From Candidatus Hebobacterum abditum (lineage in GTDB: Bacteria; Armatimonadota; Hebobacteria; Hebobacterales; Hebobacteraceae): 64,000 nucleotides of DNA. Location: positions 1 through 64,000 of the forward strand of contig JALGXW010000006.1 in assembly GCA_029821875.1 (NCBI GenBank), read 5' to 3'. Under the pieces are notes generated by a model, which worked only from the letters and a program-made list of their open reading frames with translations, had not been told where the DNA came from and ran no database searches. Within the stretch, counting starts at the first letter, position 1, and the number at the start of each line of letters is the position of its first letter. Below, piece by piece: positions 1-64,000 of the stretch. A program made the position numbers and the translations under genes.

Positions 1-833
1 CAGAGAGAGATATGGAGCGGGCACTGAGCGTGGCGCGCGGCCTGCCGGAGCGACCGCGCTCGTGGGCGCTTGCGCGCATCGCTGCACTCAGCGCGCGGGA
101 ACGACCCGCCCTCGCGGAGGCCCTGCTGTCGGAGATCGACGCCGATGACGAGACGACCCGGATCGTCCTCTCCGGCATGGCCGAGGCCGACGCGGATCGC
201 GCGTTGCGGCTCGCGAGGTCGCTGCCGGCCGGAGTGCAGCGGGACGCAACGCTTTGCGCGATCGCGCGTGCCATCGCTCCTCGCCTCCTCGAACTCGCCG
301 AGCAGGTGTTGTGGGAGGTGGAGTCGCCGCGCTGGCGCGCCAGGGCCGTGCGGCCGCTGGCGGTGAGCCTGGCGGCCACAGACTGCGACGCGGCAACGGC
401 GCTGCTGGGACTCGTGGTAGATCCGGAGGCGGCCGGCCGCATCCGGGCGGACATAGCCGCAGTTGCTGCAGTTGAGGACCCCGCACTCTCCGTTCCTCTG
501 CTGACGTCCCTCCCGCCGAGCGACTACCGCAACGATGCGGCCCTCCGGGCCGGAGCCGCTGTTCTGCACGAAGGCGGCCCGCCCGAGACGGCAGTGCGGC
601 TAGTCTCCATAGGGCTGCCCCGTGACATCGCAGTGCGATGGCTTCTCCCGGAGCTTGCCCGGGCCCAGACGCGCAGCCCCATCAGCCTGGCCGAACATAT
701 CGTGGCGGAATTCCCGCGAGCAGTCGCCCTGGTGGATCTCGCGAGAGAGATGCTCGACCTCAACGCCGCCGCTCGGCCGGCGCCCGACAGGGCTCGCCAG
801 ATACGCCCCATCGTGGAGTGGGAGGAGCGCTGA
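1..833 (+). CDS. HEAT/armadillo-like helical repeat protein (5' end outside window)
   Basis: The reading frame is open to the left edge, so the gene probably begins upstream; the first ATG in view is at 12 and gives 273 residues. The protein is rich in Ala, Leu and Arg, with recurring helical units of the form 'ALARIA...A..L' and 'A..LL..I', as in HEAT or armadillo-like solenoids. No catalytic motif is visible. Its stop lies one base before the GTG of the secreted propeller gene, so the two are probably translationally coupled. Function unknown; a scaffold or protein-binding role is inferred from the fold only. Confidence 0.6.
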   Translation, partial: ERDMERALSVARGLPERPRSWALARIAALSARERPALAEALLSEIDADDETTRIVLSGMAEADADRALRLARSLPAGVQRDATLCAIARAIAPRLLELAEQVLWEVESPRWRARAVRPLAVSLAATDCDAATALLGLVVDPEAAGRIRADIAAVAAVEDPALSVPLLTSLPPSDYRNDAALRAGAAVLHEGGPPETAVRLVSIGLPRDIAVRWLLPELARAQTRSPISLAEHIVAEFPRAVALVDLAREMLDLNAAARPAPDRARQIRPIVEWEER

Positions 834-834
834 G

Positions 835-2508
835 GTGCGCAGCTCGGCCACGGCAGCGGTCGCGATCCTTGTGCTGGCAGCCGCCTCCGGCGCGTCGGCC
901 AGGGGCATCCGTGTAGTCGAGCGTGCGCCGCACGAGCTGACAGCCCGGATTCCTGAAGCGCAGCCGAACCAGCTCTTCCGAGTCACGTACGACGACGGGC
1001 AGCATCGCTTTGTGTGGGAGAATCTGACTCCCGACTCCACAGGCGCCGTCCGGCTCAGGGATGACAAGCACCTCCGCCCCGAGCACCGTCTCCGCTGCGA
1101 ATCGCGGACCCACGTGGCCGACCCGGTGGTCTTCGATGATCTGCAGAAGGGCGTCGTCGCCGGCAAGCGGCGGCATTCCTTCGGGGTACCGGTGAGCACG
1201 TTCGGCGGACCAGGATACCTAGTTCCCGGCCTCTCAGACTTGAAGCGCGACGACTTCGGCAATCTCTGGCTGTATCTCGACCATCCGCCCTACGCGATCC
1301 TGAAGTATTCGGCGGACCTCACATATGGGTTTGCGCTTCTCCTCCCCGACGCGTGCCTCGCACATGACCTCGACGCGGCCGGCAATCTCTACATCCTCCA
1401 CCGCGACAACTGGGTCTCGAAGCACGGACCCCTCGGCGAGGACGGTGGGGCGTGGGAGCTCCCGCGGGGCCGCGAGCCGGGTGAGTTTATCGCCGCCTCA
1501 GGGATGGCCATCGACCGAGATGGCGGGTGGCTCTACCTCGCTGACGAGAAGCTCGGGCGCGTTCAGCGCTTCGACCTGGCCTTCAACCATCGCCCGATGC
1601 CCGTGACGGTATGGGGCTGGCTGGGCAGAGCAGACCTGGCCTACACGTGCCCCGGCGAGTATGATGAGAAGCTCACGTACTACCAGCTCGATCGGCCGCG
1701 CCAACTCGTACTCGATGGCAGAGGCCGTCTCTTCGTGAGCTGTGAGCACTGGATCAGTAAGTTCGACCTGGCAACCGGACGTCAGCTGTCCTTCGGCCCG
1801 AACCCGGTTCTGGGTTGGGGAGGCACCTTCAGCGACTCGCCGTTCTCCTCCTCTGCCGCCCTCGACGGCCACTGGCAGCGACACTGGCTGGCCGGTATCG
1901 ACGCCGCCGGGAACATCTACGTGGCAGACAGAGAGAATGAGTTCGTTATCAACCCGCGTCTGCAGGTGTTCGACCCCGACGGCGTCGTACTGGGCTCCTT
2001 CGATATCGAAGACGAGTTGACAGACGCCTCTGGCGAGAGAATCTACGTGGCTGCGGTGAGGAGCCTCGTGTCGGGCGCCCGGTTCCTCTACCTTGTTGAC
2101 GCCGCCGGGCGGATCTACCGGGGACCGGACGGCGAGCGCTTGGCCAGCGGAGGGCGGCTCTTCCTGGGCCCGGGTGCGGCCGGCCGCCAATTGGACCTGT
2201 CCCGAGTCAAGGAGGTCCACTTCGACGTCGAACCCCAGGCCTCATACGTGAAGCACCGCTCCCAGGGGAGGGTCCTCGCGCCCCGGCCTGGCGAGTACGG
2301 GACAGGGAACTGCGAAAGGGAGGGGTCATCGACGCTGAGAGACGGTGAGCGCTCTTTGTGGGTCCCGGCCCGCATCGGCGAGCAGTTCGAGGTAGTCCTC
2401 TTCGATGCGGAAGATCGCCTCATACCATCCAGTGACTACCGGATGGAAGTCGAAGACAGTGGGGGGACGTGGCGTGGTGTGACCTTCGTGGCTGAGAGCC
2501 TTCGCTAG
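835..2508 (+). CDS. Secreted NHL/beta-propeller repeat protein
   Basis: The frame is open further left, but GTG 835 is the better start: it has GGAGGAG at 821-827 with a 7 nt spacer, and it places a Sec signal peptide (hydrophobic AVAILVLAAAS, cleavage near ASA) at the N-terminus. The mature protein of about 535 residues has NHL-type blades, with repeats such as 'DDFGNLWLYL', 'DAAGNLYIL', 'DGRGRLFVS' and 'DAAGNIYVADRENE'. A C-terminal region looks like a beta-sandwich. No catalytic residues are evident. It probably acts outside the cytoplasm as a binding or surface protein. Coupled to the preceding helical-repeat gene. Confidence 0.75.
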   Translation: MRSSATAAVAILVLAAASGASARGIRVVERAPHELTARIPEAQPNQLFRVTYDDGQHRFVWENLTPDSTGAVRLRDDKHLRPEHRLRCESRTHVADPVVFDDLQKGVVAGKRRHSFGVPVSTFGGPGYLVPGLSDLKRDDFGNLWLYLDHPPYAILKYSADLTYGFALLLPDACLAHDLDAAGNLYILHRDNWVSKHGPLGEDGGAWELPRGREPGEFIAASGMAIDRDGGWLYLADEKLGRVQRFDLAFNHRPMPVTVWGWLGRADLAYTCPGEYDEKLTYYQLDRPRQLVLDGRGRLFVSCEHWISKFDLATGRQLSFGPNPVLGWGGTFSDSPFSSSAALDGHWQRHWLAGIDAAGNIYVADRENEFVINPRLQVFDPDGVVLGSFDIEDELTDASGERIYVAAVRSLVSGARFLYLVDAAGRIYRGPDGERLASGGRLFLGPGAAGRQLDLSRVKEVHFDVEPQASYVKHRSQGRVLAPRPGEYGTGNCEREGSSTLRDGERSLWVPARIGEQFEVVLFDAEDRLIPSSDYRMEVEDSGGTWRGVTFVAESLR

Positions 2509-2598
2509 AGTCGCCGCGCGCTGCGTTGGGGTGGGCCGAGGCAGGGGCCGCTTCGAAGAGGCAGAAGAGTTCGGCGGACTGGGAGGAGGGATAGCGCA

Positions 2599-3471
2599 AT
2601 GAAGGTGGCGGTCTTCACGGACGAAGTCTCCCAGGAGCTGGACACAGCCCTGAAGCTGGCCGTCCGCTATCGACTGGACGGCGTCGAGCTCCGCACTGTC
2701 TGGAGCAAGCCAGTACAGCACCTCTCCCAGGGCGAGGTCGAGCGCATCCGGGCCTCTCTGGAGGAGCGCGAGCTCGCCTGTGCCGCCATCGCCTCTCCTG
2801 TCTTCAAGTGCGAGCTCGACGACGAGGCGGCGCATCGGGACCACTTGGACTACCTTCGCAGCTGCATCCAGATCGCGAAACATCTCGGAACCGACATCAT
2901 ACGCGTCTTCACCTTCTGGAAGCGCGGGCCGTCCCGGCCGGTGTGGGAGCGAGTGAAGAGGCAGTTCCGGCCGGCCATCCCCATCGCGGAGCAAGAGGGC
3001 GTCGTCCTCGGAGTAGAGAACGAGCATTCGACCTACGTCGCGACTGCCGCCGAGGCAAAGCAGTTCACCGAAGAGATGGACTCTCCGGCCGTTCGCGTGG
3101 TCTGGGACCCGTGCAATGAGGTCTACGCGGAAGAGGGGATCACGCCCTACCCCGACGCCTACGAACTCGTGCGGCCCTCCACGAGCCACGTCCATGTGAA
3201 GGACGCTCTGAAGGACCCGAAGGGGCAGGCGCAGCTGACGCCGGTGGGCGAAGGCATCATCGACTGGAAGGGGCAACTGCTGGACCTGCTGCGAGCAGGT
3301 TACGAGGGGTACGCCTCCTTGGAGACACACTGGCGTCCGCAGGCCCTCCCGGACAACGCCCTCCACCAGCCCGGCGGGGAGGGGTTCTCAGATGTGGGCG
3401 AGTACGCGAGCGATGTCTGCCTGAGTAACCTGATGGAAATCCTGGCGGAGGCCCGCCGCGAGGCGAACTAG
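2599..3471 (+). CDS. Sugar phosphate isomerase/epimerase (xylose isomerase-like TIM barrel)
   Basis: 290 residues, preceded by a purine-rich ribosome site (GGAGGAGGG at 2581-2589). The AP endonuclease 2/xylose isomerase-like TIM barrel is indicated by the start 'MKVAVFTDEVSQ', by 'LGVENEHS' (Glu metal ligand), 'RVVWDPCNE' (Asp), 'SHVHVKDA' (His/Lys) and the terminal 'YASLETHW' (Glu). These acidic and His positions are those that bind the divalent metal in this superfamily. Substrate cannot be read from sequence; family members act on keto-sugars, inosose and hydroxypyruvate-type substrates. Its stop overlaps the stop of the convergent SDR gene. Confidence 0.8.
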   Translation: MKVAVFTDEVSQELDTALKLAVRYRLDGVELRTVWSKPVQHLSQGEVERIRASLEERELACAAIASPVFKCELDDEAAHRDHLDYLRSCIQIAKHLGTDIIRVFTFWKRGPSRPVWERVKRQFRPAIPIAEQEGVVLGVENEHSTYVATAAEAKQFTEEMDSPAVRVVWDPCNEVYAEEGITPYPDAYELVRPSTSHVHVKDALKDPKGQAQLTPVGEGIIDWKGQLLDLLRAGYEGYASLETHWRPQALPDNALHQPGGEGFSDVGEYASDVCLSNLMEILAEARREAN

Positions 3472-4433
3472 GCCTCGAGCCTACGACCGTGCTCGTCGAT
3501 CAGCCCGTCCTCGCGCGCGTAGTCGAAGGGGTCGTCGATTCCCGGCCAGCACCAGTCCCCTTGCCTGGGGTTCTGGCAGAGCCAGCCGAGTGTCAACTCC
3601 AGGCCGTCTCTGGGGATCATGCGGTCCCGGTAGCGCAGCTGGGTCCTCGCCTTTCGAAGGTCGAAGAAGCAGGTGTGGTCATATGGCGTCCGCCAGGCAT
3701 CGCCGGGAACAGAGTAGGCCTCCCATTCGTGATCGAGCGCGCGGGCCACTCCGCGCACAAGCTGCGCCAGCGTATACAGCTTCTCCTCACCCAGGTTGTA
3801 CACGTTCCCGGGCGAACGTGCCGACGTCACTGCTTGTGCGATGCCCCTCGCCAGGTTCTGCACGAAGCCCCGGTGACAGATGTGAAGGCCGGCGTCAGGA
3901 ACCGCGATCCTGGTCCTGCCGTCCAACGCTCTCTTCGCGAAGTACCATTCGGCGCACCGCGGATCCCGAGGCCCGTAGAGCTCCGCTAAGCGAACGATCA
4001 CAGCGGGCGCGCCTTCTCCGATCGCGCGCAGCACGGCCTGGTCGACCTCGACCTGAGCGGCCACCCCCGAGGGCGCGGCCTCAACTGACGCGAGCTCCGT
4101 TTCTTCGTCCACCGGGCACGTCGGCTCCGTGCCGTAGACGACGGCCGAACTCAGGTGAACGGACCGCGAGACGCGTCCCTTGGATGCCGCCAGCGCGATC
4201 CCCGCCTGCTCCGGTCGATCGTGCAGCATATCCACGACGACGTCGGCGCGCCACGACCTGACTGCCGCGACAACGTCCGCCTCCCGGCGCGGGTCCGCGG
4301 CGAACGCCTCAACGCTCTCGCCGAAGTCACAGGGGCCGTCTGCAAGAACGGCTACCTCGCACTTGCGCTCGAGCAGGTCGCGCGCGACGAAGGGCGCTAA
4401 GAAGTCAGTTGCCCCTACCAGTAGGACTCTCAC
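3468..4433 (-). CDS. Extended SDR (NAD-dependent epimerase/dehydratase-like), degenerate active site
   Basis: 321 residues from GTG 4433, chosen over ATG 4439 because GAGG sits 7 nt before the GTG but only 1 nt before the ATG. The fold of an extended short-chain dehydrogenase is clear: N-terminal Rossmann strand, 'SSAVVYG' near residue 95, and 'VRLAELYGPRDPRC'. However, the glycine motif reads G7-A-T-D-F-L-A13, lacking the second and third glycines. The YxxxK dyad position reads G123 ... Q127. It may therefore be a non-catalytic or mechanistically altered homologue. It lies downstream of the phosphatase gene on the same strand, separated by a short hairpin. Confidence 0.75.
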   Translation of the reverse strand: MRVLLVGATDFLAPFVARDLLERKCEVAVLADGPCDFGESVEAFAADPRREADVVAAVRSWRADVVVDMLHDRPEQAGIALAASKGRVSRSVHLSSAVVYGTEPTCPVDEETELASVEAAPSGVAAQVEVDQAVLRAIGEGAPAVIVRLAELYGPRDPRCAEWYFAKRALDGRTRIAVPDAGLHICHRGFVQNLARGIAQAVTSARSPGNVYNLGEEKLYTLAQLVRGVARALDHEWEAYSVPGDAWRTPYDHTCFFDLRKARTQLRYRDRMIPRDGLELTLGWLCQNPRQGDWCWPGIDDPFDYAREDGLIDEHGRRLEA

Positions 4434-4445
4434 GAGCATGCCTCG

Positions 4446-4460
4446 CGGGCCGTCGGCCCG
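4446..4460. other. Short perfect hairpin between phosphatase and SDR genes
   Basis: Six-base stem CGGGCC/GGCCCG around a GTC loop. It lies between two same-strand genes and has no following T-run on either strand, so it is not a convincing intrinsic terminator. It could slow polymerase, protect RNA ends or be chance in GC-rich DNA. Confidence 0.35.
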
Positions 4461-4463
4461 GGC

Positions 4464-5525
4464 TCACTTAGGGAAGCTGCCGAGCCCCACCACCTCGGCC
4501 ATCCGCTTCGGAACGTCGGTGTTGTCGATCTCGCCGCTGAACTGCTGGCCCCCGGGGCCGAAGGCGAGGACGCGAACCGGCGTGCCCGTGTGGCCGCCCG
4601 TGGTGAAGGTGGTGTCGGGCTGCAGGCCGCCGGTCTCGTGGTCGGCCGTCACCACCACGAGGGTCGCACCGTCCTCGCGCGCGAAATCAAGCGCGGTCAC
4701 AACCGCGGCGTCGAGCATTCGCACTCGCTCGATGGCCGCGTCGAGGTCGTGGCCGTGGCACTCCCAGTCGATCCGGGCCTCCTCCACGATGAGCAAGAAG
4801 CCCTTTGGATTCTTGCTGAGACGGGCGAGGGCGGCGGACACCATCTCTGCAAGCGATGGCCCCGTGTCGTCCTCGAAGAGCCCCACGATCCTGTCGCCCT
4901 TCGCCTGTCGCAGCTCGTCCCCAGTGAAGACCACTTCATAGCCGCTCTCACGCATTTCGGCGATCAGGTCTCTCCCATCCTCGCGGTCCCCGCCAGCGGA
5001 CTTCGGAAGGAACCACCCCTTCCAGAACCCCAGCATCACGTCCACGCCTGATTCGGTAACCTGTGCGGCAATCGGCGAACGATCGCCGCGGCTTTCCACG
5101 TGGGCCGCGAAGCTGGCGGGGGTCCCGCCATGGAGCGCGTCCGTGGTGATGATGCCTGTGCTCTTGCCCGCCGACCGCGCTCGCTCGACTACGCTCTCCA
5201 ACCGGCTTCCGTCCGGGGATACGCCCACCATGCCGTTGTTCGTCTTGTAGCCGGTTGCCAGCGCGGTCGCGGCGGCGGCCGAGTCGGTCACAGCCCGGTC
5301 GGCGGAGTGAGTCGTCACAATGCCCGAGTATGGCATACGCTCCATTGCGAGTGGGCCGCCGTGGGCCCTGCGCGCGACGTGTATCTGGAGCGGACCCATG
5401 CCGTCCCCGATCAGCAGTATCGCGCTATCTGCTGCTTCCTCGCCGCACACCGGTGCAGCGCACGCGGACCACAGCAGCCCCGCGCACAACAAGCCCAATA
5501 CCAGTCCGGTAACGTTGAAACGCAT
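4464..5525 (-). CDS. Alkaline phosphatase (PhoA superfamily), exported
   Basis: 353 residues, ATG preceded by GGAGGG at 8 nt. An N-terminal signal sequence ends around residues 20-28, with a Cys-containing tail (WSAC, PVC) that fits a lipobox only poorly, so soluble periplasmic or lipoprotein are both possible. PhoA motifs are complete in order: 'LLIGDGMG' (Asp41 metal ligand), '[12 protein letters not shown]' (Ser82 nucleophile), '[13 protein letters not shown]', 'TADHETGG' and 'GGHTG' (metal ligands). It hydrolyses phosphate monoesters, presumably to scavenge phosphate. The gene is divergent from the isocitrate dehydrogenase. Confidence 0.9.
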
Positions 5526-5657
5526 TGGCTGACCCTCCAGGAACTCGCTCTACGGCAAGGCTCGACCTTCGCCGAACGGGACTGGAATCCTGCCTTCGCC
5601 TTTCAGGCAAAGGCTTTCTTGAATATCCCCGGCGTTATGTCGACCTCCGGGTGTTTC

Positions 5658-5666
5658 TGCTATAAT
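5658..5666 (+). promoter_or_regulatory. Extended -10 promoter for isocitrate dehydrogenase gene
   Basis: TGCTATAAT is a perfect extended -10 (TG-N-TATAAT), 36 nt before the ATG at 5703. No good -35 hexamer is placed at 17-18 nt upstream, which is usual for extended -10 promoters. The match stands out because surrounding DNA is GC-rich. Confidence 0.55.
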
Positions 5667-5702
5667 CGATGCTCACGCTCACCGCGAGGAGGACTGAACT
5701 CA

Positions 5703-6779
5703 ATGACTCACACTGTGACGCTCGTCCCCGGCGACGGCGTCGGACCAGAGCTGACCGCAGCCGCACAGCGCGTGCTGGACGCGAGTGGCGCCAGCATCGA
5801 GTGGGAGGTGCAGGAGGCCGGGCTGGCAGTTATGGAGGAAGAGGGCACGCCACTGCCGGAGCGCGTCCTAGAGTCCGTTCGCCGCAACAAGGTGGCCCTG
5901 AAGGGGCCGATCACGACGCCCCGAGGAGGAGGGTTCCGGTCTGTCAACGTCGCTCTGCGCAAATCGCTTGACCTCTACGCGTGCCTCCGCCCGTGCAAGC
6001 ACTACCCGGGAGTACGGACGCGCTTCGAGGACGTGGACCTCGTCGTCGTTCGGGAGAACACGGAGGATCTGTACGCCGGAGTGGAGTTCGACGCGGGCAG
6101 CGAGGAGGCGAGGCAGGTCATCGCCCTCTCCGCCGGCCGGATTCGAGACGACGCTGCGATCTCCATCAAGCCTATTTCCGGCTTCGCCTCCGAGCGCATC
6201 GTCGATTTCGCGTTCGGCTATGCCCGAGACAACGGACGCCGCAAGGTGACCGCGGTCGCCAAGGACAACATCATGAAGGCGACCGACGGCCTCTTCTATC
6301 GCACGGCTCGCGAGGTGGCGAAGCGTTACGCCGGGCAGGTCGAATATGACGAGTGGCTGGTGGACGCGATGTGCATGCAGCTGGTGCAGAAGCCTGAGCT
6401 GTACGACGTGCTTGTCATGCCCAACCTCTACGGCGACATACTCTCCGATCTCTGCGCCGGGCTCGCGGGCGGACTCGGTGTCGCCCCCGGTGCGAACCTC
6501 GGCGACGAGGTTGCTCTGTTCGAGCCCATTCACGGTTCCGCGCCGAAGTACACAGGGCAGAACAAAGTCAACCCGACGGCACTGATCCTGTCGGGGGTGC
6601 TGATGCTTCGGCATCTGGGCGAGAGGGAAGCGGCCGATCGCGTGGAGAACGCCGTCGCCGCAATCATCGCTGAGGGCAAGTCCGTGACCCATGACCTGAA
6701 GCCGACGCGGGACGATCCGACCGCGGTTGGCACAAGCGAGATGGCTGACGCGATAGTGGCCAGGATGGAAGCATCCTGA
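5703..6779 (+). CDS. icd: Isocitrate dehydrogenase (short, about 358-residue type)
   Basis: ATG 5703 with a purine-rich GAGGAGGA upstream is preferred over any earlier in-frame start, because the family begins '[13 protein letters not shown]'. Isocitrate-binding residues are present: '[24 protein letters not shown]' supplies the Ser, Asn and Arg of the phosphorylatable loop, and '[12 protein letters not shown]' continues it; '[10 protein letters not shown]' binds metal. It converts isocitrate to 2-oxoglutarate and CO2 in the cytoplasm. Coenzyme choice is ambiguous: the NADP-type 'PKY' is present, but the positions matching E. coli Tyr391 and Arg395 read His and Pro. Not leuB or homoisocitrate dehydrogenase by the substrate loop. 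Confidence 0.85.
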
Positions 6780-6796
6780 GAAGGGTTGCGCACAAG

Positions 6797-8008
6797 ATGG
6801 CTCAGGTAGGCATCGCTCATAGTGCCAGCTTGCACGACACCGGCGCCATCCGCGACGCGGTGCGCCGCGCCATCGACTTGGTGTGTGACCTCCGCGACAT
6901 CGTACGACCCGGCCAGACAGTCGTCTTGAAGCCGAATGTCTTCGCGCCAAGGCCGGCGCCGACGACGACCGATCCGCGAGTCGTTGTCGCAGTCGGGGAG
7001 CTGTGCCGGGAGGCGGGAGCGAGGCAAGTCGTGATCGCGGAGGGGCGGAGCATCTCGACCGCGCGCTACCGGAAAGGCGCCAGCACCACGAGGGGATGCT
7101 TCGAAGCCACCGGCATGGCGCAGGCCGTCTCGGAGGCCGGCTTCGAGATCGTCTACCTAGAGGAAGATGAGTTCCGCGAGGTCGACATCCCGGGTGGGCA
7201 GGTCCTCTGCAAAGCGAGCGTGCCGAAGACGATCCTCGAGGCCGATGTCTTCATCAACATGCCGGTGATGAAGATACACAGCCTGACCCTGGTGACTCTC
7301 GCCATCAAGAACCTCCATGGCATCGTTTCCGATTACGACAAGCTCTACAAGCACTGCTATCGGGAGCTCGCGCTGGCGCGGAAGCTCTCCGATATTCTGC
7401 GCATCCGACGCGTCGATCTCAATGTCATGGACGCTCTTCTCGGGCAGGAGGCGGACCACGCAACAGACGGCCGGCCTGTGGAGATGGGTCTCGTCCTCGC
7501 CAGCCGCGACGCCGTGGCGATGGACGCCATCGCCGGCCTGGTCATGGGGATCGACCCCGCAGAAGTGGATACGACGCGACTTGCCGCGGAGGCCGGCCTC
7601 GGCGAGGCCGATCCCGAGCGTATCGAAGTCCTAGGTGAGTCGGTGGAAGCTGTGAAGCGCCCGTTTGAGCGACCCGATGTCGAGCTCTCGGAGGCGAAGT
7701 TCCCCGGGCTCCGGCTCCACGCGGGCGACTACTGCCTGTCCTGCGCCTACTACATCCGGCGCGGCCTGGACAGGCTCAGGCAGGAGGGCCTGCTCGACGA
7801 AGGCCATCCCCTGGCCATCGTCGTGGGGAAGGACCCCGACGTGCCCGATGACCTCTCGTGTCCGGTGGCGATCCTCGGCGACTGCGCCCTCGAGTCGTCG
7901 AGCGCGAAGCCGCTTCGCGATCGACTGCTGCTCCGCGGGAAGCTGAACACCGTCTACGCCTGCCCACCGATGGAGTTCCGGATTCGAGCCGCGGACATGC
8001 TGGACTAA
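6797..8008 (+). CDS. DUF362 family protein
   Basis: 403 residues, 17 nt after the isocitrate dehydrogenase stop and probably co-transcribed. The DUF362 signature is visible as 'VKPNVF'-like 'VVLKPNVFAP', 'VVIAEGR', 'FINMPVMKIHSLTLVTLAIKNLHG' spread over two segments, and 'VMDALLGQEA'. Some DUF362 proteins carry ferredoxin domains; here only a single CxxC ('YCLSCAYY') is seen near residue 315 and no 4Fe-4S cluster motif. Biochemical role of the family is unknown. The neighbours suggest a part in acid or sugar metabolism, but this is only an inference. Confidence 0.8.
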   Translation: MAQVGIAHSASLHDTGAIRDAVRRAIDLVCDLRDIVRPGQTVVLKPNVFAPRPAPTTTDPRVVVAVGELCREAGARQVVIAEGRSISTARYRKGASTTRGCFEATGMAQAVSEAGFEIVYLEEDEFREVDIPGGQVLCKASVPKTILEADVFINMPVMKIHSLTLVTLAIKNLHGIVSDYDKLYKHCYRELALARKLSDILRIRRVDLNVMDALLGQEADHATDGRPVEMGLVLASRDAVAMDAIAGLVMGIDPAEVDTTRLAAEAGLGEADPERIEVLGESVEAVKRPFERPDVELSEAKFPGLRLHAGDYCLSCAYYIRRGLDRLRQEGLLDEGHPLAIVVGKDPDVPDDLSCPVAILGDCALESSSAKPLRDRLLLRGKLNTVYACPPMEFRIRAADMLD

Positions 8009-8019
8009 CTGCAAGGCAC

Positions 8020-8033
8020 GGCGGCGCGCCGCC
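8020..8033. other. 14-base perfect palindrome
   Basis: GGCGGCGCGCCGCC is fully self-complementary and lies in the 44 nt gap between the DUF362 and enolase-superfamily genes. There is no T-run, so it is not a standard terminator. It may be a regulator site, but GC-only palindromes are expected now and then in such DNA. Confidence 0.3.
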
Positions 8034-8052
8034 TGTCCACAGGCATGTGATC

Positions 8053-9489
8053 ATGATCACTGATATCAAGGTCCACGAGGTCCAGACGTTTCTCGTCCCA
8101 GCGGCCTGCCGCACCCCGCTTAGCTTCGGCGCAGTCGTCGTCGAGGAGCTCCCGATAGGGTACGCGAGCGCAACCGTGGAGAACCGCGCCGGCGAGGTCG
8201 CGACCGGCTGGGGAGCCATGTTCCTCATGGACCTCTGGGCATGGCCCTCTTCACGGGCGAGTCACGAGCAGAAGAACAAGCTGATGTGCGACCTGCTCGA
8301 GGCCTATGCTCACGCCGTGACAGACGGGGGCGACTTCGCACACCCGCTGGCGGTATTCCTGGATCGCGAGGAAGATCTCAGAAGGGCGAACCGGGAGCTG
8401 TGCGATCGGCTTACGCCGGGCGAGGAAATGCCTTTCCTCGGGGCGCTCGTCGCGGCCAGCCCGGTGGATCACGCGCTCCACGACGCGTTCGGGAACGTCA
8501 ACGGGATGGACTCCTACCTGGGGTACGGACCGGACCACATGTCGTTCGACTTATCGCGCTACTTGGGGCGGGAGTTCGCTGCCGTGTATCCCTCGCAGTT
8601 CCTGCGGGAAGCATACTCCCCGCAGATCCCCATCTTCCACCTCGTGGGCGGGCTCGACATCCTTCGCCGGACGGGGGTGCCCGAAGAGCATCTGGAGGAT
8701 GGCCTTCCGAACTCGCTCGAGGAGTGGATCGAGCGGGACGGGGTCTTCTGTCTGAAGGTGAAGCTGCGCGGCAAGGACATGGACTGGGATCTCGAGAGGA
8801 CTATCGCCGTCTCCCAGGTCTATCACGACACTAGAGGAGCGACCAAGCAAGACCTGGCCGAGAGCCCTTTCCTGACTGCTGACTTCAACGAGCAGTGTGA
8901 GTCCCCGGACTACGTCACGGAGTACCTCGGGCGGCTGCGCGAGCAGAGCCCTGCTGCGTTCTCAGAGCTGCTGTATATCGAGCAGCCGACAGAGCGCGAC
9001 CTCCTCGCCCACCGGTGGGACATGCGCGGCATCTCGGACCCAAAGCCGGTCCTCGTCGATGAAAGTCTGACCTCGGTCGATGACCTACGGCTGGCCGTGG
9101 AGCTCGGTTGGTCGGGGATAGCCCTGAAGAGCTGCAAGTGCCTCTCATCCGATCTTATGTTGCTCTGCGCGGCGGAGCAAGCGGGGATTCCGTATGCAAT
9201 TCAGGACTTGACCAATCCCTCGCTGGCCCTCATCGAGAGTGTCGGCCTTGCGGCGAGAACCGACCCGATCAAGGGAGTTGAGACGAACTCCCGCCAGTTC
9301 TTCCCGCAGGCGAATCACCTTATAGGGAAGGCGCATTCGGGGCTGTGCGAGATACGCGACGGCTATGCCCGGACGGCGTCGATATCAGGCACGGGCCTCG
9401 GGTTCCAGATCGAACACATGCGCGGATTCACGAACTATGTCCAAGAGGCCGACGCGGTCTTCCGCGGTGCACGCCCCGACAATGAATGA
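8053..9489 (+). CDS. Enolase superfamily enzyme (mandelate racemase/muconate lactonizing-like)
   Basis: 478 residues from ATG 8053 (GTG 8047 also possible; no strong ribosome site). Active-site series of the muconate-lactonizing subgroup is present: 'CLKVKLRGKD' (KxK), 'TADFNEQ' (Asp), 'YIEQP' (Glu), 'VLVDES' (Asp/Glu) and 'IALKSCK' (Lys). These residues hold Mg2+ and abstract the alpha proton of a carboxylate. The protein is longer than the usual 360-400 residues because of an N-terminal extension of the capping domain (roughly residues 40-150). Substrate unknown; an acid-sugar dehydratase or cycloisomerase is likely. Follows DUF362 in the same direction. Confidence 0.8.
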   Translation: MITDIKVHEVQTFLVPAACRTPLSFGAVVVEELPIGYASATVENRAGEVATGWGAMFLMDLWAWPSSRASHEQKNKLMCDLLEAYAHAVTDGGDFAHPLAVFLDREEDLRRANRELCDRLTPGEEMPFLGALVAASPVDHALHDAFGNVNGMDSYLGYGPDHMSFDLSRYLGREFAAVYPSQFLREAYSPQIPIFHLVGGLDILRRTGVPEEHLEDGLPNSLEEWIERDGVFCLKVKLRGKDMDWDLERTIAVSQVYHDTRGATKQDLAESPFLTADFNEQCESPDYVTEYLGRLREQSPAAFSELLYIEQPTERDLLAHRWDMRGISDPKPVLVDESLTSVDDLRLAVELGWSGIALKSCKCLSSDLMLLCAAEQAGIPYAIQDLTNPSLALIESVGLAARTDPIKGVETNSRQFFPQANHLIGKAHSGLCEIRDGYARTASISGTGLGFQIEHMRGFTNYVQEADAVFRGARPDNE

Positions 9490-9524
9490 CGCAGCGCGCG
9501 GCCGCTGATTGCCCTCCTCGTGGG

Positions 9525-10313
9525 TTAGAGGAAGAGCGACTTCGCGAAGGCGATGTCGTCTGCTACGAGGCGATCTACCGCGGCCTCGTCGTCATACTCG
9601 GCGGTCAGGCAAACGACACCCCGGTACTTCCGCCTCTTCAGCTCGGCCGCCACTCGTGGCCACGAAGCCAGGCCCTGCCGGCCGGAGGTCCAGTGCACTC
9701 GCCACTCCGCAGACTCCGCCTCCGGTCTGTTCACGCGCTGCCAGAAGGCATTCTTCAGGTTCACCATGCACAAATGCGACCATATGATGTCGATCGCCAT
9801 CTCGGGATCTTCGCCATTGAGGGCGTTGTGCGCGGCGTCCCAGACCGCGCCCACGTGTTTGGGATCGTAGCTCCCGATGAGGTGGAGCAGCCCCGACGCG
9901 TTCGCCACGTAGCGGTCGCAGTGGTTCTGGACGCCGAGCTTGACGCCGTGCCTGTCCAGGAGCGGCACGAGTGCATCGTACTCCCGGCGCAGGCGCTCAA
10001 CAGATGCCAGGTACCCCTCTTGGCCGATCTCCGCCATGACGCGGATGATCGGCACCCTCGCCTCGGCACATGCTGCGATCGTCGCTTCATCTGTCGGGCC
10101 GGCGACGCTTGCGATCTCAATGCCGACGTCGCGCATGGTCCGGACAGCCGTGGGCAGATCTGCCGCGACAGTCTCAGGCGTGACCTGGAAGCCGGGTCGG
10201 ACCGGCAGCTCGATGGCGCCAAATCCGAGGGCCTTGATATGCTGTGCCAGCTCAGGCAAGGGCAACTTCCACGGCTTCGTGAACACCGAGAAGACGACTC
10301 CGTCTGCACCCAC
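9525..10313 (-). CDS. Sugar phosphate isomerase/epimerase family protein
   Basis: 262 residues from GTG 10313, which has GAGGAGG just upstream; the open frame extends further but into the divergent intergenic region. Second xylose isomerase-like TIM barrel in the window. Supporting motifs are 'KLGVQNHCDRYV' in place of the usual Glu segment, 'GAVWDAAHNALNG' (Asp, His), 'HLCMVNLKNAFW' and the final 'RGVVCLTAEYDD' (Glu). The Glu at the first metal position is replaced by Gln in 'VQNH', so metal binding may differ from the canonical form. Divergent from the GH57 gene. Substrate unknown. Confidence 0.75.
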   Translation of the reverse strand: MGADGVVFSVFTKPWKLPLPELAQHIKALGFGAIELPVRPGFQVTPETVAADLPTAVRTMRDVGIEIASVAGPTDEATIAACAEARVPIIRVMAEIGQEGYLASVERLRREYDALVPLLDRHGVKLGVQNHCDRYVANASGLLHLIGSYDPKHVGAVWDAAHNALNGEDPEMAIDIIWSHLCMVNLKNAFWQRVNRPEAESAEWRVHWTSGRQGLASWPRVAAELKRRKYRGVVCLTAEYDDEAAVDRLVADDIAFAKSLFL

Positions 10314-10507
10314 TTCTCGCCTCCTCAGTCCCGCGCCGGTCAGGGACCCCACTGTCTTGGCCCTGGCCGTCGCCCGCTCCTGTCGGTGGCAGCCGGACAC
10401 AGGAGTGCAGGCCAAGCCGAGGGAAGCCTTACGATGCGGCCGGCAACGAGGGCAACGAGTCTCGCGGAGCCCGAGCGACAAGACAACTCCCACTCCGAGG
10501 TGCATCG

Positions 10508-12451
10508 GTGACCAGTCTGAATCTCGCCCTGTGCCTGCACAATCATCAGCCCGTGGGCAACTTCGACCACATCGTAGAGAACGCCTATCGCCAGGCTTAC
10601 AGGCCGCTGCTTGATGTCCTCGCGGGCACGCCACATGTCAAGCTGATGCTCCACTACTCCGGCTTCCTGCTGTCCTGGCTGAGGGACAATCATCCCGAGA
10701 CCTTCGATTGCATTGGCGACCTCGTGTGCGAGGGCCGCGTGGAACTCCTCACGGGCGGCTTCTACGAACCTATTCTCCCGCTCATTCCCGACCGGGACAA
10801 GCAAGGCCAGATCGAGGCCCTTACCTCCTACATCGAGCATCACTTCGGCGCCACCCCGAGGGGGTCGTGGCTCACCGAGCGCGTTTGGCAGCCGGACCTC
10901 GTCGGCCCGCTGAAGAGGGCCGGGGTCCGCTACACGGTGATCGATGACAACAACTTCGAGACCGCGGGGGTCGCCGAGACAGACAGCCTCGGACACTTCA
11001 CGCTCACCGGGCCGAACGGACAGGAGATACAGGTCTTCCCCATCAACCGCGCCCTCCGCCAGGCCGTCCCGTTCAAGGAGCCGGAGGTCGTTATGGAGCA
11101 CCTCCAGGAGCTGGCCGGCGACGGCGATCGTCTGGCGTTGTTTGCGGACGACGGCGAGAAGCTGGGTGACTGGCCGGGAACTCACAAGCTGGTCTACTCG
11201 GAGGGTTGGCTGGGTCGGTTCTTCGAGCTCATCGCTGACAACAGTGATTGGCTGCACGTCACGACTCTGGGAGAGTTCCTCGAAGCGGTTCCCTCCAGAG
11301 GAGAGATCGACCTGCCGGCCGGGTCCTACGGGGAGATGATGGAATGGTCGGGTGGCTCCTGGTGGAACTTCCTCTCTCGGTACCCGGAGAGCAACCTTTT
11401 GCACCGCAAGATGCTGGCGGTCAGCGACGCGGTGGCCGCATTGCCCGCGGCCGAAAGGAGGGCCGAAGAGGCCCGAGACCACCTCTTCAGGGGCCAGTCC
11501 AACGATCCCTACTGGCACGGCGTCTTCGGCGGCCTGTACCTGCTGCACTTGCGGGCCGGCAACTACCGCAGCTTGCTTCGAGCCGAGAACATCGCTCAAC
11601 CAGGCCGCGGACTGAACGTTGAGGAAGTGGACTTCGATGGCGACGGCAATGAGGAGGTCCTGGTCACGTCACCCCAGATGAACTGCTACCTTCATCGAGT
11701 CGGCGGTCAGATCTTCGAACTCGACTACCGTCCCGCGGCCTGGAATCTCCTCGCCACCCTCTCCCGCAGACCTGAGCCCTATCACGAGGAGCGGGTGAGC
11801 GCTGAGTATGACTGGTACCCGCGGCGCGCTCTCGTCGATCACTTCTTCCGGGACAACGTGACCATTGACGCCTTCGCGGCCTGCCGATACGGGGAGCAGG
11901 GAGATTTCGTCGATCACCATTACGAGGCCGAGGTCGCCGAGGGAGACGAAGCAACAGTTGTCGTGCTCCGCCGCGATGGCGGCGTGTGGGTCGGCGACGA
12001 TTTCCTGCCGGTCATCGTCAGCAAACGGCTCTCATTCGATCAGAAGGAGCCGAGATTGGGTGTGGCCTACGAGGTGCAGAACGCCAGTGACAGCCCCCTC
12101 CCGCTGTGGTTCGCATGCGAGCTCAACCTGGCTCTGTCCGCCGGCAGCGGCGAGGGGAGGCACTACGAACTAGACGGCGCGCGCAGGCCGCTCTCCTCCC
12201 AAACGGAGAGCCACTCGGGCATCGGGGGCCTCGCGCTGGTGGATGAATGGGTCGGTTTACGCGCCAAGCTCGAATTCGAGGAGCCCTGCGACATCTGGAC
12301 GTTCCCAGTCGAGACGATGTCTCACGGACTCGAGGGACTGACCCGGTCGTACCAGGGGACCTGCGTCGTCCCGCACTGGCGCATTGCCCCGGCCGCCGAC
12401 CGCCCGTGGTCGGTGCGGTTCACGCTGAGCCTGGAGCCGGCAAAGGGATAA
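10508..12451 (+). CDS. Glycoside hydrolase family 57, 4-alpha-glucanotransferase-like
   Basis: 647 residues from GTG 10508, close to the 659 residues of the Thermococcus litoralis glucanotransferase. GH57 conserved regions appear in order: 'HNHQPVGNF' (residues 11-19), 'GGFYEPILP', 'WLTERVWQP' with the nucleophile Glu124, and 'LFADDGEKLG' with the general acid Asp214. The C-terminal half (from about 380) matches the beta-sandwich of these enzymes, including 'YEVQNASDSPLPLWFACELNLAL'-type strands. It would rearrange or shorten alpha-1,4-glucans in the cytoplasm, for glycogen or maltodextrin use. No signal peptide. Confidence 0.88.
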   Translation: MTSLNLALCLHNHQPVGNFDHIVENAYRQAYRPLLDVLAGTPHVKLMLHYSGFLLSWLRDNHPETFDCIGDLVCEGRVELLTGGFYEPILPLIPDRDKQGQIEALTSYIEHHFGATPRGSWLTERVWQPDLVGPLKRAGVRYTVIDDNNFETAGVAETDSLGHFTLTGPNGQEIQVFPINRALRQAVPFKEPEVVMEHLQELAGDGDRLALFADDGEKLGDWPGTHKLVYSEGWLGRFFELIADNSDWLHVTTLGEFLEAVPSRGEIDLPAGSYGEMMEWSGGSWWNFLSRYPESNLLHRKMLAVSDAVAALPAAERRAEEARDHLFRGQSNDPYWHGVFGGLYLLHLRAGNYRSLLRAENIAQPGRGLNVEEVDFDGDGNEEVLVTSPQMNCYLHRVGGQIFELDYRPAAWNLLATLSRRPEPYHEERVSAEYDWYPRRALVDHFFRDNVTIDAFAACRYGEQGDFVDHHYEAEVAEGDEATVVVLRRDGGVWVGDDFLPVIVSKRLSFDQKEPRLGVAYEVQNASDSPLPLWFACELNLALSAGSGEGRHYELDGARRPLSSQTESHSGIGGLALVDEWVGLRAKLEFEEPCDIWTFPVETMSHGLEGLTRSYQGTCVVPHWRIAPAADRPWSVRFTLSLEPAKG

Positions 12452-12486
12452 GCTGTTGGCGACACGCGAGGCATGACTGGCAGCAG

Positions 12487-13998
12487 CTACTTCCTGTTCA
12501 CCTCTACCTCCAGGTGGTCCGGATTCGTGCCCGCCTGCGTCAACGGAACGCGCCATGTCATGAGGTCGTGCCGCGGGTAGTCGCCGCCGCCCTGTCCGAA
12601 GCGAGTGATCCACTCACCGAAGTCGTAGACGAGGTGGTCGCCGTCACCTATCAGGCCCTCAAAGGCCTCACGAAGCGTCGAGAGGACCGGGCCGGCGCAG
12701 AAGCACTCGTAGTGCAGCCGGTAGAACTCGGGCACCACGAGCCACTGCCCTGAGCCATCTTCAACTCGAGTCCCTTCTTCGACGGTGTCGAGGCCTGAGT
12801 CCACAGGCGCGAGGCGCGGCGGAAGAACACACATCGCGCCTTCCTTCACGCAGCGCTGCACGGCCCTCATCGTATTGTCGCTGATCATCAGGCCGCTCAG
12901 GAAGATCAAGCCAAGGCCCGCAAGCGTCTCGTAGCCGACCTGGTGGTCGTAGACAGCGACGTTGTCCAGGGGCACGAAGAGTGTGCGGCATCCGAAGCGC
13001 CGCGCTTCCCACTGATGGGATAGCGAGTCGGTGCGCACGAACCCGTGCGACAGGAGGCTCCAGATGCTGAGCCACTCCGTGTTCTCCGGCCCCGCGGGCA
13101 CATGTCCATAGAGGGGCCCTGGATACTCGCCGAGATACCTCTGCCGCTCGTCGAAGCATGTATCGTCGAATCGTATGATGGCGGTCCTCGGCCTGAAATC
13201 GCGCCAAGAGTACGGTCGAGGGTGATCGGGGACGTAGTCCTGCAGGAAGTCCTCGTAGGCGGCCTCTATCTCTTGCCCGACGGGATGATTGTTCGATAGC
13301 CGCGCGCCGCCCTCCACGTAGATCTGGCTTGCGCCCGACCAATAGGCCAGGAGGAGAGCCGAGCGGAAGCGCTCGGCCGAGTGGCCGATGGTCTCGTTGT
13401 GCCACCAGTAGTCTACGTCGACCCAGAAGTCCACGTCATACTGGCGCGCGGCGCCCATCGCAACCGCCAACATCGCCGGCCCGCAGGTCTCCTTGAGGAT
13501 CTTCGGGCTGACGCTGAGCCCAGCCAGAGCAGAACTGTGCATCATCACGGGGAAGAGGAACTCTACGGCCGCCGGCTTCCCGTCGGCGGTGCAGGCCTGG
13601 CTCCTCTTGCGGAGCGAAGAGAGGACGGATTCCCGCGCAGCGGCCAGGCCGAGTCCGTCGGTCTCAGCGAGGAAGTGTTTCTCCTGATAGCCGTAGTACG
13701 CGATCACCGGCCAGTGGGCGTTGATCTGCATGTGATCGGCTTCGTCGAGCATGAAGCCGAGAAAGCCAGGGCGCCCCGCGAGGTGCTGCTTGAGCTGCTC
13801 AGGCGGCACCCAGCCGAGGGGCGCGCCTTCGAAGTTGAGCACGTACTGCACGCCGCTCGAGTCGCAATCGTCGAGCGCCGATGGCAACAGCTCGACCCTG
13901 TCTCGAAAATGCAGGTCGACGAAGTCCACGCCGAACCTCCCCGCCCTCTCGACAGCGTCCTCGGTTCCCGTGGTAAGTCCGAACAACGGCTGGCTCAT
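12487..13998 (-). CDS. Conserved protein of unknown function, TIM-barrel-like
   Basis: 503 residues, ATG preceded by GAGGAGG at 7 nt. I do not recognise the family. The first 300 residues alternate strands and helices like a (beta/alpha)8 barrel, with acidic segments 'FLGFMLDEADHMQIN' and 'VDFWVDVDYWWHNET' followed by 'GASQIYVEGGARLSNNHPVG', resembling glycosidase active-site strands. The last 200 residues resemble a glutaminase-like flavodoxin domain ('LGLIFLSGLMISDNTMRAVQ') that often follows such barrels in GH42-like enzymes. No signal peptide. A polysaccharide- or glycoside-active enzyme is possible, but no family is claimed. Confidence 0.7.
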   Translation of the reverse strand: MSQPLFGLTTGTEDAVERAGRFGVDFVDLHFRDRVELLPSALDDCDSSGVQYVLNFEGAPLGWVPPEQLKQHLAGRPGFLGFMLDEADHMQINAHWPVIAYYGYQEKHFLAETDGLGLAAARESVLSSLRKRSQACTADGKPAAVEFLFPVMMHSSALAGLSVSPKILKETCGPAMLAVAMGAARQYDVDFWVDVDYWWHNETIGHSAERFRSALLLAYWSGASQIYVEGGARLSNNHPVGQEIEAAYEDFLQDYVPDHPRPYSWRDFRPRTAIIRFDDTCFDERQRYLGEYPGPLYGHVPAGPENTEWLSIWSLLSHGFVRTDSLSHQWEARRFGCRTLFVPLDNVAVYDHQVGYETLAGLGLIFLSGLMISDNTMRAVQRCVKEGAMCVLPPRLAPVDSGLDTVEEGTRVEDGSGQWLVVPEFYRLHYECFCAGPVLSTLREAFEGLIGDGDHLVYDFGEWITRFGQGGGDYPRHDLMTWRVPLTQAGTNPDHLEVEVNRK

Positions 13999-14223
13999 GC
14001 CTCGGCCTCCTCACCACCCCGTGTCCCGACCCCAGGGCGCAGCGCGTCCAGAGCGGGGCACTCGCGGGGCGACGATGAGACCGATATGCTGCACGGCCGG
14101 CCGATTCCCCTTCCCCGTACACGGGAAGCCTTCGGCGCGGCGGACCAGGTCAGGAAACGCTGAACCAGGCTACCGGTGGCAGGCGAACTCTGAATGGGCG
14201 ACAGGTGTCAGTGCGGCTCAGCG

Positions 14224-14439
14224 CTACTTCCGGACGGACATGCTCAGGGGCGCGGGACTCATCACCCGGGAGCGAGAGCCTGGCGCGCTCACCGCAGCGG
14301 CAGAGGGGGCACGCGTCGTCCGAACCAGGGCACCCTTCGGGACGACGGTTCCCGGATTCAGAACGACGTTGCAGCCCGTCCGCGCCCCGGCGCCAGCAGC
14401 TGACGGCAAGGGCACGTCGACGCGCACTTGGGGCCGCTT
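14224..14439 (-). pseudogene. In-frame relic after truncated glmM (acyltransferase- or GlmM-tail-like)
   Basis: Directly after the TAG that ends the glmM frame, the same frame stays open for about 70 codons. It begins KRPQVRVDV, which lines up without gaps with the domain 3-4 junction of E. coli GlmM ('FPQILVNV'), and then reads 'GCNVVLNPGTVVPKGALV', more like a hexapeptide left-handed helix of acetyltransferases than the GlmM phosphate loop. It may be a decayed C-terminal domain or a fragment of a neighbouring gene. The rest of the gap back to 13998 holds no gene that I can support, only the upstream region of the 503-residue gene. Confidence 0.45.
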
Positions 14440-15534
14440 CTAGAAGGGGACAGAGAATACGGAAACTGGCCTGCCGCTGCGGGCCGCCATGCCCAGCACC
14501 GACAGACCTGTGTAGAGTCCGTCCGCGACGGGCAGGTGTGGCCCAAAGATGACATGCCCGGATGTCTCTCCGCCCAGCACCGTTCCGGTTCTCTGCATCT
14601 CGGCCGCAACATACCTATCTCCCACCCGCGCCCGGATGAGTCGACAGCCCATTGAATGCAGGAACTCTTCAAGGCCGGTGTTCGTCATCACCGTGCCCAC
14701 AACGGTGCCGTTCGTCAGCCGACCTCGGGCCGCCAGATCTGCCGCCCACACGGCAAGGATTTGGTCGCCATCCATCACGCAGCCCGACTCGTCCACGACG
14801 GCCACTCGATCGCCGTCACCATCGAAGGCAAGACCGGCGTGCGCGCCATGGTCGCGCACCGTCTGGGAGAGCCGCTCTGGGATGACGGCGCCGCCCTCGT
14901 TGATGTTACGACCGTTCGGGGTGGAGTTGATCGCCACGACCTCGGCCCCCAAGCGGCGAAGAACATCTGGCGCGATGGCGCACATCGCGCCGTGACCACA
15001 ATCGACGGCCACGGTCATCCCTCGCAGCTCACGGCCGAACACCTGCAAGAGATATCCTCGGTAGCGGCCCAACAGTCCGTTCCTCGCGCAGACCCGACCC
15101 ACGAACCGAGGCCAAGCACGTGTCTCCTCTGCTGCGGCTCGCCTCGCGATGTCCGTTTCCGCCGAATCAGAGAGCTTGCGGCCACCGGGACCGAAGAGCT
15201 TAAAGCCGTTGTAGTCGTAGGCGTTGTGAGAAGCGGACACCATGACTGCACCCGCGAGATCGAGTTCCCTGGCAAGGAAGGCTACCGCGGGCACCGGCAT
15301 GACGCCACCCGGAATCACGTCCGCGCCGCCCGCACACAGACCCGCCGACAGAGCCGCTTCCAGAACATCCCCCGAGAGTCGCGTGTCCTTTGCCACAAGG
15401 AATCGGGGACGGTGCGTGAGTGGGCTGACCCGCGCAGCCACGGCACGACCCAGGCCCAGGGCGAGGTCCGGAGTCAGGTCCACCATGGCGCGTCCGCGCA
15501 CGCCGTCTGTGCCAAACATGCTGGTTTTACGCAT
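14440..15534 (-). CDS. glmM: Phosphoglucosamine mutase-like protein, C-terminally truncated
   Basis: 364 residues against about 445 for GlmM. Start 'FGTDGVRG' is diagnostic. Domain 1 has the phosphoserine loop 'VSASHNAYDYNGFK' (with Ala in place of the usual Pro), domain 2 has 'GLAFDGDGDRVAVVD' for Mg2+, and domain 3 has 'GGETSGHVIF'. The frame ends in TAG just where domain 4, with the phosphate-binding SGTEP loop, should begin. It would isomerise glucosamine-6-P to glucosamine-1-P for cell-wall precursors, but without domain 4 activity is doubtful. Could be a nonsense mutation, a read-through case, or a functional short paralogue. The promoter region carries tandem repeats shared with the divergent regulator. 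Confidence 0.8.
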   Translation of the reverse strand: MRKTSMFGTDGVRGRAMVDLTPDLALGLGRAVAARVSPLTHRPRFLVAKDTRLSGDVLEAALSAGLCAGGADVIPGGVMPVPAVAFLARELDLAGAVMVSASHNAYDYNGFKLFGPGGRKLSDSAETDIARRAAAEETRAWPRFVGRVCARNGLLGRYRGYLLQVFGRELRGMTVAVDCGHGAMCAIAPDVLRRLGAEVVAINSTPNGRNINEGGAVIPERLSQTVRDHGAHAGLAFDGDGDRVAVVDESGCVMDGDQILAVWAADLAARGRLTNGTVVGTVMTNTGLEEFLHSMGCRLIRARVGDRYVAAEMQRTGTVLGGETSGHVIFGPHLPVADGLYTGLSVLGMAARSGRPVSVFSVPF

Positions 15535-15556
15535 CCCTTCTCTACCTCTGCAATAA

Positions 15557-15588
15557 GTACAAGTAGAGTACCATAAAATACCATAACG
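15557..15588. promoter_or_regulatory. Three tandem 10-11 bp repeats (TACCATA-type), putative RHH operator
   Basis: TAC triplets recur at 15558, 15569 and 15579, within repeats GTACAAGTAG, GTACCATAAA and ATACCATAAC. The spacing is one helical turn, so the copies face the same side of DNA. This AT-rich patch lies in the divergent region between glmM and an RHH gene, over the likely glmM promoter (TTGATC on the minus strand at 15588-15593). RHH dimers commonly bind such tandem half-sites; binding by the adjacent regulator is inference. Confidence 0.5.
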
Positions 15589-15622
15589 ATCAACTCCATG
15601 GCATCAGGCCTGGCAGGAGTGG

Positions 15623-15652
15623 TTGCGAAGCGACCCCAGACTGGGGTAGAAT
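15623..15652 (+). promoter_or_regulatory. Promoter with palindromic operator in its spacer, for RHH gene
   Basis: TTGCGA (15623-15628) and TAGAAT (15647-15652) are 18 nt apart. The spacer holds a perfect inverted repeat, ACCCCAG-A-CTGGGGT (15633-15647), exactly between the two hexamers, where a bound repressor would block polymerase. The expected start point near 15659 leaves about 22 nt before ATG 15681. Confidence 0.55.
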
Positions 15653-15680
15653 GCGCCAGAACAGGTTCAGAGGATGGCAT

Positions 15681-16505
15681 ATGGCGCCCAGGAGCAACTC
15701 CGGCTCGGACATGGTGGCCGTCACCAATCAGTATCCCAGAAACCTTCTGGACGCGCTCAACGAACTGGCCGGGATCACTCACAGCCCGAAGGCGCACCAT
15801 CTCCGAGAAGCGTTGCGCAACTATCTAGAGGCCAGGGGGCAACTGCCGCGGTCGCTGTGGGAGTTCTGTCGGGACCAGGTTCCCGTCATCGTCTCTTCGA
15901 CAGACGATCAGCCCACAGCCAGCCTGCCGGAGATGTACGCTCTCATACAGCTAGGGGATCACGTCTTCCCATCCAGGCTGGATGTGTACCTCGACAGCGA
16001 CTCAGCATGGAAGCGCGCCGCCGACTTGTACGGCAGCTTCATCGTCCTCGGCGGCCCTCGGCAGAACCGAGTCGCTTCGGACCTGCTCCATCAGTGGCGC
16101 TCGCTGATCCCGTTCGAGTTGGGGGACAGCGAGTCGGGGCCAAGCAGAGGCTATGCTGTACGCAACACCGAGACGGGTGAGACCTGGACGCCTGATGCGG
16201 CCACCGGCGATCGGGTTGCGACCGATTTCAACGACTTCGGGCTTGTGGTGAAGGCTCCCAGTCCGGATCGGTCAGGCACGTGCCTCGTGCTGGCAGGCTG
16301 CCACGCGTTCGGAACGCACGCCGCTGTTCGGGCACTGACCGACGCGCGATCGGTATCGATCATCACGCGCCTGCTTCCGTCAAGCGATGCTCACTTCGCG
16401 GCGGTGGTACAAGTCCGCGCGCGAAACTTCTGGCCCGAGCCGCCCGTGGTCGCCGACCTCGTCGTCATCCCAGGTGAGGACCGCAGCGATCAGGGGGCCT
16501 CCTGA
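15681..16505 (+). CDS. Ribbon-helix-helix regulator with uncharacterised C-terminal sensor-like domain
   Basis: 274 residues from ATG 15681, which has AGAGGA at 6 nt; the earlier in-frame ATG 15651 falls inside the -10 hexamer and is rejected. Residues about 12-52 ('VAVTNQYPRNLLDALNELAG' then a helix ending 'LREALRNYLEARG') look like a CopG/Arc-type RHH DNA-binding domain. The rest contains 'SFIVLGGPRQNRVASDLL' and 'NDFGLVVKAPSP...LAGCHAFGTHAAVRAL', a domain seen in other HTH-linked proteins but with no function known to me; the glycine motif suggests ligand binding. Very likely autoregulated through the palindrome and repeats upstream. Confidence 0.65.
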   Translation: MAPRSNSGSDMVAVTNQYPRNLLDALNELAGITHSPKAHHLREALRNYLEARGQLPRSLWEFCRDQVPVIVSSTDDQPTASLPEMYALIQLGDHVFPSRLDVYLDSDSAWKRAADLYGSFIVLGGPRQNRVASDLLHQWRSLIPFELGDSESGPSRGYAVRNTETGETWTPDAATGDRVATDFNDFGLVVKAPSPDRSGTCLVLAGCHAFGTHAAVRALTDARSVSIITRLLPSSDAHFAAVVQVRARNFWPEPPVVADLVVIPGEDRSDQGAS

Positions 16506-16565
16506 GCGCCGCCGCCGCTGCGCACAGTCTTTGGGCCCGCCTACGTCCGGGCCTCTACCTACTCG

Positions 16566-17567
16566 TCACCGTCGGCCGAAGTACTGCCGCACGCACTCCC
16601 AGATGGCGGGGTCCTCCCCCATCAATACCCAGAAGCAAATTCCTGCGAGGTCGAGGGAGTCAACGGTCTCCAAGTGACTTTGGGTGCTCTTGGCATCGGT
16701 CACATAGAGCAGATGGATGTGTTCCTCGGCATTCTTGTAGCGAATGAGACCCACATCCCAGTGCGGCAGCCAGGCGCGGCCGATCTCCGATTCCTTCTCG
16801 CGGGCAGCGATCCACTCGTAATCATAGATCTGACGCGACTTGGTGGGGTCCATTACGTCCCAGTCAACCGAGTAGGTCGGCAGGCCCATCACGATCTTGT
16901 GTCGCGGGACCTGGGCGCCCAGGCACTCCATGCGCTCCCTCGCCCACGGGGCCGTCGAAGTTGGCCCGAGGACAGGTGTCGAGGGGTAGAAGAAGTCGTA
17001 GTTCATCGGGCGCATGTGGTCCACATAGCGTCCGATGACCGACCAATCGAGGAAGGGAAGCGAGCCATCTCTCGCATATGCACGAGACGGCGCGCTCGTG
17101 CATATGCTCACCATCTTGTTCTCAGCGTGGAGCGCCTCCGAGAGTTTGCGGATGAAGTCAGCGAATGCGAAGCGCTCCTGCGGCGCCAGGTGCTCAAAGT
17201 CGATGTCTACGCCGTCCGCGCCAGTCTCACGGCATTCGCCGACCATGTTGCCGATGAGCGCCTCGATGGACGCGGGCGACTCGCTGAGCTCCGTCCACGT
17301 TTCCCTGAGGCCGCTGTAGTCGTTCAGAACCGACACGCCGAGCTCGCGGAACCTCTCGGTCAACTCCTTGCGGTCGCGGGCGGGCCACCCCGTGGGAAGC
17401 GAACCATCGGCCTGCGCGTGATGGCACATAAGGATGACCTGGTCGAAGATGTCCTGGAACTCGGCGGCGACTTCGACCGCGTGCTCTGCGTGGTCCTGAA
17501 GTACCCAAGCGGACACGAGGCGCCGGCTCTTAGGCGGCCTGGAAACTGGGTTCGTATCGGCAGCCAC
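16566..17567 (-). CDS. Glycoside hydrolase family 18-like protein
   Basis: 333 residues from GTG 17567. The GH18 catalytic motif DxxDxDxE is intact as 'DGVDIDFEHL' (near residue 140), followed by 'MRPMNYDFFYPST' (the M-x-Y-D strand) and 'MGLPTYSVDW', and ending 'GICFWVLMGED' in place of the usual terminal Trp strand. It probably cleaves beta-1,4-N-acetylglucosamine-containing glycans such as chitin or peptidoglycan, like spore-lytic YdhD/YaaH enzymes. No signal peptide is visible, so a cytoplasmic or non-classical location is implied. Confidence 0.85.
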   Translation of the reverse strand: MAADTNPVSRPPKSRRLVSAWVLQDHAEHAVEVAAEFQDIFDQVILMCHHAQADGSLPTGWPARDRKELTERFRELGVSVLNDYSGLRETWTELSESPASIEALIGNMVGECRETGADGVDIDFEHLAPQERFAFADFIRKLSEALHAENKMVSICTSAPSRAYARDGSLPFLDWSVIGRYVDHMRPMNYDFFYPSTPVLGPTSTAPWARERMECLGAQVPRHKIVMGLPTYSVDWDVMDPTKSRQIYDYEWIAAREKESEIGRAWLPHWDVGLIRYKNAEEHIHLLYVTDAKSTQSHLETVDSLDLAGICFWVLMGEDPAIWECVRQYFGRR

Positions 17568-17836
17568 TAGCTTCTCTCCTTCCTCTCAAGCCTCGATGCG
17601 GTGGGTTCAGATACACGGCCTGAGTGGGCAGTTCCTGCCAACCCGCTCTACGCGTTGTCGGCCCTGCCGGGCATGCCCTCATCGCTTGGCCGCAGTGTAG
17701 TCCCTCGCGATGATGTCGGTCGCGTGTGCCCATAGTGGGGACGGGCGAAGGTTGTCACCGGCGCGACTCGTATCGTGTTAACCATCCTGTCGAAGGTGCG
17801 GACCCTCGGGGCCGCACGAAGATCGGAGGTTGTTGC

Positions 17837-18682
17837 ATGGAGCGCGTTGGGCTTATTGGTCTGGGCAATGTCGGCAGTGGATTCGCACAGAAGCTAGTGG
17901 AGGCCAGATATCCCCTGACCGTTCTCGACAAGGACTGCACCCGGATGGAGGTCGCCACGAGCGCTGGCGCTCATGCCGCTTCCACGCCGGGTGAGGTGGC
18001 GAATGGCTCTGACATCGTGCTGCTTTCGCTGCCGGGAAGCCATGTCGTCGAAGCGGTCATGGAAGGGGACGATGGCATCCTCGCGCACTTGCGCGAGGGT
18101 CATCTTGTCGTGGACACCGGCACCAGCCGCCCGCAAACTGCCGTGCGTTACGACAAGCTGTGCCGCGAGCGTGGCGCCGGCTTCATAGACGCGCCGATAA
18201 CCGGCCGCGGCCCGGGCTGGATCATGATGGTCGGCGGCACCGAGGAGAGCTTCGAGAAGGGCCGCGAGGTCCTCACCTGTCTGAGCTACAAGCTCGAACA
18301 TATCGGGCCCATCGGCCACGGCCAGCTCCTCAAGCTCGCGAACCAGCTCTTGCTTGCGGGGCAGTGGGCTGTGTGGGGCGAAGCCATTGAGTTCACCCGC
18401 GAGGTAGGGCTCGAGCCGCGATTGCTGAGCGAGTGCCTCGAGTTCTCGGTTCCCGAGGTGATGTACGGCGAAGACTTCAGCGCTGGGGGCCATCTTGCTC
18501 TTCACTACAAGGATCTGGGGTACATACTGGAGGCCGCCCACGATGCGGAGGCCAGCATACCGCTGACTAGCTTGGTACATGAGGCGTTCAAAGAGGCGAA
18601 GGTGGCGGGAGAGCCAAACTGGGGCCAGGCCGGGGTCGTGACCTACTGGCGAAGGCTGAATGCGCCCCCGCAATCGGAGTGA
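17837..18682 (+). CDS. NAD(P)-dependent beta-hydroxyacid dehydrogenase (3-hydroxyisobutyrate dehydrogenase family)
   Basis: 281 residues from ATG 17837 with GGAGGT at 6 nt. The Rossmann motif 'GLIGLGNVGSGFA' is at the N-terminus, the substrate loop reads 'DAPITGRGPG' (usually DAPVSGG), and the catalytic Lys is in 'GHGQLLKLANQLL'. It reduces or oxidises small beta-hydroxyacids such as 3-hydroxyisobutyrate or tartronate semialdehyde. The upstream 269 nt gap (17568-17836) shows no further gene. The substrate loop variant means the precise substrate cannot be assigned. Confidence 0.85.
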   Translation: MERVGLIGLGNVGSGFAQKLVEARYPLTVLDKDCTRMEVATSAGAHAASTPGEVANGSDIVLLSLPGSHVVEAVMEGDDGILAHLREGHLVVDTGTSRPQTAVRYDKLCRERGAGFIDAPITGRGPGWIMMVGGTEESFEKGREVLTCLSYKLEHIGPIGHGQLLKLANQLLLAGQWAVWGEAIEFTREVGLEPRLLSECLEFSVPEVMYGEDFSAGGHLALHYKDLGYILEAAHDAEASIPLTSLVHEAFKEAKVAGEPNWGQAGVVTYWRRLNAPPQSE

Positions 18683-18825
18683 GGCCCCCGCGAGCAGTTG
18701 TGCCACCGCTGCGACACGGCCGGAGAGAGAACAGCGTTGCCCGCGGCGTATTGAACCTGTAAAGGCCGGCGTCGGGTATGGTCGCTCGCCGCCGCCCCGA
18801 CGTCGACAAGGGAGGAGCGAAGGCC

Positions 18826-19149
18826 GTGGCCAAGCCCGTGGACTTGAGCACTGAGAACTTCGAGGAGGAGGTGCTCCAGAACGAGTCGCCCGTGCTGGTG
18901 GACTTCTGGTCCCCCTCCTGCCCTCACTGTCTCCGACTCAGCCCTGACTTCGACAAGGCGGCGGAGGAGGCAGCGGACCGTGTCAAGTTCGTCAAGGTGT
19001 CAGTTCAGGATGCCCGGCCGCTGTTCTCCCAGCACCGCGTAAACGCGGTCCCAACGCTGGTCTTGTTCTGCGAGGGGAAGGAGCGGACGCGACAGGAAGG
19101 CGCTCTCACGCCGGAGGAGATCCTGTCCTGGATAGCCGAGCACGCGTGA
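18826..19149 (+). CDS. Thioredoxin with CPHC active site
   Basis: 107 residues from GTG 18826, with GGAGGA at 9 nt; the earlier in-frame ATG 18778 would add 16 residues outside the usual family start. The fold is classical: 'VLVDFWSPSCPHCLRLSP' followed by 'FVKVSVQD' and the cis-Pro loop 'AVPTLVLF'. The active site is CPHC, as in DsbA, instead of the thioredoxin CGPC, and Trp before it is replaced by Pro-Ser. A CPHC centre tends to be more oxidising. No signal peptide, so cytoplasmic. Confidence 0.85.
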   Translation: MAKPVDLSTENFEEEVLQNESPVLVDFWSPSCPHCLRLSPDFDKAAEEAADRVKFVKVSVQDARPLFSQHRVNAVPTLVLFCEGKERTRQEGALTPEEILSWIAEHA

Positions 19150-19177
19150 TTCTGTCGGCTCCCCGCGAGCGGTCCCT

Positions 19178-19543
19178 CTATTCGATTAGCTCGATCGGAT
19201 TTCCGTCGGGATCGCGGAAGAAGGCGCATCGGATCCCCTGCACGTCCTGGGGCTCGACGTGGAACTCGTACCCGAGCTCCGTCAGGCGTTCGTACTCAGT
19301 GTCCAGGCTGTCTACCTTGAGGGCAATGTGCGTGTAGCCCACTTCTCCCCTGTCCTCGCCACCCGGCCGTCCCCCGCCGAACAGCTCGACGATCGAGCCG
19401 CCGGCCCTGACTTGGACGAGGTAGGATCCGTCCTCGAAGGTGAGCCGCATTTCCTCTCGGAAGCCGAGCACGTCTGTATAGAACTTCACCCCGTTCTCGA
19501 CGTCTGCGACCCTCACCGCGACATGATGTAGTCCCTCTACCAC
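19178..19543 (-). CDS. Glyoxalase/VOC superfamily protein (methylmalonyl-CoA epimerase-like)
   Basis: 121 residues, the usual size of a VOC protein. Both beta-alpha-beta-beta-beta modules are seen: 'LHHVAVRVADVENGVKFYTDVLGF' split by the motif helix, and 'YTHIALKVDSLDTEYERL'. Metal ligands are His in 'LHHVAV', Glu in 'SIVELFG', His in 'YTHIAL' and Glu at the end in 'NPIELIE'. It may be lactoylglutathione lyase-, epimerase- or dioxygenase-like; substrate not determined. Upstream gap of about 180 nt shows nothing else. Confidence 0.85.
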   Translation of the reverse strand: MVEGLHHVAVRVADVENGVKFYTDVLGFREEMRLTFEDGSYLVQVRAGGSIVELFGGGRPGGEDRGEVGYTHIALKVDSLDTEYERLTELGYEFHVEPQDVQGIRCAFFRDPDGNPIELIE

Positions 19544-19725
19544 GCTGCACCTCCTGCGTTGTCTGTCGACAGAAGGCTCATTGGCGGTGGGCGGCCCGCT
19601 GTCCTTCTCGCGCGAATCGACGGCATGTCAAACCATTCGACGAGCCAAGCGCCGTGCAGGAGGTGGCGGGCCGGTGACAGAGAAGGCTACGACTCAGGCC
19701 GTAGCAGCAATGGAAGGAGATGGGC

Positions 19726-20436
19726 ATGACTGATCAGGATCTGCTGGCACGAGTCCGCGCCTGCCGCTTGGCGGACCTGTCGGACGGGATGGACGCGGTG
19801 GGGCTTGTCAATACCGGCACGATGTCGAGACGGATGCGCCCCCTCCGTCCGGGCTTCAAGATGGCGGGCATCGCTTACACCGTCAAGCTCGTACCCGCGC
19901 AGGAGGACGTCAAGGTCTGCGAAACCATGGATGAGTACATGAAGGAACTCGGCGATTGGTGTGACGACGCCTACGCTTTCACGCAGGGGCTGACTGACGG
20001 GAAGGGCAAAGACAAGGTCGTCGTCATCGACATGGATGGATACCCCGGCGGCATTTGGGGCTCCGAGATCGGCATGAACGGAGTGAAATGGGGCCTCGCG
20101 GGCGTGGTCATCGACGGCGCCTGCCGCGACTCCTATGAGTGCAACCTGGAGAAGCTCAAGGTGTGGTGCACAACGCGCACCTTCAACCACGTCTACGGCC
20201 GTCTGCGAAGCGGAGGTGTCGAGGTCCCGATACAATGCGCGGGCGTCTCGGTCCGTCCCGGGGACATCGTATGTGGCGACGATGACGGCGTGCTCGTGAT
20301 CCCGCGCCAGAAGGCCGAGAAGGCCGTGGAGTTCGCCGAGGCCATCCTGCAGGGAGACCAGAAAGCACGGGCACAGCACTACAAGGACCTCGGCTACGAA
20401 CCCGACGAAACGTTGGGCGACTTCGGGAAGGCCTGA
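19726..20436 (+). CDS. RraA-like family protein (aldolase/decarboxylase-type)
   Basis: 236 residues from ATG 19726, chosen over ATG 19720 because AAGGAG lies at 19714-19719, 6 nt before it. The RraA fold is indicated by 'LSDGMDAVG', 'GIAYTVKL', 'WGSEIGMNGVKWGLAGVVIDGACRD' (the conserved G-x5-D/R region) and 'PGDIVCGDDDGVLVIPR'. Members are 4-hydroxy-4-methyl-2-oxoglutarate aldolase/oxaloacetate decarboxylases, or RNase E inhibitors in Proteobacteria. Here Asp and Arg of 'GACRD' are present, favouring an enzyme. It is convergent with the histidine kinase gene. Confidence 0.85.
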   Translation: MTDQDLLARVRACRLADLSDGMDAVGLVNTGTMSRRMRPLRPGFKMAGIAYTVKLVPAQEDVKVCETMDEYMKELGDWCDDAYAFTQGLTDGKGKDKVVVIDMDGYPGGIWGSEIGMNGVKWGLAGVVIDGACRDSYECNLEKLKVWCTTRTFNHVYGRLRSGGVEVPIQCAGVSVRPGDIVCGDDDGVLVIPRQKAEKAVEFAEAILQGDQKARAQHYKDLGYEPDETLGDFGKA

Positions 20437-20497
20437 CGGACTGAGCCAGGTCTCGACTGTCGGGGCGACTCCAGTCGCGGCCGAAGGGCGCGCGCTC

Positions 20498-21898
20498 CTA
20501 CGGCGTCGACAACGCGCGTGCTCCCCTGCGAGGCAGCCACACTCGGAACGATGTGCCCTGACCCTCTTCGCTTTCGAAGGACACTTCGCCGCCGTGGGTC
20601 TCTGCTATGGCCTTCACGATGGAGAGCCCAAGGCCCGTGCCGTCCTTGCCGCTCTCCCGGGCGTTCGTCGCGCGGAAGAATTCCTCGAAAATCTCGTCCT
20701 GCTCGGCCGCTGGTATGCCGATACCACTGTCCGAGACGCTCACCTCTAGTCTGTCGCCTCGCAGCGCGACGGAGACGCGCACTTCCCCACCGGCCGGCGT
20801 GTACTTCAGCGCGTTGGAGACAAGATTCTCCAGCAGCTCGGTCAGAGCACTCTCGTCACCCACGATCTCGACCGGCCCCTCCGGGAGCGACACCGCGAGC
20901 GAGACGGACGCCGATCCGGCCTGCGGCCGGAAGTCGCTCTCCACCTCGCGAACGATGGAGGAGAAGTCAACCTTGCTCCGGTCCACCAGGGGAAGCGCCT
21001 CGCGGGTCCTGGACAGCACGAGGAGGTCGCGAGCCAGATCCAGCACCTCCCTCAGGCGCACGCGGGCCCGATCGAGCATCTCCTGGGAGCGTTCAGGCAG
21101 GCGACCGGTTCGTCCTTCGGAGACAACCGCGAGCATCCGCTCCAGCGTCGCCAGCGGCGAGCGGATGTGGTGGGCAACTCTGTGGAGGTAGTCGGTCCTC
21201 GCGCCCTCCAGCTGCCTCAACGCCTCGTAGGCCCGTGAGAGGTCGTCTGCGTGCTCCCTCAGGGCATCGGAGAGCCGCACGATTTCGGCCTCCCTCCGAC
21301 GCAGGCGCGATGTGATCGAGGTGGCCATGAAGGCCGCGAAGTACAGCATCGTAGCGATGGCGAAGAGTGTGCCGAAGACGTAGACCGGACTTCGGAACAG
21401 GTTCTCGCCAAGAAACCCCCGCAGATGGTAGTGTGGCACTGCCCCCGCTGCTTCGAGCAGTGCCATTGCCACGAGCAGTCCGATCGCGAGGGTCACCTGG
21501 AGGTAAGTGGCAATGCGCGACAGCAGAATGCTGGCAATGACGATGTGGAAGACGTAGTAGGAAATGAACGGGTTCTCGATGCCGCCTGCGAAGTGCATGA
21601 GCGCCGTCAGAGCCACCAGGTCCACCGCGATCTGGAGATTCGCGAAGTAGCTAACCGCAGACCCGGCGGTCGCCCTGGGGACCCACCTGCCTATGACCCA
21701 GAAGACCAGGTTGTAACCGACCAGGGCTGCGACGGTAACGTACAGTGGAAACCTGTGAAGCTCCACCCCGAACAGCCGTGGCGCCACCCAGATCGTCACG
21801 AGGACGCCGAGGACCGCCAGCCAGCGCAGACGGGCAAGCCACGAGATCCGGTCTCGAAGCTCGTCGAGATCGACGTTGGTCTGGACGGCGGATGCCAC
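20498..21898 (-). CDS. Membrane sensor histidine kinase
   Basis: 466 residues from GTG 21898; no strong ribosome site, so the start is uncertain, but it must precede the first helix ('WLAVLGVLVTIWVA'). Six hydrophobic segments fill residues about 20-200, with almost no periplasmic domain, then a short coiled-coil linker. The HisKA H-box is 'HRVAHHIRSPLATLERML', followed by N-box 'ENLVSNALKYTP', G1 'DSGIGIP', F-box 'FEEFFRA' and G2 'GTGLGLSIVKA'. All are intact. It lies 28 nt behind the response regulator. The signal is likely sensed within the membrane, perhaps quinone or redox state; this is inference. Confidence 0.9.
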   Translation of the reverse strand: MASAVQTNVDLDELRDRISWLARLRWLAVLGVLVTIWVAPRLFGVELHRFPLYVTVAALVGYNLVFWVIGRWVPRATAGSAVSYFANLQIAVDLVALTALMHFAGGIENPFISYYVFHIVIASILLSRIATYLQVTLAIGLLVAMALLEAAGAVPHYHLRGFLGENLFRSPVYVFGTLFAIATMLYFAAFMATSITSRLRRREAEIVRLSDALREHADDLSRAYEALRQLEGARTDYLHRVAHHIRSPLATLERMLAVVSEGRTGRLPERSQEMLDRARVRLREVLDLARDLLVLSRTREALPLVDRSKVDFSSIVREVESDFRPQAGSASVSLAVSLPEGPVEIVGDESALTELLENLVSNALKYTPAGGEVRVSVALRGDRLEVSVSDSGIGIPAAEQDEIFEEFFRATNARESGKDGTGLGLSIVKAIAETHGGEVSFESEEGQGTSFRVWLPRRGARALSTP

Positions 21899-21926
21899 CG
21901 CTTGCAGGCTCGTGGTCCTGATGCGC

Positions 21927-22388
21927 TTAGGACTCGGAGCTCTTCTCCTCCGGGGAAGCTGTGCCGGCCCCGGCCAGCACTTCTTGTATCTTGTTGACGA
22001 TATGCTCCGAAGATGCTGGCTTGTCGATGAACCCCTGGACCGGCAGGTACTCGTCGGGCTTGTAGACCGGGTCACGCTTGTCAGGGTAGAACCTGACCCA
22101 GGTCTTGTCGTGGATGGCGGTGAGCACTATGATCGGGATGTTGCGGCATTCTTCGTCGGTCTCCTTGCGGAGCTCCCAGACGAAGTGAAAGCCCTCCGTG
22201 CCAGAGGGCATCATGATGTCGAGCAGGACGACGTCCGGCTTCTCGGCGCGTGCCTTCTCCAGGCCCTCCTGCGCGCTGGTCGCCCGGCTTACAGAGTAAC
22301 CTTCGTCTTCAAGGACTATCTGCAGCGTGTCCGCCGCGTCCGGGTCGTCCTCCACCACCAAGACCTTTTTGCCGACGACGTCCGACAC
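21927..22388 (-). CDS. Single-domain response regulator (REC only)
   Basis: 153 residues from GTG 22388 with AAGGAGG at 7 nt. Phospho-acceptor Asp57 in 'VVLLDIMMP', acidic pair Asp14/Asp15, Thr in 'IVLTAIHD' and Lys in 'GFIDKPA' are all present. There is no output domain, so it acts through protein contact. The insertion 'WVRFYPDKRDPVYKPDEYLPV' before the final strand is typical of a group of REC proteins I associate with hydrogenase gene clusters. It lies 140 nt after the hydrogenase small-subunit gene and just before the kinase. Confidence 0.88.
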   Translation of the reverse strand: MSDVVGKKVLVVEDDPDAADTLQIVLEDEGYSVSRATSAQEGLEKARAEKPDVVLLDIMMPSGTEGFHFVWELRKETDEECRNIPIIVLTAIHDKTWVRFYPDKRDPVYKPDEYLPVQGFIDKPASSEHIVNKIQEVLAGAGTASPEEKSSES

Positions 22389-22528
22389 CGTCTCCCTCCT
22401 TCCGCAGCACTACCGCGGTCCCAAGGCGAATCGAAGAGATGCAATGCGCGGGACGCGGCCGCGCCGGCCGGGCAACGACCGCATCGGCTGGGTCGCGCCG
22501 GCTACGGCCCTGTATTCGGTGCCCGGGT

Positions 22529-23059
22529 CTAAACTGCCTCCTGAGTCTGCTCCGGAGATGTCAGGAACTCTTCTGGCAGTTTGCCGGACTCGAGGAAGGA
22601 GAGGAACTCCTGGCGCGAGTAGACGGGAGCCGTCTGCTTGGGTGCCAGACCCAGCGCGACCGCGACCCCGTAGAGTATGGCCTCCGGCCGTGGTGGACAG
22701 CCCGGAACGTAGAAATCGACGGGAAGCACCTTCTCGGCCCCGCCGAGCACGTTGTAGGTGTCGAACCATATGCCGCCACCGGCGGCGCAGGAGCCGATGG
22801 CGAAGACCAGCTTCGGCGCAGGAACCGCCTCCCACAGCCGCTTCACGGCGGGCGCAACTTGGCGGGTGACGGGCCCGCACACCAGCAGGACATCGGCGTG
22901 CCGCGGGGAGCCGACCAGCTGTATGCCGAACCGCTCGGCATCGTAGTAGGGGGTGAGCACGTTGATGACTTCGATATCGCAGCCGTTGCAGGCACCCGTG
23001 TTGACATGGTAGACCCACAGCGCCCGGGTGAATGCCTTTTCGCAGAGTGACTTGAACAC
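22529..23059 (-). CDS. hyfI: Group 4 [NiFe] hydrogenase small subunit (HyfI/HycG/NuoB-like)
   Basis: 176 residues from GTG 23059 with GGGAGG at 8 nt. All four Cys of the proximal 4Fe-4S cluster are present: 'GACNGCDIEV' (two), 'GSCAAGGG' and 'GCPPRPE'. It passes electrons between the large subunit and the ferredoxin-like subunit, and is the counterpart of NuoB in complex I. It lacks the long C-terminus of E. coli HyfI (252 residues), being nearer EchC in size. Last gene of the hydrogenase run. Confidence 0.9.
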   Translation of the reverse strand: MFKSLCEKAFTRALWVYHVNTGACNGCDIEVINVLTPYYDAERFGIQLVGSPRHADVLLVCGPVTRQVAPAVKRLWEAVPAPKLVFAIGSCAAGGGIWFDTYNVLGGAEKVLPVDFYVPGCPPRPEAILYGVAVALGLAPKQTAPVYSRQEFLSFLESGKLPEEFLTSPEQTQEAV

Positions 23060-23090
23060 AGACCCAACCTCCCGTCCGGCTCCCGCCGGA

Positions 23091-24605
23091 CTAGTGACCG
23101 AGAACCCCCGCGATGCTCAGCGTGGCCTTGTTCAGCAGCGGATATGCGAGCTGCGGGTACACCCCGAGAAGGATGCTGACTGCTGCAAGGGCGGCCATCG
23201 CCACATAGAGTGAGGCCGGCGCCTCCTTCACACTCTCCAGAGTAAGCGCCGGCGACTTGGGCGAGCCCCAGAAGACAGCTTGCCCCGCGCGTACAACGAC
23301 GATGAGCGTCAGCAGACTCGTGAATATGGCAACACCGACGGCCGACCACATGCCCGCCTGTGCTCCGGCCACGAAGATCGTCAACTTACTCATGAAGCCC
23401 GAAAACGGCGGCAGCCCGGCGATGGAGAAAGCCCCGATGAAGAAGCACACCGCAGTCACGGGCATGCGCTTCCCCAGACCGCCCAGCTGTGACATGGACC
23501 GAGAGGAGGTGGCGTAGATGACCGCGCCGATGCAGAGGAACAGCAGAGCCTTCACGACCCCGTGATGCAGCAGATGGAACAGCCCTCCGTAGACGCCAAG
23601 ATAGGTACCGAAACCCAGGCCCATGATCACATATCCCATCTGGGATACGGACGAGTAAGCGAGTAGACGTTTGAGGTCGTCCTGAACGAGCGCCATGATG
23701 CCGCCGAGCAACATCGTGAATGCGCCCAGCACGACGATGAAGACGGTGAGAGGCGGATAGGCCGGGAAGAAGATCGTGATCGTGCGTGCAAGCGCATAGG
23801 CGGCCATCTTGCACATCGCGCCGGAGAGCAGCGCGGACACCGGCGAGGGCGCCTCGGAATACGCGTCGGGCAGCCAGGGATGGAAGGGAGCAACACCGGC
23901 CTTCGTGCCGAAGCCGACCACAAACAAGGCAACGACGAAGATCGCGAGGGAACGTGGGATAAGAGCCGCCACTCCCTGCAGCTCGGATATGAGCATGGCA
24001 TTCGTGCCGCCCAGGTGCGGCACCGCGGACGCGTACAACAGCACCGAGGCAAACAATGCGAAAGTGATTCCGACCGTGAGGAGCAGCAGATACTTGTAGC
24101 TGGCCTCAAGTGCCCGCCGGTCCCAGTAGAATGCGACGAGCAAGCCCGACGCGATGGTCGTGGCCTCCACCGCGACATAGAGCATAATGATGTTGTTCGT
24201 GACACATCCCCATAGCATTGTGGACAAAACGAGAAGGTACAGACCGTAGAACCGTGGCAGCAGCGCGTCAGTCACGTCGGTACCGTTGTCATCCAAGAGC
24301 CGGCGCCGGCGCATGTAGCGGATGGCGAAGACTGTCGCGGGCAGCGTCACCCCGCTAATCAGCAGCACTAGCAGCCCGGACAGCGAGTCAACGCGCAACT
24401 CCAGACCCCAGCCCGTGAGAATCTCGCCCCCCAGCACGCGCGAGGCTATCGCGGCCGAGACCAGGAATGTCGCCGCCGCACCGAGTACAGCGAAGACCTC
24501 GGATACTACCGGGCGTCCCCGACCGAGCGACCATGCCAGCAGCCCGGCCAGCGCTGGAGCAAAGAAGACCAACTGCGTCAGAGCGGATGGTGCCGTCTGT
24601 TCCAT
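23091..24605 (-). CDS. hyfF: Hydrogenase membrane subunit, antiporter type (HyfF/NuoN-like)
   Basis: 504 residues, about 14 transmembrane helices. The Mrp/NuoL-M-N family is shown by 'KAGVAPFHPWLPDAYSEAPSPVSALLSGAMCKMAAY', whose Lys, His and Glu form the ion path, and by 'LKRLLAYSSVSQMGYV'. One of three antiporter-like subunits in the cluster. It would move protons or sodium ions during electron transfer. Between hyfE (50 nt upstream) and hyfI (31 nt downstream). Confidence 0.9.
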   Translation of the reverse strand: MEQTAPSALTQLVFFAPALAGLLAWSLGRGRPVVSEVFAVLGAAATFLVSAAIASRVLGGEILTGWGLELRVDSLSGLLVLLISGVTLPATVFAIRYMRRRRLLDDNGTDVTDALLPRFYGLYLLVLSTMLWGCVTNNIIMLYVAVEATTIASGLLVAFYWDRRALEASYKYLLLLTVGITFALFASVLLYASAVPHLGGTNAMLISELQGVAALIPRSLAIFVVALFVVGFGTKAGVAPFHPWLPDAYSEAPSPVSALLSGAMCKMAAYALARTITIFFPAYPPLTVFIVVLGAFTMLLGGIMALVQDDLKRLLAYSSVSQMGYVIMGLGFGTYLGVYGGLFHLLHHGVVKALLFLCIGAVIYATSSRSMSQLGGLGKRMPVTAVCFFIGAFSIAGLPPFSGFMSKLTIFVAGAQAGMWSAVGVAIFTSLLTLIVVVRAGQAVFWGSPKSPALTLESVKEAPASLYVAMAALAAVSILLGVYPQLAYPLLNKATLSIAGVLGH

Positions 24606-24654
24606 GAACCGCCTTCTCCTCTATGTGTCACAGCACATCAGACGCGGCCGCTCG

Positions 24655-25320
24655 CTACCAGTGGAGCTCGGCCAGCTCGTAAGTATCAGTGGTACCAATC
24701 TTCTCTCGTATGCCGGCGATGACGTAGAGAAGTAGATACACAGTGACCACGACCTCGGTTGCAATCCCGATGAGCGCAGTCTCTGTCATCTCAGGCGCCA
24801 GGCTCACAAGGCTCAGGTGCACCGCGTTCTCCAGAAGACAGAGCCCGATCACCGTCTTGATGGCGTCCCGGCGCGAGAGAATCGCGTAGAGTCCGAGAAC
24901 GAATACGGTAAGCGCGACCGCCAGATTAGTGCGAAACACCCCCGCGGCCGCCTCCGGCGTCGGCGCCAGCACGTGGACATAGGTATGAGTCAGCTTGTAG
25001 AAGGAGATGAGGACGACCGACGCGATTACGACGGAGGGGCCGAACCCGATAATGGCCGGCACCTCCTGCTCGCCCGTTCTTGCGATGTACCGCAGTATGA
25101 ACCACGGCGTCAGGAATGCCTTTGTGACGAACGCGGTGAGTGCCCAGACATAGAGCGCCGGGTTCCCGGCCGCAAACGCAAGAATGAGCCCGCAGATCAG
25201 CAGGGCCTGGAGAACATAGGCGGCGGCCGCGCGCTTCAGGTTGTGCGACTCAATGGCGGCCACCGAGGTGATGATCATGAGCATGCTCAGCGTCTCGATC
25301 AGCCGGACGTTGTACTCCAC
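24655..25320 (-). CDS. hyfE: Hydrogenase membrane subunit (HyfE/NuoK-like)
   Basis: 221 residues, against 216 in E. coli HyfE, with six or seven hydrophobic helices. GTG start has GGAGG at 5 nt. The second half, including 'SRRDAIKTVIGLCLLENAVHLSLVSL' and 'GIATEVVVTVYLLLYVIAGI', is NuoK-like, with the Glu of 'LLENAV' matching the conserved intramembrane Glu. It is part of the ion-conducting arm. Position between hyfH and hyfF supports the assignment. Confidence 0.88.
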   Translation of the reverse strand: MEYNVRLIETLSMLMIITSVAAIESHNLKRAAAAYVLQALLICGLILAFAAGNPALYVWALTAFVTKAFLTPWFILRYIARTGEQEVPAIIGFGPSVVIASVVLISFYKLTHTYVHVLAPTPEAAAGVFRTNLAVALTVFVLGLYAILSRRDAIKTVIGLCLLENAVHLSLVSLAPEMTETALIGIATEVVVTVYLLLYVIAGIREKIGTTDTYELAELHW

Positions 25321-25367
25321 CTCTTCCTCCCCTTACTCACACGCTGGCACAGTCGCCTGTCAGCCGG

Positions 25368-25817
25368 TTATTCGCCGCTCTCGGGCGCGCCTTGAAAGCC
25401 GGTTACCATGAGCTTGTCGAGGGCCGTCGATGTTTCGAAGCATCGGCCGCACCGCTGACAGGAGCCCATGTATACCTCGACCTTGATGTGCATGTCCTCA
25501 GTGTCGTTGGTGGCAGTTTCGAACTGCTCCGTCACCGTGATCGCCTCCTCGACGCACACCTCCGCGCACCGCGCGCAGTAGGTGCAGCGCTCGAGGAAGA
25601 ACTCCAGGACCCGCGTGTCCTGAGACGGGTCAGTGACGACAATGCACCTGGGAGCGCAGACGTTCGCGCAGCCGCCACACCCGATGCACTTCTCAGGGTC
25701 CACCGCGACTTTGCCGCGGAAGCCCTCCGCCGGGGGGTGCGGCGCGAACGGATAGGGCAGCGTTACGCGCCCCGCCCCAAGGCAGATGATTGCTTCCTTC
25801 AGCTTGCTTATGATCAT
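25368..25817 (-). CDS. hyfH: Polyferredoxin subunit (HyfH/HycF/NuoI-like) with extra Cys motif
   Basis: 149 residues. Two complete 4Fe-4S motifs: Cys44, 47, 50, 54 and Cys78, 81, 84, 88. It bridges the small subunit to the electron-input module, like NuoI. Unusually, a third set, Cys120, 123 and 126 in 'SCQRCGRCFET', lies near the C-terminus; it could hold a further cluster or mark the docking site for the soluble module. Ribosome site AGGAGA before ATG. Confidence 0.88.
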   Translation of the reverse strand: MIISKLKEAIICLGAGRVTLPYPFAPHPPAEGFRGKVAVDPEKCIGCGGCANVCAPRCIVVTDPSQDTRVLEFFLERCTYCARCAEVCVEEAITVTEQFETATNDTEDMHIKVEVYMGSCQRCGRCFETSTALDKLMVTGFQGAPESGE

Positions 25818-25838
25818 GAGTTGTCTCCTACTAGCGCC

Positions 25839-26771
25839 CTAGTAACCGATAGACGCAACCGCCAGGCCGGCCACGGCGACGAATACGACAATCCTCGAGA
25901 AGTACGACATGGACTGGTCTATGCGAAGACGCGGGTTGACCGCGTTGACGAGGCCCACGACGACGACGAGCACGCCGACCAGAGCGAAGTTCACGACGAC
26001 ATCGACGGGCCACGCGACCAAGCGCGGGAGCGGCACGAAGATCTGGACCAAGATCGACCCAAAGATCAACATCTTCGCATACGAGGCAAGCTTGAAGAGC
26101 GCCAGCCCGGGGCCCGATCGCTCGATGAACGGGCCCTCCATGATCTCCTGATCGGCCTCGGGGATGTCGAAGGGCAGCTTCCCAACTTGGGCCTGCAGTG
26201 CAAGAAGGAAGGCGACGCCGGCAACGACCATTGAGACGCTCGGACCGGCGGCTGCGTAGCTCTCCATCATCTTGGGGAAGCTCAGCGAGCCGGCCTTCAC
26301 CGCAGCCGTGACCAGTGCGATGGCCGCCACCGGCTCCACGCTGAATATCATCATCATCTCCCGAGAGGCGCCGACGTAAGCGTAGGGATTGCCGCTGGCG
26401 AAGGCGCCGAGCATAATGGCGATGCCCGCCAGCGCGACGAAGTAGATGAACACAATTGCGTCGCCGGCAAAGGCCAGCGGGGGCGGCGTGCCAAGGGGCG
26501 TGAGGAGTGCGGCCATCAGCACCGCGCCCAGGCACAGCGGCGGGCCGATCTGCCAGAGCACACCCGCTTCCGGCACCAGGTCCTCCTTGCCCAGGAGCTT
26601 CAGGATATCGAGGTACGGCTGGATGAGAGGCGGGCCCTTGCGGGAGTGCACGATGGCGCGAATCCGGCGCATGACGCCCTCCGCCAGTGGCGCCAGCCCG
26701 ACGATGAGCACCAGGTTGAGGACAGCTAGTCCGATTACTTGCGCTACCGTTACCTGCGCTACTTGCCCCAT
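25839..26771 (-). CDS. hyfC: Hydrogenase membrane anchor subunit (HyfC/HycD/NuoH-like)
   Basis: 310 residues, about eight helices, against 315 for HyfC. The family signature 'EGVMRRIRAIVHSRKGPPLIQPYLDILKLLGKE' near residues 31-63 is clear in parts, as are 'KLPFDIPEADQEIMEGPFIE' acidic loop residues that join the peripheral arm. This subunit couples cluster reduction to ion movement in group 4 hydrogenases and complex I. ATG follows AAGGACGAG. Confidence 0.9.
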   Translation of the reverse strand: MGQVAQVTVAQVIGLAVLNLVLIVGLAPLAEGVMRRIRAIVHSRKGPPLIQPYLDILKLLGKEDLVPEAGVLWQIGPPLCLGAVLMAALLTPLGTPPPLAFAGDAIVFIYFVALAGIAIMLGAFASGNPYAYVGASREMMMIFSVEPVAAIALVTAAVKAGSLSFPKMMESYAAAGPSVSMVVAGVAFLLALQAQVGKLPFDIPEADQEIMEGPFIERSGPGLALFKLASYAKMLIFGSILVQIFVPLPRLVAWPVDVVVNFALVGVLVVVVGLVNAVNPRLRIDQSMSYFSRIVVFVAVAGLAVASIGY

Positions 26772-26808
26772 GGACTCGTCCTTTCGTCCTTCGGGACCGG
26801 AGGGTGTG

Positions 26809-28485
26809 TCATCGCTCCGACTTCTCCTGAGATAGTCGGATCAGGTCTTCCTTGCTGAGCAGGGCCTGCCGACCCGTTCGCACGTCCACTGTCTCCACTC
26901 GCTCAGTGCAGGAGAAACAGGGATCCATGCTGCCGAGGGTTATGGGCACATCCGCGATGGTTTCGTCCTTGATCATCAGCGGCAGTGCCTGGAGGTTCTG
27001 ATAGGTCGGCGCGCGCACTCGCCACCTGTCAGGGCGGTTGTTCGGCCCTGTAACGAGATAGTGGATCGCCTCGCCGCGCGGCGCCTCCACGGTGCGAATG
27101 CCCTGCCGGCCCGCCGGGATCTCGTCGGCAAACTCGACCATGAGCGGCCCGTCCGGCATGGTCTTCAGCCCCTCCCGCACGAGCCGTATGGACTCGAAGA
27201 GCTCCTCGAGCCTCACCACGACACGAGCCCAATTGTCACACCCGTCGTTCGTGATGGCCCGTGTCTGGAGCTCGTCGTAGGCCGCATACGGGTGGTCGAC
27301 TCGCGCGTCGATGTCGACGTTCGAGCCGCGGGCCGTTGGGCCGACCACACACACGCTCCTGGCGTCCTCCTCGGGGAGCATGCCGACCCCCTTCAGGCGC
27401 ACGAGAAGCGTGGTGTCGCCCTGCACAGCGTCGGCCACCGCCAGGGACTCCTTCTCGATCGTCGCAAGGCAGTCGAGCAGCTCCGCGTGAATCTCGGTCG
27501 GGATATCCCGGCGCACGCCGCCGACGAGGTTCATCCCGTAGCTCTTTCGGCTCCCCGTGATCTTCTCACACAGCCACATGATCGGCTCCCGGATCCGCCA
27601 CGCCTGCATGAGGACTGTATCGAATCCGAGGATGTGGCCGGCGATCCCGAGCCACAGGAGATGGGAGTGAATCCGCTCCACCTCGAGCATGATGGAACGG
27701 ATGTAGCGCGCGCGCCGCGGGGCCTTCACGCCGGCCGCCTCCTCGGCCGCCTCGCAGTAGCAGCTCGAATGGATGAAGCCACAGATGCCACAGATGCGCT
27801 CGGCCACAAAGGGAATCTGGTTGTAGGTCAGAACGCTGTCGCCGAGCTTCTCGATGCCCCGATGGTTGTAGAAGCCCCGGTAGTCGCACCCAACCACCCG
27901 CTCGCCATCGACGAACAGCCGGAGCTGAGCCGGCTCCTCGAGCACCGGGTAGAAGGGGCCGACCACGACCGTAGAGGTCCCCTCGGGAGCCTCCTTGAAC
28001 GGCATCTCGGCGCCCTCGACCGGCTCGGGGTTCGTGTCATAGGCGAAGTCTTTTCGCAGCGGGTGCACGCCTTCCGGCCAATCATCGGGCAACACGAGCC
28101 GGCGCGGGTCCGGGTGCCCCTGTGCCCTCACACCGACCAAGTCCTGGAACTCCCTCTCCGACCAGCTTGCGGCCGCGACGTCGGGCGTGATGGCATCTAC
28201 CTCTGCGCCGTTCTCCGAGACGTCCGCCCGAAGGCAGACGAATTGCTTCTCCTTATCGCGGGAGAAGATGTGTGTGACGCTCAGGCATCCCTCCGTGGCC
28301 AATCGATCGATGCCAGCGGAGATGACGAATCGAGCGCCGAGCTCGTCCTGAAGGTACCGGCTAGCGGGTCGAATGAGCTCCTTGTCGACGGTCAGATAGA
28401 GCGCACCGGGAACGGGCTCTTCGGCCGCGCGCAGACCGTCGCCGAACTTCCCGCGCATTTCCTGTATAACCTGTTGCGAAGTCAC
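26809..28485 (-). CDS. hyfG: Group 4 [NiFe] hydrogenase large subunit with N-terminal NuoC domain (HyfG/HycE-like)
   Basis: 558 residues from GTG 28485 (GGAGG at 8 nt), preferred to TTG 28509; E. coli HyfG has 555. Residues about 1-150 form a NuoC/30-kDa domain ('WSEREFQDLVGVRAQGHPD'), the rest is the catalytic subunit. Both NiFe-binding pairs are intact: 'ERICGICGFIHSS' and, near the C-terminus, 'DPCFSCTERV'. So it is a true hydrogenase rather than a NuoD-like remnant. The protein continues 28 residues after the last Cys pair, a tail that the adjacent protease would be expected to cut. Confidence 0.93.
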   Translation of the reverse strand: MTSQQVIQEMRGKFGDGLRAAEEPVPGALYLTVDKELIRPASRYLQDELGARFVISAGIDRLATEGCLSVTHIFSRDKEKQFVCLRADVSENGAEVDAITPDVAAASWSEREFQDLVGVRAQGHPDPRRLVLPDDWPEGVHPLRKDFAYDTNPEPVEGAEMPFKEAPEGTSTVVVGPFYPVLEEPAQLRLFVDGERVVGCDYRGFYNHRGIEKLGDSVLTYNQIPFVAERICGICGFIHSSCYCEAAEEAAGVKAPRRARYIRSIMLEVERIHSHLLWLGIAGHILGFDTVLMQAWRIREPIMWLCEKITGSRKSYGMNLVGGVRRDIPTEIHAELLDCLATIEKESLAVADAVQGDTTLLVRLKGVGMLPEEDARSVCVVGPTARGSNVDIDARVDHPYAAYDELQTRAITNDGCDNWARVVVRLEELFESIRLVREGLKTMPDGPLMVEFADEIPAGRQGIRTVEAPRGEAIHYLVTGPNNRPDRWRVRAPTYQNLQALPLMIKDETIADVPITLGSMDPCFSCTERVETVDVRTGRQALLSKEDLIRLSQEKSER

Positions 28486-28510
28486 AGAATCAGCCTCCGA
28501 TTCTTCCAAG

Positions 28511-30550
28511 CTATCTCATGACGGAAAAGAGAACGACAAGCACCAGCACCATCCCCACGACCTGCCAGACGAGATACCACTGAGGAATGCCGACGTGAGA
28601 ACGAGAAAACCGCTCGGCCACTCGGCCGCCCGCCTTGACCAGCGGGCCGTACAGCCACGTGTCGACGTCGAATATCTTGACCAGCGTGGTCGGGTACGCG
28701 GTCTTCGGCGTCCCAATCTTGACGTACACTCTCTCGAACGCTCGCCGGAACGGCTCGTACATCCCGTGAGGGTGGAAATGGCCGAGGCGCTGCGGGAGGT
28801 CCACGCCACAGTACCAAACCGGCACGACCCGCGACGGCGCTTGTGCCATTCGCGCGATGCCGTAGGAAATGGCCACACAGATGGCCAGGGCGATTGCCGA
28901 CGCCAGCGGGTACCATACGCCCGCCGCGACGCCATCCGGTGTGAATGTCAGGCCCAGGACGGAGGTGCCGAGTGTCCCGGCAAGAGTAGTGCCGGAGAGC
29001 GCGGTCGTCAGGGGCGTGATCGCCCGGTAGACGGCTGTCAGGGGCAGCATCGGGAACAGCCCGAAGGCAACGCAAGCCAGTCCCAGCACGACCTGGGGAG
29101 CCTGCATTCCGCCGGGCACGTCGTTACGCTTGCCCTGAAGCGCGGCAACGTGATCCGAAGGCTGCCCAAAGAACGCTGCTCCCAGGTACTTTAGGAACGA
29201 CGCCAGCGTCACCAGGGATATGAAGAAGGCCACGAGCCCGAACAACAGGAGCAGAGGAAAGCCGATGCCCCCAATGACGGATAGCTGATAGATGAGCCAT
29301 TTGCTTGCGAAGCCGTTGAACGGGGGCACACCCGCAATCGAGAGCGACCCGATGGCGGCCATCACGGCCGTCAGAGGCAGGACGCGGGCCAGTCCGCCCA
29401 TCTCATGGAGAGCCTGCGTGCCGGCGCGAAGCCGAAGAGAGCCGGCCGTGCAGAACAGCAGGGACTTGTAACATACGTGGTTCAGGAGATGGAAGGTCCC
29501 CGCGAGTATTCCCACCAGGGCCAGGGTGGGCTGTGTGGGAAGGAAGTAGATGCCCATTCCGATGCCAAGGAACATGTAACCCATCTGCCCGATCACGTGG
29601 AACGACATGAGACGCTTCGCATCGTCCTGCGAAAGAGCAGTGATCGTGCCGACGAAGATCGACCCGGTGCCCAGGGCTGCGATGACCAGTCCCCACACGA
29701 CCGAGAACTCAGAGGCGGGCAGCAGGTCCACGAACACCCGCAGCAAGCCGTAGATCCCGAGCTTGGTCATGGTGCCGGCGAACGCTGCGGTCGCCCCTGT
29801 CGGCGCGGCCGGGTACGCATCCGGAAGCCAGTCGCCGAACGGCAGGATTCCCGCCTTCGTCGCGAATCCGATCAGCCACAGCGCCAGGAGCACGTGGAGC
29901 ACAATCGGGCTGGATCGCCCGAGGGCCCCCATCGCCTGGGCGCTCGACGCGAAGCTGAAGGAATGAGGCTCGGACGTGTGCCACAGCACCAGGGCCGCGA
30001 TCAGCATGAAGATCGCGGCGACGTGTGTGACAACTATGTACTTGAATCCCGCCCGGAGTATGGTCGGATCTTCCTTATCGAAGATGACAAGGAAGTAAGA
30101 GCAGATGGTCATGAACTCCCAGAACACGAAGAAGAAGAACCAATCACGGACGCTGACAACACCGATGACTCCTGCGAAGAACAGCAGCAGCATCGGGTAG
30201 TACCGTGCCGCGTGCTCCCGCTGGTAGATGCGCATGTACGAGGTGGAGTAGAGAGTGCTCAGGAAGGCCATGACGCCGATTATCAGCAAGAAGAAGGCGG
30301 TAAACCGGTCCACGGCCAGCGTCAGGCTTGCGCCGATGCCGCTCACCACGGCCACCGTTGCTGGCGCAGAGCCAGACTCGGCGCCCGTCAGGCTCGCGCC
30401 GCCCGCCCAGAGAGCCAACCCGCTTGCCACGGCGACGAAGAGCAGCGCCAGGTAGGCGGAGGCAGTACGGCTGCGCGAGACAATCGCCGTTACGGCCGCG
30501 CCTATGGCCAGCACCGCAACAGCATGCATCACAGCTTGAACAGGCGTCAT
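28511..30550 (-). CDS. hyfB: Hydrogenase membrane subunit, long antiporter type (HyfB/HycC/NuoL-like)
   Basis: 679 residues (E. coli HyfB 672), ATG with GAGGG at 7 nt. Fourteen or more helices; core motif 'KAGILPFGDWLPDAYPAAPTGATA' and 'AKRLMSFHVIGQMGYM'. After the antiporter core, a C-terminal part ('VPVWYCGVDLPQRLGHFHPHGMYEPF', then an amphipathic helix and a last helix) matches the HycC/HyfB extension. It probably pumps ions. Its stop is 26 nt before the large-subunit GTG. Confidence 0.92.
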   Translation of the reverse strand: MTPVQAVMHAVAVLAIGAAVTAIVSRSRTASAYLALLFVAVASGLALWAGGASLTGAESGSAPATVAVVSGIGASLTLAVDRFTAFFLLIIGVMAFLSTLYSTSYMRIYQREHAARYYPMLLLFFAGVIGVVSVRDWFFFFVFWEFMTICSYFLVIFDKEDPTILRAGFKYIVVTHVAAIFMLIAALVLWHTSEPHSFSFASSAQAMGALGRSSPIVLHVLLALWLIGFATKAGILPFGDWLPDAYPAAPTGATAAFAGTMTKLGIYGLLRVFVDLLPASEFSVVWGLVIAALGTGSIFVGTITALSQDDAKRLMSFHVIGQMGYMFLGIGMGIYFLPTQPTLALVGILAGTFHLLNHVCYKSLLFCTAGSLRLRAGTQALHEMGGLARVLPLTAVMAAIGSLSIAGVPPFNGFASKWLIYQLSVIGGIGFPLLLLFGLVAFFISLVTLASFLKYLGAAFFGQPSDHVAALQGKRNDVPGGMQAPQVVLGLACVAFGLFPMLPLTAVYRAITPLTTALSGTTLAGTLGTSVLGLTFTPDGVAAGVWYPLASAIALAICVAISYGIARMAQAPSRVVPVWYCGVDLPQRLGHFHPHGMYEPFRRAFERVYVKIGTPKTAYPTTLVKIFDVDTWLYGPLVKAGGRVAERFSRSHVGIPQWYLVWQVVGMVLVLVVLFSVMR

Positions 30551-30569
30551 CTGCTATCCCTCGTTCCTC

Positions 30570-32042
30570 TCAGAAGCCTCCGCCCGGCACCAGGAGCCGA
30601 ACGATTGGGAGCCCGATGTAGGGCACGACTACGCACAGGACCATGCAGGCAACGAGTGCGAAGCTCATCGGCCACGGCGGATCGGCGGCCGCGGCTGCAA
30701 CCTGTGAGGGCCGCCCGAGAAACACCTTCTGTGCGACCCACATGAGCCAACCGAACGATATCGCGCTCTCCGCGGCGAGCAACACAAGCAGGATCACACC
30801 CCCGGGCGATTCCAGCGCGCCCACAAAGATGAAGAGCTTCGACCAGAAGCACGACAATGGCGGGATGCCGGTCACCGCCAGCGCGCCTACCATGAACGTG
30901 ACGGCCTCCAGAGGCATCTTGCGGGCCAGCCCCGAGAGCTGACTGATGTGCCGACTCCCGGCTCCGTAGGCTATCGCGCCGACGCACAGGAACAGCGTGC
31001 CCTTGGCGGCGCCGTGGCACAGGATATGCAGTGCGGCGCCCTGGTAGCCGATCTTCGATCCGAAGACGCCCAGTGAGACGCCGATGAGGACATAGGCCAG
31101 GTGGACGATGGTAGAGTAAGCCAGTAGCCTCTTCAGATCATCCTGGCGCAGGTACGCAAGAACGGCCATCAGCATCGTGAGCAATGCCATCACTGCGATG
31201 ACAATGCCCATGTCCTGCGGCACTGCCCAGCCCGACACGACTAGCCGGGCGACGAGATACACCCCGGCCTTCACCATGGCGGCGGCGTGCAGGTACGCGC
31301 TCACCGGCGTGGGGGCCTCCATGGCGTCCGGCAGCCAAGTGTGAAACGGTATCTGGGCGGACTTGGCCCAGGCCGCGACGAGCAGCAGCACGAAGACGGC
31401 CACCTTCAGTCCGCCGGCCAGCTCGCCGATGGCTGCGAACTCGAAGGAGCCCGCTCCCGCGAACACGAGAAGCAGTGCGACCAGGAACCCGAACCCACCG
31501 ATGTGGGTCATGATGAGAGCCTTGAATCCGGCCCGCGTCGCGGCGGGTTCCTGGGTCTGAGAGATAAGCGCCCACGAACACAGTGTGGTCATCTCCCAGA
31601 AGATGAAGAGCTGCAGGAGGTTGGGCGAGAGGGCCACGCCCACCATTGAGGTGAAGAACAGCATCAGCCAGAAGTAATAGCGCTGCTGACCGTTCCGGTA
31701 GGGGTGCTCAACATTGCGCGGGCCAAGGTACTCCGTCGAGTAGAGGACGATCAGGAATCCAATGACCGTGATGACGAGCACCATGACAGAGCTGAGCGGG
31801 TTGAGCGAAAGGCCGAACACGCCCGCGCCGGCCTGAACCGGCAGCCACGGCATGTCGCCGAGCCGAAACGCGGCCCCGTCGGGGTAGGCGCGGATCACAG
31901 CGGCGACACCGATCACGGCGGCCGCCAGCGACGCGAACACTGCGACCAGAGGCGCCGCGCGAGGGCGGGAAATGCCGGCCAAGACGGCTCCCGCCGCGGG
32001 CACCACAAGCAACGCGAGCATGAGCAGAAGCATCAGGTACAT
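30570..32042 (-). CDS. hyfD: Hydrogenase membrane subunit, antiporter type (HyfD/NuoM-like)
   Basis: 490 residues (HyfD 479). Core motif 'KSAQIPFHTWLPDAMEAPTPVSAYLHAAAMVKAG' holds the Lys, His and Glu residues of the ion channel, with 'LKRLLAYSTIVHLAYV' after it. The presence of this third antiporter-like protein separates Hyf/Mrp-linked complexes from the smaller Hyc formate hydrogenlyase, which has one. Its ATG overlaps the end of the protease gene by 10 nt, so translation is coupled. Confidence 0.9.
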   Translation of the reverse strand: MYLMLLLMLALLVVPAAGAVLAGISRPRAAPLVAVFASLAAAVIGVAAVIRAYPDGAAFRLGDMPWLPVQAGAGVFGLSLNPLSSVMVLVITVIGFLIVLYSTEYLGPRNVEHPYRNGQQRYYFWLMLFFTSMVGVALSPNLLQLFIFWEMTTLCSWALISQTQEPAATRAGFKALIMTHIGGFGFLVALLLVFAGAGSFEFAAIGELAGGLKVAVFVLLLVAAWAKSAQIPFHTWLPDAMEAPTPVSAYLHAAAMVKAGVYLVARLVVSGWAVPQDMGIVIAVMALLTMLMAVLAYLRQDDLKRLLAYSTIVHLAYVLIGVSLGVFGSKIGYQGAALHILCHGAAKGTLFLCVGAIAYGAGSRHISQLSGLARKMPLEAVTFMVGALAVTGIPPLSCFWSKLFIFVGALESPGGVILLVLLAAESAISFGWLMWVAQKVFLGRPSQVAAAAADPPWPMSFALVACMVLCVVVPYIGLPIVRLLVPGGGF

Positions 32043-32587
32043 GGGTGGCTCTGGCCCCCTTCCTCGTCAGCAGCATGCGCCGCGACCCCAGCAGGACCCT
32101 GGGCCGCTCGCGCCCTGCCGTACCGCCCAATCAGCAGATCAGCGATGGCATCAACGGCCGCCCTCACCTCGGCCGAGAGGCCCGAGCCAAAGGCAGTGTC
32201 GGCAGGCTGTATCCCAACCAGCAGCACATCCGCCCCGCTGACCGCGCCGAGGTAGTGCATCAGAGTCCTCAGCGGGACATCGTGGGTCGTGCCCGATCGG
32301 CGAGGGAGGTCCTGGAGATTGAACACCGCGAGTTCCCCGGGCGCCTCCCCGAAGTCCACGGCATCGAGGAGGACGATGGCCTCCGGCGCGCCCGCGGTCG
32401 CCTCCCCGAGGTGCCGCTCGGGCGCCTCACCAGCATCGATGCAGCGAGTGGAGACTTGGCCGCGGACTCTGTCGATGACGGCCGGCCCCGCGCCGTCGTC
32501 CCCGCGCCAGCGATTGCCGATGCCTACCAGCACCGCCCTCCCTCCAAGGACCTTATCCAGTCTCTGCGCGCCAGGAGAGATCGCCAT
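32033..32587 (-). CDS. hycI: Hydrogenase maturation protease (HycI family)
   Basis: 184 residues. Motif 'VGIGNRWRGDDGAGP' (Asp30/31), 'LLDAVDFG' (Asp75 or Asp78) and 'THDVPL' (His102) supply the nickel-sensing metal ligands of the HycI/HybD fold. It cuts the C-terminal tail of the large subunit after nickel insertion. Located inside the operon, between the diaphorase subunit and hyfD. A Gly/Ala-rich tail of about 30 residues is not part of the fold. Confidence 0.9.
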   Translation of the reverse strand: MAISPGAQRLDKVLGGRAVLVGIGNRWRGDDGAGPAVIDRVRGQVSTRCIDAGEAPERHLGEATAGAPEAIVLLDAVDFGEAPGELAVFNLQDLPRRSGTTHDVPLRTLMHYLGAVSGADVLLVGIQPADTAFGSGLSAEVRAAVDAIADLLIGRYGRARAAQGPAGVAAHAADEEGGQSHPCT

Positions 32588-32590
32588 GTG

Positions 32591-33421
32591 CTAGCCAGGG
32601 TCCATCATGGTCTTCATCTGTCGGTAGCTGAATACGGGGCCGTCCTTGCAGACGTACTTGTCGCCGATCAGGCAATGATTGCACTTGCCGACACCACAGC
32701 GCATGTGCCGCTCCAGCGTGGTGTATATGTCTTCCTCCGCGAACCCCATTGACAGCAGATCCCTGACCACGAACCGGATCATGATCGGCGGCCCACATAC
32801 GAAGGCCGCAGTGGTCTCCGGGCTGATCTCTGCCTTCGGGAATAGCGTCCCCACCACGCCCACGTTGCCGGTCCAGGTCTCATCGCCAACATCGACGGTC
32901 ACCATGAAGTCCACGTCATCGCGCCCCCGCCAGCGCTCAAGGTCGTCCTTGTACACCAAATCGCCAGGCGTTCGCGCACCGTAGAGCACGGTCATCTTGC
33001 CGAAGTCGCCGCGGTTGCTGAGCATATCCCAGATCAGGGGGCGCAGCGGTGGCAGGCCGATGCCGCCCCCCACAAACAGGATGTCTCGTCCCTTGACCTC
33101 ATCGAAGGGGAACCCGTTCCCGAGCGGTCCGCGCACTCCGAGTTGGTCGCCAACTTTCAGACCGTGAAGGGCGTCGGTGACAGAGCCCGCGCTGCGCACG
33201 GTGACTTCAAACGTGTCAGTGCCGTCTCGAGGAGAGGCTAGACAGAAGGGGGCCTCGCCTACGCCGAAGACGGACACTTCTACGAACTGCCCAGGCCGGT
33301 ACTGGAAGGCCTCCCAGCGGGCCGGGTCGACGAAGCGAAGGCCGAAGGTCCTCGTGTCGTAGGTCTCGTCCCGAATGCTGGCGATTTCCGCTAGATCAGG
33401 CAGGTAGGCGTTCTGCATCAT
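32591..33421 (-). CDS. hydG: FAD/NAD(P)-binding diaphorase subunit (sulfhydrogenase gamma, HydG-like)
   Basis: 276 residues. Ferredoxin-reductase-like FAD domain ('QYRPGQFVEVSVFGVGEAPFCLAS', RxY/PFS-type region), then an NAD(P)-binding domain ('LFVGGGIGLPPLRPL', 'AFVCGPPIMIRF') and a C-terminal 2Fe-2S motif 'CGVGKCNHCLIGDKYVC'. This is the PyrK/HydG layout of group 3b hydrogenases, not the radical SAM HydG. It would exchange electrons with NADH or NADPH. Its ATG overlaps the hydB stop by 4 nt. Confidence 0.9.
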   Translation of the reverse strand: MMQNAYLPDLAEIASIRDETYDTRTFGLRFVDPARWEAFQYRPGQFVEVSVFGVGEAPFCLASPRDGTDTFEVTVRSAGSVTDALHGLKVGDQLGVRGPLGNGFPFDEVKGRDILFVGGGIGLPPLRPLIWDMLSNRGDFGKMTVLYGARTPGDLVYKDDLERWRGRDDVDFMVTVDVGDETWTGNVGVVGTLFPKAEISPETTAAFVCGPPIMIRFVVRDLLSMGFAEEDIYTTLERHMRCGVGKCNHCLIGDKYVCKDGPVFSYRQMKTMMDPG

Positions 33422-34467
33422 ATCGCTCCGCGGCGAATCCTAGCTGTGACCGTCGGCATGTCGTTGCTGCCGAGGCAAGCTGTTATGCAGCGGCCGCACC
33501 CAACACAGCCATGAGCCTCAAGCTCCTTTGCGAACTGATAGCTCAACTTGTGGAAAAAGCGTGCCTTGACGCGATCTCTTCGCTGAGCACGAGGGTTGTG
33601 CCCGCTGGCCTCGAGCGTGTAGCAGGAATACAGACAGCTGTCCCACAGCCGCTCGCGATGGCCGTTCTCTCCCTCGGGCCAGTCGGCGACGAGAAAACAG
33701 GTGCAGGTGGGACATACGAAGGAGCACCCACCACATTCCAGGCAGCGGTCCGCCATGCCATCCCACAGCTCATCTGGGACCCGGTCGAAGGTCACCTTGC
33801 GCAGGGCGGCAGCGAAATAGGCCTTGTGCTCCTCAAAGCGGTCGTCCACATCCTTCTCAATATCTCGCCGTGCCCGGATCAGCTCGTCCGGCGCCCCGGC
33901 AAAGAGGTGTTCGGCCGGAGCAATGAGGGATCTCCCCTTCTCCGTGCCGACTTCAACCAGGTAGTCGTCCGACAACTTGGTCAGCTGAAGATCGTATCCA
34001 CTCTCGAGAAAAGGCCCGGCGTCCGCACATACGCAGAAGCAGTCCTCTCCCGGCTCGCCACAGGTCAGGGACACCAGCGCGCTGTGCTGCCGCCGCGTCA
34101 TATAGTAGATGTCCTCTGGCTCGCGGCTGAAGACCCGGTCCAGGAAGAGCACCCCCGACACGTCGCAAGGGCGAACCGCAAGGAAGATGCGGTCCGTCTC
34201 GTCATACGTCGGCTCGAGCTGCAGCCCGTTGCTGCCCGGCCTTCGCCAACGCAGAAGCTCCTCGGTCTGCGGGAAAAGGAACCGCTTCAGCGGATTGATG
34301 CTGGAGCTGTAGTCCCAGGCGACCTGGCTCGGATCTTCCACCACGTCATAGGCCGTATCCCCGCCGTGGACCGTCCGCGGCGCGATGACCTGGGCTTGCT
34401 TGAGAAGCTGCCCCACCCACTCAGCAAGCCTGGATCTCGTAATCACATAGGCAGCGGGTTGGCTCAT
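33418..34467 (-). CDS. hydB: Iron-sulfur subunit (sulfhydrogenase beta, HydB-like)
   Basis: 349 residues from ATG 34467, which has GGAGG at 6 nt; the first in-frame start 39 nt upstream has no such site. The C-terminal third has two cluster motifs, 'CLECGGCSFVCPTC' and 'CVGCGRCITACLGS', and a central Cys-rich stretch 'GEDCFCVCAD' adds more. The N-terminal region ('AVRPCDVSGVLFLDRVF') is typical of the HydB/AsrA family, which pairs with HydG-like diaphorases. It would relay electrons between the diaphorase and the FdhF-like subunit. Confidence 0.9.
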   Translation of the reverse strand: MSQPAAYVITRSRLAEWVGQLLKQAQVIAPRTVHGGDTAYDVVEDPSQVAWDYSSSINPLKRFLFPQTEELLRWRRPGSNGLQLEPTYDETDRIFLAVRPCDVSGVLFLDRVFSREPEDIYYMTRRQHSALVSLTCGEPGEDCFCVCADAGPFLESGYDLQLTKLSDDYLVEVGTEKGRSLIAPAEHLFAGAPDELIRARRDIEKDVDDRFEEHKAYFAAALRKVTFDRVPDELWDGMADRCLECGGCSFVCPTCTCFLVADWPEGENGHRERLWDSCLYSCYTLEASGHNPRAQRRDRVKARFFHKLSYQFAKELEAHGCVGCGRCITACLGSNDMPTVTARIRRGAI

Positions 34468-34563
34468 CAACATCCTCCAACTGCGGCCGACTTCGCGTCG
34501 CAGCAAACTCTCGCTATGCTCTGTCCACCGTCAACACCGACTCGGGGCTCGAAGACCAGACCC

Positions 34564-36543
34564 TCAAGCCTCCTCGACACTCACAGCCACCGGGCGCAAC
34601 ACCGGCACCCCGGTCTCGGGGTCCGTAGCCGCGGGGAGCACTACGGCGGCGGCCTCTCTCATCACAGCCGGGAGCGCAATCACCCCCGCGCGCACCGCGT
34701 CGCTCACGTGTACGGTCGCCTCGACCTCCCCAGTCCGGGAGCGCACACGGACCCGAGAGCCCTCTCGCAGCCCGCGCTCCTGGCAGTCCGCTCGGCTCAT
34801 CCACAGCTCGGGAAGTTGCCCGCGCCGATCTGCTCCCTGCTGCCGTCTGATCCCGACCGCGTTGACGACGAACTTGTCGGCCGCCCACGCACCTAGACTC
34901 TGATCGCCGACAAGCACGAAGGGGTACTCGTCGTCCACGGCCGGCGCTGCGGGCCGTGAGACTGAGGCCGGTCCCTCCTCGTCGTCCCTGGAGCCGAAGT
35001 CCGCGCGGTCGGCCGCGACTGCGCCGTCGAGCGACCAGCGCACACCCCACTCTTCATCCAGTCGTTGGTAGGAGATCTCCGAGTAGATCGGTGCCAGCTT
35101 GGCGATCTCATCCATCACCTTCGAGGGCGAGTCGTACTCCATGGGCCGGCCGAGGCGACGCGACAGATCGCAGAGAATCTCCCAGTCCTGCCGGGCTTCG
35201 CCCGGCGGGTCACTGGCTCGCCTGACCCGCTGCACTCGCCGGTCCGTGCTCGTGAACGTTCCGTCCTTCTCAGCGAAGCTTGCCCCCGGGAGCACAACGT
35301 CGGCTGCCTCGGCGGTGGGCGTGAGGAAGATATCCTGAACGACCAGGAAGTCGATGTCGCTAAGGGCCTCGCGAGTCGCGCCCACATCGGGCAAGCTCGA
35401 CACTGGATCGTCGCCCATCACGAAGAGCGCACCGACCCGTCCCAGCATCTCCCACGATGGCTGCCCAGCTTCGCTGGGCAGCGGCGCTCCCCACGCCTCA
35501 GCGAACTTCGCTCGAGTGGCCTCTTCACTCACCGGCTGGTACCCGGCGAGGAAGTAGGGAACGACACCCATGTCGCGGGCGCCCTGGAAGTTGCAGTAGC
35601 TGCTGAGCCACAGCAGGGGGCACCACGAGTCCTCGGCCCCGGCCGCTTTGCCGAAGGCAGAGAGGGCCATGAGTGTATCTGCTCCCTGCGGTCCGAGGCT
35701 TGCCACCCGCGTGTAGATGACGAGAGGTTTGCCCGCGGCCGCGAGGGCCTCTCCCGCTCGTATCACGTCGCTCGCTGGCACGCCGGTGGCGACCTCCGTC
35801 TGATCGGGAGTGCAGTTGGCGACCATCGCCGCCAGACTGTCTCCTTCGGGCGGCTCTGCCTTTGCGAGCGCAACATGAAGCAGCCCAGCCGCGAGCTGAA
35901 GCTCGCTTCCCGGCCCTGGCGCGAGGCGGATCTCCGCCACCTCGGCAAGCTGACCTGCGCGAGCCGCGACCGCGATGACGGGAATTCCGCGCTCTGCGGC
36001 GTCGAGCACGCGCGCGGCCGCGGCGGGATGTTCCTCCACGGGATCGCTCTGCCATAGGAACACCAGATCGGCCGCATCGATGTCATCGAGGCCGGCCCCG
36101 CAGAGACTCAGGTGGCGGTACTTCGGGAGGTCGAAGAGGCCGGGCAGCGCGTCGAGCCGCGCGCTGAAGTCGACGTTGTTGGTCCCAATGGCGGAGCGGG
36201 CCAGCTTGGCGAGCAGGTAGTTCTCTTCGTTGGTCGCACGGGCGGATCCCAGCACGCCGACACCGGCTTGGTTCTTGGCGGCCAAGAATCGCTCAGCCAC
36301 GAGAGAGAGGGCCTGGTCCCAGCTCGCCTCCTCAAGCGACGAGCCTCGGCGTATCAGCGGCCTACGCAATCGTCCCGGGCTGGCGGCCAGTTCGTGGGCA
36401 TGCCAGCCCTTCGCGCAGAGCCGGCCTTGCCCCACCGGATGACCGGTGCTCGCCGTTGTCCCCAGCAGTTTGTGGCCCTCTACCTGCAGATAGAGCCCAC
36501 AACCACAGCCACAGTAAGGGCAGGTAGTCAGCACATGAGGCAT
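34564..36543 (-). CDS. Molybdopterin oxidoreductase-like subunit (FdhF/NuoG-like) lacking formate dehydrogenase active site
   Basis: 659 residues from ATG 36543 (GAGGG at 5 nt), since the FdhF family starts a few residues before its first Cys. The N-terminal 4Fe-4S cluster is intact (Cys8, 11, 15, 43; Lys45), as are the bis-pterin domains and the C-terminal dinucleotide-binding barrel ('LREGSRVRVRSRTGE'). But where FdhF has Sec140-His141, after 'IGTNNVD', this protein reads Asp131 (GAC at 36151-36153)-Ala132, and the Arg333 position reads Ser314. Formate oxidation is therefore unlikely. Asp could ligate Mo as in nitrate reductases, or the pterin site may be empty as in NuoG. First gene of the operon. 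Confidence 0.85.
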   Translation of the reverse strand: MPHVLTTCPYCGCGCGLYLQVEGHKLLGTTASTGHPVGQGRLCAKGWHAHELAASPGRLRRPLIRRGSSLEEASWDQALSLVAERFLAAKNQAGVGVLGSARATNEENYLLAKLARSAIGTNNVDFSARLDALPGLFDLPKYRHLSLCGAGLDDIDAADLVFLWQSDPVEEHPAAAARVLDAAERGIPVIAVAARAGQLAEVAEIRLAPGPGSELQLAAGLLHVALAKAEPPEGDSLAAMVANCTPDQTEVATGVPASDVIRAGEALAAAGKPLVIYTRVASLGPQGADTLMALSAFGKAAGAEDSWCPLLWLSSYCNFQGARDMGVVPYFLAGYQPVSEEATRAKFAEAWGAPLPSEAGQPSWEMLGRVGALFVMGDDPVSSLPDVGATREALSDIDFLVVQDIFLTPTAEAADVVLPGASFAEKDGTFTSTDRRVQRVRRASDPPGEARQDWEILCDLSRRLGRPMEYDSPSKVMDEIAKLAPIYSEISYQRLDEEWGVRWSLDGAVAADRADFGSRDDEEGPASVSRPAAPAVDDEYPFVLVGDQSLGAWAADKFVVNAVGIRRQQGADRRGQLPELWMSRADCQERGLREGSRVRVRSRTGEVEATVHVSDAVRAGVIALPAVMREAAAVVLPAATDPETGVPVLRPVAVSVEEA

Positions 36544-36772
36544 CAATTCCCTCACAAGGCGCGATATGCTATTCCGAATCTGCTGGCAGAGCCCTGGCTC
36601 TGTGACAGCAGGCACTGCGCTCGAGGCAACCCCTACGTGTGAACGAATCCCTACTGGAAACCGCTAGTGCGGCACGGGAACTGCTGTACGACTCCTTCTC
36701 AAGACGCCTGAGGTCAATCGCCCATCCATCTCAGCGTGGTATCAGGCTCGGCACGAACCGGATCGGCGAGTT

Positions 36773-36788
36773 AGTGATCTTTGTCACA
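36773..36788. promoter_or_regulatory. CRP/FNR-like palindromic site
   Basis: Read on the minus strand, TGTGA-CAAAGA-TCACT matches the CRP consensus TGTGA-N6-TCACA in nine of ten bases. It lies just downstream of the predicted start point of the hydrogenase operon, where a bound regulator would be expected to repress. No regulator gene of this family is in the window. Confidence 0.5.
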
Positions 36789-36800
36789 ATGTCGCGGCTC

Positions 36801-36828
36801 ATGTTACACACTTCTGCAGATTTGTCAA
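36801..36828 (-). promoter_or_regulatory. Sigma-70-type promoter of the hydrogenase operon
   Basis: On the minus strand, TTGACA (36828-36823, perfect -35) and TAACAT (36806-36801, four of six to TATAAT) are 16 nt apart in an AT-richer patch. Transcription would begin near 36794, about 250 nt before the first ATG. Confidence 0.6.
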
Positions 36829-36910
36829 CCCCGTGCCTCAGAAAGTCGGCTGCCAGCCCTTAGGGGTGCCCGAAGTTCCTATCGGCTACGACCCCACGCC
36901 ACGCCATCCA

Positions 36911-37894
36911 TCAGTTCCGGGTGAGGTCTGCTCCCAATTTCACACAGTCAACTACCTTCGGCAACTCCGCGCTGTCGCTCTGCACCTGCTCCCCAGCCAG
37001 CGCCGCGACAAGATCGACGACTGGCACCCAGGTCGTCGCCAGATAGCCAACCATCGCCTCCGTCGCATCCCGATTGGCCACCTCGATGAGTCGCCGCACC
37101 GCGCCAACCTCGTTCCAGCCTGCAGGCCAGACGCGGAAGCCCTTTTCCTGGAAGTGCCTGACCGAGGGGTAGTCGTCCTGCTCCATCACCTCGTAGTGCC
37201 AGTCGCACATGACGATGTCTCGCGGGACCATATCGATGGCGCCTTCGGTGTCGTTATTGCTCCGCTCCCACATGTTGTAGCCGATCGACGGCGGCAGGAG
37301 CCGATCCCCCCACATCATCATCTCGAGGCCGCGCTTGCCCACGACGTGGCCGTGGATGTCGTTGACGGCCTTCGCGAACAGCTCCGAGTTCGCCGTGCCT
37401 TTGCACCGCGGGCACTCGCCAAGCACGAAGACTTCATCCATCCCGACGTGGAAGTGCTCGGCGCCAAAGGCCTCCACCAACTCGTCGATGAGGTCGAAGA
37501 CGATTCCGTAGACCTTCGGCCGGTTAGGGCACCAGCTGTAGAAGTTGTGGAACTCGAACGCGTCCATGTCCATGTCCGGCGCTTCGTTGAACTCGGGGTG
37601 CGCCCGCAGCAGAGCGTGCGGCTTGTCCTTGAACGACTGGTGTCCCAGGCAGTTGTACTCCGGCACAAGTGTCAGGCCGTTCTCGCGGGCGAGCTTCGCC
37701 AGACGTCGGGCGTCGGCTGCGTCCATGAAGTCCGGCTCAGCGGCCTCGGGATGGCTCTGGTAGGCGAAGTGGCCGGTCACTCCGAGGACGACCCAGTTGA
37801 ATCCCAGGCGAGGCGCGATCTCGCCGAGAAGGCGTTCCACCGCCCTGACTGCGCCGCGCGGTCCGCATCCCACGTGAATCCCTCTGCGCTCCAT
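36911..37894 (-). CDS. Glycoside hydrolase family 20-like protein (hexosaminidase fold)
   Basis: 327 residues, shorter than full GH20 enzymes because the N-terminal GH20b domain is missing. The barrel holds 'LTLVPEYNCLGHQS', the catalytic Asp153-Glu154 pair in 'FHVGMDEVF' (GH20 HxGxDE motif), 'MMMWGDRLL' and 'VWPAGWNE'. It would cleave beta-N-acetylhexosaminides by substrate-assisted catalysis. A CxxC after the catalytic loop ('GECPRCKG') is uncommon. No signal peptide. Followed by the MttB-like gene on the same strand. Confidence 0.8.
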   Translation of the reverse strand: MERRGIHVGCGPRGAVRAVERLLGEIAPRLGFNWVVLGVTGHFAYQSHPEAAEPDFMDAADARRLAKLARENGLTLVPEYNCLGHQSFKDKPHALLRAHPEFNEAPDMDMDAFEFHNFYSWCPNRPKVYGIVFDLIDELVEAFGAEHFHVGMDEVFVLGECPRCKGTANSELFAKAVNDIHGHVVGKRGLEMMMWGDRLLPPSIGYNMWERSNNDTEGAIDMVPRDIVMCDWHYEVMEQDDYPSVRHFQEKGFRVWPAGWNEVGAVRRLIEVANRDATEAMVGYLATTWVPVVDLVAALAGEQVQSDSAELPKVVDCVKLGADLTRN

Positions 37895-37944
37895 ATCCCT
37901 TCTGCCTCCCCATCACCACTTCGTCCCCCTCCGGCGCGCCCCCC

Positions 37945-39363
37945 TCAACCGACAAGATCCCGCTCGGCCCTGGCATAGATGGCGTTCACTTCTCGCAGAA
38001 GATCCGACGGCAGCTCGTAGTCGTGCTTCGCCACGCGCTCCCGCGCCATCTCTTTGGCCCGACCTCGCATGTCGGGCGCACCGGCGCCGAGCCATCCCGC
38101 CAGCGACCGGCGCTCGAATAGCCCCGGCAGCCAGTACTCCTCCCGGTAGCGGGACAGCGTGGTGTCGAGCGCCAGGAATCCCCGCTCTAGGCCGGAGGCC
38201 ACCTCCATCACGGCGGCAGCGGGGTGGCAGTCCCCATCGATCCCGGCGACGAGCCGCTCGGCATAGTCGCGCAGTTCGCAGTCGATCACCAATTGCTCGG
38301 CACTGAAGACCTCGTCGAGGGAGAGCGTGCCCGCCCCACCGAACTCGCAGGCGCCCATAAGCGCGCCGGAGATCATCCCCGCCATCTTCTCCGCGGCTGC
38401 CTGGGAGCCCGGCAGCTTGGCCTGGCTGCGGATGGCACCGTGCGGCGGCCCCGGCTCGCGGCCATGGCAGAACGCGTTGAGCTCCTGGCACGCCCAGCGG
38501 AAGAGCAAATCTTCCGGCCCGCCAAAGCTCATCGCCATTCCGCGCAGGTCGAATGCCATTGCGCCCACCGACCAGCTCACCGGGAATCCTGTGACCGCGC
38601 GCAGTACGATCGCTGAGCCCATGACCTCCGCCACCCCAAGCGCCAGCGCGTCTGCGATCCTGACGGGCGCCGTCGCGCCGACGGAGGACATGTTGCTCGT
38701 GTGGATCCGCTCCAGCCGGTCGAGAACGCTGAGCACCGATGTCAGCGACTCGGCGCCGATAGTGAGTGGACTCACCACATAGACCGGGAGGGATCGCACC
38801 GGCCGTCCCAGCACCTCCGCCATGTCCATGACGTATGGCAGCGATTCCACCCACTTGGGGTCAACCGGCACGCTGCCCTCCCGGCAGTACTGTGCCTGGA
38901 TCTTGTACTGCAGGATCGTCTGGAGGTGAATGGGAACGTCGGCCGGGCATCCGGGCACGTGTCCGATGACTCTCTGCTCGCGCATGCTGTCGACGAGCTT
39001 CGCAGCCTCGGCCAAGCGCGCTTCTGTGTAGGGTACGACCGTGTCCGTGTCGAGATCATGCACATGGGTGGGATACTGGCACGTGACTAGCCGAAAGGCG
39101 GGGACCTCCTCAGCCTGGGCCGGCGAGCCATCGACACCGGCGGATCGCGCTTCCTCGGCGCATTCCGCGACAGCAGCGCGGTCGGGGAAGACGCGCTGTC
39201 CGTCTACCCGAAGGCCCGCCCGCTGTGCGGCATCGAGCGTCTCCAGATGGAGGACGCGCAGGCCGTGCTCGGCCAGAATGCGGCGCCCGGCTTCACATAT
39301 CTTCTCGAGCTGCTCAGATGTGAGCAGCCGGGGTCGTTGACCGCTTATCGCACGCTTGCTCAC
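37945..39363 (-). CDS. MttB superfamily methyltransferase (trimethylamine methyltransferase-like, non-pyrrolysine)
   Basis: 472 residues from GTG 39363 with AGGAGGG at 9 nt. The family opening 'LEKICEAGRRILAEHGLRV' and the barrel segments 'VYVVSPLTIGAESLTSVL' and 'ALGVAEVMGSAIVLRAV' identify MttB/COG5598. No in-frame TAG is read through, so this is a non-pyrrolysine member, a group that demethylates betaines and other quaternary amines in partnership with a corrinoid protein. No corrinoid protein gene is nearby. The preceding gene is a membrane protein that might bring in substrate. Confidence 0.82.
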   Translation of the reverse strand: MSKRAISGQRPRLLTSEQLEKICEAGRRILAEHGLRVLHLETLDAAQRAGLRVDGQRVFPDRAAVAECAEEARSAGVDGSPAQAEEVPAFRLVTCQYPTHVHDLDTDTVVPYTEARLAEAAKLVDSMREQRVIGHVPGCPADVPIHLQTILQYKIQAQYCREGSVPVDPKWVESLPYVMDMAEVLGRPVRSLPVYVVSPLTIGAESLTSVLSVLDRLERIHTSNMSSVGATAPVRIADALALGVAEVMGSAIVLRAVTGFPVSWSVGAMAFDLRGMAMSFGGPEDLLFRWACQELNAFCHGREPGPPHGAIRSQAKLPGSQAAAEKMAGMISGALMGACEFGGAGTLSLDEVFSAEQLVIDCELRDYAERLVAGIDGDCHPAAAVMEVASGLERGFLALDTTLSRYREEYWLPGLFERRSLAGWLGAGAPDMRGRAKEMARERVAKHDYELPSDLLREVNAIYARAERDLVG

Positions 39364-39417
39364 GTGTGCTCCCTCCTGACGGGGCGCTCACCTGCGCCCC
39401 GAGATCTGGCCGCGCGG

Positions 39418-41442
39418 TCATACCTCGCCGCGAGTTGCCAGCGCCACCGCTGTCCAAACGCCCACGTTCATCATATCCCCCACTATCAGGCCGATGGCCA
39501 GGGGAACCGTCACTCGGTAGAGGCGAAGGCCGCCGTACCGAATGACGAGCGACTTCAGCGCCCAGCCGATGAAGAATGGCATGTAGTTCCAGTGTGCTCC
39601 CCAGGTGTTGGCTGCTATGTACCCCAGCGGGTGGAATGGCCACCACCAGAAGCGCAGGCGCATCATCCCGAGGAACACCACCACTGCGCCGCCCGCGAGG
39701 AAGGCGATGATGCCGCCTGTGATCCTGCCGCCGACACCCGGATCAGAGAGCCAGTTGGCGACCCGGCCGCCCGCGTTGAGCGTCTGCCAGGAGAAGTTGG
39801 TGTAGCTCAAGGCGCGGTTGAAGCCCATGAAGCCATGCTGGTACATCATCGTCATGGTCATGTAAGTTGACGCCAAGAGGGCAAGGAGGAAGACGCCTCC
39901 GATGGCCGCCAGCAGACGCCGGGAGTTTAGGCGCCCAGAATCCGCTACCTTGAACGAATCCATGACGCTCCCCGGCAGGGCCTCGAACGAGAGGCCTGTC
40001 CCGGACTGGAAGGACCAGTGAGCCGAGACGAGAGTGACGAGCTCAGCGCGCCGGAATGCGTTGGACCCGATCGTGCCCGTCAGCAACTCCTGGAGTTCGA
40101 TCGGATAGCAGAGGAAGCCCAGTCCGGCCTCCGCCCGGAGACGGGCCATGAGAGTGAAGTAGCCCACCAGTGCGCCCATGAACAGGAGCCCGAAGGCGAG
40201 CCGGCACCCCGCGAGCCAGCAGAAGTACAGCAGTCCCGCGAAGGAGAGGGCAAACGCCGCCAATGCCCAGCGATAGGTGACCGGCTCCTCCACTGCATCG
40301 TACGCGCCCCGGCGCCCGAAGGCGATGCGGACCACCTGGAACACATAACGGCGCGAGGTCCACAGAATGAGTGCAAGCAGCGTGAAGGCGGCGCCGCCGC
40401 CCTGGAAGTAGGGGGCGGGGAACTCTGGGCCATACCACTCTGAGGGCAATTGCGGCGTGGCCCCGTTGAGCACAGCAATCACGTGGAGCGCCAGCCGGAC
40501 GAGCCAGAAGAACCATACCGAGAAGGACAGCTCGCGCGGCACCAGGTAGGCGATGGCGATCATCCACGGCCATAGCACCATCTCGACGGCGCCGAGGCCG
40601 GCCCACGGGCCGACCCTCTGCCAACGGACGATGGGCACCGGCCCCAGAGGGATGGTCGGGATGGACGGCACTCGCTGCGCCAGGCTGTTGACGAAGCTGA
40701 TCCCCAGGGAGATGGCAACGCCGACCCAGAAGACCCAGCTTACCGGCAGCCTCCCGGCTCGCTCCGTCCCACCTCCTCGCGGCTCGTCCACCATCTGAAG
40801 GGGGATCTGTGCGAGCGGGAAGCTGAGCCTCTCGTGGCTCACCCACTGCCGCCGGAAGATGACCATCAGGGAAACGGCCGCGGTGAACATGAGGACAATC
40901 AGGGTCCATAGCGCGCCCAACGGCACCCACCAGGCCGACCACGGGACGCCGGGCGCGCCCTGGAAGTAGCCGTCGACAACGTCGAAGTCGCTCGGCGCAA
41001 ACCAAGTCGGCACATATTCGAGGAACAAGGGCTCCCAGTGAGGATGCGTTCGCGCCATGTAATGGAGGGCGATGTTCCGGGACAGGGCGATCGGGAAGAG
41101 CCCGTGGCCGATCACGGCGCCGCCGACGAGGACGAGCGAGTAGATCGTCAGGAGCTCGCGACGTGTGAGTCCGCTCCGGCGGAGCGGCGGGAGGCTCATG
41201 AGAGCGGTAAGGAGCAACAGAACGACTATGGGCGCCATTGCCGGGACGCCCGACGTGACATCGGGAACGCGATACCAGAGTATCTCCACGTAGAAGGCGA
41301 GCGGCGCGAGGATCATGAGGATCGCGTAGGCCAACAGGACGCCGCGAAGCGTCACACCCCCGTTCCGCTCGGTTGTCCCCGGATGACTCACTCGAGCATC
41401 TCGCCCGGCCTGCCTGAGCGCGGCCGCTACCCACTTCAACAC
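39418..41442 (-). CDS. Polytopic membrane protein (DUF6785/DUF6784-like)
   Basis: 674 residues with about 14-16 hydrophobic helices across the whole length, for example 'LLAYAILMILAPLAFYVEILW', 'PIVVLLLLTALMSL' and 'LAFGLLFMGALVGYFTLMARLRAEAG'. The layout resembles the DUF6785/6784 proteins found in Planctomycetota and Armatimonadota and weakly the oligopeptide transporter family. A transport role is inferred. Start is uncertain: GTG 41391 (VSHPGTTE) is an alternative. It is 55 nt upstream of the MttB-like gene and probably co-transcribed. Confidence 0.7.
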   Translation of the reverse strand: MLKWVAAALRQAGRDARVSHPGTTERNGGVTLRGVLLAYAILMILAPLAFYVEILWYRVPDVTSGVPAMAPIVVLLLLTALMSLPPLRRSGLTRRELLTIYSLVLVGGAVIGHGLFPIALSRNIALHYMARTHPHWEPLFLEYVPTWFAPSDFDVVDGYFQGAPGVPWSAWWVPLGALWTLIVLMFTAAVSLMVIFRRQWVSHERLSFPLAQIPLQMVDEPRGGGTERAGRLPVSWVFWVGVAISLGISFVNSLAQRVPSIPTIPLGPVPIVRWQRVGPWAGLGAVEMVLWPWMIAIAYLVPRELSFSVWFFWLVRLALHVIAVLNGATPQLPSEWYGPEFPAPYFQGGGAAFTLLALILWTSRRYVFQVVRIAFGRRGAYDAVEEPVTYRWALAAFALSFAGLLYFCWLAGCRLAFGLLFMGALVGYFTLMARLRAEAGLGFLCYPIELQELLTGTIGSNAFRRAELVTLVSAHWSFQSGTGLSFEALPGSVMDSFKVADSGRLNSRRLLAAIGGVFLLALLASTYMTMTMMYQHGFMGFNRALSYTNFSWQTLNAGGRVANWLSDPGVGGRITGGIIAFLAGGAVVVFLGMMRLRFWWWPFHPLGYIAANTWGAHWNYMPFFIGWALKSLVIRYGGLRLYRVTVPLAIGLIVGDMMNVGVWTAVALATRGEV

Positions 41443-41648
41443 GCGCCTTCGATGGTTCCTTCAGCCATGTTCGTGGGACGTCAGACTGCCGCGAACGCAC
41501 CATCCAGTGCGCTTCGGGGCCAGGGCGAGCAGACTCTCAACTGCTGGTAGATCGGCAAGACCGTCAACAGGGATTCGGCCCCGAACACCAAACGAAGATC
41601 CATCACCACCAGGGCGCGCTGGGGAGGCAGACGCTGACGATCAAACGC

Positions 41649-43427
41649 TTGTGTAGAGTGACATTCTGGCTTGTGTGTTCGGCTCTCGCATCGGCCGGCG
41701 CCTTCTGCGCGCCGGTAGGCCCCCTTGATGTGTCTGGCCGAGCGCAGACAGGACCCAGTCTGTTCGAGGTTGAGCTGCCCGCAGGCTTCGCCACCCTCGA
41801 CCGCGATACGGCCGATGTCACAGGCGATGGCATACTGGACATAATCTGCTTGGCCGGCAGGAAAGAGTCGCCTACCGACCTCTACAGCCAGGAGACACTC
41901 GTGCTCGTGAAGGACGGGAACTCTGGCAAGCAACTGCAGATCCCCCCGGGCCCGCTCTCCGGCGCCTACGAGGGAACAGTCTTCCTCGGAGACTTCAATG
42001 GCGATCACGTCTCGGACCTGCTCGTCAGTCTGCCAGCCGGCGGGAGCGGGGGGCTGGTGCTCTACAGCGTGCTCTCCTGCGCGGGCGGCGCGCCTCAGGT
42101 TCTGTTGGATCAGCGATGGCTGAGCCAGGGGCCTCAGTTCGACGTGCGCTTCGAGGACGGCTTCCGGACACGTGTGTCGAACCACGAACTCAGACGCTCG
42201 TTCGCGCTGGAACTGCCAGACCCCAAGCAGCGATACGTCGAGATGGGCGTCTACGACGCACAGGGCCAGCTCTTGAAAGCTACGTCTGGCGTGTGCGACG
42301 CCTACTCGCTCCTACAGCCCCAAGACCTGGACCGCGACGGGATATTCGAGCTTGTCGGCTTCCAGTCGATATGGGGGCTGTACCACGCCGACACCATCGG
42401 CATCGCCAGATCGGTGTGGCGATGGCGGGACCAAGGCTGGGAGTTGCGGACCCTCACGGTGACGAGGCCCGAGATGGCATATCTGGGGTCCTATGAGACG
42501 CCGTTGAGCGAACTCCTGCGGCACCATCGCCGGATCACATTGACACTGCGGGCGGATGGGGCCGCGTATGTGACGCTGCAGTCCCGGCGCGTCGGCGCCA
42601 CCGAGGTGGACGACCAAGCGTGGACTGGCAGGTGGCGCTACCAGGATGACGGCACAGTCGCCGTCGAGCCCGCGGCCGAGAGCGGCACGCCGGGCGACGA
42701 GGCCCTCCAGCTCAGACTGCGAGGAGATGAGCTGATTGTCACGGCGACCGACCCGGGCACGTACGGCTTCGATGAGATCGTACTGACGAGGATCCCAAGG
42801 CAGCCGCCGGCCGTCACAGAGCGACCTGCCCCCGGCCACACATTCCACGGTGAACTCGCGCTGGGTCCGGAGGCGCGAGTCGTGACGCTGTGCGGCACCG
42901 ACCAGAAGGCATGGGTCACCGACCGGACAGGCGAGCTCTGGGATATCTACGAACGACTCGCCGGCGACTCCTACGAGCAAGTGTTCGTGGAGGTGCGTGG
43001 GCTCGTCGCCCCACCTGTTATGCGGGGCGTCGGGTCCGCCTACCCACATCACATCGTTGTGACGGAGGTGCGCCGCGCGGCGAGCGAAGGGTATGGGTGC
43101 GAGGAGGACCTGCGCGGGGTCGAGTTCCGCGCCTTTGGTACCGAGCCGTTCTGGGACCTGACGATATCGGAGAAGGGGATGCGCTTCTTCGAGCTGAGCG
43201 GCAGCCTGCGACAGTTTCCCTACGTGCGACCGAACGTCTCCGATGGGCGGTGGGTGTACTACTCAGCCCGTGACGGCTCCGATGACGACTGGATCATCGT
43301 GATCCTCGATGAGGAGAGATGTGCGGACGACATGTCGGGGGCGCACTTCAGCTTCTCAGCCCACGTCATCTTGGGAGAGCAGCACTACCGGGGATGCGGC
43401 CGGGAGGGATTCCACCCGTCGGAGTAG
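41649..43427 (+). CDS. Exported protein with FG-GAP-like and COG3650-like domains
   Basis: 592 residues from TTG 41649 (GTG 41658 also possible); a signal peptide covers the first 20 residues. Calcium-loop FG-GAP/VCBS-like motifs, 'DVTGDGILDIICL', 'DFNGDHVSDLLVSL' and 'DLDRDGIFELVGF', occupy the first 240 residues. A middle barrel with 'RITLTLRADGAAYVTLQS' resembles NlpE. The C-terminal segment 'FRAFGTEPFWDLTISEKGM' through 'CADDMSGAHFSFSAHVIL' and 'YRGCGR' matches the COG3650/NlpE-associated domain with its two paired Cys. Probably periplasmic or surface-bound; role unknown. Confidence 0.7.
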   Translation: MCRVTFWLVCSALASAGAFCAPVGPLDVSGRAQTGPSLFEVELPAGFATLDRDTADVTGDGILDIICLAGRKESPTDLYSQETLVLVKDGNSGKQLQIPPGPLSGAYEGTVFLGDFNGDHVSDLLVSLPAGGSGGLVLYSVLSCAGGAPQVLLDQRWLSQGPQFDVRFEDGFRTRVSNHELRRSFALELPDPKQRYVEMGVYDAQGQLLKATSGVCDAYSLLQPQDLDRDGIFELVGFQSIWGLYHADTIGIARSVWRWRDQGWELRTLTVTRPEMAYLGSYETPLSELLRHHRRITLTLRADGAAYVTLQSRRVGATEVDDQAWTGRWRYQDDGTVAVEPAAESGTPGDEALQLRLRGDELIVTATDPGTYGFDEIVLTRIPRQPPAVTERPAPGHTFHGELALGPEARVVTLCGTDQKAWVTDRTGELWDIYERLAGDSYEQVFVEVRGLVAPPVMRGVGSAYPHHIVVTEVRRAASEGYGCEEDLRGVEFRAFGTEPFWDLTISEKGMRFFELSGSLRQFPYVRPNVSDGRWVYYSARDGSDDDWIIVILDEERCADDMSGAHFSFSAHVILGEQHYRGCGREGFHPSE

Positions 43428-43452
43428 CGGCCCTCGGCCTGCCTCCGTGACG

Positions 43453-43983
43453 TCAGCCCGACAGCGACCGGATCAGCCCCAGGTCGAGGTCGCCCTTCTG
43501 ACCCCAGCCCTTCTGGCCCGGATCGATCTTCGGCCGGAACTTCTCGTACAGCTCGTAGGCGACCTCGGCCAGCTCCTTTGGCGTGTACGACTTGGCGAGG
43601 TCGGCCATGGCATCGCGAACCGCGTCGAGATCGTCGCCGAACTTGCCGCTGAGGTATCGCTCGGCCTTGGCCGGATCGACCGGCTTGTCGCGAACCACCG
43701 CGCGCACGCCGTCCTCGGTTCGCTTCGCCGGCACAGGCCGGCCCACGACCTCCACCCAGAACTCCTCGCCCAGCCCAACCTTCTTCGGCGGGCCTCCCCT
43801 CTCCGGTTTCTTGGGCTCACCAAACACCCCGAGCCGCCGGCCCTTGGACTGAGCGTTGAGTCCGGCCACCGCTCGGCCGAGGCTCAGGGCCTCCTCCCAG
43901 CCGTAGCCCATTCGCTGAGCCACGACCGCCCCCCACAGCGTGAGCACAGGCGCCCTGTTGATCTTGACGGTCTTCGCGGCCAT
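43453..43983 (-). CDS. Conserved hypothetical protein
   Basis: 176 residues from ATG 43983 (AAGG at 6 nt), rather than the upstream start at 44199 that would run into the promoter region of rubrerythrin. The first 55 residues ('INRAPVLTLWGAVVAQRMGY' and 'GRAVAGLNAQSKGRRLGVF') form a compact conserved helical domain seen in many bacteria without a known role; a DNA-binding function has been guessed from its basic helices. The C-terminal half is helical and acidic. Convergent with the 592-residue gene and divergent from rubrerythrin. Confidence 0.65.
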   Translation of the reverse strand: MAAKTVKINRAPVLTLWGAVVAQRMGYGWEEALSLGRAVAGLNAQSKGRRLGVFGEPKKPERGGPPKKVGLGEEFWVEVVGRPVPAKRTEDGVRAVVRDKPVDPAKAERYLSGKFGDDLDAVRDAMADLAKSYTPKELAEVAYELYEKFRPKIDPGQKGWGQKGDLDLGLIRSLSG

Positions 43984-44140
43984 CGCGAGCCTTCTTGTGT
44001 GAGACCGCTCGGATTCCTGCTGCCGGCTGTCCCCATCCTGCGACGCCCGGCGCGCACGGACTGTAGGTACGAGGCGCCCCTCTGCTGAAGAGGATGCGGT
44101 GACCGACTCACACTGAACCTGCCCACGAAAGGAGCGCTCG

Positions 44141-44641
44141 ATGGCGACCACCGATAACCTGCGCGAGGCCTTCGCCGGCGAGAGCCAGGCGAATCGCACT
44201 TACCTTGCCTTCGCGAAGAAGGCCGACGAGGAGGGCTATCCCCAGATCGCAAGGCTCTTCAGGGCCGCCGCGGCAGCAGAGACCGTTCACGCGCACGCTC
44301 ACCTCGCGGTCCTCGGCGGCGTGAAGAGCACGGCCGACAACCTGCAGACAGCGGCCGGCGGCGAGGCGCATGAGTTCAAGGAGATGTATCCCGGCTTCGT
44401 GTCAGAGGCCGAAGCCGAAGGGAACGAGGCGGCCGTGATGTCGTTCAAGAACGCGCTGGCGGTCGAGGAGATCCATCACGGCCTGTATAACGAGGCCGCC
44501 GCGAGCCTCAAGGCCGGCAGCGACCTGCCAGAGGCGGCCATCTTCGTCTGCAGCGTATGCGGGAACACGGTGCCAGGAGAGCCGCCCAACAGATGCCCCG
44601 TCTGCGGCACGCCGAAGTCCGGATTCTGGGAGATCGAGTAG
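44141..44641 (+). CDS. rbr: Rubrerythrin
   Basis: 166 residues, ATG with AAAGGAG upstream. The four-helix diiron domain has the paired Glu/His motifs ('FAGESQANRTYLAF', 'AAAETVHAHAHL', 'AEAEGNEAAVMSF', 'AVEEIHHGLY'), then a rubredoxin-like domain with 'CSVCGNTV' and 'CPVCGTPKSGF'. It reduces hydrogen peroxide in the cytoplasm of anaerobes using a rubredoxin or NAD(P)H-linked donor. First of three co-directional genes. Confidence 0.95.
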   Translation: MATTDNLREAFAGESQANRTYLAFAKKADEEGYPQIARLFRAAAAAETVHAHAHLAVLGGVKSTADNLQTAAGGEAHEFKEMYPGFVSEAEAEGNEAAVMSFKNALAVEEIHHGLYNEAAASLKAGSDLPEAAIFVCSVCGNTVPGEPPNRCPVCGTPKSGFWEIE

Positions 44642-44664
44642 CAACGCCCGAAAGGAGGGGTTCG

Positions 44665-45036
44665 GTGCCAAGAGCAATCCGCATTACCGCCGGTGACGTT
44701 GAGGTGCGGGCCGAGCTGAACGACACGGAGACAGCGCGCATGATCGGCGACGCGCTGCCGATCGAAGGCACGGCCAACACCTGGGGCGATGAGATCTACT
44801 TCGAGATACCGGTGCCGTGCGGGCCGGAGAATCCGCGGGCGGTGGTGGAGATGGGCGATCTGGCCTACTGGCCCCCGGGCACTGCCTTCTGCATCTTCTT
44901 CGGCCCGACGCCCGCCTCCAGCGGCAACGAGATCAGGCCTGCCAGCGCGGTAAACCTGGTGGGCAAGGTCCAGGGCGACGCGACGGTTCTCAAGTCTGTT
45001 CGCTCCGGCGCGCCGGTGAAGATCGAGGCACTATAG
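44665..45036 (+). CDS. Cyclophilin-like fold protein (COG2164/DUF369-type)
   Basis: 123 residues from GTG 44665 with a strong AAAGGAGGGG site. Motifs 'IRITAGDVEVRAELNDTETA', 'NTWGDEIYFEIPV', 'GDLAYWPPGTAFCIFFG' and 'GNEIRPASAVNLVGKV' match the TM1367-like cyclophilin-like family. The fold resembles peptidyl-prolyl isomerases but lacks the catalytic Arg, and no activity is known. It is 23 nt after rubrerythrin and 17 nt before the aldo/keto reductase. Confidence 0.82.
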   Translation: MPRAIRITAGDVEVRAELNDTETARMIGDALPIEGTANTWGDEIYFEIPVPCGPENPRAVVEMGDLAYWPPGTAFCIFFGPTPASSGNEIRPASAVNLVGKVQGDATVLKSVRSGAPVKIEAL

Positions 45037-45053
45037 GCAACAGGGAGATCGCG

Positions 45054-46001
45054 ATGGAACGCGTGCCACTCGGTGGTTCCGGCATCGAGGTCACGAGGCT
45101 CTGCCTCGGGGCGTGGAACATGGGCGGCCAGAAGGGATGGGGGCCGGAGAGCGAGGAGGTCGCCGTCTCGCTCATCCACCACGTCCTCGACAGCGGCTGC
45201 AGCTTCATCGACACGGCCCGGGGCTATGGCCGGGGCAAGTCCGAGGAGATCGTCGGCAAGGGCGTCAAAGGCCGGCGCGACCAGGTCGTCATCGCCACCA
45301 AGATGCTGCAGTGCCCGCCGGAGGACGTCGGCCCCAACATCGAGGCAAGCCTGAAGTGCCTCGGCACGGACTACGTCGATCTCTACATCTGCCACTGGCC
45401 GGTGCCGAGCCTGCCGCTGGACCCGTTCTTCGAGGAGATGGTGCGCCAGCGCGAGGCCGGCAATATCCGCGCCATCGGCGTCTCGAACTTCAACCGGAAG
45501 CAGATGGAGACGGCGGCGAGGTACGGCGTCGTCAGCCTGCAGCCGCCCTTCTCTATCCTGTGGCGTGTGGCCGACGATGTGGTCGACTTCTGCCGCGGGA
45601 ACGGCGTCGCCGTGACGCCCTACTCTCCGCTTGCGCAGGGCCTGCTCACCGGACGCTACACGCGGGAGTCGGCCAAGAGCCCCGGCGGGCCGCGGGAGAG
45701 CAATGTGCTGTTCTCCGAGGACGTGCTCCCGGATTCGCTGAAGGTCGCTGCCGAGGTGGATCGGATCGCCGATGAGATGGGCTGCACCTCGGCCCAGGTC
45801 GCCCTCGCCTGGGTGCTTCAGACGCCCGGGATCACCTGCGCGCTGGTGGGCGCCAGCCGCCCGTCGCAGTGGGACGAGAACGCCGGCGCACTCGACCTCA
45901 CCCTGAGCGACGACGACTACCGCACCCTCGACGACGCGGGCAAAGCCGTCTGGACCCGCTTCGATCCCGAGGACGCTCTCTGGGGCTGGAAGCCGACGTA
46001 G
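45054..46001 (+). CDS. Aldo/keto reductase
   Basis: 315 residues from ATG 45054. Catalytic tetrad is complete: Asp in 'FIDTARGYG', Tyr in the same segment, Lys in 'VVIATKM' and His in 'YICHWPVP'. NADP-binding loop 'LVGASRPSQWDEN' follows near residue 265. It reduces aldehydes or ketones with NADPH, cytoplasmic; the natural substrate is not clear. Last gene of the rubrerythrin group, so a role in detoxifying oxidised aldehydes would fit. Confidence 0.9.
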   Translation: MERVPLGGSGIEVTRLCLGAWNMGGQKGWGPESEEVAVSLIHHVLDSGCSFIDTARGYGRGKSEEIVGKGVKGRRDQVVIATKMLQCPPEDVGPNIEASLKCLGTDYVDLYICHWPVPSLPLDPFFEEMVRQREAGNIRAIGVSNFNRKQMETAARYGVVSLQPPFSILWRVADDVVDFCRGNGVAVTPYSPLAQGLLTGRYTRESAKSPGGPRESNVLFSEDVLPDSLKVAAEVDRIADEMGCTSAQVALAWVLQTPGITCALVGASRPSQWDENAGALDLTLSDDDYRTLDDAGKAVWTRFDPEDALWGWKPT

Positions 46002-46079
46002 GCACGCGTGGCCGTGACAGTATGGCCCAGAGTCAGCAGATGAGGCCCTCCCGAGCCTGTCAGGGAAAGGAGCCTGTTG

Positions 46080-46403
46080 GTGACGTACAAGAAGGTAGAG
46101 ATGCCCGATAAGCCCGACGATCAGGAGGCGTTTGCCGCGATCACACGGGTTATAAACGCATGGGATCCGCAAGCGCTTATAGCGCAAGGAGCGCCGGAGG
46201 ACGAGTACGAAGCGGAGGCGCGCGACATCTGTAATACGCTGACCGCTGGGCACATCGGATCTGAACAGGAGTTGGCGATCTACATCGCCACTGTCTTCGA
46301 GAAGTGGTTCGGAGAGCACTTCGCGGTCGGGACATGCGCCTTCTCAGCGCATCTCATCTGGGCTTGGTGGCAGGAGCACAGGGGGAAGACCGCGTCTGAG
46401 TAG
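46080..46403 (+). CDS. DUF1871-like small protein
   Basis: 107 residues from GTG 46080 with AAAGGAG at 7 nt (TTG 46077 is too close to it). The pattern 'VINAWDPQALI', 'GAPEDEYEAEARDI' and 'ELAIYIATVFEKWFGE' is that of DUF1871, short helical proteins of unknown function from Firmicutes and others. Acidic residues dominate the surface-facing positions. Some DUF1871-like proteins sit near toxin loci as immunity proteins, but no toxin is visible here. Confidence 0.65.
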   Translation: MTYKKVEMPDKPDDQEAFAAITRVINAWDPQALIAQGAPEDEYEAEARDICNTLTAGHIGSEQELAIYIATVFEKWFGEHFAVGTCAFSAHLIWAWWQEHRGKTASE

Positions 46404-46437
46404 CACTGCCGCGGCTTCGGCCCAACGTGGGGGAGTA

Positions 46438-46455
46438 TCGCCGATCCCTCGGCGA
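46438..46455. other. Seven-base-pair hairpin between two small genes
   Basis: TCGCCGA-TCCC-TCGGCGA forms a perfect stem with a four-base loop, 34 nt after the DUF1871-like stop. No T-run follows, so a factor-independent terminator is not shown. Confidence 0.35.
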
Positions 46456-46542
46456 TGCCACAATTGGGGGCACCGTTGGAGGGGTGCGTGCTCCTCGGGT
46501 TGGCGGCAAGTCACCGATGGGAGCACGAAGGCTGGTGGTCTG

Positions 46543-46941
46543 ATGGCTGTGACGTTCCCACTGTATGTCACTGACGTAGACTTGACCGCCGCCGAGCTAT
46601 TCTCTGTGCAGTCTTTCGAGGCCGCAGAAAGCGGGGAGCTTAGCGAGGACAATATCACGTTCGGCGACTTCCTGATCTGGGATGCAAATGGCTTCAGGGT
46701 GAACGCCACAGTCGAACCTAGGGGACCCCATTGGCTCAAGCTCACCTCAACAGGTATCCAGGACATGCAGGGACTCCTTGAGGCGCTCAGCAGATATGCC
46801 ACGGCTGTGGGACTGGGGCCGGAGGCGATCGAGGGTCTGGGCCCGGGGGAAGCTCTGAGAACGATCGAAGAGCGAGAGAAGCAGCAACTTCAGGAAGATC
46901 GCCAGAAACGGCGGTGGTACCAGTTCTGGCGAGGGGGCTGA
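46543..46941 (+). CDS. Hypothetical protein
   Basis: 132 residues with no strong ribosome site before ATG. The N-terminal 90 residues are beta-rich and acidic ('FPLYVTDVDLTAAELFSVQS', 'FLIWDANGFRVNATVEPRG'), and a charged helix and basic tail ('EEREKQQLQEDRQKRRWYQF') close it. No family recognised. Paired with the DUF1871-like gene in the same direction after 139 nt. Confidence 0.5.
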   Translation: MAVTFPLYVTDVDLTAAELFSVQSFEAAESGELSEDNITFGDFLIWDANGFRVNATVEPRGPHWLKLTSTGIQDMQGLLEALSRYATAVGLGPEAIEGLGPGEALRTIEEREKQQLQEDRQKRRWYQFWRGG

Positions 46942-47015
46942 TCTACGCTCTTCGCCGCAACCGCGTGAGGCCGCTGTGCCGATCCCTGGGGAATTCCACA
47001 GCCAGGCGCAAGGGC

Positions 47016-47669
47016 CTACTCACGCGAGGTCGGCCGCTTCAGGCGCTCGTCGCCCCAGCGTTCGGCGGCGGCGTTGATGTTTCGACGCCATTCCTCTCGC
47101 ATCTCCCGTATGCCGGGGGTGCTCGCCTCGCCGTAGCTCAGACGGTCGAGGAACTCGACGACATCGCCCATCCGCCCCGCGATGAGGTTCACGGCGACCG
47201 GCCTAGTCGGGCCCTCGTCGGCCCAGTGGTGGGAGTGAATGAGCCGGTCGATGAGGATCATCTTCTCCCGCGGCGACCGCGCCGCGCCGAAGCCCCGCAT
47301 GTACTCCTCCATGGCGGCAATCACGGGCTCCGCGCCACTGAGCTGCTTGTGCCGGATCGTCTCCAGGTACGCGCCCCAGGTCGTCTCCCACCCGCACCCC
47401 TCACACAGGAGCCGCGCCGCCTTCTGCCAGTTGTGAGGGATGACGGTCTTGCACCGCGGACAGGCCGCCCGCCCCCGGTGAGCCTCGACGGCCGTGATGA
47501 AGCTCTCGCACCGCGCGAGCAGGCCGAATCCCACGTCGTCGATCAAATCCTCGTCGTAGATGCCCTTCGCGTCGGTCTCGTAGAGCTGTTGGATCTTGCG
47601 CTTGGGCACCCGCGAGGCCCAGCGTATCTCGGCCGCCCCGTCCACGGCTTCGTTGTCGTTCTCTGTCAC
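47016..47669 (-). CDS. Zinc-ribbon protein of unknown function
   Basis: 217 residues from GTG 47669, 26 nt after the M60-like peptidase stop and on the same strand. A zinc ribbon 'CPRCKTVIPHNWQKAARLLCEGC' (two CxxC pairs, 18 residues apart) lies near residue 65, between helical parts. The segment 'DLIDDVGFGLLARCESFITAVEAHRGR' before it is amphipathic. The C-terminal half has 'IDRLIHSHHWADEGPTRPVAVNL'. Family not recognised; nucleic-acid or protein binding is possible. Confidence 0.6.
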   Translation of the reverse strand: MTENDNEAVDGAAEIRWASRVPKRKIQQLYETDAKGIYDEDLIDDVGFGLLARCESFITAVEAHRGRAACPRCKTVIPHNWQKAARLLCEGCGWETTWGAYLETIRHKQLSGAEPVIAAMEEYMRGFGAARSPREKMILIDRLIHSHHWADEGPTRPVAVNLIAGRMGDVVEFLDRLSYGEASTPGIREMREEWRRNINAAAERWGDERLKRPTSRE

Positions 47670-47694
47670 CGCGCTGTGCTCGCCAGTCCGCGCG

Positions 47695-49941
47695 CTACTC
47701 CGGCGGAAAGCCCTCTGGCAGCCAATCGGGCAGATCGGAAATGGAATCCCTCGCCGCCTGAGACGTCGGTATCCCCCAAGCTTCGAAGAACGGACCCAGG
47801 TCGCGGCCGACGGTGCGAGAGAACCGCACCAGCCACTGATCGCGCTTCTCGTCATCGTTCTTCGGTCGTTCCTCATCCGGCAGATCGCGATACTCGGCGA
47901 AGACCCGCCTGAAGGCGTCCCAGCCGAAGCCGTCTATGAGCTGCGAGTACATGATGAGACCCAGGAACGGCGACGCCTTCCACTTCTCGAAGTCCGCGCC
48001 GTCAGCGAGATGCTTTCTCGTCTGCTCTGTCTGCCACTCAGGTGTGAGTTGCTCGCGCGTCTCGTGTATCGGGATGCCGCAGACCATCTCATACGAGTAG
48101 AGGGAGAACAGATTGCACGTCACCTCGCCGGTGCCGTTGAACGTCCAGTGGCCGGACTGGTGGTTGTGCCCAAGCTCGTGGAAGAAACCCCAGCCACCTC
48201 CGCCCTGCTGGTCGCCGCATATCCTGTCGGGCTCGACCACCAACTCGACCGCGTCGAGGTGGGTCATGATCGGATAGCCGGCGTGCATGTAGCCGGCGCT
48301 GATCTGCTCGTCGGCCACCATTCGCTCGGGCCGCTCCCGCGGTGGCAGCGCGGCCAGCTCGGCATCGGCGTCGAGCACGCCGTCCCAGAACTGCACGACG
48401 CCCTCCGGATCATCGAGCTCGCGCACCGCCGACGAGGGGACGGTGATGATGACGGTGTCGCCCTGGAGCTCGGCCCATGGAGCGGGGAGATGCCGGATGC
48501 GCTTCTTCCATTCGCTCGGTTCGGTCTCGCCCCGTGAGTAGTAGGGGGCTTCGACCGCGTTGCGGAGGGTGATCTCCACGAGGCCTGTCTCGCAGTCCTT
48601 AGGGACCTCGACGTAGAGCAGGCCGCCGAAGGCGCTGGCGGCGCGGGTGAGAGGAGCTTCCAGCGCGAAGGAGCTGGTGATCTCCGGCACGCGGCGCCAC
48701 TGCGGCAGGTGCCAGGTCCTGTCCGAGTGAGCGCCGATGCGGAGACGGAGTTCGCCGTCCGCCGCGGGCGGGACCTCTGCCTCAATGACCTCGCCGGGTG
48801 CAGCGTAGAGGCCGGTACTATGCCATCCGGGAACAGAGCAGTCGATCTCACACGAGCGGCTGACCCTAGGCGCGTCCTTGGGCACGGCCCCCGGGAACTG
48901 GCTGGATGCTGGGTGGGCCTCGATCTCGTCGGGCGACAGCCTCTTCATCTCTCCGACCTGATGCACGAGCAGGAGGCGGGACAGCGGCTGCTCCGCGGTG
49001 ACCGGGTTGCCCTTCATGTCCGAGAAGTCGGCCTGGTGGCCGCCGAGGAGGGACTTGATCTCTGGCAACGCCCGTTGGTCGGTGTCCGGCAGTGTGGTCA
49101 GGGCGCGACTGAGAGTGTGTGCCTCTTGAGCCACCTCTTCCGGGCTCTGCTCTTCGGGGCTCGCCACATATTCGCTCATGACCTCGAGCGCGACGCTCGC
49201 GTGGCAGAGTCTGGCTTCGGGCGCGCTGCCGAGATAGGTCTCATCCCGCGGTCGCCCGAGGTCGCCCTCCGCCCAGTAGATGCCGGCCTCTGCGAACAGC
49301 ACGTTGCCGGGATGCTGAGCCAGGTCCTCGCCCGGGTTCTCGTCGACCCAGTCACCGCCTTTGCCGGCGGCGAGCACGCCGCCCCCGCCCCTGAGGTACC
49401 TCCTCACGGCGGCGGCCTCGGCCTCGCCAAGGTCGGATAGGTTCAGACAGACAACGTCGAGCTTGGCCAAGCGGTGATGCCAGCCGCGGGCCTGGAGGTC
49501 GTCTGCCGTGACGCCCTGCTCGCGGAGGAACTGCAGCAAGTCGGGCGCGCCCCGCACGCCGACTAGCAGTTGCGCCAGCTCGCCCTCAGACTCGTGGGCC
49601 GCCGCCCAGCGAACCGCGTTGAGGATCAGCCTTCCGCCGTCGGCCGCGCCGACGGCATCCGCGCCGAAGTAGCCCGGATGGCCGAAGGCCACCGCCCGGC
49701 CTTTGCCGAGGCTGGCCGCCGCCACGACTGGCTCTCGCAGGTCATGCTCTGCGCCGAGCACGACCGGGAAGGCGGCCTCCCCGGTCACGACCAGTGGGCC
49801 TATGCAGCAGGGAAGGGATATCTCCTTTACTCCTTCGAGCAGTTCTGCTACTTCCTCCGGTTCTGCCGATGCGGCCTGGGACGGCGGGAAGAATGCTGCA
49901 AGGACAGCGACCACGACGATTGCGCGCGCGAGATCTCTCAT
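47695..49941 (-). CDS. Secreted M60-like gluzincin metallopeptidase
   Basis: 748 residues from ATG 49941, which gives a clear signal peptide (AIVVVAVLAAFFPPSQA-ASA). The open frame runs on to 51027 but only as an antisense shadow of the GH51 gene. Residues about 30-250 look like a ThuA/glutaminase-like domain ('AVAFGHPGYFG', 'LDVVCLNLSDL'). The peptidase has zinc motif H588-E589-L-G-H592, with a likely third ligand Glu606 (HExxH-x13-E), as in M60/enhancin and mucin-degrading peptidases. It probably acts on glycoproteins outside the cell. Confidence 0.85.
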   Translation of the reverse strand: MRDLARAIVVVAVLAAFFPPSQAASAEPEEVAELLEGVKEISLPCCIGPLVVTGEAAFPVVLGAEHDLREPVVAAASLGKGRAVAFGHPGYFGADAVGAADGGRLILNAVRWAAAHESEGELAQLLVGVRGAPDLLQFLREQGVTADDLQARGWHHRLAKLDVVCLNLSDLGEAEAAAVRRYLRGGGGVLAAGKGGDWVDENPGEDLAQHPGNVLFAEAGIYWAEGDLGRPRDETYLGSAPEARLCHASVALEVMSEYVASPEEQSPEEVAQEAHTLSRALTTLPDTDQRALPEIKSLLGGHQADFSDMKGNPVTAEQPLSRLLLVHQVGEMKRLSPDEIEAHPASSQFPGAVPKDAPRVSRSCEIDCSVPGWHSTGLYAAPGEVIEAEVPPAADGELRLRIGAHSDRTWHLPQWRRVPEITSSFALEAPLTRAASAFGGLLYVEVPKDCETGLVEITLRNAVEAPYYSRGETEPSEWKKRIRHLPAPWAELQGDTVIITVPSSAVRELDDPEGVVQFWDGVLDADAELAALPPRERPERMVADEQISAGYMHAGYPIMTHLDAVELVVEPDRICGDQQGGGGWGFFHELGHNHQSGHWTFNGTGEVTCNLFSLYSYEMVCGIPIHETREQLTPEWQTEQTRKHLADGADFEKWKASPFLGLIMYSQLIDGFGWDAFRRVFAEYRDLPDEERPKNDDEKRDQWLVRFSRTVGRDLGPFFEAWGIPTSQAARDSISDLPDWLPEGFPPE

Positions 49942-50124
49942 GAGGTCGACCCCTCTCGGCGTGAGCTTCGGTGTTGCTCTCACTTCGGCCCGCGTCCGCG
50001 TGCCCCTTCCCAAGCGCCGGGGCAGCCGTTCCGATGAAGGAATCCGCCGGGGAGCGCCGCAAGACTCCAGCGTGGTTCGCGGCTCGGCACATGCGAACTC
50101 GGCTAGCGAACGGAGGTAGCAAGC

Positions 50125-51591
50125 GTGTTGGTGAAGATCGACCTCGACCGCCGTCTCGGGACGATAGATCGCAATATCTACGGGATGTTCATCGAGCACC
50201 TCGGTCGCTGCATTTACGGCGGCATCTACGAACCCGGCTCGCCGCTGTCCGAGGAGCGGGGCTTCCGGAAGGATGTGCTCGAGGCCGCCCGCGGCCTTCG
50301 CGCTCCCATCTTGCGGTGGCCGGGCGGCAACTTCGTCTCCAACTACCATTGGCTCGATGGGGTGGGACCGAAGGAGCGGCGTCCGGTCCGCCCCGAGCTC
50401 GCCTGGAACACGAGCGAGACGAACCAGTTCGGCACAAACGAGTTCATCCAGTACTGCCGCGCGCTCGACACCGAGCCCTACATCTGCGCCAACCTCGGCT
50501 CTGGGACGATGGACGAGGCCGCCGCCTGGGTCGAGTACTGCAACCGCGACGATGGGACCTCCTACGCGAAGCTCCGCGCCGAACACGGGGCCGAGCAGCC
50601 GCACAACGTAACCTACTGGGGCCTCGGAAACGAGATGTACGGCAACTGGCAGATCGGCCACAAGCCTGCCGAGGACTATGCGAAGTTCGCCCGCGAGTGC
50701 GCAAAGGTGATGAAGGCCAACGACCGCTCCATCAAGCTTGTCCTGTGCGGGGGGCAGGTGCTTGGCCACGACCCCGCGGCCTTCCTGGACTGGAACGTCA
50801 CCGCGCTTCAGAAGTGCGCCGATCTCGTGGACTATGTCGCCTACCACTTCTACTGGGGGCCTGTGCAGGGCCAGGACGCGCACTACTCGAGCCTGGCTCA
50901 ACCCTATCAGTCGGAGCGGCATCTGCAGTTCCTGTGGCACCTGATAGAGCAGATTCGCCGCGACCGTCGGGTGAAGCATCCGATCCGGATTGCCCTGGAC
51001 GAGTGGAACGTCTGGTACCGCGTGCACGACAACCAGCTAGAGGAACGTTACGATCTGACGGACGCGCTTTCGGTCGCGATATACCTGAACATGATGAGGC
51101 GCAACTGTCAGGCGATAGGCATGGCCAATCTCGCGCAGATGGTGAATGTTATCGCGCCGATCTTCACGAGTCCGGAGCGCATGTTCCTGCAGACGATCTA
51201 CCACCCACTCCGGCTGGCCGCGGAGAAGAGCGGCAGCACGGCACTCGACGTCCACGTCGAGTGTGACACATATGCGGCCGACTACGTCGGCGTGCCATCG
51301 GTGCGCTATCTGGACGCGCTCGCCACGCTGGATGAGTCGGAGAAGAACCTCTATGTCTCCCTCGTCAACCTGAACAAGGACGAACCAGCGGATGTCGAGC
51401 TTCTGCTCCAGGAGGCCGAAGTAACGGGCGGCCGCGCTCACATCGTGACCGGCGACGCTCCCGATGCCTACAACGATTTCGGGCAGGAGCGCGTCACGTG
51501 CCGAACGGAGGGCATTTCAGACGGCGGAAGCCGGCTCAGCTATCAGCTCCCCCCGCATGCCCACGCCGTGTTGGAGTTCGACCTGCGCTGA
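50125..51591 (+). CDS. Alpha-L-arabinofuranosidase, GH51
   Basis: 488 residues from GTG 50125 with GGAGGT at 7 nt. The family start 'LGTIDRNIYGMFIEHLGRCIYGG', the acid/base Glu in 'YWGLGNEMYGNW' and the nucleophile Glu in 'IALDEWNVWY' are all present, followed by the C-terminal beta-sandwich ('NLYVSLVNLNKDEPADVEL'). It frees terminal arabinofuranose from arabinan or arabinoxylan oligomers. No signal peptide, so a cytoplasmic enzyme for imported oligosaccharides. Divergent from the M60 gene across 183 nt. Confidence 0.92.
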   Translation: MLVKIDLDRRLGTIDRNIYGMFIEHLGRCIYGGIYEPGSPLSEERGFRKDVLEAARGLRAPILRWPGGNFVSNYHWLDGVGPKERRPVRPELAWNTSETNQFGTNEFIQYCRALDTEPYICANLGSGTMDEAAAWVEYCNRDDGTSYAKLRAEHGAEQPHNVTYWGLGNEMYGNWQIGHKPAEDYAKFARECAKVMKANDRSIKLVLCGGQVLGHDPAAFLDWNVTALQKCADLVDYVAYHFYWGPVQGQDAHYSSLAQPYQSERHLQFLWHLIEQIRRDRRVKHPIRIALDEWNVWYRVHDNQLEERYDLTDALSVAIYLNMMRRNCQAIGMANLAQMVNVIAPIFTSPERMFLQTIYHPLRLAAEKSGSTALDVHVECDTYAADYVGVPSVRYLDALATLDESEKNLYVSLVNLNKDEPADVELLLQEAEVTGGRAHIVTGDAPDAYNDFGQERVTCRTEGISDGGSRLSYQLPPHAHAVLEFDLR

Positions 51592-51678
51592 CGGCAGAGA
51601 GCGCGCCGCAGTGCGTGCCGCCACTCCTGGCGCCTAATGCCCCTGCGGGCGGTTTTGTCTTGGGAGGTCATGGGAGGT

Positions 51679-53217
51679 ATGGCCGAGATCGAAGTGTCGC
51701 AGTTTCACATTCATGATTTCGAGCTAGAGAGCAACACGCAGCACGCGAACCCGTTCGCGGCACAGCTATCCGCTAGCTTCAGCCACGAGTCCGGCCAACA
51801 GATCGAGCACGTGCCGGGCTTCTACGACGGCGAGAGGAAGTGGATCGTTCGCTTCTGCCCTACGCTGGAGGGACTATGGCGCGGGCGCACGGCCTCGGCT
51901 GATTCCGACCTCGACGGTCTCGATTTGGGTCCGGTCCGCTGTATCCCGAACGAGAACCCCGCCGTGCATGGGAGGCTGGTGGTCGATCCGCACCACAGCC
52001 GCCGCTTCGCGTTCGAGGACGGGACGCAGTTCGTTCCCCTCGGCTTCGAGTGCGACTGGCTGTTCGCAGTCCACCAGGCCGACCCCGCGCGGTTCCGGCA
52101 ACTGGTCGATCTCATCGCCACACGCGGGTTTGACTACATCGTGACCAACCTTTACGCACATACCGGCTTCGCAGAGCCTACGCCGGGGTGGCACTTTGCG
52201 CCGCCAAAGCTGTACCTCTTTGGCGGGACGAACGAGAAGCCCGATCACTCTCGGCTCAACATCGCATTCCTCCGCGACTTCGACCGTATGATGGGCTCTC
52301 TGCACGAGAAGGGAATGGTCGTTCACCTGATGATCCAGGTGCAGAACAAACACGTCAGTTGGCCCTCGCGCCGAAGCCAGGAGGACGATCGTTTCTGGCG
52401 GTATGTGGTCTCCCGCTATCAGGCCTTCGGGAACCTCGTGTGGGACGTCGGCAAGGAGAGCTACTACCTGCAGCGGGAAGCCGGAACCCACGACTACACG
52501 CTCGGCCGGATCTCACTCATCAGAGAGACCGACGCCTACGACCACCTCGTCACGGTGCACGACGCGGCCGGCGATTCGGCGGCCTCAGACTCGCCCGCGG
52601 ATGTGGCCTGCGACTTCGTCTCCGACCAGGTACATCTCGGCGGCGTCGATCTCTACAACCACGAGGCGATCCGGCGGTTCCAGGAGAGCGGGAAGCCATA
52701 CATCAACATCGAGTACGGCTACGAGGAAGGTGTCGATGCCATCAACACCTATCGCAGCGAAACGACGCGGCCATGGCAGGACATCCTGCTCTGGACGTAC
52801 GCCATCTACCTGGGCGGAGCATACCCGTGCTACTACTACACCAACGCCGCCTGGGATGTAGTCAAGTGGGACCCCGAGCCGCCCGGCTGGCAGCGGTACC
52901 GCTACCTCGCTGACTTCATTGAGCCGTTTGACTTCAACAAGCTGATTCCAGACAACGAGTTCGTCGATCGTGGCTTCTGCCTCGCCGAGCCCGGCCGGCA
53001 GTATCTGGTCTTCCTGCCGGAGGGCGGCGACACGCGCATCGACTTGACGGCCGTGTCGAACGGGCAGGGCGTTGCAGTCGAGTGGATGGACGTCTACACA
53101 GGAGAGCGGGCGCGCCGGCCCCTCAAGTCCAAGACCTTCACGACTCTCCTTGCGAACCCCCTCGCCGATCCCTCCAGCCCATGCGTTGTCGCAGTGCGGC
53201 TGGCGCCCGGCGCCTAG
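51679..53217 (+). CDS. DUF5060/DUF4038 glycoside hydrolase-like protein with C-terminal collagen-binding-like domain
   Basis: 512 residues from ATG 51679; GGAGG at 51663-51667 fits this less tightly than usual (11 nt), and ATG 51670 or 51637 remain possible. Residues about 1-100 form a DUF5060 Ig-like domain ('FYDGERKWIVRFCPTLEGLW'). The DUF4038/GH140-like barrel follows ('FAFEDGTQFVPLGFECDWLF', 'NLVWDVGKESYYL', 'INIEYGYEEG'), with Glu candidates in the last two. The C-terminus resembles the putative collagen-binding domain ('YLVFLPEGGDTRIDL'). It probably cleaves plant or pectin-type glycans. Follows GH51. Confidence 0.8.
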   Translation: MAEIEVSQFHIHDFELESNTQHANPFAAQLSASFSHESGQQIEHVPGFYDGERKWIVRFCPTLEGLWRGRTASADSDLDGLDLGPVRCIPNENPAVHGRLVVDPHHSRRFAFEDGTQFVPLGFECDWLFAVHQADPARFRQLVDLIATRGFDYIVTNLYAHTGFAEPTPGWHFAPPKLYLFGGTNEKPDHSRLNIAFLRDFDRMMGSLHEKGMVVHLMIQVQNKHVSWPSRRSQEDDRFWRYVVSRYQAFGNLVWDVGKESYYLQREAGTHDYTLGRISLIRETDAYDHLVTVHDAAGDSAASDSPADVACDFVSDQVHLGGVDLYNHEAIRRFQESGKPYINIEYGYEEGVDAINTYRSETTRPWQDILLWTYAIYLGGAYPCYYYTNAAWDVVKWDPEPPGWQRYRYLADFIEPFDFNKLIPDNEFVDRGFCLAEPGRQYLVFLPEGGDTRIDLTAVSNGQGVAVEWMDVYTGERARRPLKSKTFTTLLANPLADPSSPCVVAVRLAPGA

Positions 53218-53430
53218 TCCGCGGGCCTGATCTCCGGCACGGCCTCGCCCCCGCCAGTCCCGGCCCGCAGACCAGCAGCGAGACGCGAAGGCAGCCGTCG
53301 TGACAGGAGCGCTTGTACTCTGCACTGCGGGTGCGGAAGTGGCTCCCGTGGTCGCTCGTGTAGACAAGCAGCGTGTGATCGCGAGGGGCCGCTCAGGAGA
53401 GCGCCGTATCGGCTCTCCCGCGGTGCTCCG
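53218..53430 (-). pseudogene. Decayed sulfatase fragment
   Basis: 53274-53380 aligns without gaps to 54520-54626 inside the intact sulfatase gene, with about 14 mismatches in 107 nt by eye. In the same orientation it encodes 'LLVYTSDHGSHFRTRSAEYK' and then 'SCHDGCLRV', against 'LLVYTSDHGCHFRTRNAEYK' and 'SCHDSCLRI'. Outside that core the frame breaks and only scraps remain. It is a remnant of a duplicated or second sulfatase gene. The rest of the gap to 53650 holds one arm of an inverted repeat and no gene that I can support. Confidence 0.7.
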
Positions 53431-53514
53431 GTGGAGGAGACGGAACGACCCGATGTCGCTTTACGGATGCACTTGCCCGTGCTACACTCCGCGGGCCGGG
53501 ACTGGCGGGGGCGA
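53245..53514. repeat. 24-bp perfect inverted repeat flanking the sulfatase relic
   Basis: Arms are 53245-53268 and 53491-53514, exact reverse complements of each other, 222 nt apart. The left arm encodes part of the sulfatase relic (the GPGLAGA segment, minus strand); the right arm encodes the same words on the plus strand and continues in frame for about 23 codons. No transposase or terminal repeats are present. Confidence 0.7.
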
Positions 53515-53650
53515 AGCCAGACGACCTGGCGACGGTGGTGCCGAGCCGGCCGCTTCTGTCGAGACCATTGTCACCGCCGTGACTCTCAGCGCCTTCGCGA
53601 GCTGGAGGTCAGCTTGACCATCCGAGAAGCCATCACACAGGAGGCATGCG

Positions 53651-54046
53651 ATGGAGCGTGAGAAGAGGTGGGGCCGAGAGGCCTCATACGTGGCCGCATT
53701 TGCCATCGTCCTTGCCTGCGCGGGGTGCGCCGGCGACCGGGGGAAGTTCGTGGGAACGTGGAGCCTGGATCTCGGCAGAGCCGCAGAGCTCGCGCCGGCC
53801 TTCTCCCTAACCTGGACCTTCAGCGAAGACGGCACGGGGCGCATGACGACCACTCAGAGTGTCAACGACACGGGGCCGCAGACGGTCTCGGTGGATTTCG
53901 AGTGGAAGCTCGAGGATGACAAGCTGATCGTCTCGATGTCAGACGCCGGGATGGTGACGACGCACACATACGAATTCGATGAGGACGGCGCTCTTCTGCT
54001 CAGGATGGGGGGGCAGCCGCCCATGAGATACCTCCGGGTCCGATAG
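53651..54046 (+). CDS. Lipoprotein with lipocalin-like domain
   Basis: 131 residues, ATG with AGGAGG at 6 nt. A hydrophobic signal ends in 'VLACAGCAGD', where either Cys can be the lipid-modified residue (VLA-C fits the lipobox best). The remaining 100 residues form beta strands typical of small lipocalin-like domains: 'FVGTWSLDL', 'LTWTFSEDGTGRMTTT', 'VDFEWKLEDDKLIVS' and 'HTYEFDEDGALLL'. Such domains of envelope proteins bind hydrophobic ligands or report on the envelope, but function is unknown. Convergent with the sulfatase gene. Confidence 0.75.
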   Translation: MEREKRWGREASYVAAFAIVLACAGCAGDRGKFVGTWSLDLGRAAELAPAFSLTWTFSEDGTGRMTTTQSVNDTGPQTVSVDFEWKLEDDKLIVSMSDAGMVTTHTYEFDEDGALLLRMGGQPPMRYLRVR

Positions 54047-54068
54047 TGGCGGCCGCCCAGCGCGTCCT

Positions 54069-55448
54069 TTACCCAGCCGTCTGGATCGCCGGCGCAGCTT
54101 CGCCCGCCTCCACCATCCGTCGCTTCAGCCTGGCGGCCAGCTCTCCGCGCACCTCTCGGTGCGCCGGGTCTCGCACGAGGTTGTGCCACTCGTACACGTC
54201 GGCCTCGAGGTCGTAGAGGAAGTCCTCCACATACAGGTCGCTGTCGCGGAATCCAGGGCGCCCCGCACCGTCCGGCGCCCGCACCGAGTACTTCCACTTC
54301 TTCGTCCTGATGGCTCGGCCGCAGTGGCTCTCGCTGATCTGCGCGAACACCTCCTCCGGCCAGTCGGTCGCCGTCCCTTCGACGATGTCCTGCACGGGGC
54401 GGCCGCGCATGTGGCCGGGCGGGATCATGCCGCCGGCCCTCACGATAGTAGGCGGCAGATCGATCAGGCTCACCAACTCGCTCACCACCTTCCCGCCTCG
54501 GAACCCGGGCCCGTGGAGCAGCAGCGGGATGCGAAGGCAGCTGTCGTGGCAGGAGCGCTTGTACTCCGCGTTCCGGGTGCGGAAGTGGCAGCCGTGGTCG
54601 CTCGTGTAGACGAGGAGCGTGTTCTCCCACAGCCCGAGTCGCTCCAGCTCCGCACGAATCCGACCGACGTTCTCGTCGAGGCTGTGGCAGCATCCCAGGT
54701 AGTCTGGATACTCCTCGCGCCAGTTGCCTTCGGTGTCCGCTAGATCGCCCGGAACAACAAAGTTCTTGAAGCGCTCCTTCGAGCCGCGCGGTCCCTCGAA
54801 GTGGTTGTGGTCGTTCTGGTGGTGTGGCTCGATGTATGATACGAAGAGGAAGAACGGCTTGTCGTCGGTTCGGGCGCGAAGGTACTCGATCACCCAGTCA
54901 GTGTGCGCATCTACCCGGTAGCGGCCGGGCGGGAACTCCCTCTTGTTCCCGGCCGCGTCGAACATATGCCCATCGTAACTGTGCGATGTGAATTCGAGCA
55001 CATCGGAGGCGAGCCAGTAGTCTGCGTATCCGCCGCGACGGTCCGCTGGAATCGGACTCGTCGCGCAGTCGAACGGTGGGCGCTCCAGATGCGGCCCGCC
55101 GTCCGACGCCAGGTGCCACTTGCCGATGTAGCCGACCTCGTATCCCGCTTCGGAGAGCCAGTGCGCCAGCGTCCTCTCTCCCGGCGGCAGCGCGATCCCG
55201 TTGCGGTAGCACCCCGTCTCGGTCGCGTGCTTTCCCGTTTGGATGCAGGATCGCGCCGGCCCGCAGACGGGCTGGCAGGTGAAGGTGTTCTCGAAGAGCA
55301 CCCCCTCCCGCGCCAGCCTGTCCAGGTTCGGCGTAACCTCCAGTGGCTGGCCGTAGCACCCCAGCGTGTCCCAGCGCTGCTGGTCGCTGAAGACAAACAC
55401 GATGTTGGGTCTATCGGCTGCTTCGCTGCCCGCCCCATCAGGACACAT
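54069..55448 (-). CDS. Sulfatase (formylglycine-dependent, type I)
   Basis: 459 residues from ATG 55448 (TTG 55463 also possible). Metal site 'NIVFVFSDQQRWDTLGCYG', then the FGly motif Cys62-G-P-A-Arg66 followed by 'IQTGKH' (C-x-P-x-R consensus with Ala at the fourth position), the GKWH segment 'GYIGKWHLAS' and 'LLVYTSDHG' with Asp-His ligands. Cys62 must be converted to formylglycine by a maturase, none of which is in the window. No signal peptide is evident, which is unusual. Removes sulfate esters from glycans; the neighbours are GH51 and DUF4038 glycosidases. Confidence 0.92.
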   Translation of the reverse strand: MCPDGAGSEAADRPNIVFVFSDQQRWDTLGCYGQPLEVTPNLDRLAREGVLFENTFTCQPVCGPARSCIQTGKHATETGCYRNGIALPPGERTLAHWLSEAGYEVGYIGKWHLASDGGPHLERPPFDCATSPIPADRRGGYADYWLASDVLEFTSHSYDGHMFDAAGNKREFPPGRYRVDAHTDWVIEYLRARTDDKPFFLFVSYIEPHHQNDHNHFEGPRGSKERFKNFVVPGDLADTEGNWREEYPDYLGCCHSLDENVGRIRAELERLGLWENTLLVYTSDHGCHFRTRNAEYKRSCHDSCLRIPLLLHGPGFRGGKVVSELVSLIDLPPTIVRAGGMIPPGHMRGRPVQDIVEGTATDWPEEVFAQISESHCGRAIRTKKWKYSVRAPDGAGRPGFRDSDLYVEDFLYDLEADVYEWHNLVRDPAHREVRGELAARLKRRMVEAGEAAPAIQTAG

Positions 55449-55495
55449 CTTCTGTCTTCTCAATCACCGTGAGAACTCCCCGCGTGGCTGGCGGC

Positions 55496-56479
55496 CTACT
55501 CGCCCGCCAGCTTCCGAACACGCTCCTCTACTTCGTTAAGCGGGTGGGCCAAGGCCGCCTGCTTGAGTCTCGTGAAGACGGGATAGCCGGAGGCTTGCTC
55601 GAGCTCCCACTCCCTGGCGAAGCTGCCGTCCTTGATCTCCTCCAGCGCTGCCTCCATGCGGCCTCGCGTATCAGCCGGCAGAGCGCTTTCCATGTGCGTG
55701 AGCGTCCCGTACTGGCTGGTCGGCGAGTGGAAGTCCATCTGGCGGAAGATGCCGACGTCGGCCATCTGCGCCAGCACCTCAGCCGCCTCCTTCGACCCCC
55801 ACAGCTCCATCAACACCGCCTCCGGCTGGTAGCCGTTCTCGGCGAGGAACTCGAAGGCGCCTACGAGGATGCGGAACGTCGCCGGCCACACGAAGTGCTC
55901 GCTGAAGTGATCGAGCTCCGTCTCTTCTGCGAACGTGCTCTCTATGGCGCCACGGCGAGTGCAGCCAATCGCCTTCGCGAGTGCTAGCGTCTTCGGCCAG
56001 GCCTCTCCCGAACCATCTTGGTGCACGGCGACGAAGGCGGGCACTCCCCTCCCCGCGACGTAGGCATCTCTCACTCCGACGCCGATCATCCGCGGCGCGA
56101 TCATGATGACGTCCACGTCCGGCGGTGGGGCGATCAGACCGTAGTGCACGTTGTACCCGTGAGCGAAGTCCAGTACCTTTCCCGGCTTCAGGTGCGGCAG
56201 TATCTCCTCCCGGTACACCTGCTGCTGCACCTCGTCCGGAATGAGCAGGCAGATAAGGTGCCCCGCCGCTGCCGCCTCGGCGACCGACATCGTCGCAAAG
56301 CCGTCCTCTTCTGCTTGCCGCAGCGTCGCGTCTGGCACCCCACCCACGACGACATCGATGCCGCTGTCTCGGAGATTCAGAGCATGAGCCCGGCCCTGGT
56401 TCCCGTATCCGATGATCGCAACCGTCTTCCCCTTCAATAGGCGGAGATCTGCGTCTTTGTCATAGTAGATCGTCGCCAT
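55496..56479 (-). CDS. Ketol-acid reductoisomerase-like protein (IlvC paralogue with altered active site)
   Basis: 327 residues from ATG 56479 (GGAGG at 5 nt), the size of class I KARI. The Rossmann motif 'VAIIGYGNQGRAHALNLRDSG' and the knotted C-terminal domain are clear. Compared with class I IlvC, His107, Asp190 and Glu194 are kept, but Lys130 of 'IAPKxPGH' is Arg130 ('IAPRMIGVG'), the second Glu of the helix (Glu230) is Ser229, and the 'GEQ.vLcGG' stretch reads SEHFVWPAT. It is unlikely to make branched-chain amino acids; no ilv genes lie nearby. It may reduce or isomerise a different keto acid. Confidence 0.8.
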   Translation of the reverse strand: MATIYYDKDADLRLLKGKTVAIIGYGNQGRAHALNLRDSGIDVVVGGVPDATLRQAEEDGFATMSVAEAAAAGHLICLLIPDEVQQQVYREEILPHLKPGKVLDFAHGYNVHYGLIAPPPDVDVIMIAPRMIGVGVRDAYVAGRGVPAFVAVHQDGSGEAWPKTLALAKAIGCTRRGAIESTFAEETELDHFSEHFVWPATFRILVGAFEFLAENGYQPEAVLMELWGSKEAAEVLAQMADVGIFRQMDFHSPTSQYGTLTHMESALPADTRGRMEAALEEIKDGSFAREWELEQASGYPVFTRLKQAALAHPLNEVEERVRKLAGE

Positions 56480-56689
56480 TCGCGCCTCCAAAAGCTGCCT
56501 TCGTCCAGCTTTCGACGCCGCCGAGGCGCCGTCCTACGGTCCGGAAGCTCACCTGAGCCCAGGTCGGAGAGCACAGAGGCAGAAGAAGAACCAACCGACG
56601 AGGCCGAGCACGCCCGACCCGACAGGGAGCCGGGCAAGGTGCTGCTCATTCAGCACAGCCAGCTCCTGCTGACAGGAGGCCATCCGGCC

Positions 56690-57733
56690 ATGACGTCTCA
56701 ACGACTTGAGGAGATCCTTGCGCGCCTCGGGCGAGCGGCCGTTCTCGTTCTGGGTGACTTCTTCCTGGACAAGTACCTCGAGATCGATCCACAACTCGAG
56801 GAGACATCGCTGGAGACCGGCCTCGCGGCTCACCAGATCGTGTCCGTCCGCTGTCAGCCCGGCGGCGCGGGGAACGTCGCCGCGAACCTGTGTGCGCTCG
56901 GCATCGGCCAGGTGCCGTGTTTCGGCCTTATCGGAGACGACGGCGAGGGCTTTGAGCTCGTCAGGGCGCTCCGCCAACTGGGAGCCAATGCGCAAGGGCT
57001 GGTTGCCGCTTCCGGACGCGTCACACCCACGTACCGCAAGCCGGTCGTTCGCATGCCCGACGGGCAGCTGAGGGAGCTAGAGCGCTTGGACAGCAAGAAC
57101 CGGGCGCCGGTCGCACGAGAGTTGGAGGAAGCGCTGCTCACGCAGCTGCGCCAGGCAGCGCCTCGCGTCGACGCCGTCATCATCCAGGACCAGGTTCAGG
57201 AACCAGACTGCGGTGTGATAACAGCGCGAGTGCGACGAGCTCTTGCCGAGCTAGCCAAGCAGCACGAGCGCGTGGTCTGGCTTGCAGACTCCCGCACGCG
57301 GGGGGCCGAGTTCCGAAACGTCATGCTCAAGTCCAATCGAGAGGAGGCCTGCGCGGCCGTCCATCCTGAGTCACCCGCGCACGACCCGGAGGGTGCTGTG
57401 TCCTGCGCGGAGGTCCTGTCCGAGCGCACAGGCGCGCCCGTATTCCTGACTCTGGGCCAATACGGAATGGTCGTGACCGGGCCCGATCGCGCGAAGCGCG
57501 TGCCGACTCTTCCGCTCTCAGGTGAAATCGACATCGTTGGGGCCGGCGACAGCGCGGCTGCGGGCATCGCATCCGCGCTGTGTGTGGGGGCAAGCCTGGC
57601 CGAGGCCGCCGTGATCGGCAACATCGTCGCGTCGATCACGGTCCAGCAGCTCGGGACGACCGGAACCGCTACCCAGCAGCAGGTGATGGCGCGCTTCGCC
57701 CAGGCTCAGGACCTCTGGGCAGACATCTCTTAG
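56690..57733 (+). CDS. PfkB-family sugar kinase (RfaE/HldE domain 1-like)
   Basis: 347 residues from ATG 56690 (AGGAGG at 10 nt). PfkB landmarks are 'VLVLGDFFLDKYLE', 'CQPGGAGNVAANLCALG', and the ATP/anion-hole motif 'VGAGDSAAAGIASALC' with the base Asp. It is like the heptose-7-phosphate kinase half of HldE, but lacks the adenylyltransferase half, so it may be a ribokinase-type enzyme for another sugar. Its stop overlaps that of the Nudix gene by 4 nt. Confidence 0.85.
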   Translation: MTSQRLEEILARLGRAAVLVLGDFFLDKYLEIDPQLEETSLETGLAAHQIVSVRCQPGGAGNVAANLCALGIGQVPCFGLIGDDGEGFELVRALRQLGANAQGLVAASGRVTPTYRKPVVRMPDGQLRELERLDSKNRAPVARELEEALLTQLRQAAPRVDAVIIQDQVQEPDCGVITARVRRALAELAKQHERVVWLADSRTRGAEFRNVMLKSNREEACAAVHPESPAHDPEGAVSCAEVLSERTGAPVFLTLGQYGMVVTGPDRAKRVPTLPLSGEIDIVGAGDSAAAGIASALCVGASLAEAAVIGNIVASITVQQLGTTGTATQQQVMARFAQAQDLWADIS

Positions 57734-58233
57734 TCGCTGAGGCGGGTGCGGAGCAGCTCCAGCGCCTCGCGCTCCCAGTTGAAGGCGATCTTCTCGGGGA
57801 GGTCGTCCAGCGGGAACCAGCGCATTGTCACGGCGTCGCTTCCCGCCTTCTCCCGCCCCCCGGCCGTCTCCGCCAGGTAGCAGATGCTGAGCGTGTAGTA
57901 ATCCGCCTCCCCATATCGATCCGTCCAGAAGCCGAGCACCTCCGTCGGCACCACCGCCAGCCCCGTCTCCTCGAGCATCTCCCGCCGCGCCGCCTCCGTC
58001 GGATGCTCGTCGGAGTTCAAGAACCCGCCTGGAATGTCCCAATAGCCCTTGAAGGGCTCGACCGCCCGTTGCACCAGCAGCACTTTCCCGCCCTCGACCA
58101 GCAGCACGCCGACGCAGGGCCGCGGGTTGTTGTAGTGCACGAACCCGCACTTCGGGCACGCCTGGAGGCGTTGTTCGTCCACCGTTCGCGCCTCTAGCTG
58201 CTCGCCGCACTCCGGGCAGAACCTATAAGCCAT
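57730..58233 (-). CDS. Nudix hydrolase with zinc ribbon (NudC-like/ADP-ribose type)
   Basis: 167 residues from ATG 58233 with GGAGGAG at 7 nt. A zinc ribbon, 'CPECGEQLEARTVDEQRLQAC' and 'CPKCG'-type pairs near residues 6-30, is followed by the Nudix box 'GGFLNSDEHPTEAARREMLEETG' (split: G-x5-E ... REMLEETG), with all metal-binding Glu present. It hydrolyses nucleoside diphosphate derivatives such as NADH or ADP-ribose. The zinc ribbon plus short size recalls the archaeal/bacterial NUDIX 'YgdP-like' group; substrate is uncertain. Confidence 0.88.
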   Translation of the reverse strand: MAYRFCPECGEQLEARTVDEQRLQACPKCGFVHYNNPRPCVGVLLVEGGKVLLVQRAVEPFKGYWDIPGGFLNSDEHPTEAARREMLEETGLAVVPTEVLGFWTDRYGEADYYTLSICYLAETAGGREKAGSDAVTMRWFPLDDLPEKIAFNWEREALELLRTRLSD

Positions 58234-58335
58234 CCACACACTCCTCCCCCGTGCTGTGCGTCTCCCATTCCGCTGCCGTCGGACCTCTCCTTCCCACCGC
58301 AACAGCGCTCCGTGGTAGCATGTACGCAGCGAACC

Positions 58336-59001
58336 ATGCGTTGTCAGAAGCTCCACGACTGGGAGGTCACACCCGAGGAGGCCGAGCGAGTCCAGCTCTC
58401 GTTGGCGAGCCGCGTCCGACGCTCGCTTGAGCGCGCCTCCCCCATCAGGCCGGCGACCGTTGCCGGCGCCGTGGTCGCGGCGCAAGCGGCCGCTGTTGCC
58501 GTCCTCCGCACGTCCGATTTGGCGGTGGTGGAGGCGAGAAGGGTCGAGTCCCCGGGGCCGTCTCCCGGCCGCATGCGCTATCGGCCGGGGCTAATGGCCT
58601 TCGCGTACGGTCCGCCTTTGCTGCAGGCCTTCGAGCTCGTTGAATCTTCCGTCGATGTCGTCATGTTCAGGGCTCACGGCATCGCCCATCCGCGGCGCCT
58701 CGGCCTGGCCGCTCACCTCGGGCTGCTGCTGGAGACGCCCTCGCTCGGGTGCGCCGATAGGGCGCTGTGCGGCGAACACGCGCCGCCCGGTGCGGAGCGC
58801 GAAGACTGGGCCGAGGTGACAGATGGAGACGAGACGATCGGGGCCTGTGTCCGCACCCGCCGCGACGCTCGCCCGCTCATCGTCTCGCCGGGGTATGCTC
58901 TCGCCCTGTACAATGCCGTCGAGGTAGTGCTCTCGACCAGTCGCGAGCACCGGATGCCGGAGCCGCTGCGCCAGGCGCGGCGTACCGCAGGAGGAGGCTA
59001 G
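58336..59001 (+). CDS. Endonuclease V-like protein with catalytic residues lost
   Basis: 221 residues from ATG 58336. It follows Thermotoga maritima endonuclease V along its whole length: 'LHDWEVTPEEAERVQ', 'RYRPGLMAF', 'AHGIAHPRRLGLAAHLGLLLETPSLG', 'IGACVRTR', 'PLIVSPGY' and 'RMPEPLRQAR'. However, the three metal-binding acids are absent: Asp43 is Val46 (VAGAVVAA), Glu89 is Tyr91 (AFAYGP) and Asp110 is Arg112 (MFRAHG). It cannot cut DNA at inosine by the known mechanism. It may still bind deaminated or branched nucleic acid. It lies 5 nt before the radical SAM gene. Confidence 0.85.
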   Translation: MRCQKLHDWEVTPEEAERVQLSLASRVRRSLERASPIRPATVAGAVVAAQAAAVAVLRTSDLAVVEARRVESPGPSPGRMRYRPGLMAFAYGPPLLQAFELVESSVDVVMFRAHGIAHPRRLGLAAHLGLLLETPSLGCADRALCGEHAPPGAEREDWAEVTDGDETIGACVRTRRDARPLIVSPGYALALYNAVEVVLSTSREHRMPEPLRQARRTAGGG

Positions 59002-59006
59002 AGCCG

Positions 59007-60116
59007 GTGGGCCGCTGCGCTCTCTGCCAGGCCGAGTCCGCAGTGATAGCGAAGGCGATCGGCCTGTGCGCGAGCTGTCTGAAGAGCGAGGCCGGTCGCG
59101 TGCTGCCACGCGCCCTGCGCGCCCATGCCGAGAGTCGTAAGGCATTCGGCCTGCCGCCGCACCCGCCGAGATCGAAGGGCGGAGTGAAGTGCGCGCTGTG
59201 CGCGAACGAGTGTGTGATTGCGCCGGGCGAGAGCGGCTTCTGTGGGATTCGCTCCAACCGAGAGGATCGGCTCACGACGGAGCGCCCGGGCTCGGCGAAC
59301 GTCTCCTGGTACCAGGATCCGCTTCCCACCAACTGTGTGGCAAGCTGGGTATGCCCGGCCGAGACGGAGGCCGGCTACCCGGACTTCACCCACACGAAGG
59401 GGCCCGAGTACGGGCACTTCAACCACGCCGTCTTCTACGAGGCGTGCTCGTTCGACTGCCTCTTCTGTCAGAACTGGCACTTCCGCGAGTCGTCGCAGAA
59501 GCGCTCCCCGGTGCCGGCGGAGCACATCGTGCGGGCGGTGGACTCCCGCACCTCCTGCATCTGCTACTTTGGCGGCGATCCAGGGCCTCAGCTTCCCCAC
59601 GCGCTTCGCGCCTCACGGCTGGCGCGGCGGCAGGTCGGTGATCGCATTCTCCGCATCTGCTGGGAGACCAATGGTTCGATGAGCCCGAAGATGCTCGATC
59701 AGATGGCTCAACTGTCGCTCGAGTCAGGAGGCTGCATCAAGTTCGACCTGAAGGCCTGGGACGAGAACTTGCAGCGCGCGCTCACCGGGGTGAGCAATCG
59801 GCGAACCTTGTCCAACTTCGCACGGGCGGCCGAGCTGATCCGCGAGCGCCCCGACCCGCCGTTGCTGATCGCCAGCACTCTGCTTGTGCCCGGCTATGTT
59901 GATGCGGAGGAGGCGGGGCAGATCGCCGCGTTTGTGGCCTCCTTCGATCCCTCGATCCCGTACTCGCTGCTGGGATTCCACCCGCAGTTCTACATGGACG
60001 ACCTGCCGATCACCTCCCGAGAGCACGCCCGGCGATGCGAGGAGGCGGCCCGCTCGGCTGGGCTCACTCGCGTGAACATCGGGAACGCACATCTGCTGGG
60101 GTCAGAATACCCGTAG
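59007..60116 (+). CDS. Radical SAM protein (AmmeMemoRadiSam/PFL-activase-like)
   Basis: 369 residues from GTG 59007 with GAGGAGG at 9 nt. Cys-rich N-terminus ('CALCQ...CASC', then 'CALCANECVIAPGESGFCGIR') precedes the radical SAM cluster Cys in 'ACSFDCLFCQNW' (CxxxCxxC), then 'CYFGGDPGP' and 'WETNG', as in the AmrS/COG1180 group. These proteins use S-adenosylmethionine and a 4Fe-4S cluster to make a radical; related loci carry an MEMO-like and an AMMECR1-like gene, which are not here. Operon partner of the endonuclease V-like gene. Confidence 0.85.
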   Translation: MGRCALCQAESAVIAKAIGLCASCLKSEAGRVLPRALRAHAESRKAFGLPPHPPRSKGGVKCALCANECVIAPGESGFCGIRSNREDRLTTERPGSANVSWYQDPLPTNCVASWVCPAETEAGYPDFTHTKGPEYGHFNHAVFYEACSFDCLFCQNWHFRESSQKRSPVPAEHIVRAVDSRTSCICYFGGDPGPQLPHALRASRLARRQVGDRILRICWETNGSMSPKMLDQMAQLSLESGGCIKFDLKAWDENLQRALTGVSNRRTLSNFARAAELIRERPDPPLLIASTLLVPGYVDAEEAGQIAAFVASFDPSIPYSLLGFHPQFYMDDLPITSREHARRCEEAARSAGLTRVNIGNAHLLGSEYP

Positions 60117-60143
60117 CCTGGTGGGCCCGGAGGTGCGCGAGGT

Positions 60144-61862
60144 CTACCGGTTGGCGCGCCGCAGCTTCGTGTTGAGCTCCCCGCCATTCAGAAGGTAGAG
60201 CAACGGCTGTGGCCGGTCGATGCCCTCCACGTAGTCCGGCCTGACCGACCACGGGGTCACCGAGAGCACATTGGCGAGATCCATCCAGAACTCCAGCCGC
60301 GCCGGCTTCAGGCCCCAGGTCATATGGAAGTGATTCGCGGGCGCATACTGCTTGTACTCGCCCATTGTCGCGTACCTCGGCACGACGAAGGTGTGGGGCC
60401 AGGTCGGGGTGGAGGTGTCGCATACCGCCTGGGCCAGCTTCTCCGGCAGCGAGACCGTCTGCGCCTCATCCCAGACGAGGGAGAAGAGCCCGGTGTCAGC
60501 ACTATAGGCCAGGCGTGCGGCGATCCCCTCGATGCCGCCCGGCGATATGAACGTCACCGAGTTCCCGAGACCCGGGAAGTAGCCGGGATCGGCCTGGGGG
60601 AGTGAAACGCCGGCCATGATCTCTTCCAACGACGCGCCGGGCTTCGCCGCCCAGTCCAGAGACGCGCTGCCGGAGTTGTCGCCGTCGACGAACCCCCTCT
60701 GTCGCCATAGGGCATCGGGCTCCGCCGATGCCATCCCCAACGACTCTGCGAGCCCATTGATCTCCCAGGGCTCCCAGACCTTGCGGAAGTCCATGAAGAG
60801 CGGAGGCTTCCCGGCCGTCAGGTAAGTGAAGAAGAGCATCGTCAGGAACCCCTGCACATCCGCTTCCGTCGCGTACGGCACCGGCGCCTTGGGACCGTTG
60901 TGATCGAAAGTCGAGTTGAAGAGCGACTCCATCACGTCGGCGACCGGCAGCGGTATGCCTCGGGGGTCAGACCCCCACTCGAGCTGGCTCATGAACCCGC
61001 CGCCGACTGCGTTCAGATCGCTCATCAGGTCGCGTACGATGAGGTACATTGCCAGGCTCGTGTCGAGGCGAGCGCGGTCCTCTTCGTCTCGCAGCTCGAT
61101 CCGGTCCCCCAGATGGCCACCCAGCCAGGCCCGCAGCGCAGCCAACTCCTCACTGTCGCAGGCCCCCTTGCTCAGCATGTCCGACAGCAGCTTCATGTCC
61201 AGCCGCGTGATCTCCAGGCCAAATGTGTTGCGAGTCGGGATGACGTGTGCGAGCGCGGTCTCCATGCCCATCGAGTCATGCCCGAATATGACGGCTCGCC
61301 TCCCCTTCAGAGCCTGATGGGTGATCGCGGCGAAGCACCAGTCCAGCAAGGCCTTGGCCGTGGAATCCGTCATCTCCGGCCGCTCGCCCGTGTCGGGCCA
61401 GGTGCCGACATTGATGTGGACCATGCGGCCATACTGGGAGATGGCGCCATGAGCCGCATGCGTGAACACGACGCCCGGCTTCGGGCCGCTGTTGCCACAG
61501 GTCAGGTTGAGCGGCGTGTCGGCCGGGAAGTGAGACAAAAGCGAGATCAGTCCGAGCTGAGGAAAGGCCCAGGTGTCCGGGGCGCACACAAGGACGCCGA
61601 CGCCTTCCTCCTCGAACTGGCGCGCGACAGCATCGGCCTGGCGCTCGCCGTCCACAAGAACGGGTGAGTAGACGACACGGGCCGCCTCCCCGCCAGGCAA
61701 GGCGATCTCAGAGGCAATGGCATTGGCCACCATCTCGACGATGTTGGCCGCGCGCCGCCGCGAGGCCTCGTCAATGCGCGGATCACACACCGCGAAGACA
61801 CCGATCGCCGGAGCCGTCGGCTCAGCCGGCGGGTTGTCAGCCAATCGCTCTGCCTTGCTCAT
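60144..61862 (-). CDS. L-fucose/L-arabinose isomerase-like protein
   Basis: 572 residues, the size of FucI. The N-terminal domain begins 'AIGVFAVCDPRID', and the substrate domain contains 'GGGFMSQLEWGSD' (Glu metal ligand), 'PLFMDFRKVW' (Asp) and 'APANHFHMTWGL' (His), the Mn2+ ligands of the aldose-ketose isomerase. It would convert an aldose to a ketose, for example fucose to fuculose. No kinase or aldolase of that pathway follows directly; a dehydrogenase on the other strand is the nearest neighbour. The upstream gap of about 200 nt is empty. Confidence 0.85.
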   Translation of the reverse strand: MSKAERLADNPPAEPTAPAIGVFAVCDPRIDEASRRRAANIVEMVANAIASEIALPGGEAARVVYSPVLVDGERQADAVARQFEEEGVGVLVCAPDTWAFPQLGLISLLSHFPADTPLNLTCGNSGPKPGVVFTHAAHGAISQYGRMVHINVGTWPDTGERPEMTDSTAKALLDWCFAAITHQALKGRRAVIFGHDSMGMETALAHVIPTRNTFGLEITRLDMKLLSDMLSKGACDSEELAALRAWLGGHLGDRIELRDEEDRARLDTSLAMYLIVRDLMSDLNAVGGGFMSQLEWGSDPRGIPLPVADVMESLFNSTFDHNGPKAPVPYATEADVQGFLTMLFFTYLTAGKPPLFMDFRKVWEPWEINGLAESLGMASAEPDALWRQRGFVDGDNSGSASLDWAAKPGASLEEIMAGVSLPQADPGYFPGLGNSVTFISPGGIEGIAARLAYSADTGLFSLVWDEAQTVSLPEKLAQAVCDTSTPTWPHTFVVPRYATMGEYKQYAPANHFHMTWGLKPARLEFWMDLANVLSVTPWSVRPDYVEGIDRPQPLLYLLNGGELNTKLRRANR

Positions 61863-62059
61863 CGGTTCCCCTCGCTAGCGAAGTACTCGTCCTCCACAGC
61901 CGCCCAGCTAGGCTTTCGAAGCCGAGGGCCTCCTTTCCTTGTGGATGCCGGTTTGTGTGCGTGCGGAGTGCCCGAACACTCCCTCCCTGCCAGGAAGCAA
62001 TTGCGCATTCCGCGCCGAATGACTAGGATGATGAGGCGGGCAGCGAAAGAGAGGGCGAG

Positions 62060-63100
62060 GTGGCCGAAGTGAAGGCCTTGATCCTCACCGACTACAATGT
62101 GCTCGAATACAGGGATGTGCCCGAGCCTCCCATCGGGCCGACCGACGTGCTCGTCGCCGTGAAGGCCTGTGGCATCTGCGGCAGCGATGTGCACGGGCTC
62201 GACGGCAGCACCGGACGGCGGATCCCGCCCGTGATCATGGGACACGAGGCAGCGGGGGTGGTGGCACAGGTTGGCTCCGAGGTCACCGGATGGAAGCCGG
62301 GAGGCCGCGTCACCTTCGACTCCACGGTCTACTGCGGCGAATGCCACTTCTGCCGGAGAGGCATGATCAACCTCTGTGACAGCCGGCGGGTGCTCGGCGT
62401 CTCGTGTGAGGAGTATCGGCAGGAGGGCGCGTTCGCCGATTACGTGGCCGTCCCGCAGCACATCCTGTACCGGTTGCCGGAGGGGGTGTCGTTCGAGCAA
62501 GCGGCCATGGTCGAGCCGTTCGCGGTGGCCCAGCACTCGGTGACCCGCTCTCCGCTCTCCCCTGGCGACGTCGCAGTCGTCGGCGGCGCGGGCGTGATAG
62601 GCCTGTGCATCATCCAGTGCCTGCGGGCGTCCGGATGCGAGCGGATCGTGGCCGTCGACCTCGACCAGGATCGGCTCGACCTCGCTCTCACGCTCGGAGC
62701 CGAACGCGCCTTCAATCCGGACTCAGCCGATGTGCGCGCGGAGATCCTCGACCTCACGGAGGGCCGCGGCGCAGACCTGGCCTTCGAGGCGGTGGGCATC
62801 ACCGCCACGGTCCAGCTTGCCGTGAACTCCGTCAGGAAAGGCGGAGCAGTCGTCCTCGTTGGGAACATCTCGCCAACCGCAGAGCTGCCGCTTCAGGCCA
62901 CCGTCACGAGGGAGCTGACCCTCTACGGCTCCTGCATCTCCAAGGGCGAGTACCCGGACTGTCTGGAGATGATGGCGCGAGGCGCGCTGGACCCGGACCC
63001 ACTCATCAGCGCCACCGCCTCGCTGGCGGACGGCGCAGCCTGGTTCGAGCGCCTGCGAAGCCGAGAGCCGGGACTGGTGAAAGTGATGCTCAAGCCCTGA
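62060..63100 (+). CDS. Zinc-dependent medium-chain alcohol/polyol dehydrogenase
   Basis: 346 residues from GTG 62060. Catalytic zinc ligands are Cys in 'ACGICGSD' and His-Glu in 'MGHEAAG'; four structural zinc Cys are in 'YCGECHFCRRGMINLC'. The Rossmann motif is 'VVGGAGVIGLCIIQ' and Asp of 'VAVDLDQDRLDL' selects NAD over NADP. Similar to sorbitol, threonine and galactitol-1-phosphate dehydrogenases; substrate not fixed. Convergent with the following gene. Confidence 0.9.
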   Translation: MAEVKALILTDYNVLEYRDVPEPPIGPTDVLVAVKACGICGSDVHGLDGSTGRRIPPVIMGHEAAGVVAQVGSEVTGWKPGGRVTFDSTVYCGECHFCRRGMINLCDSRRVLGVSCEEYRQEGAFADYVAVPQHILYRLPEGVSFEQAAMVEPFAVAQHSVTRSPLSPGDVAVVGGAGVIGLCIIQCLRASGCERIVAVDLDQDRLDLALTLGAERAFNPDSADVRAEILDLTEGRGADLAFEAVGITATVQLAVNSVRKGGAVVLVGNISPTAELPLQATVTRELTLYGSCISKGEYPDCLEMMARGALDPDPLISATASLADGAAWFERLRSREPGLVKVMLKP

Positions 63101-63132
63101 GCGTTGCGTGGTGGCGCTCCTCTGGCTCGAGG

Positions 63133-64000
63133 CTACGCCTTCACCTCGCACTCCGCGAGCCCTTCCATGGCGAGGACCAGGGCCTGTGTCCCGAGTTCGC
63201 CCTTGCCCTTGGCCGAGAGCGACCTGATCAACTGGTGAACCAGAGCCGTCGCGGGCAGCGGCATCTCGAGCTCGTCCGCGGCGGCGGCCACGAGCCGCAG
63301 GTCTTTCTCCTGGAGGGCAAGCGCGAAGCCGGGCGCGTAGTCGCGTTCGAGCATCTTAGGCCCGTGCAGCTCCATGATCCTCGAGGCGGCCAGCCCCGAG
63401 CCGACGACCTCCAACACCTTGCGCAGGTCCAGCCCGGCCTTCGCGGCGAGGGAGAGCGTCTCGCAGACGGCCTGGATGGTGATGACACAGGCGACCTGGT
63501 TGCACAGCTTGGCCGTGTAGCCGGAGCCGTTCTCCCCGAAGTGGACGATGCTCCCCCCCATCACTTCGAGGATCGGGAGGCACTCGTCGAAGGTGTCCTT
63601 CGGCCCGCCGGCCATGATCGACAGCGTCCCGGCCTCGGCGCCCGGCGGCCCCCCGCTCACCGGGCAGTCCAGCATCGGCACGCCCTTCTCGGCGAGCGCC
63701 GCCGCCACCAGCCGCCCAACGCCCGGCGCAATGGTGCTCATCTCGATCAGGACATGGCCCTTACTTGCGCCGTGGATGACACCACCCTCCCCGAGGACGG
63801 CCGCCTCCACATCCGGCGAATCAGGGACGATTGTGATCGTGACTTTGCTCTTGTCGGCAACCTCCTGACACGACGTGCCGCGCGCCGCCCCCATCTTCAC
63901 GAGCGGCTCGATCTTCTCCTCCACTATGTCGTAGACGGTCAACTCATAGCCTGCCTTCACGAGATTGCTCGCCATGGGCAGGCCCATGTGCCCCAGGCCG
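63133..64000 (-). CDS. Beta-hydroxyacid dehydrogenase, GarR/tartronate semialdehyde reductase-like (5' end outside window)
   Basis: At least 289 residues; the frame runs off the right edge. The last codons read GLGHMG, then 'LPMASNLVKAGYELTVYD', so only about four residues of the Rossmann strand are missing. The loop 'LDCPVSGGPPGAEAGTLSIMAGG' and the catalytic Lys in 'GENGSGYTAKLCNQVA' (G-x-G-x3-K-x3-N) are intact. It reduces a small semialdehyde with NAD(P)H, perhaps in glyoxylate or glycerate metabolism. Second member of this family in the window, distinct from 17837-18682. Confidence 0.88.
   Translation of the reverse strand, partial: GLGHMGLPMASNLVKAGYELTVYDIVEEKIEPLVKMGAARGTSCQEVADKSKVTITIVPDSPDVEAAVLGEGGVIHGASKGHVLIEMSTIAPGVGRLVAAALAEKGVPMLDCPVSGGPPGAEAGTLSIMAGGPKDTFDECLPILEVMGGSIVHFGENGSGYTAKLCNQVACVITIQAVCETLSLAAKAGLDLRKVLEVVGSGLAASRIMELHGPKMLERDYAPGFALALQEKDLRLVAAAADELEMPLPATALVHQLIRSLSAKGKGELGTQALVLAMEGLAECEVKA

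Follow-up and report, generated by a model that had tools for sequence, protein, structure and literature searches.

An endonuclease V-like protein of Candidatus Hebobacterum abditum that appears to have lost its cutting centre and largely kept its base-reading surface

Within the 64,000 nucleotides of contig JALGXW010000006.1 that were analyzed (the window), one gene encodes a protein of the endonuclease V (EndoV) family that, judged from its sequence, is highly likely to be a pseudoenzyme incapable of metal-dependent cutting. The protein retains the wedge tyrosine and the pocket with which EndoV reads a base and has lost both the metal site and the phosphate lock, so that most of the reading part survives and the cutting part is gone. 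Evolution seems to have made a nuclease into a protein that no longer cuts and has taken on another role, because relatives in other bacteria also lack the cutting residues. An earlier note on this DNA had proposed an EndoV pseudoenzyme from the letters of the gene; that interpretation is very probably right, and the group to which the protein belongs, spanning several families and probably several phyla, goes beyond what the note could see.

The gene product matches the Pfam family Endonuclease_5 (PF04493) over its full length, with an E-value of 6.6e-45 and 153.6 bits against a cut-off of 23.4, and it matches chains of T. maritima EndoV (TmEndoV) in the PDB with E-values down to 1.5e-34. It falls below the NCBIfam equivalog cut-offs for deoxyribonuclease V and endonuclease V (160.1 versus 230 and 158.1 versus 300, respectively). 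The AlphaFold model of the protein, for which an alignment of 12 sequences served as input, has a mean pLDDT of 89.9 and a pTM of 0.88, and the closest solved structure identified by Foldseek is that of TmEndoV E89Q with inosine DNA (PDB 6ozg; TM 0.90, rmsd 1.6). The T. maritima fold and conserved blocks recognized in the earlier note are thus borne out by the family match, the PDB match and the predicted structure, and the frame is open and uninterrupted through its 221 codons, as had been claimed. The source genome (G000) contains a single EndoV match, which is the window gene. A search of the PADLOC anti-phage models at E 0.01 returned no match for the window protein or its downstream neighbor.

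Alignment to TmEndoV confirmed exactly the three replacements of metal-binding acids that had been read from the sequence (Asp43 to Val46, Glu89 to Tyr91, and Asp110 to Arg112) and revealed two further catalytic losses, Lys139 to Asp141 and His214 to Arg215 (Table 1). Lys139 and His214 lock the phosphate in TmEndoV (PMC4650699); position 214 is Asp in E. coli EndoV. For comparison we used 37 intact EndoVs, in which positions 89, 110, and 139 are invariant and Asp43 is found in all 36 sequences with a residue there; the set was chosen by these positions and by screening for DEDK, so that the invariance describes the set and is not a test. Seven columns (43, 79, 85, 88, 89, 110, and 139) are at least 90% conserved in the intact set and lost in most of the Armatimonadota members described below. 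All four of 43, 89, 110, and 139 lie among them (hypergeometric P 3e-4), a value that describes the concentration of the loss and is no independent test, since the members were picked by their catalytic columns. Across the 12 Armatimonadota members the residues at positions 112 (R, L, H, Q, or W) and 91 (V, Y, F, E, or L) vary, and the alignment of the dead members contains no newly fixed pair of acids.

Table 1 Features of the window gene and its neighbors (Tm, T. maritima numbering; dead and intact refer to the 12 Armatimonadota members and the 37 comparison EndoVs).
Feature	Position	Strand	Remarks
NUDIX hydrolase with zinc ribbon, divergent	57730..58230	-	PF00293 E 1.1e-23; PF14803
Putative pseudo-endonuclease V CDS	58336..59001	+	221 aa; ATG start, TAG stop
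Val46 for metal ligand Asp43	58471..58473	+	Alignment
Tyr82, wedge tyrosine (Tm Tyr80), flanked by Arg81 and Arg83	58579..58581	+	12/12 dead, 37/37 intact
Tyr91 for metal ligand Glu89	58606..58608	+	Alignment
Arg112 for metal ligand Asp110	58669..58671	+	Arg likewise in G001, G008, G012
AHGIAHPRRLG block	58672..58704	+	Pocket Ala113, Gly115, Gly123; kept His118 (Tm His116)
Asp141 for phosphate-lock Lys139	58756..58758	+	Asp/Glu in 9/12 dead, Lys in 37/37 intact
Arg215 for phosphate-lock His214	58978..58980	+	Arg in 11/12 dead, 0/37 intact
Radical SAM protein, downstream	59007..60116	+	PF04055 E 3.8e-16; TIGR04337 64 bits vs cut-off 220

The surface that reads the base in TmEndoV consists of Tyr80, which acts as the wedge, and a pocket of Gly83, Leu85, Gly111, Gly113, Gly121, and Leu142 that reads by backbone only (PMC4650699). 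The corresponding residues of this hypoxanthine pocket in the window protein are Gly85, Met87, Ala113, Gly115, Gly123, and Leu144, of which four are identical and two conservative; Ala at pocket position 111 is also seen in 4 of the 37 intact EndoVs. The wedge motif PYIP reads RYRP, with the tyrosine and second proline kept and both Pro79 and Ile81 replaced by arginine. Tyr80, Gly83, Gly113, His116, and Gly121 (Tm numbering) are retained in all 12 Armatimonadota members, and Gly115, His118, and Gly123 of the window protein are invariant across both the dead and the intact sets. Within the Armatimonadota group, variation is seen at Pro79 of the wedge and at Leu85 and Gly111 of the pocket, and the retention of the pocket glycines may reflect a need for folding. 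All 12 Armatimonadota members have His114, compared with 17 of the 37 intact EndoVs, and the residue is Thr in a looser group from another phylum.

Homologues were sought by scanning 14 genomes of the class, 291 of the phylum, and 397 of wider relatives. At positions 43/89/110/139/214 the window protein and its homologue from the same genus (G001, 75% identity) both read V,Y,R,D,R, and a homologue from another family of the same order (G008, 57% identity) reads A,F,R,E,R; a catalytic-site state common to independent genomes excludes chance and errors of sequencing or assembly. The remaining Armatimonadota members read A,E,R,L,T (G012, with Glu89 kept), Y,L,W,D,R (G249), A,V,H,E,R (G253), and V,V,H,Q,R (G255), and in five genomes of family f45 the residues are A or E (the alignments differ here), V, L/Q, D/Q, and R. 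The dead or near-dead EndoVs, all in open, full-length frames, total 12 with the window protein included and are distributed over six Armatimonadota families. Similarly substituted homologues, which the earlier note had suggested collecting, therefore occur within the genus, in a second family of the order, and in further families of the phylum, and the scans found no near-identical homologue that has the acids. We read more than 100 other EndoVs, from Armatimonadota and many further phyla, and almost every one has D,E,D,K together with either His or Asp at position 214.

In another phylum, 19 of 43 genomes (G365 and its relatives; L137, L160-L178) encode a looser relative with the motif NATGRDHPRRAG; this group has Phe at 43, Glu89 in nearly all members, Asn or Asp at 110, a lost Lys139, and Arg at 214. 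A third phylum also contributes looser members (G457, G473, G474, and G595). In looser members with both Asp110 and Glu89 the site is only partially lost, and these are classed as presumably dead. Outside the main group, three defective EndoVs look like separate events: one with D110S and the rest intact (G326, L138), one with I,E,N,P,Q at the five positions (G449, L219), and one that a frameshift, or else an error of assembly, has split over two overlapping frames (L157, G023:C79:31000-32300). The survey combined one-per-phylum sampling with three whole phyla and is thin, so these counts may understate the spread. Each member genome has one EndoV match, with no second, intact EndoV found, and no relative of the window protein was found among viral contigs. 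A phage or plasmid origin was considered and rejected, as the matches in phage and plasmid records are distant (<60% identity) and the three plasmid ones examined are intact. Separately, a short EndoV-like family of ~170-195 aa (L073 in G025; L212-L215 in G569, G553, G467, and G443) keeps the Asp/Glu/Asp/Lys set and is without the AHPRR block and His116 (VDGYVWLGD there), which makes it roughly a mirror image of the dead family, with the residues for catalysis kept and the recognition block altered.

Phylogenetic trees were built with the catalytic columns and those adjacent to them masked, and are unrooted. The first eight full members cluster at 99/95, and one branch splits all Armatimonadota members together with G365 from the intact EndoVs at 96/87, or at 97/91 after more of the G365 group was added. 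When the third phylum was included, the dead and looser groups stood opposite the intact EndoVs across a branch of 98/94, with G449 among the intact. The placement of G012 shifts between trees, and long-branch attraction is a possible source of the grouping of dead EndoVs; given unrooted trees, unstable inner order, and long branches, a single origin is favored rather than proved.

Selection on the gene was estimated from dN/dS, which is 0.27 against G001 (95% CI 0.18-0.38) and 0.21 against G008 (0.11-0.33, with dS near saturation); two neighboring genes in the G001 comparison gave 0.24 and 0.37, and a pair within f45 (G286-G287) gave 0.15. The ratios of the window gene are similar to those of its neighbors, and together with the substituted homologues they support the proposal of the earlier note that the gene was selected for a non-cutting function and is not decaying, though the gene is dispensable. 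Five genomes of genus g153 (G276, G281, G282, G279, and G280; L065-L068, L158) have C-terminal remnants only, some with stops. These remnants adjoin a glycosyltransferase gene, whose start overlaps the end of the EndoV gene in G277, and this overlap is probably why a remnant was kept. Six further genomes from the window's family, among them several incomplete ones, yielded no EndoV. Since some relatives lack the gene or carry it truncated, it is not essential; loss occurs, yet the copies that are retained stay constrained, under purifying selection.

The gene context names no pathway, and no repair neighbor is conserved. The GTG start of the downstream radical SAM gene lies five bases past the EndoV stop, and the two genes are probably co-transcribed. 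The mechanically called ORF of the radical SAM gene overlaps the EndoV gene, and the GTG at 59007 is its likely start; the product is kin to the AmmeMemoRadiSam enzyme, far below the model cut-off, and has extra N-terminal Cys motifs. The NUDIX ORF on the other side was listed as 57730-58485, and its true start is likely near 58230, judged from the position of the zinc ribbon; it matches the PADLOC candidate model PDC-S07, probably just through its NUDIX domain. The arrangement with NUDIX and radical SAM genes is repeated in G001 and not in other families: most of f45 has a 2-hydroxyacid dehydrogenase and glycosyltransferases nearby, and G008 has a PEBP-family protein. A conserved operon partner was therefore rejected, as the neighbors change by family.

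What such a protein does can be proposed only tentatively. The reading that we favor, to which we give slightly less than an even chance, is that the EndoV fold has been kept as a reader of nucleic acid containing inosine or branches, with arginines replacing the metal. By the EndoV route, the tyrosine would be inserted and the protein would hold either a flipped-out hypoxanthine/inosine base or a branched strand, and the positive charge of Mg2+ and Lys139 would be supplied instead by Arg215 across Armatimonadota and, in the window lineage, by Arg112 and the wedge arginines. With arginine charge in place of metal, binding could be metal-independent and long-lived. The protein might then tag or protect DNA or RNA that bears inosine or is branched, or pass it on, acting without an active EndoV partner, as none was found in member genomes; the single EndoV match per member genome also led us to reject a regulator of an active paralogue. 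In the presence of Ca2+, EndoV binds inosine and does not cleave it (PMC11273454), and TmEndoV E89Q and D110N have both been crystallized with inosine DNA. The main objection is that Ca2+ is reported to be essential for the binding of EndoV to inosine RNA (PMC11273454), so that affinity may suffer from the lost metal site unless the arginines compensate. The variability of Pro79, Leu85, and Gly111, the reported failure of human ENDOV to bind hypoxanthine DNA, the truncation or absence of the gene in relatives, and the want of a conserved genomic partner also count against a reader.

Other explanations are each less probable. The protein may no longer read nucleic acid, the fold having been co-opted as a structural or regulatory protein partner in which the pocket residues mainly hold the fold. 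This alternative, unlikely though the strongest of those considered, would account for the kept glycines and prolines, which also determine the fold, for the variable Pro79 and Leu85, and for the lack of a conserved repair neighbor; it is harder to reconcile with Tyr80 and His116, side chains of the functional nucleic-acid site that are invariant in the Armatimonadota group, and, as neighbors differ between families, no protein partner is obvious. That the site was rebuilt for another reaction, with His114, His118, and the Arg215/Asp141 pair forming a metal-free center, is suggested by the invariance of His114 in the 12 members and by the newly fixed Arg215, but His114 is common among intact EndoVs as well and is Thr in the looser group, and positions 112 and 91 vary widely, unlike a catalytic site, which leaves this explanation improbable.

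A relic under relaxed constraint that is losing its function would fit the C-terminal remnants of g153 and the six family members with no EndoV found. It is nonetheless very unlikely, because the dN/dS ratios are comparable with those of neighboring genes, the frames are open and full-length in 12 genomes of six families, and residues have stayed invariant despite high divergence. Metal ligands vary somewhat among RNase H-like enzymes, and an acidic residue at position 141 in 9 of 12 members could be taken to mean that the protein still cuts through replacement ligands elsewhere in the fold. We consider this scarcely credible, as hydrophobic, basic, or polar residues occupy the two central Asp positions, Arg being the one found at 110 in the window lineage, and acids have not become fixed as a pair elsewhere in the dead alignment.

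The general view of EndoV is that of a conserved nuclease specific for inosine, and the window protein would readily be named endonuclease V from its Pfam match; recognition of the dead members would correct annotations that credit such bacteria with a repair enzyme. A subfamily with its reading surface kept and its cutting center lost would imply that reading by itself is of enough use to be retained, and it would provide natural metal-free candidates for the capture of inosine. A more speculative extension of the reader proposal, which we hold to be doubtful, is that the dead EndoVs of Armatimonadota and of two or more further phyla form an old subfamily of metal-independent readers of inosine or branches, with arginine in place of metal and no cutting EndoV found in their hosts. 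If true, these would represent a new bacterial way of handling deaminated adenine and a natural counterpart of laboratory anti-inosine reagents. We found no description of an EndoV pseudoenzyme in the open-access library that was searched, and earlier work may exist elsewhere.

Compared with bacterial EndoV (Nfi; T. maritima 2w35/6ozg, E. coli 4xpu; PF04493), the window protein shares the fold, length, wedge tyrosine, His116, pocket glycines, and AHPRR block, and differs in the metal acids, the phosphate-lock Lys, the His or Asp at 214, and the Pro79 and Ile81 of PYIP, which are replaced by arginine. In one study the recombinant human ENDOV attached to branched DNA and left it uncut, which speaks for binding and cutting being separable; it did not bind hypoxanthine DNA, although the wedge and pocket appear conserved (PMC3489907). 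Unlike the window protein, human ENDOV retains its catalytic acids and is reported to cleave inosine RNA (PMC3741642). The anti-inosine reagent EndoVIA (PMC11273454) is likewise a case in which inosine binding by this fold is separable from cutting; there Mg2+ was swapped for Ca2+ and a metal is still needed to bind, whereas in the window protein the ligands themselves were lost by evolution.
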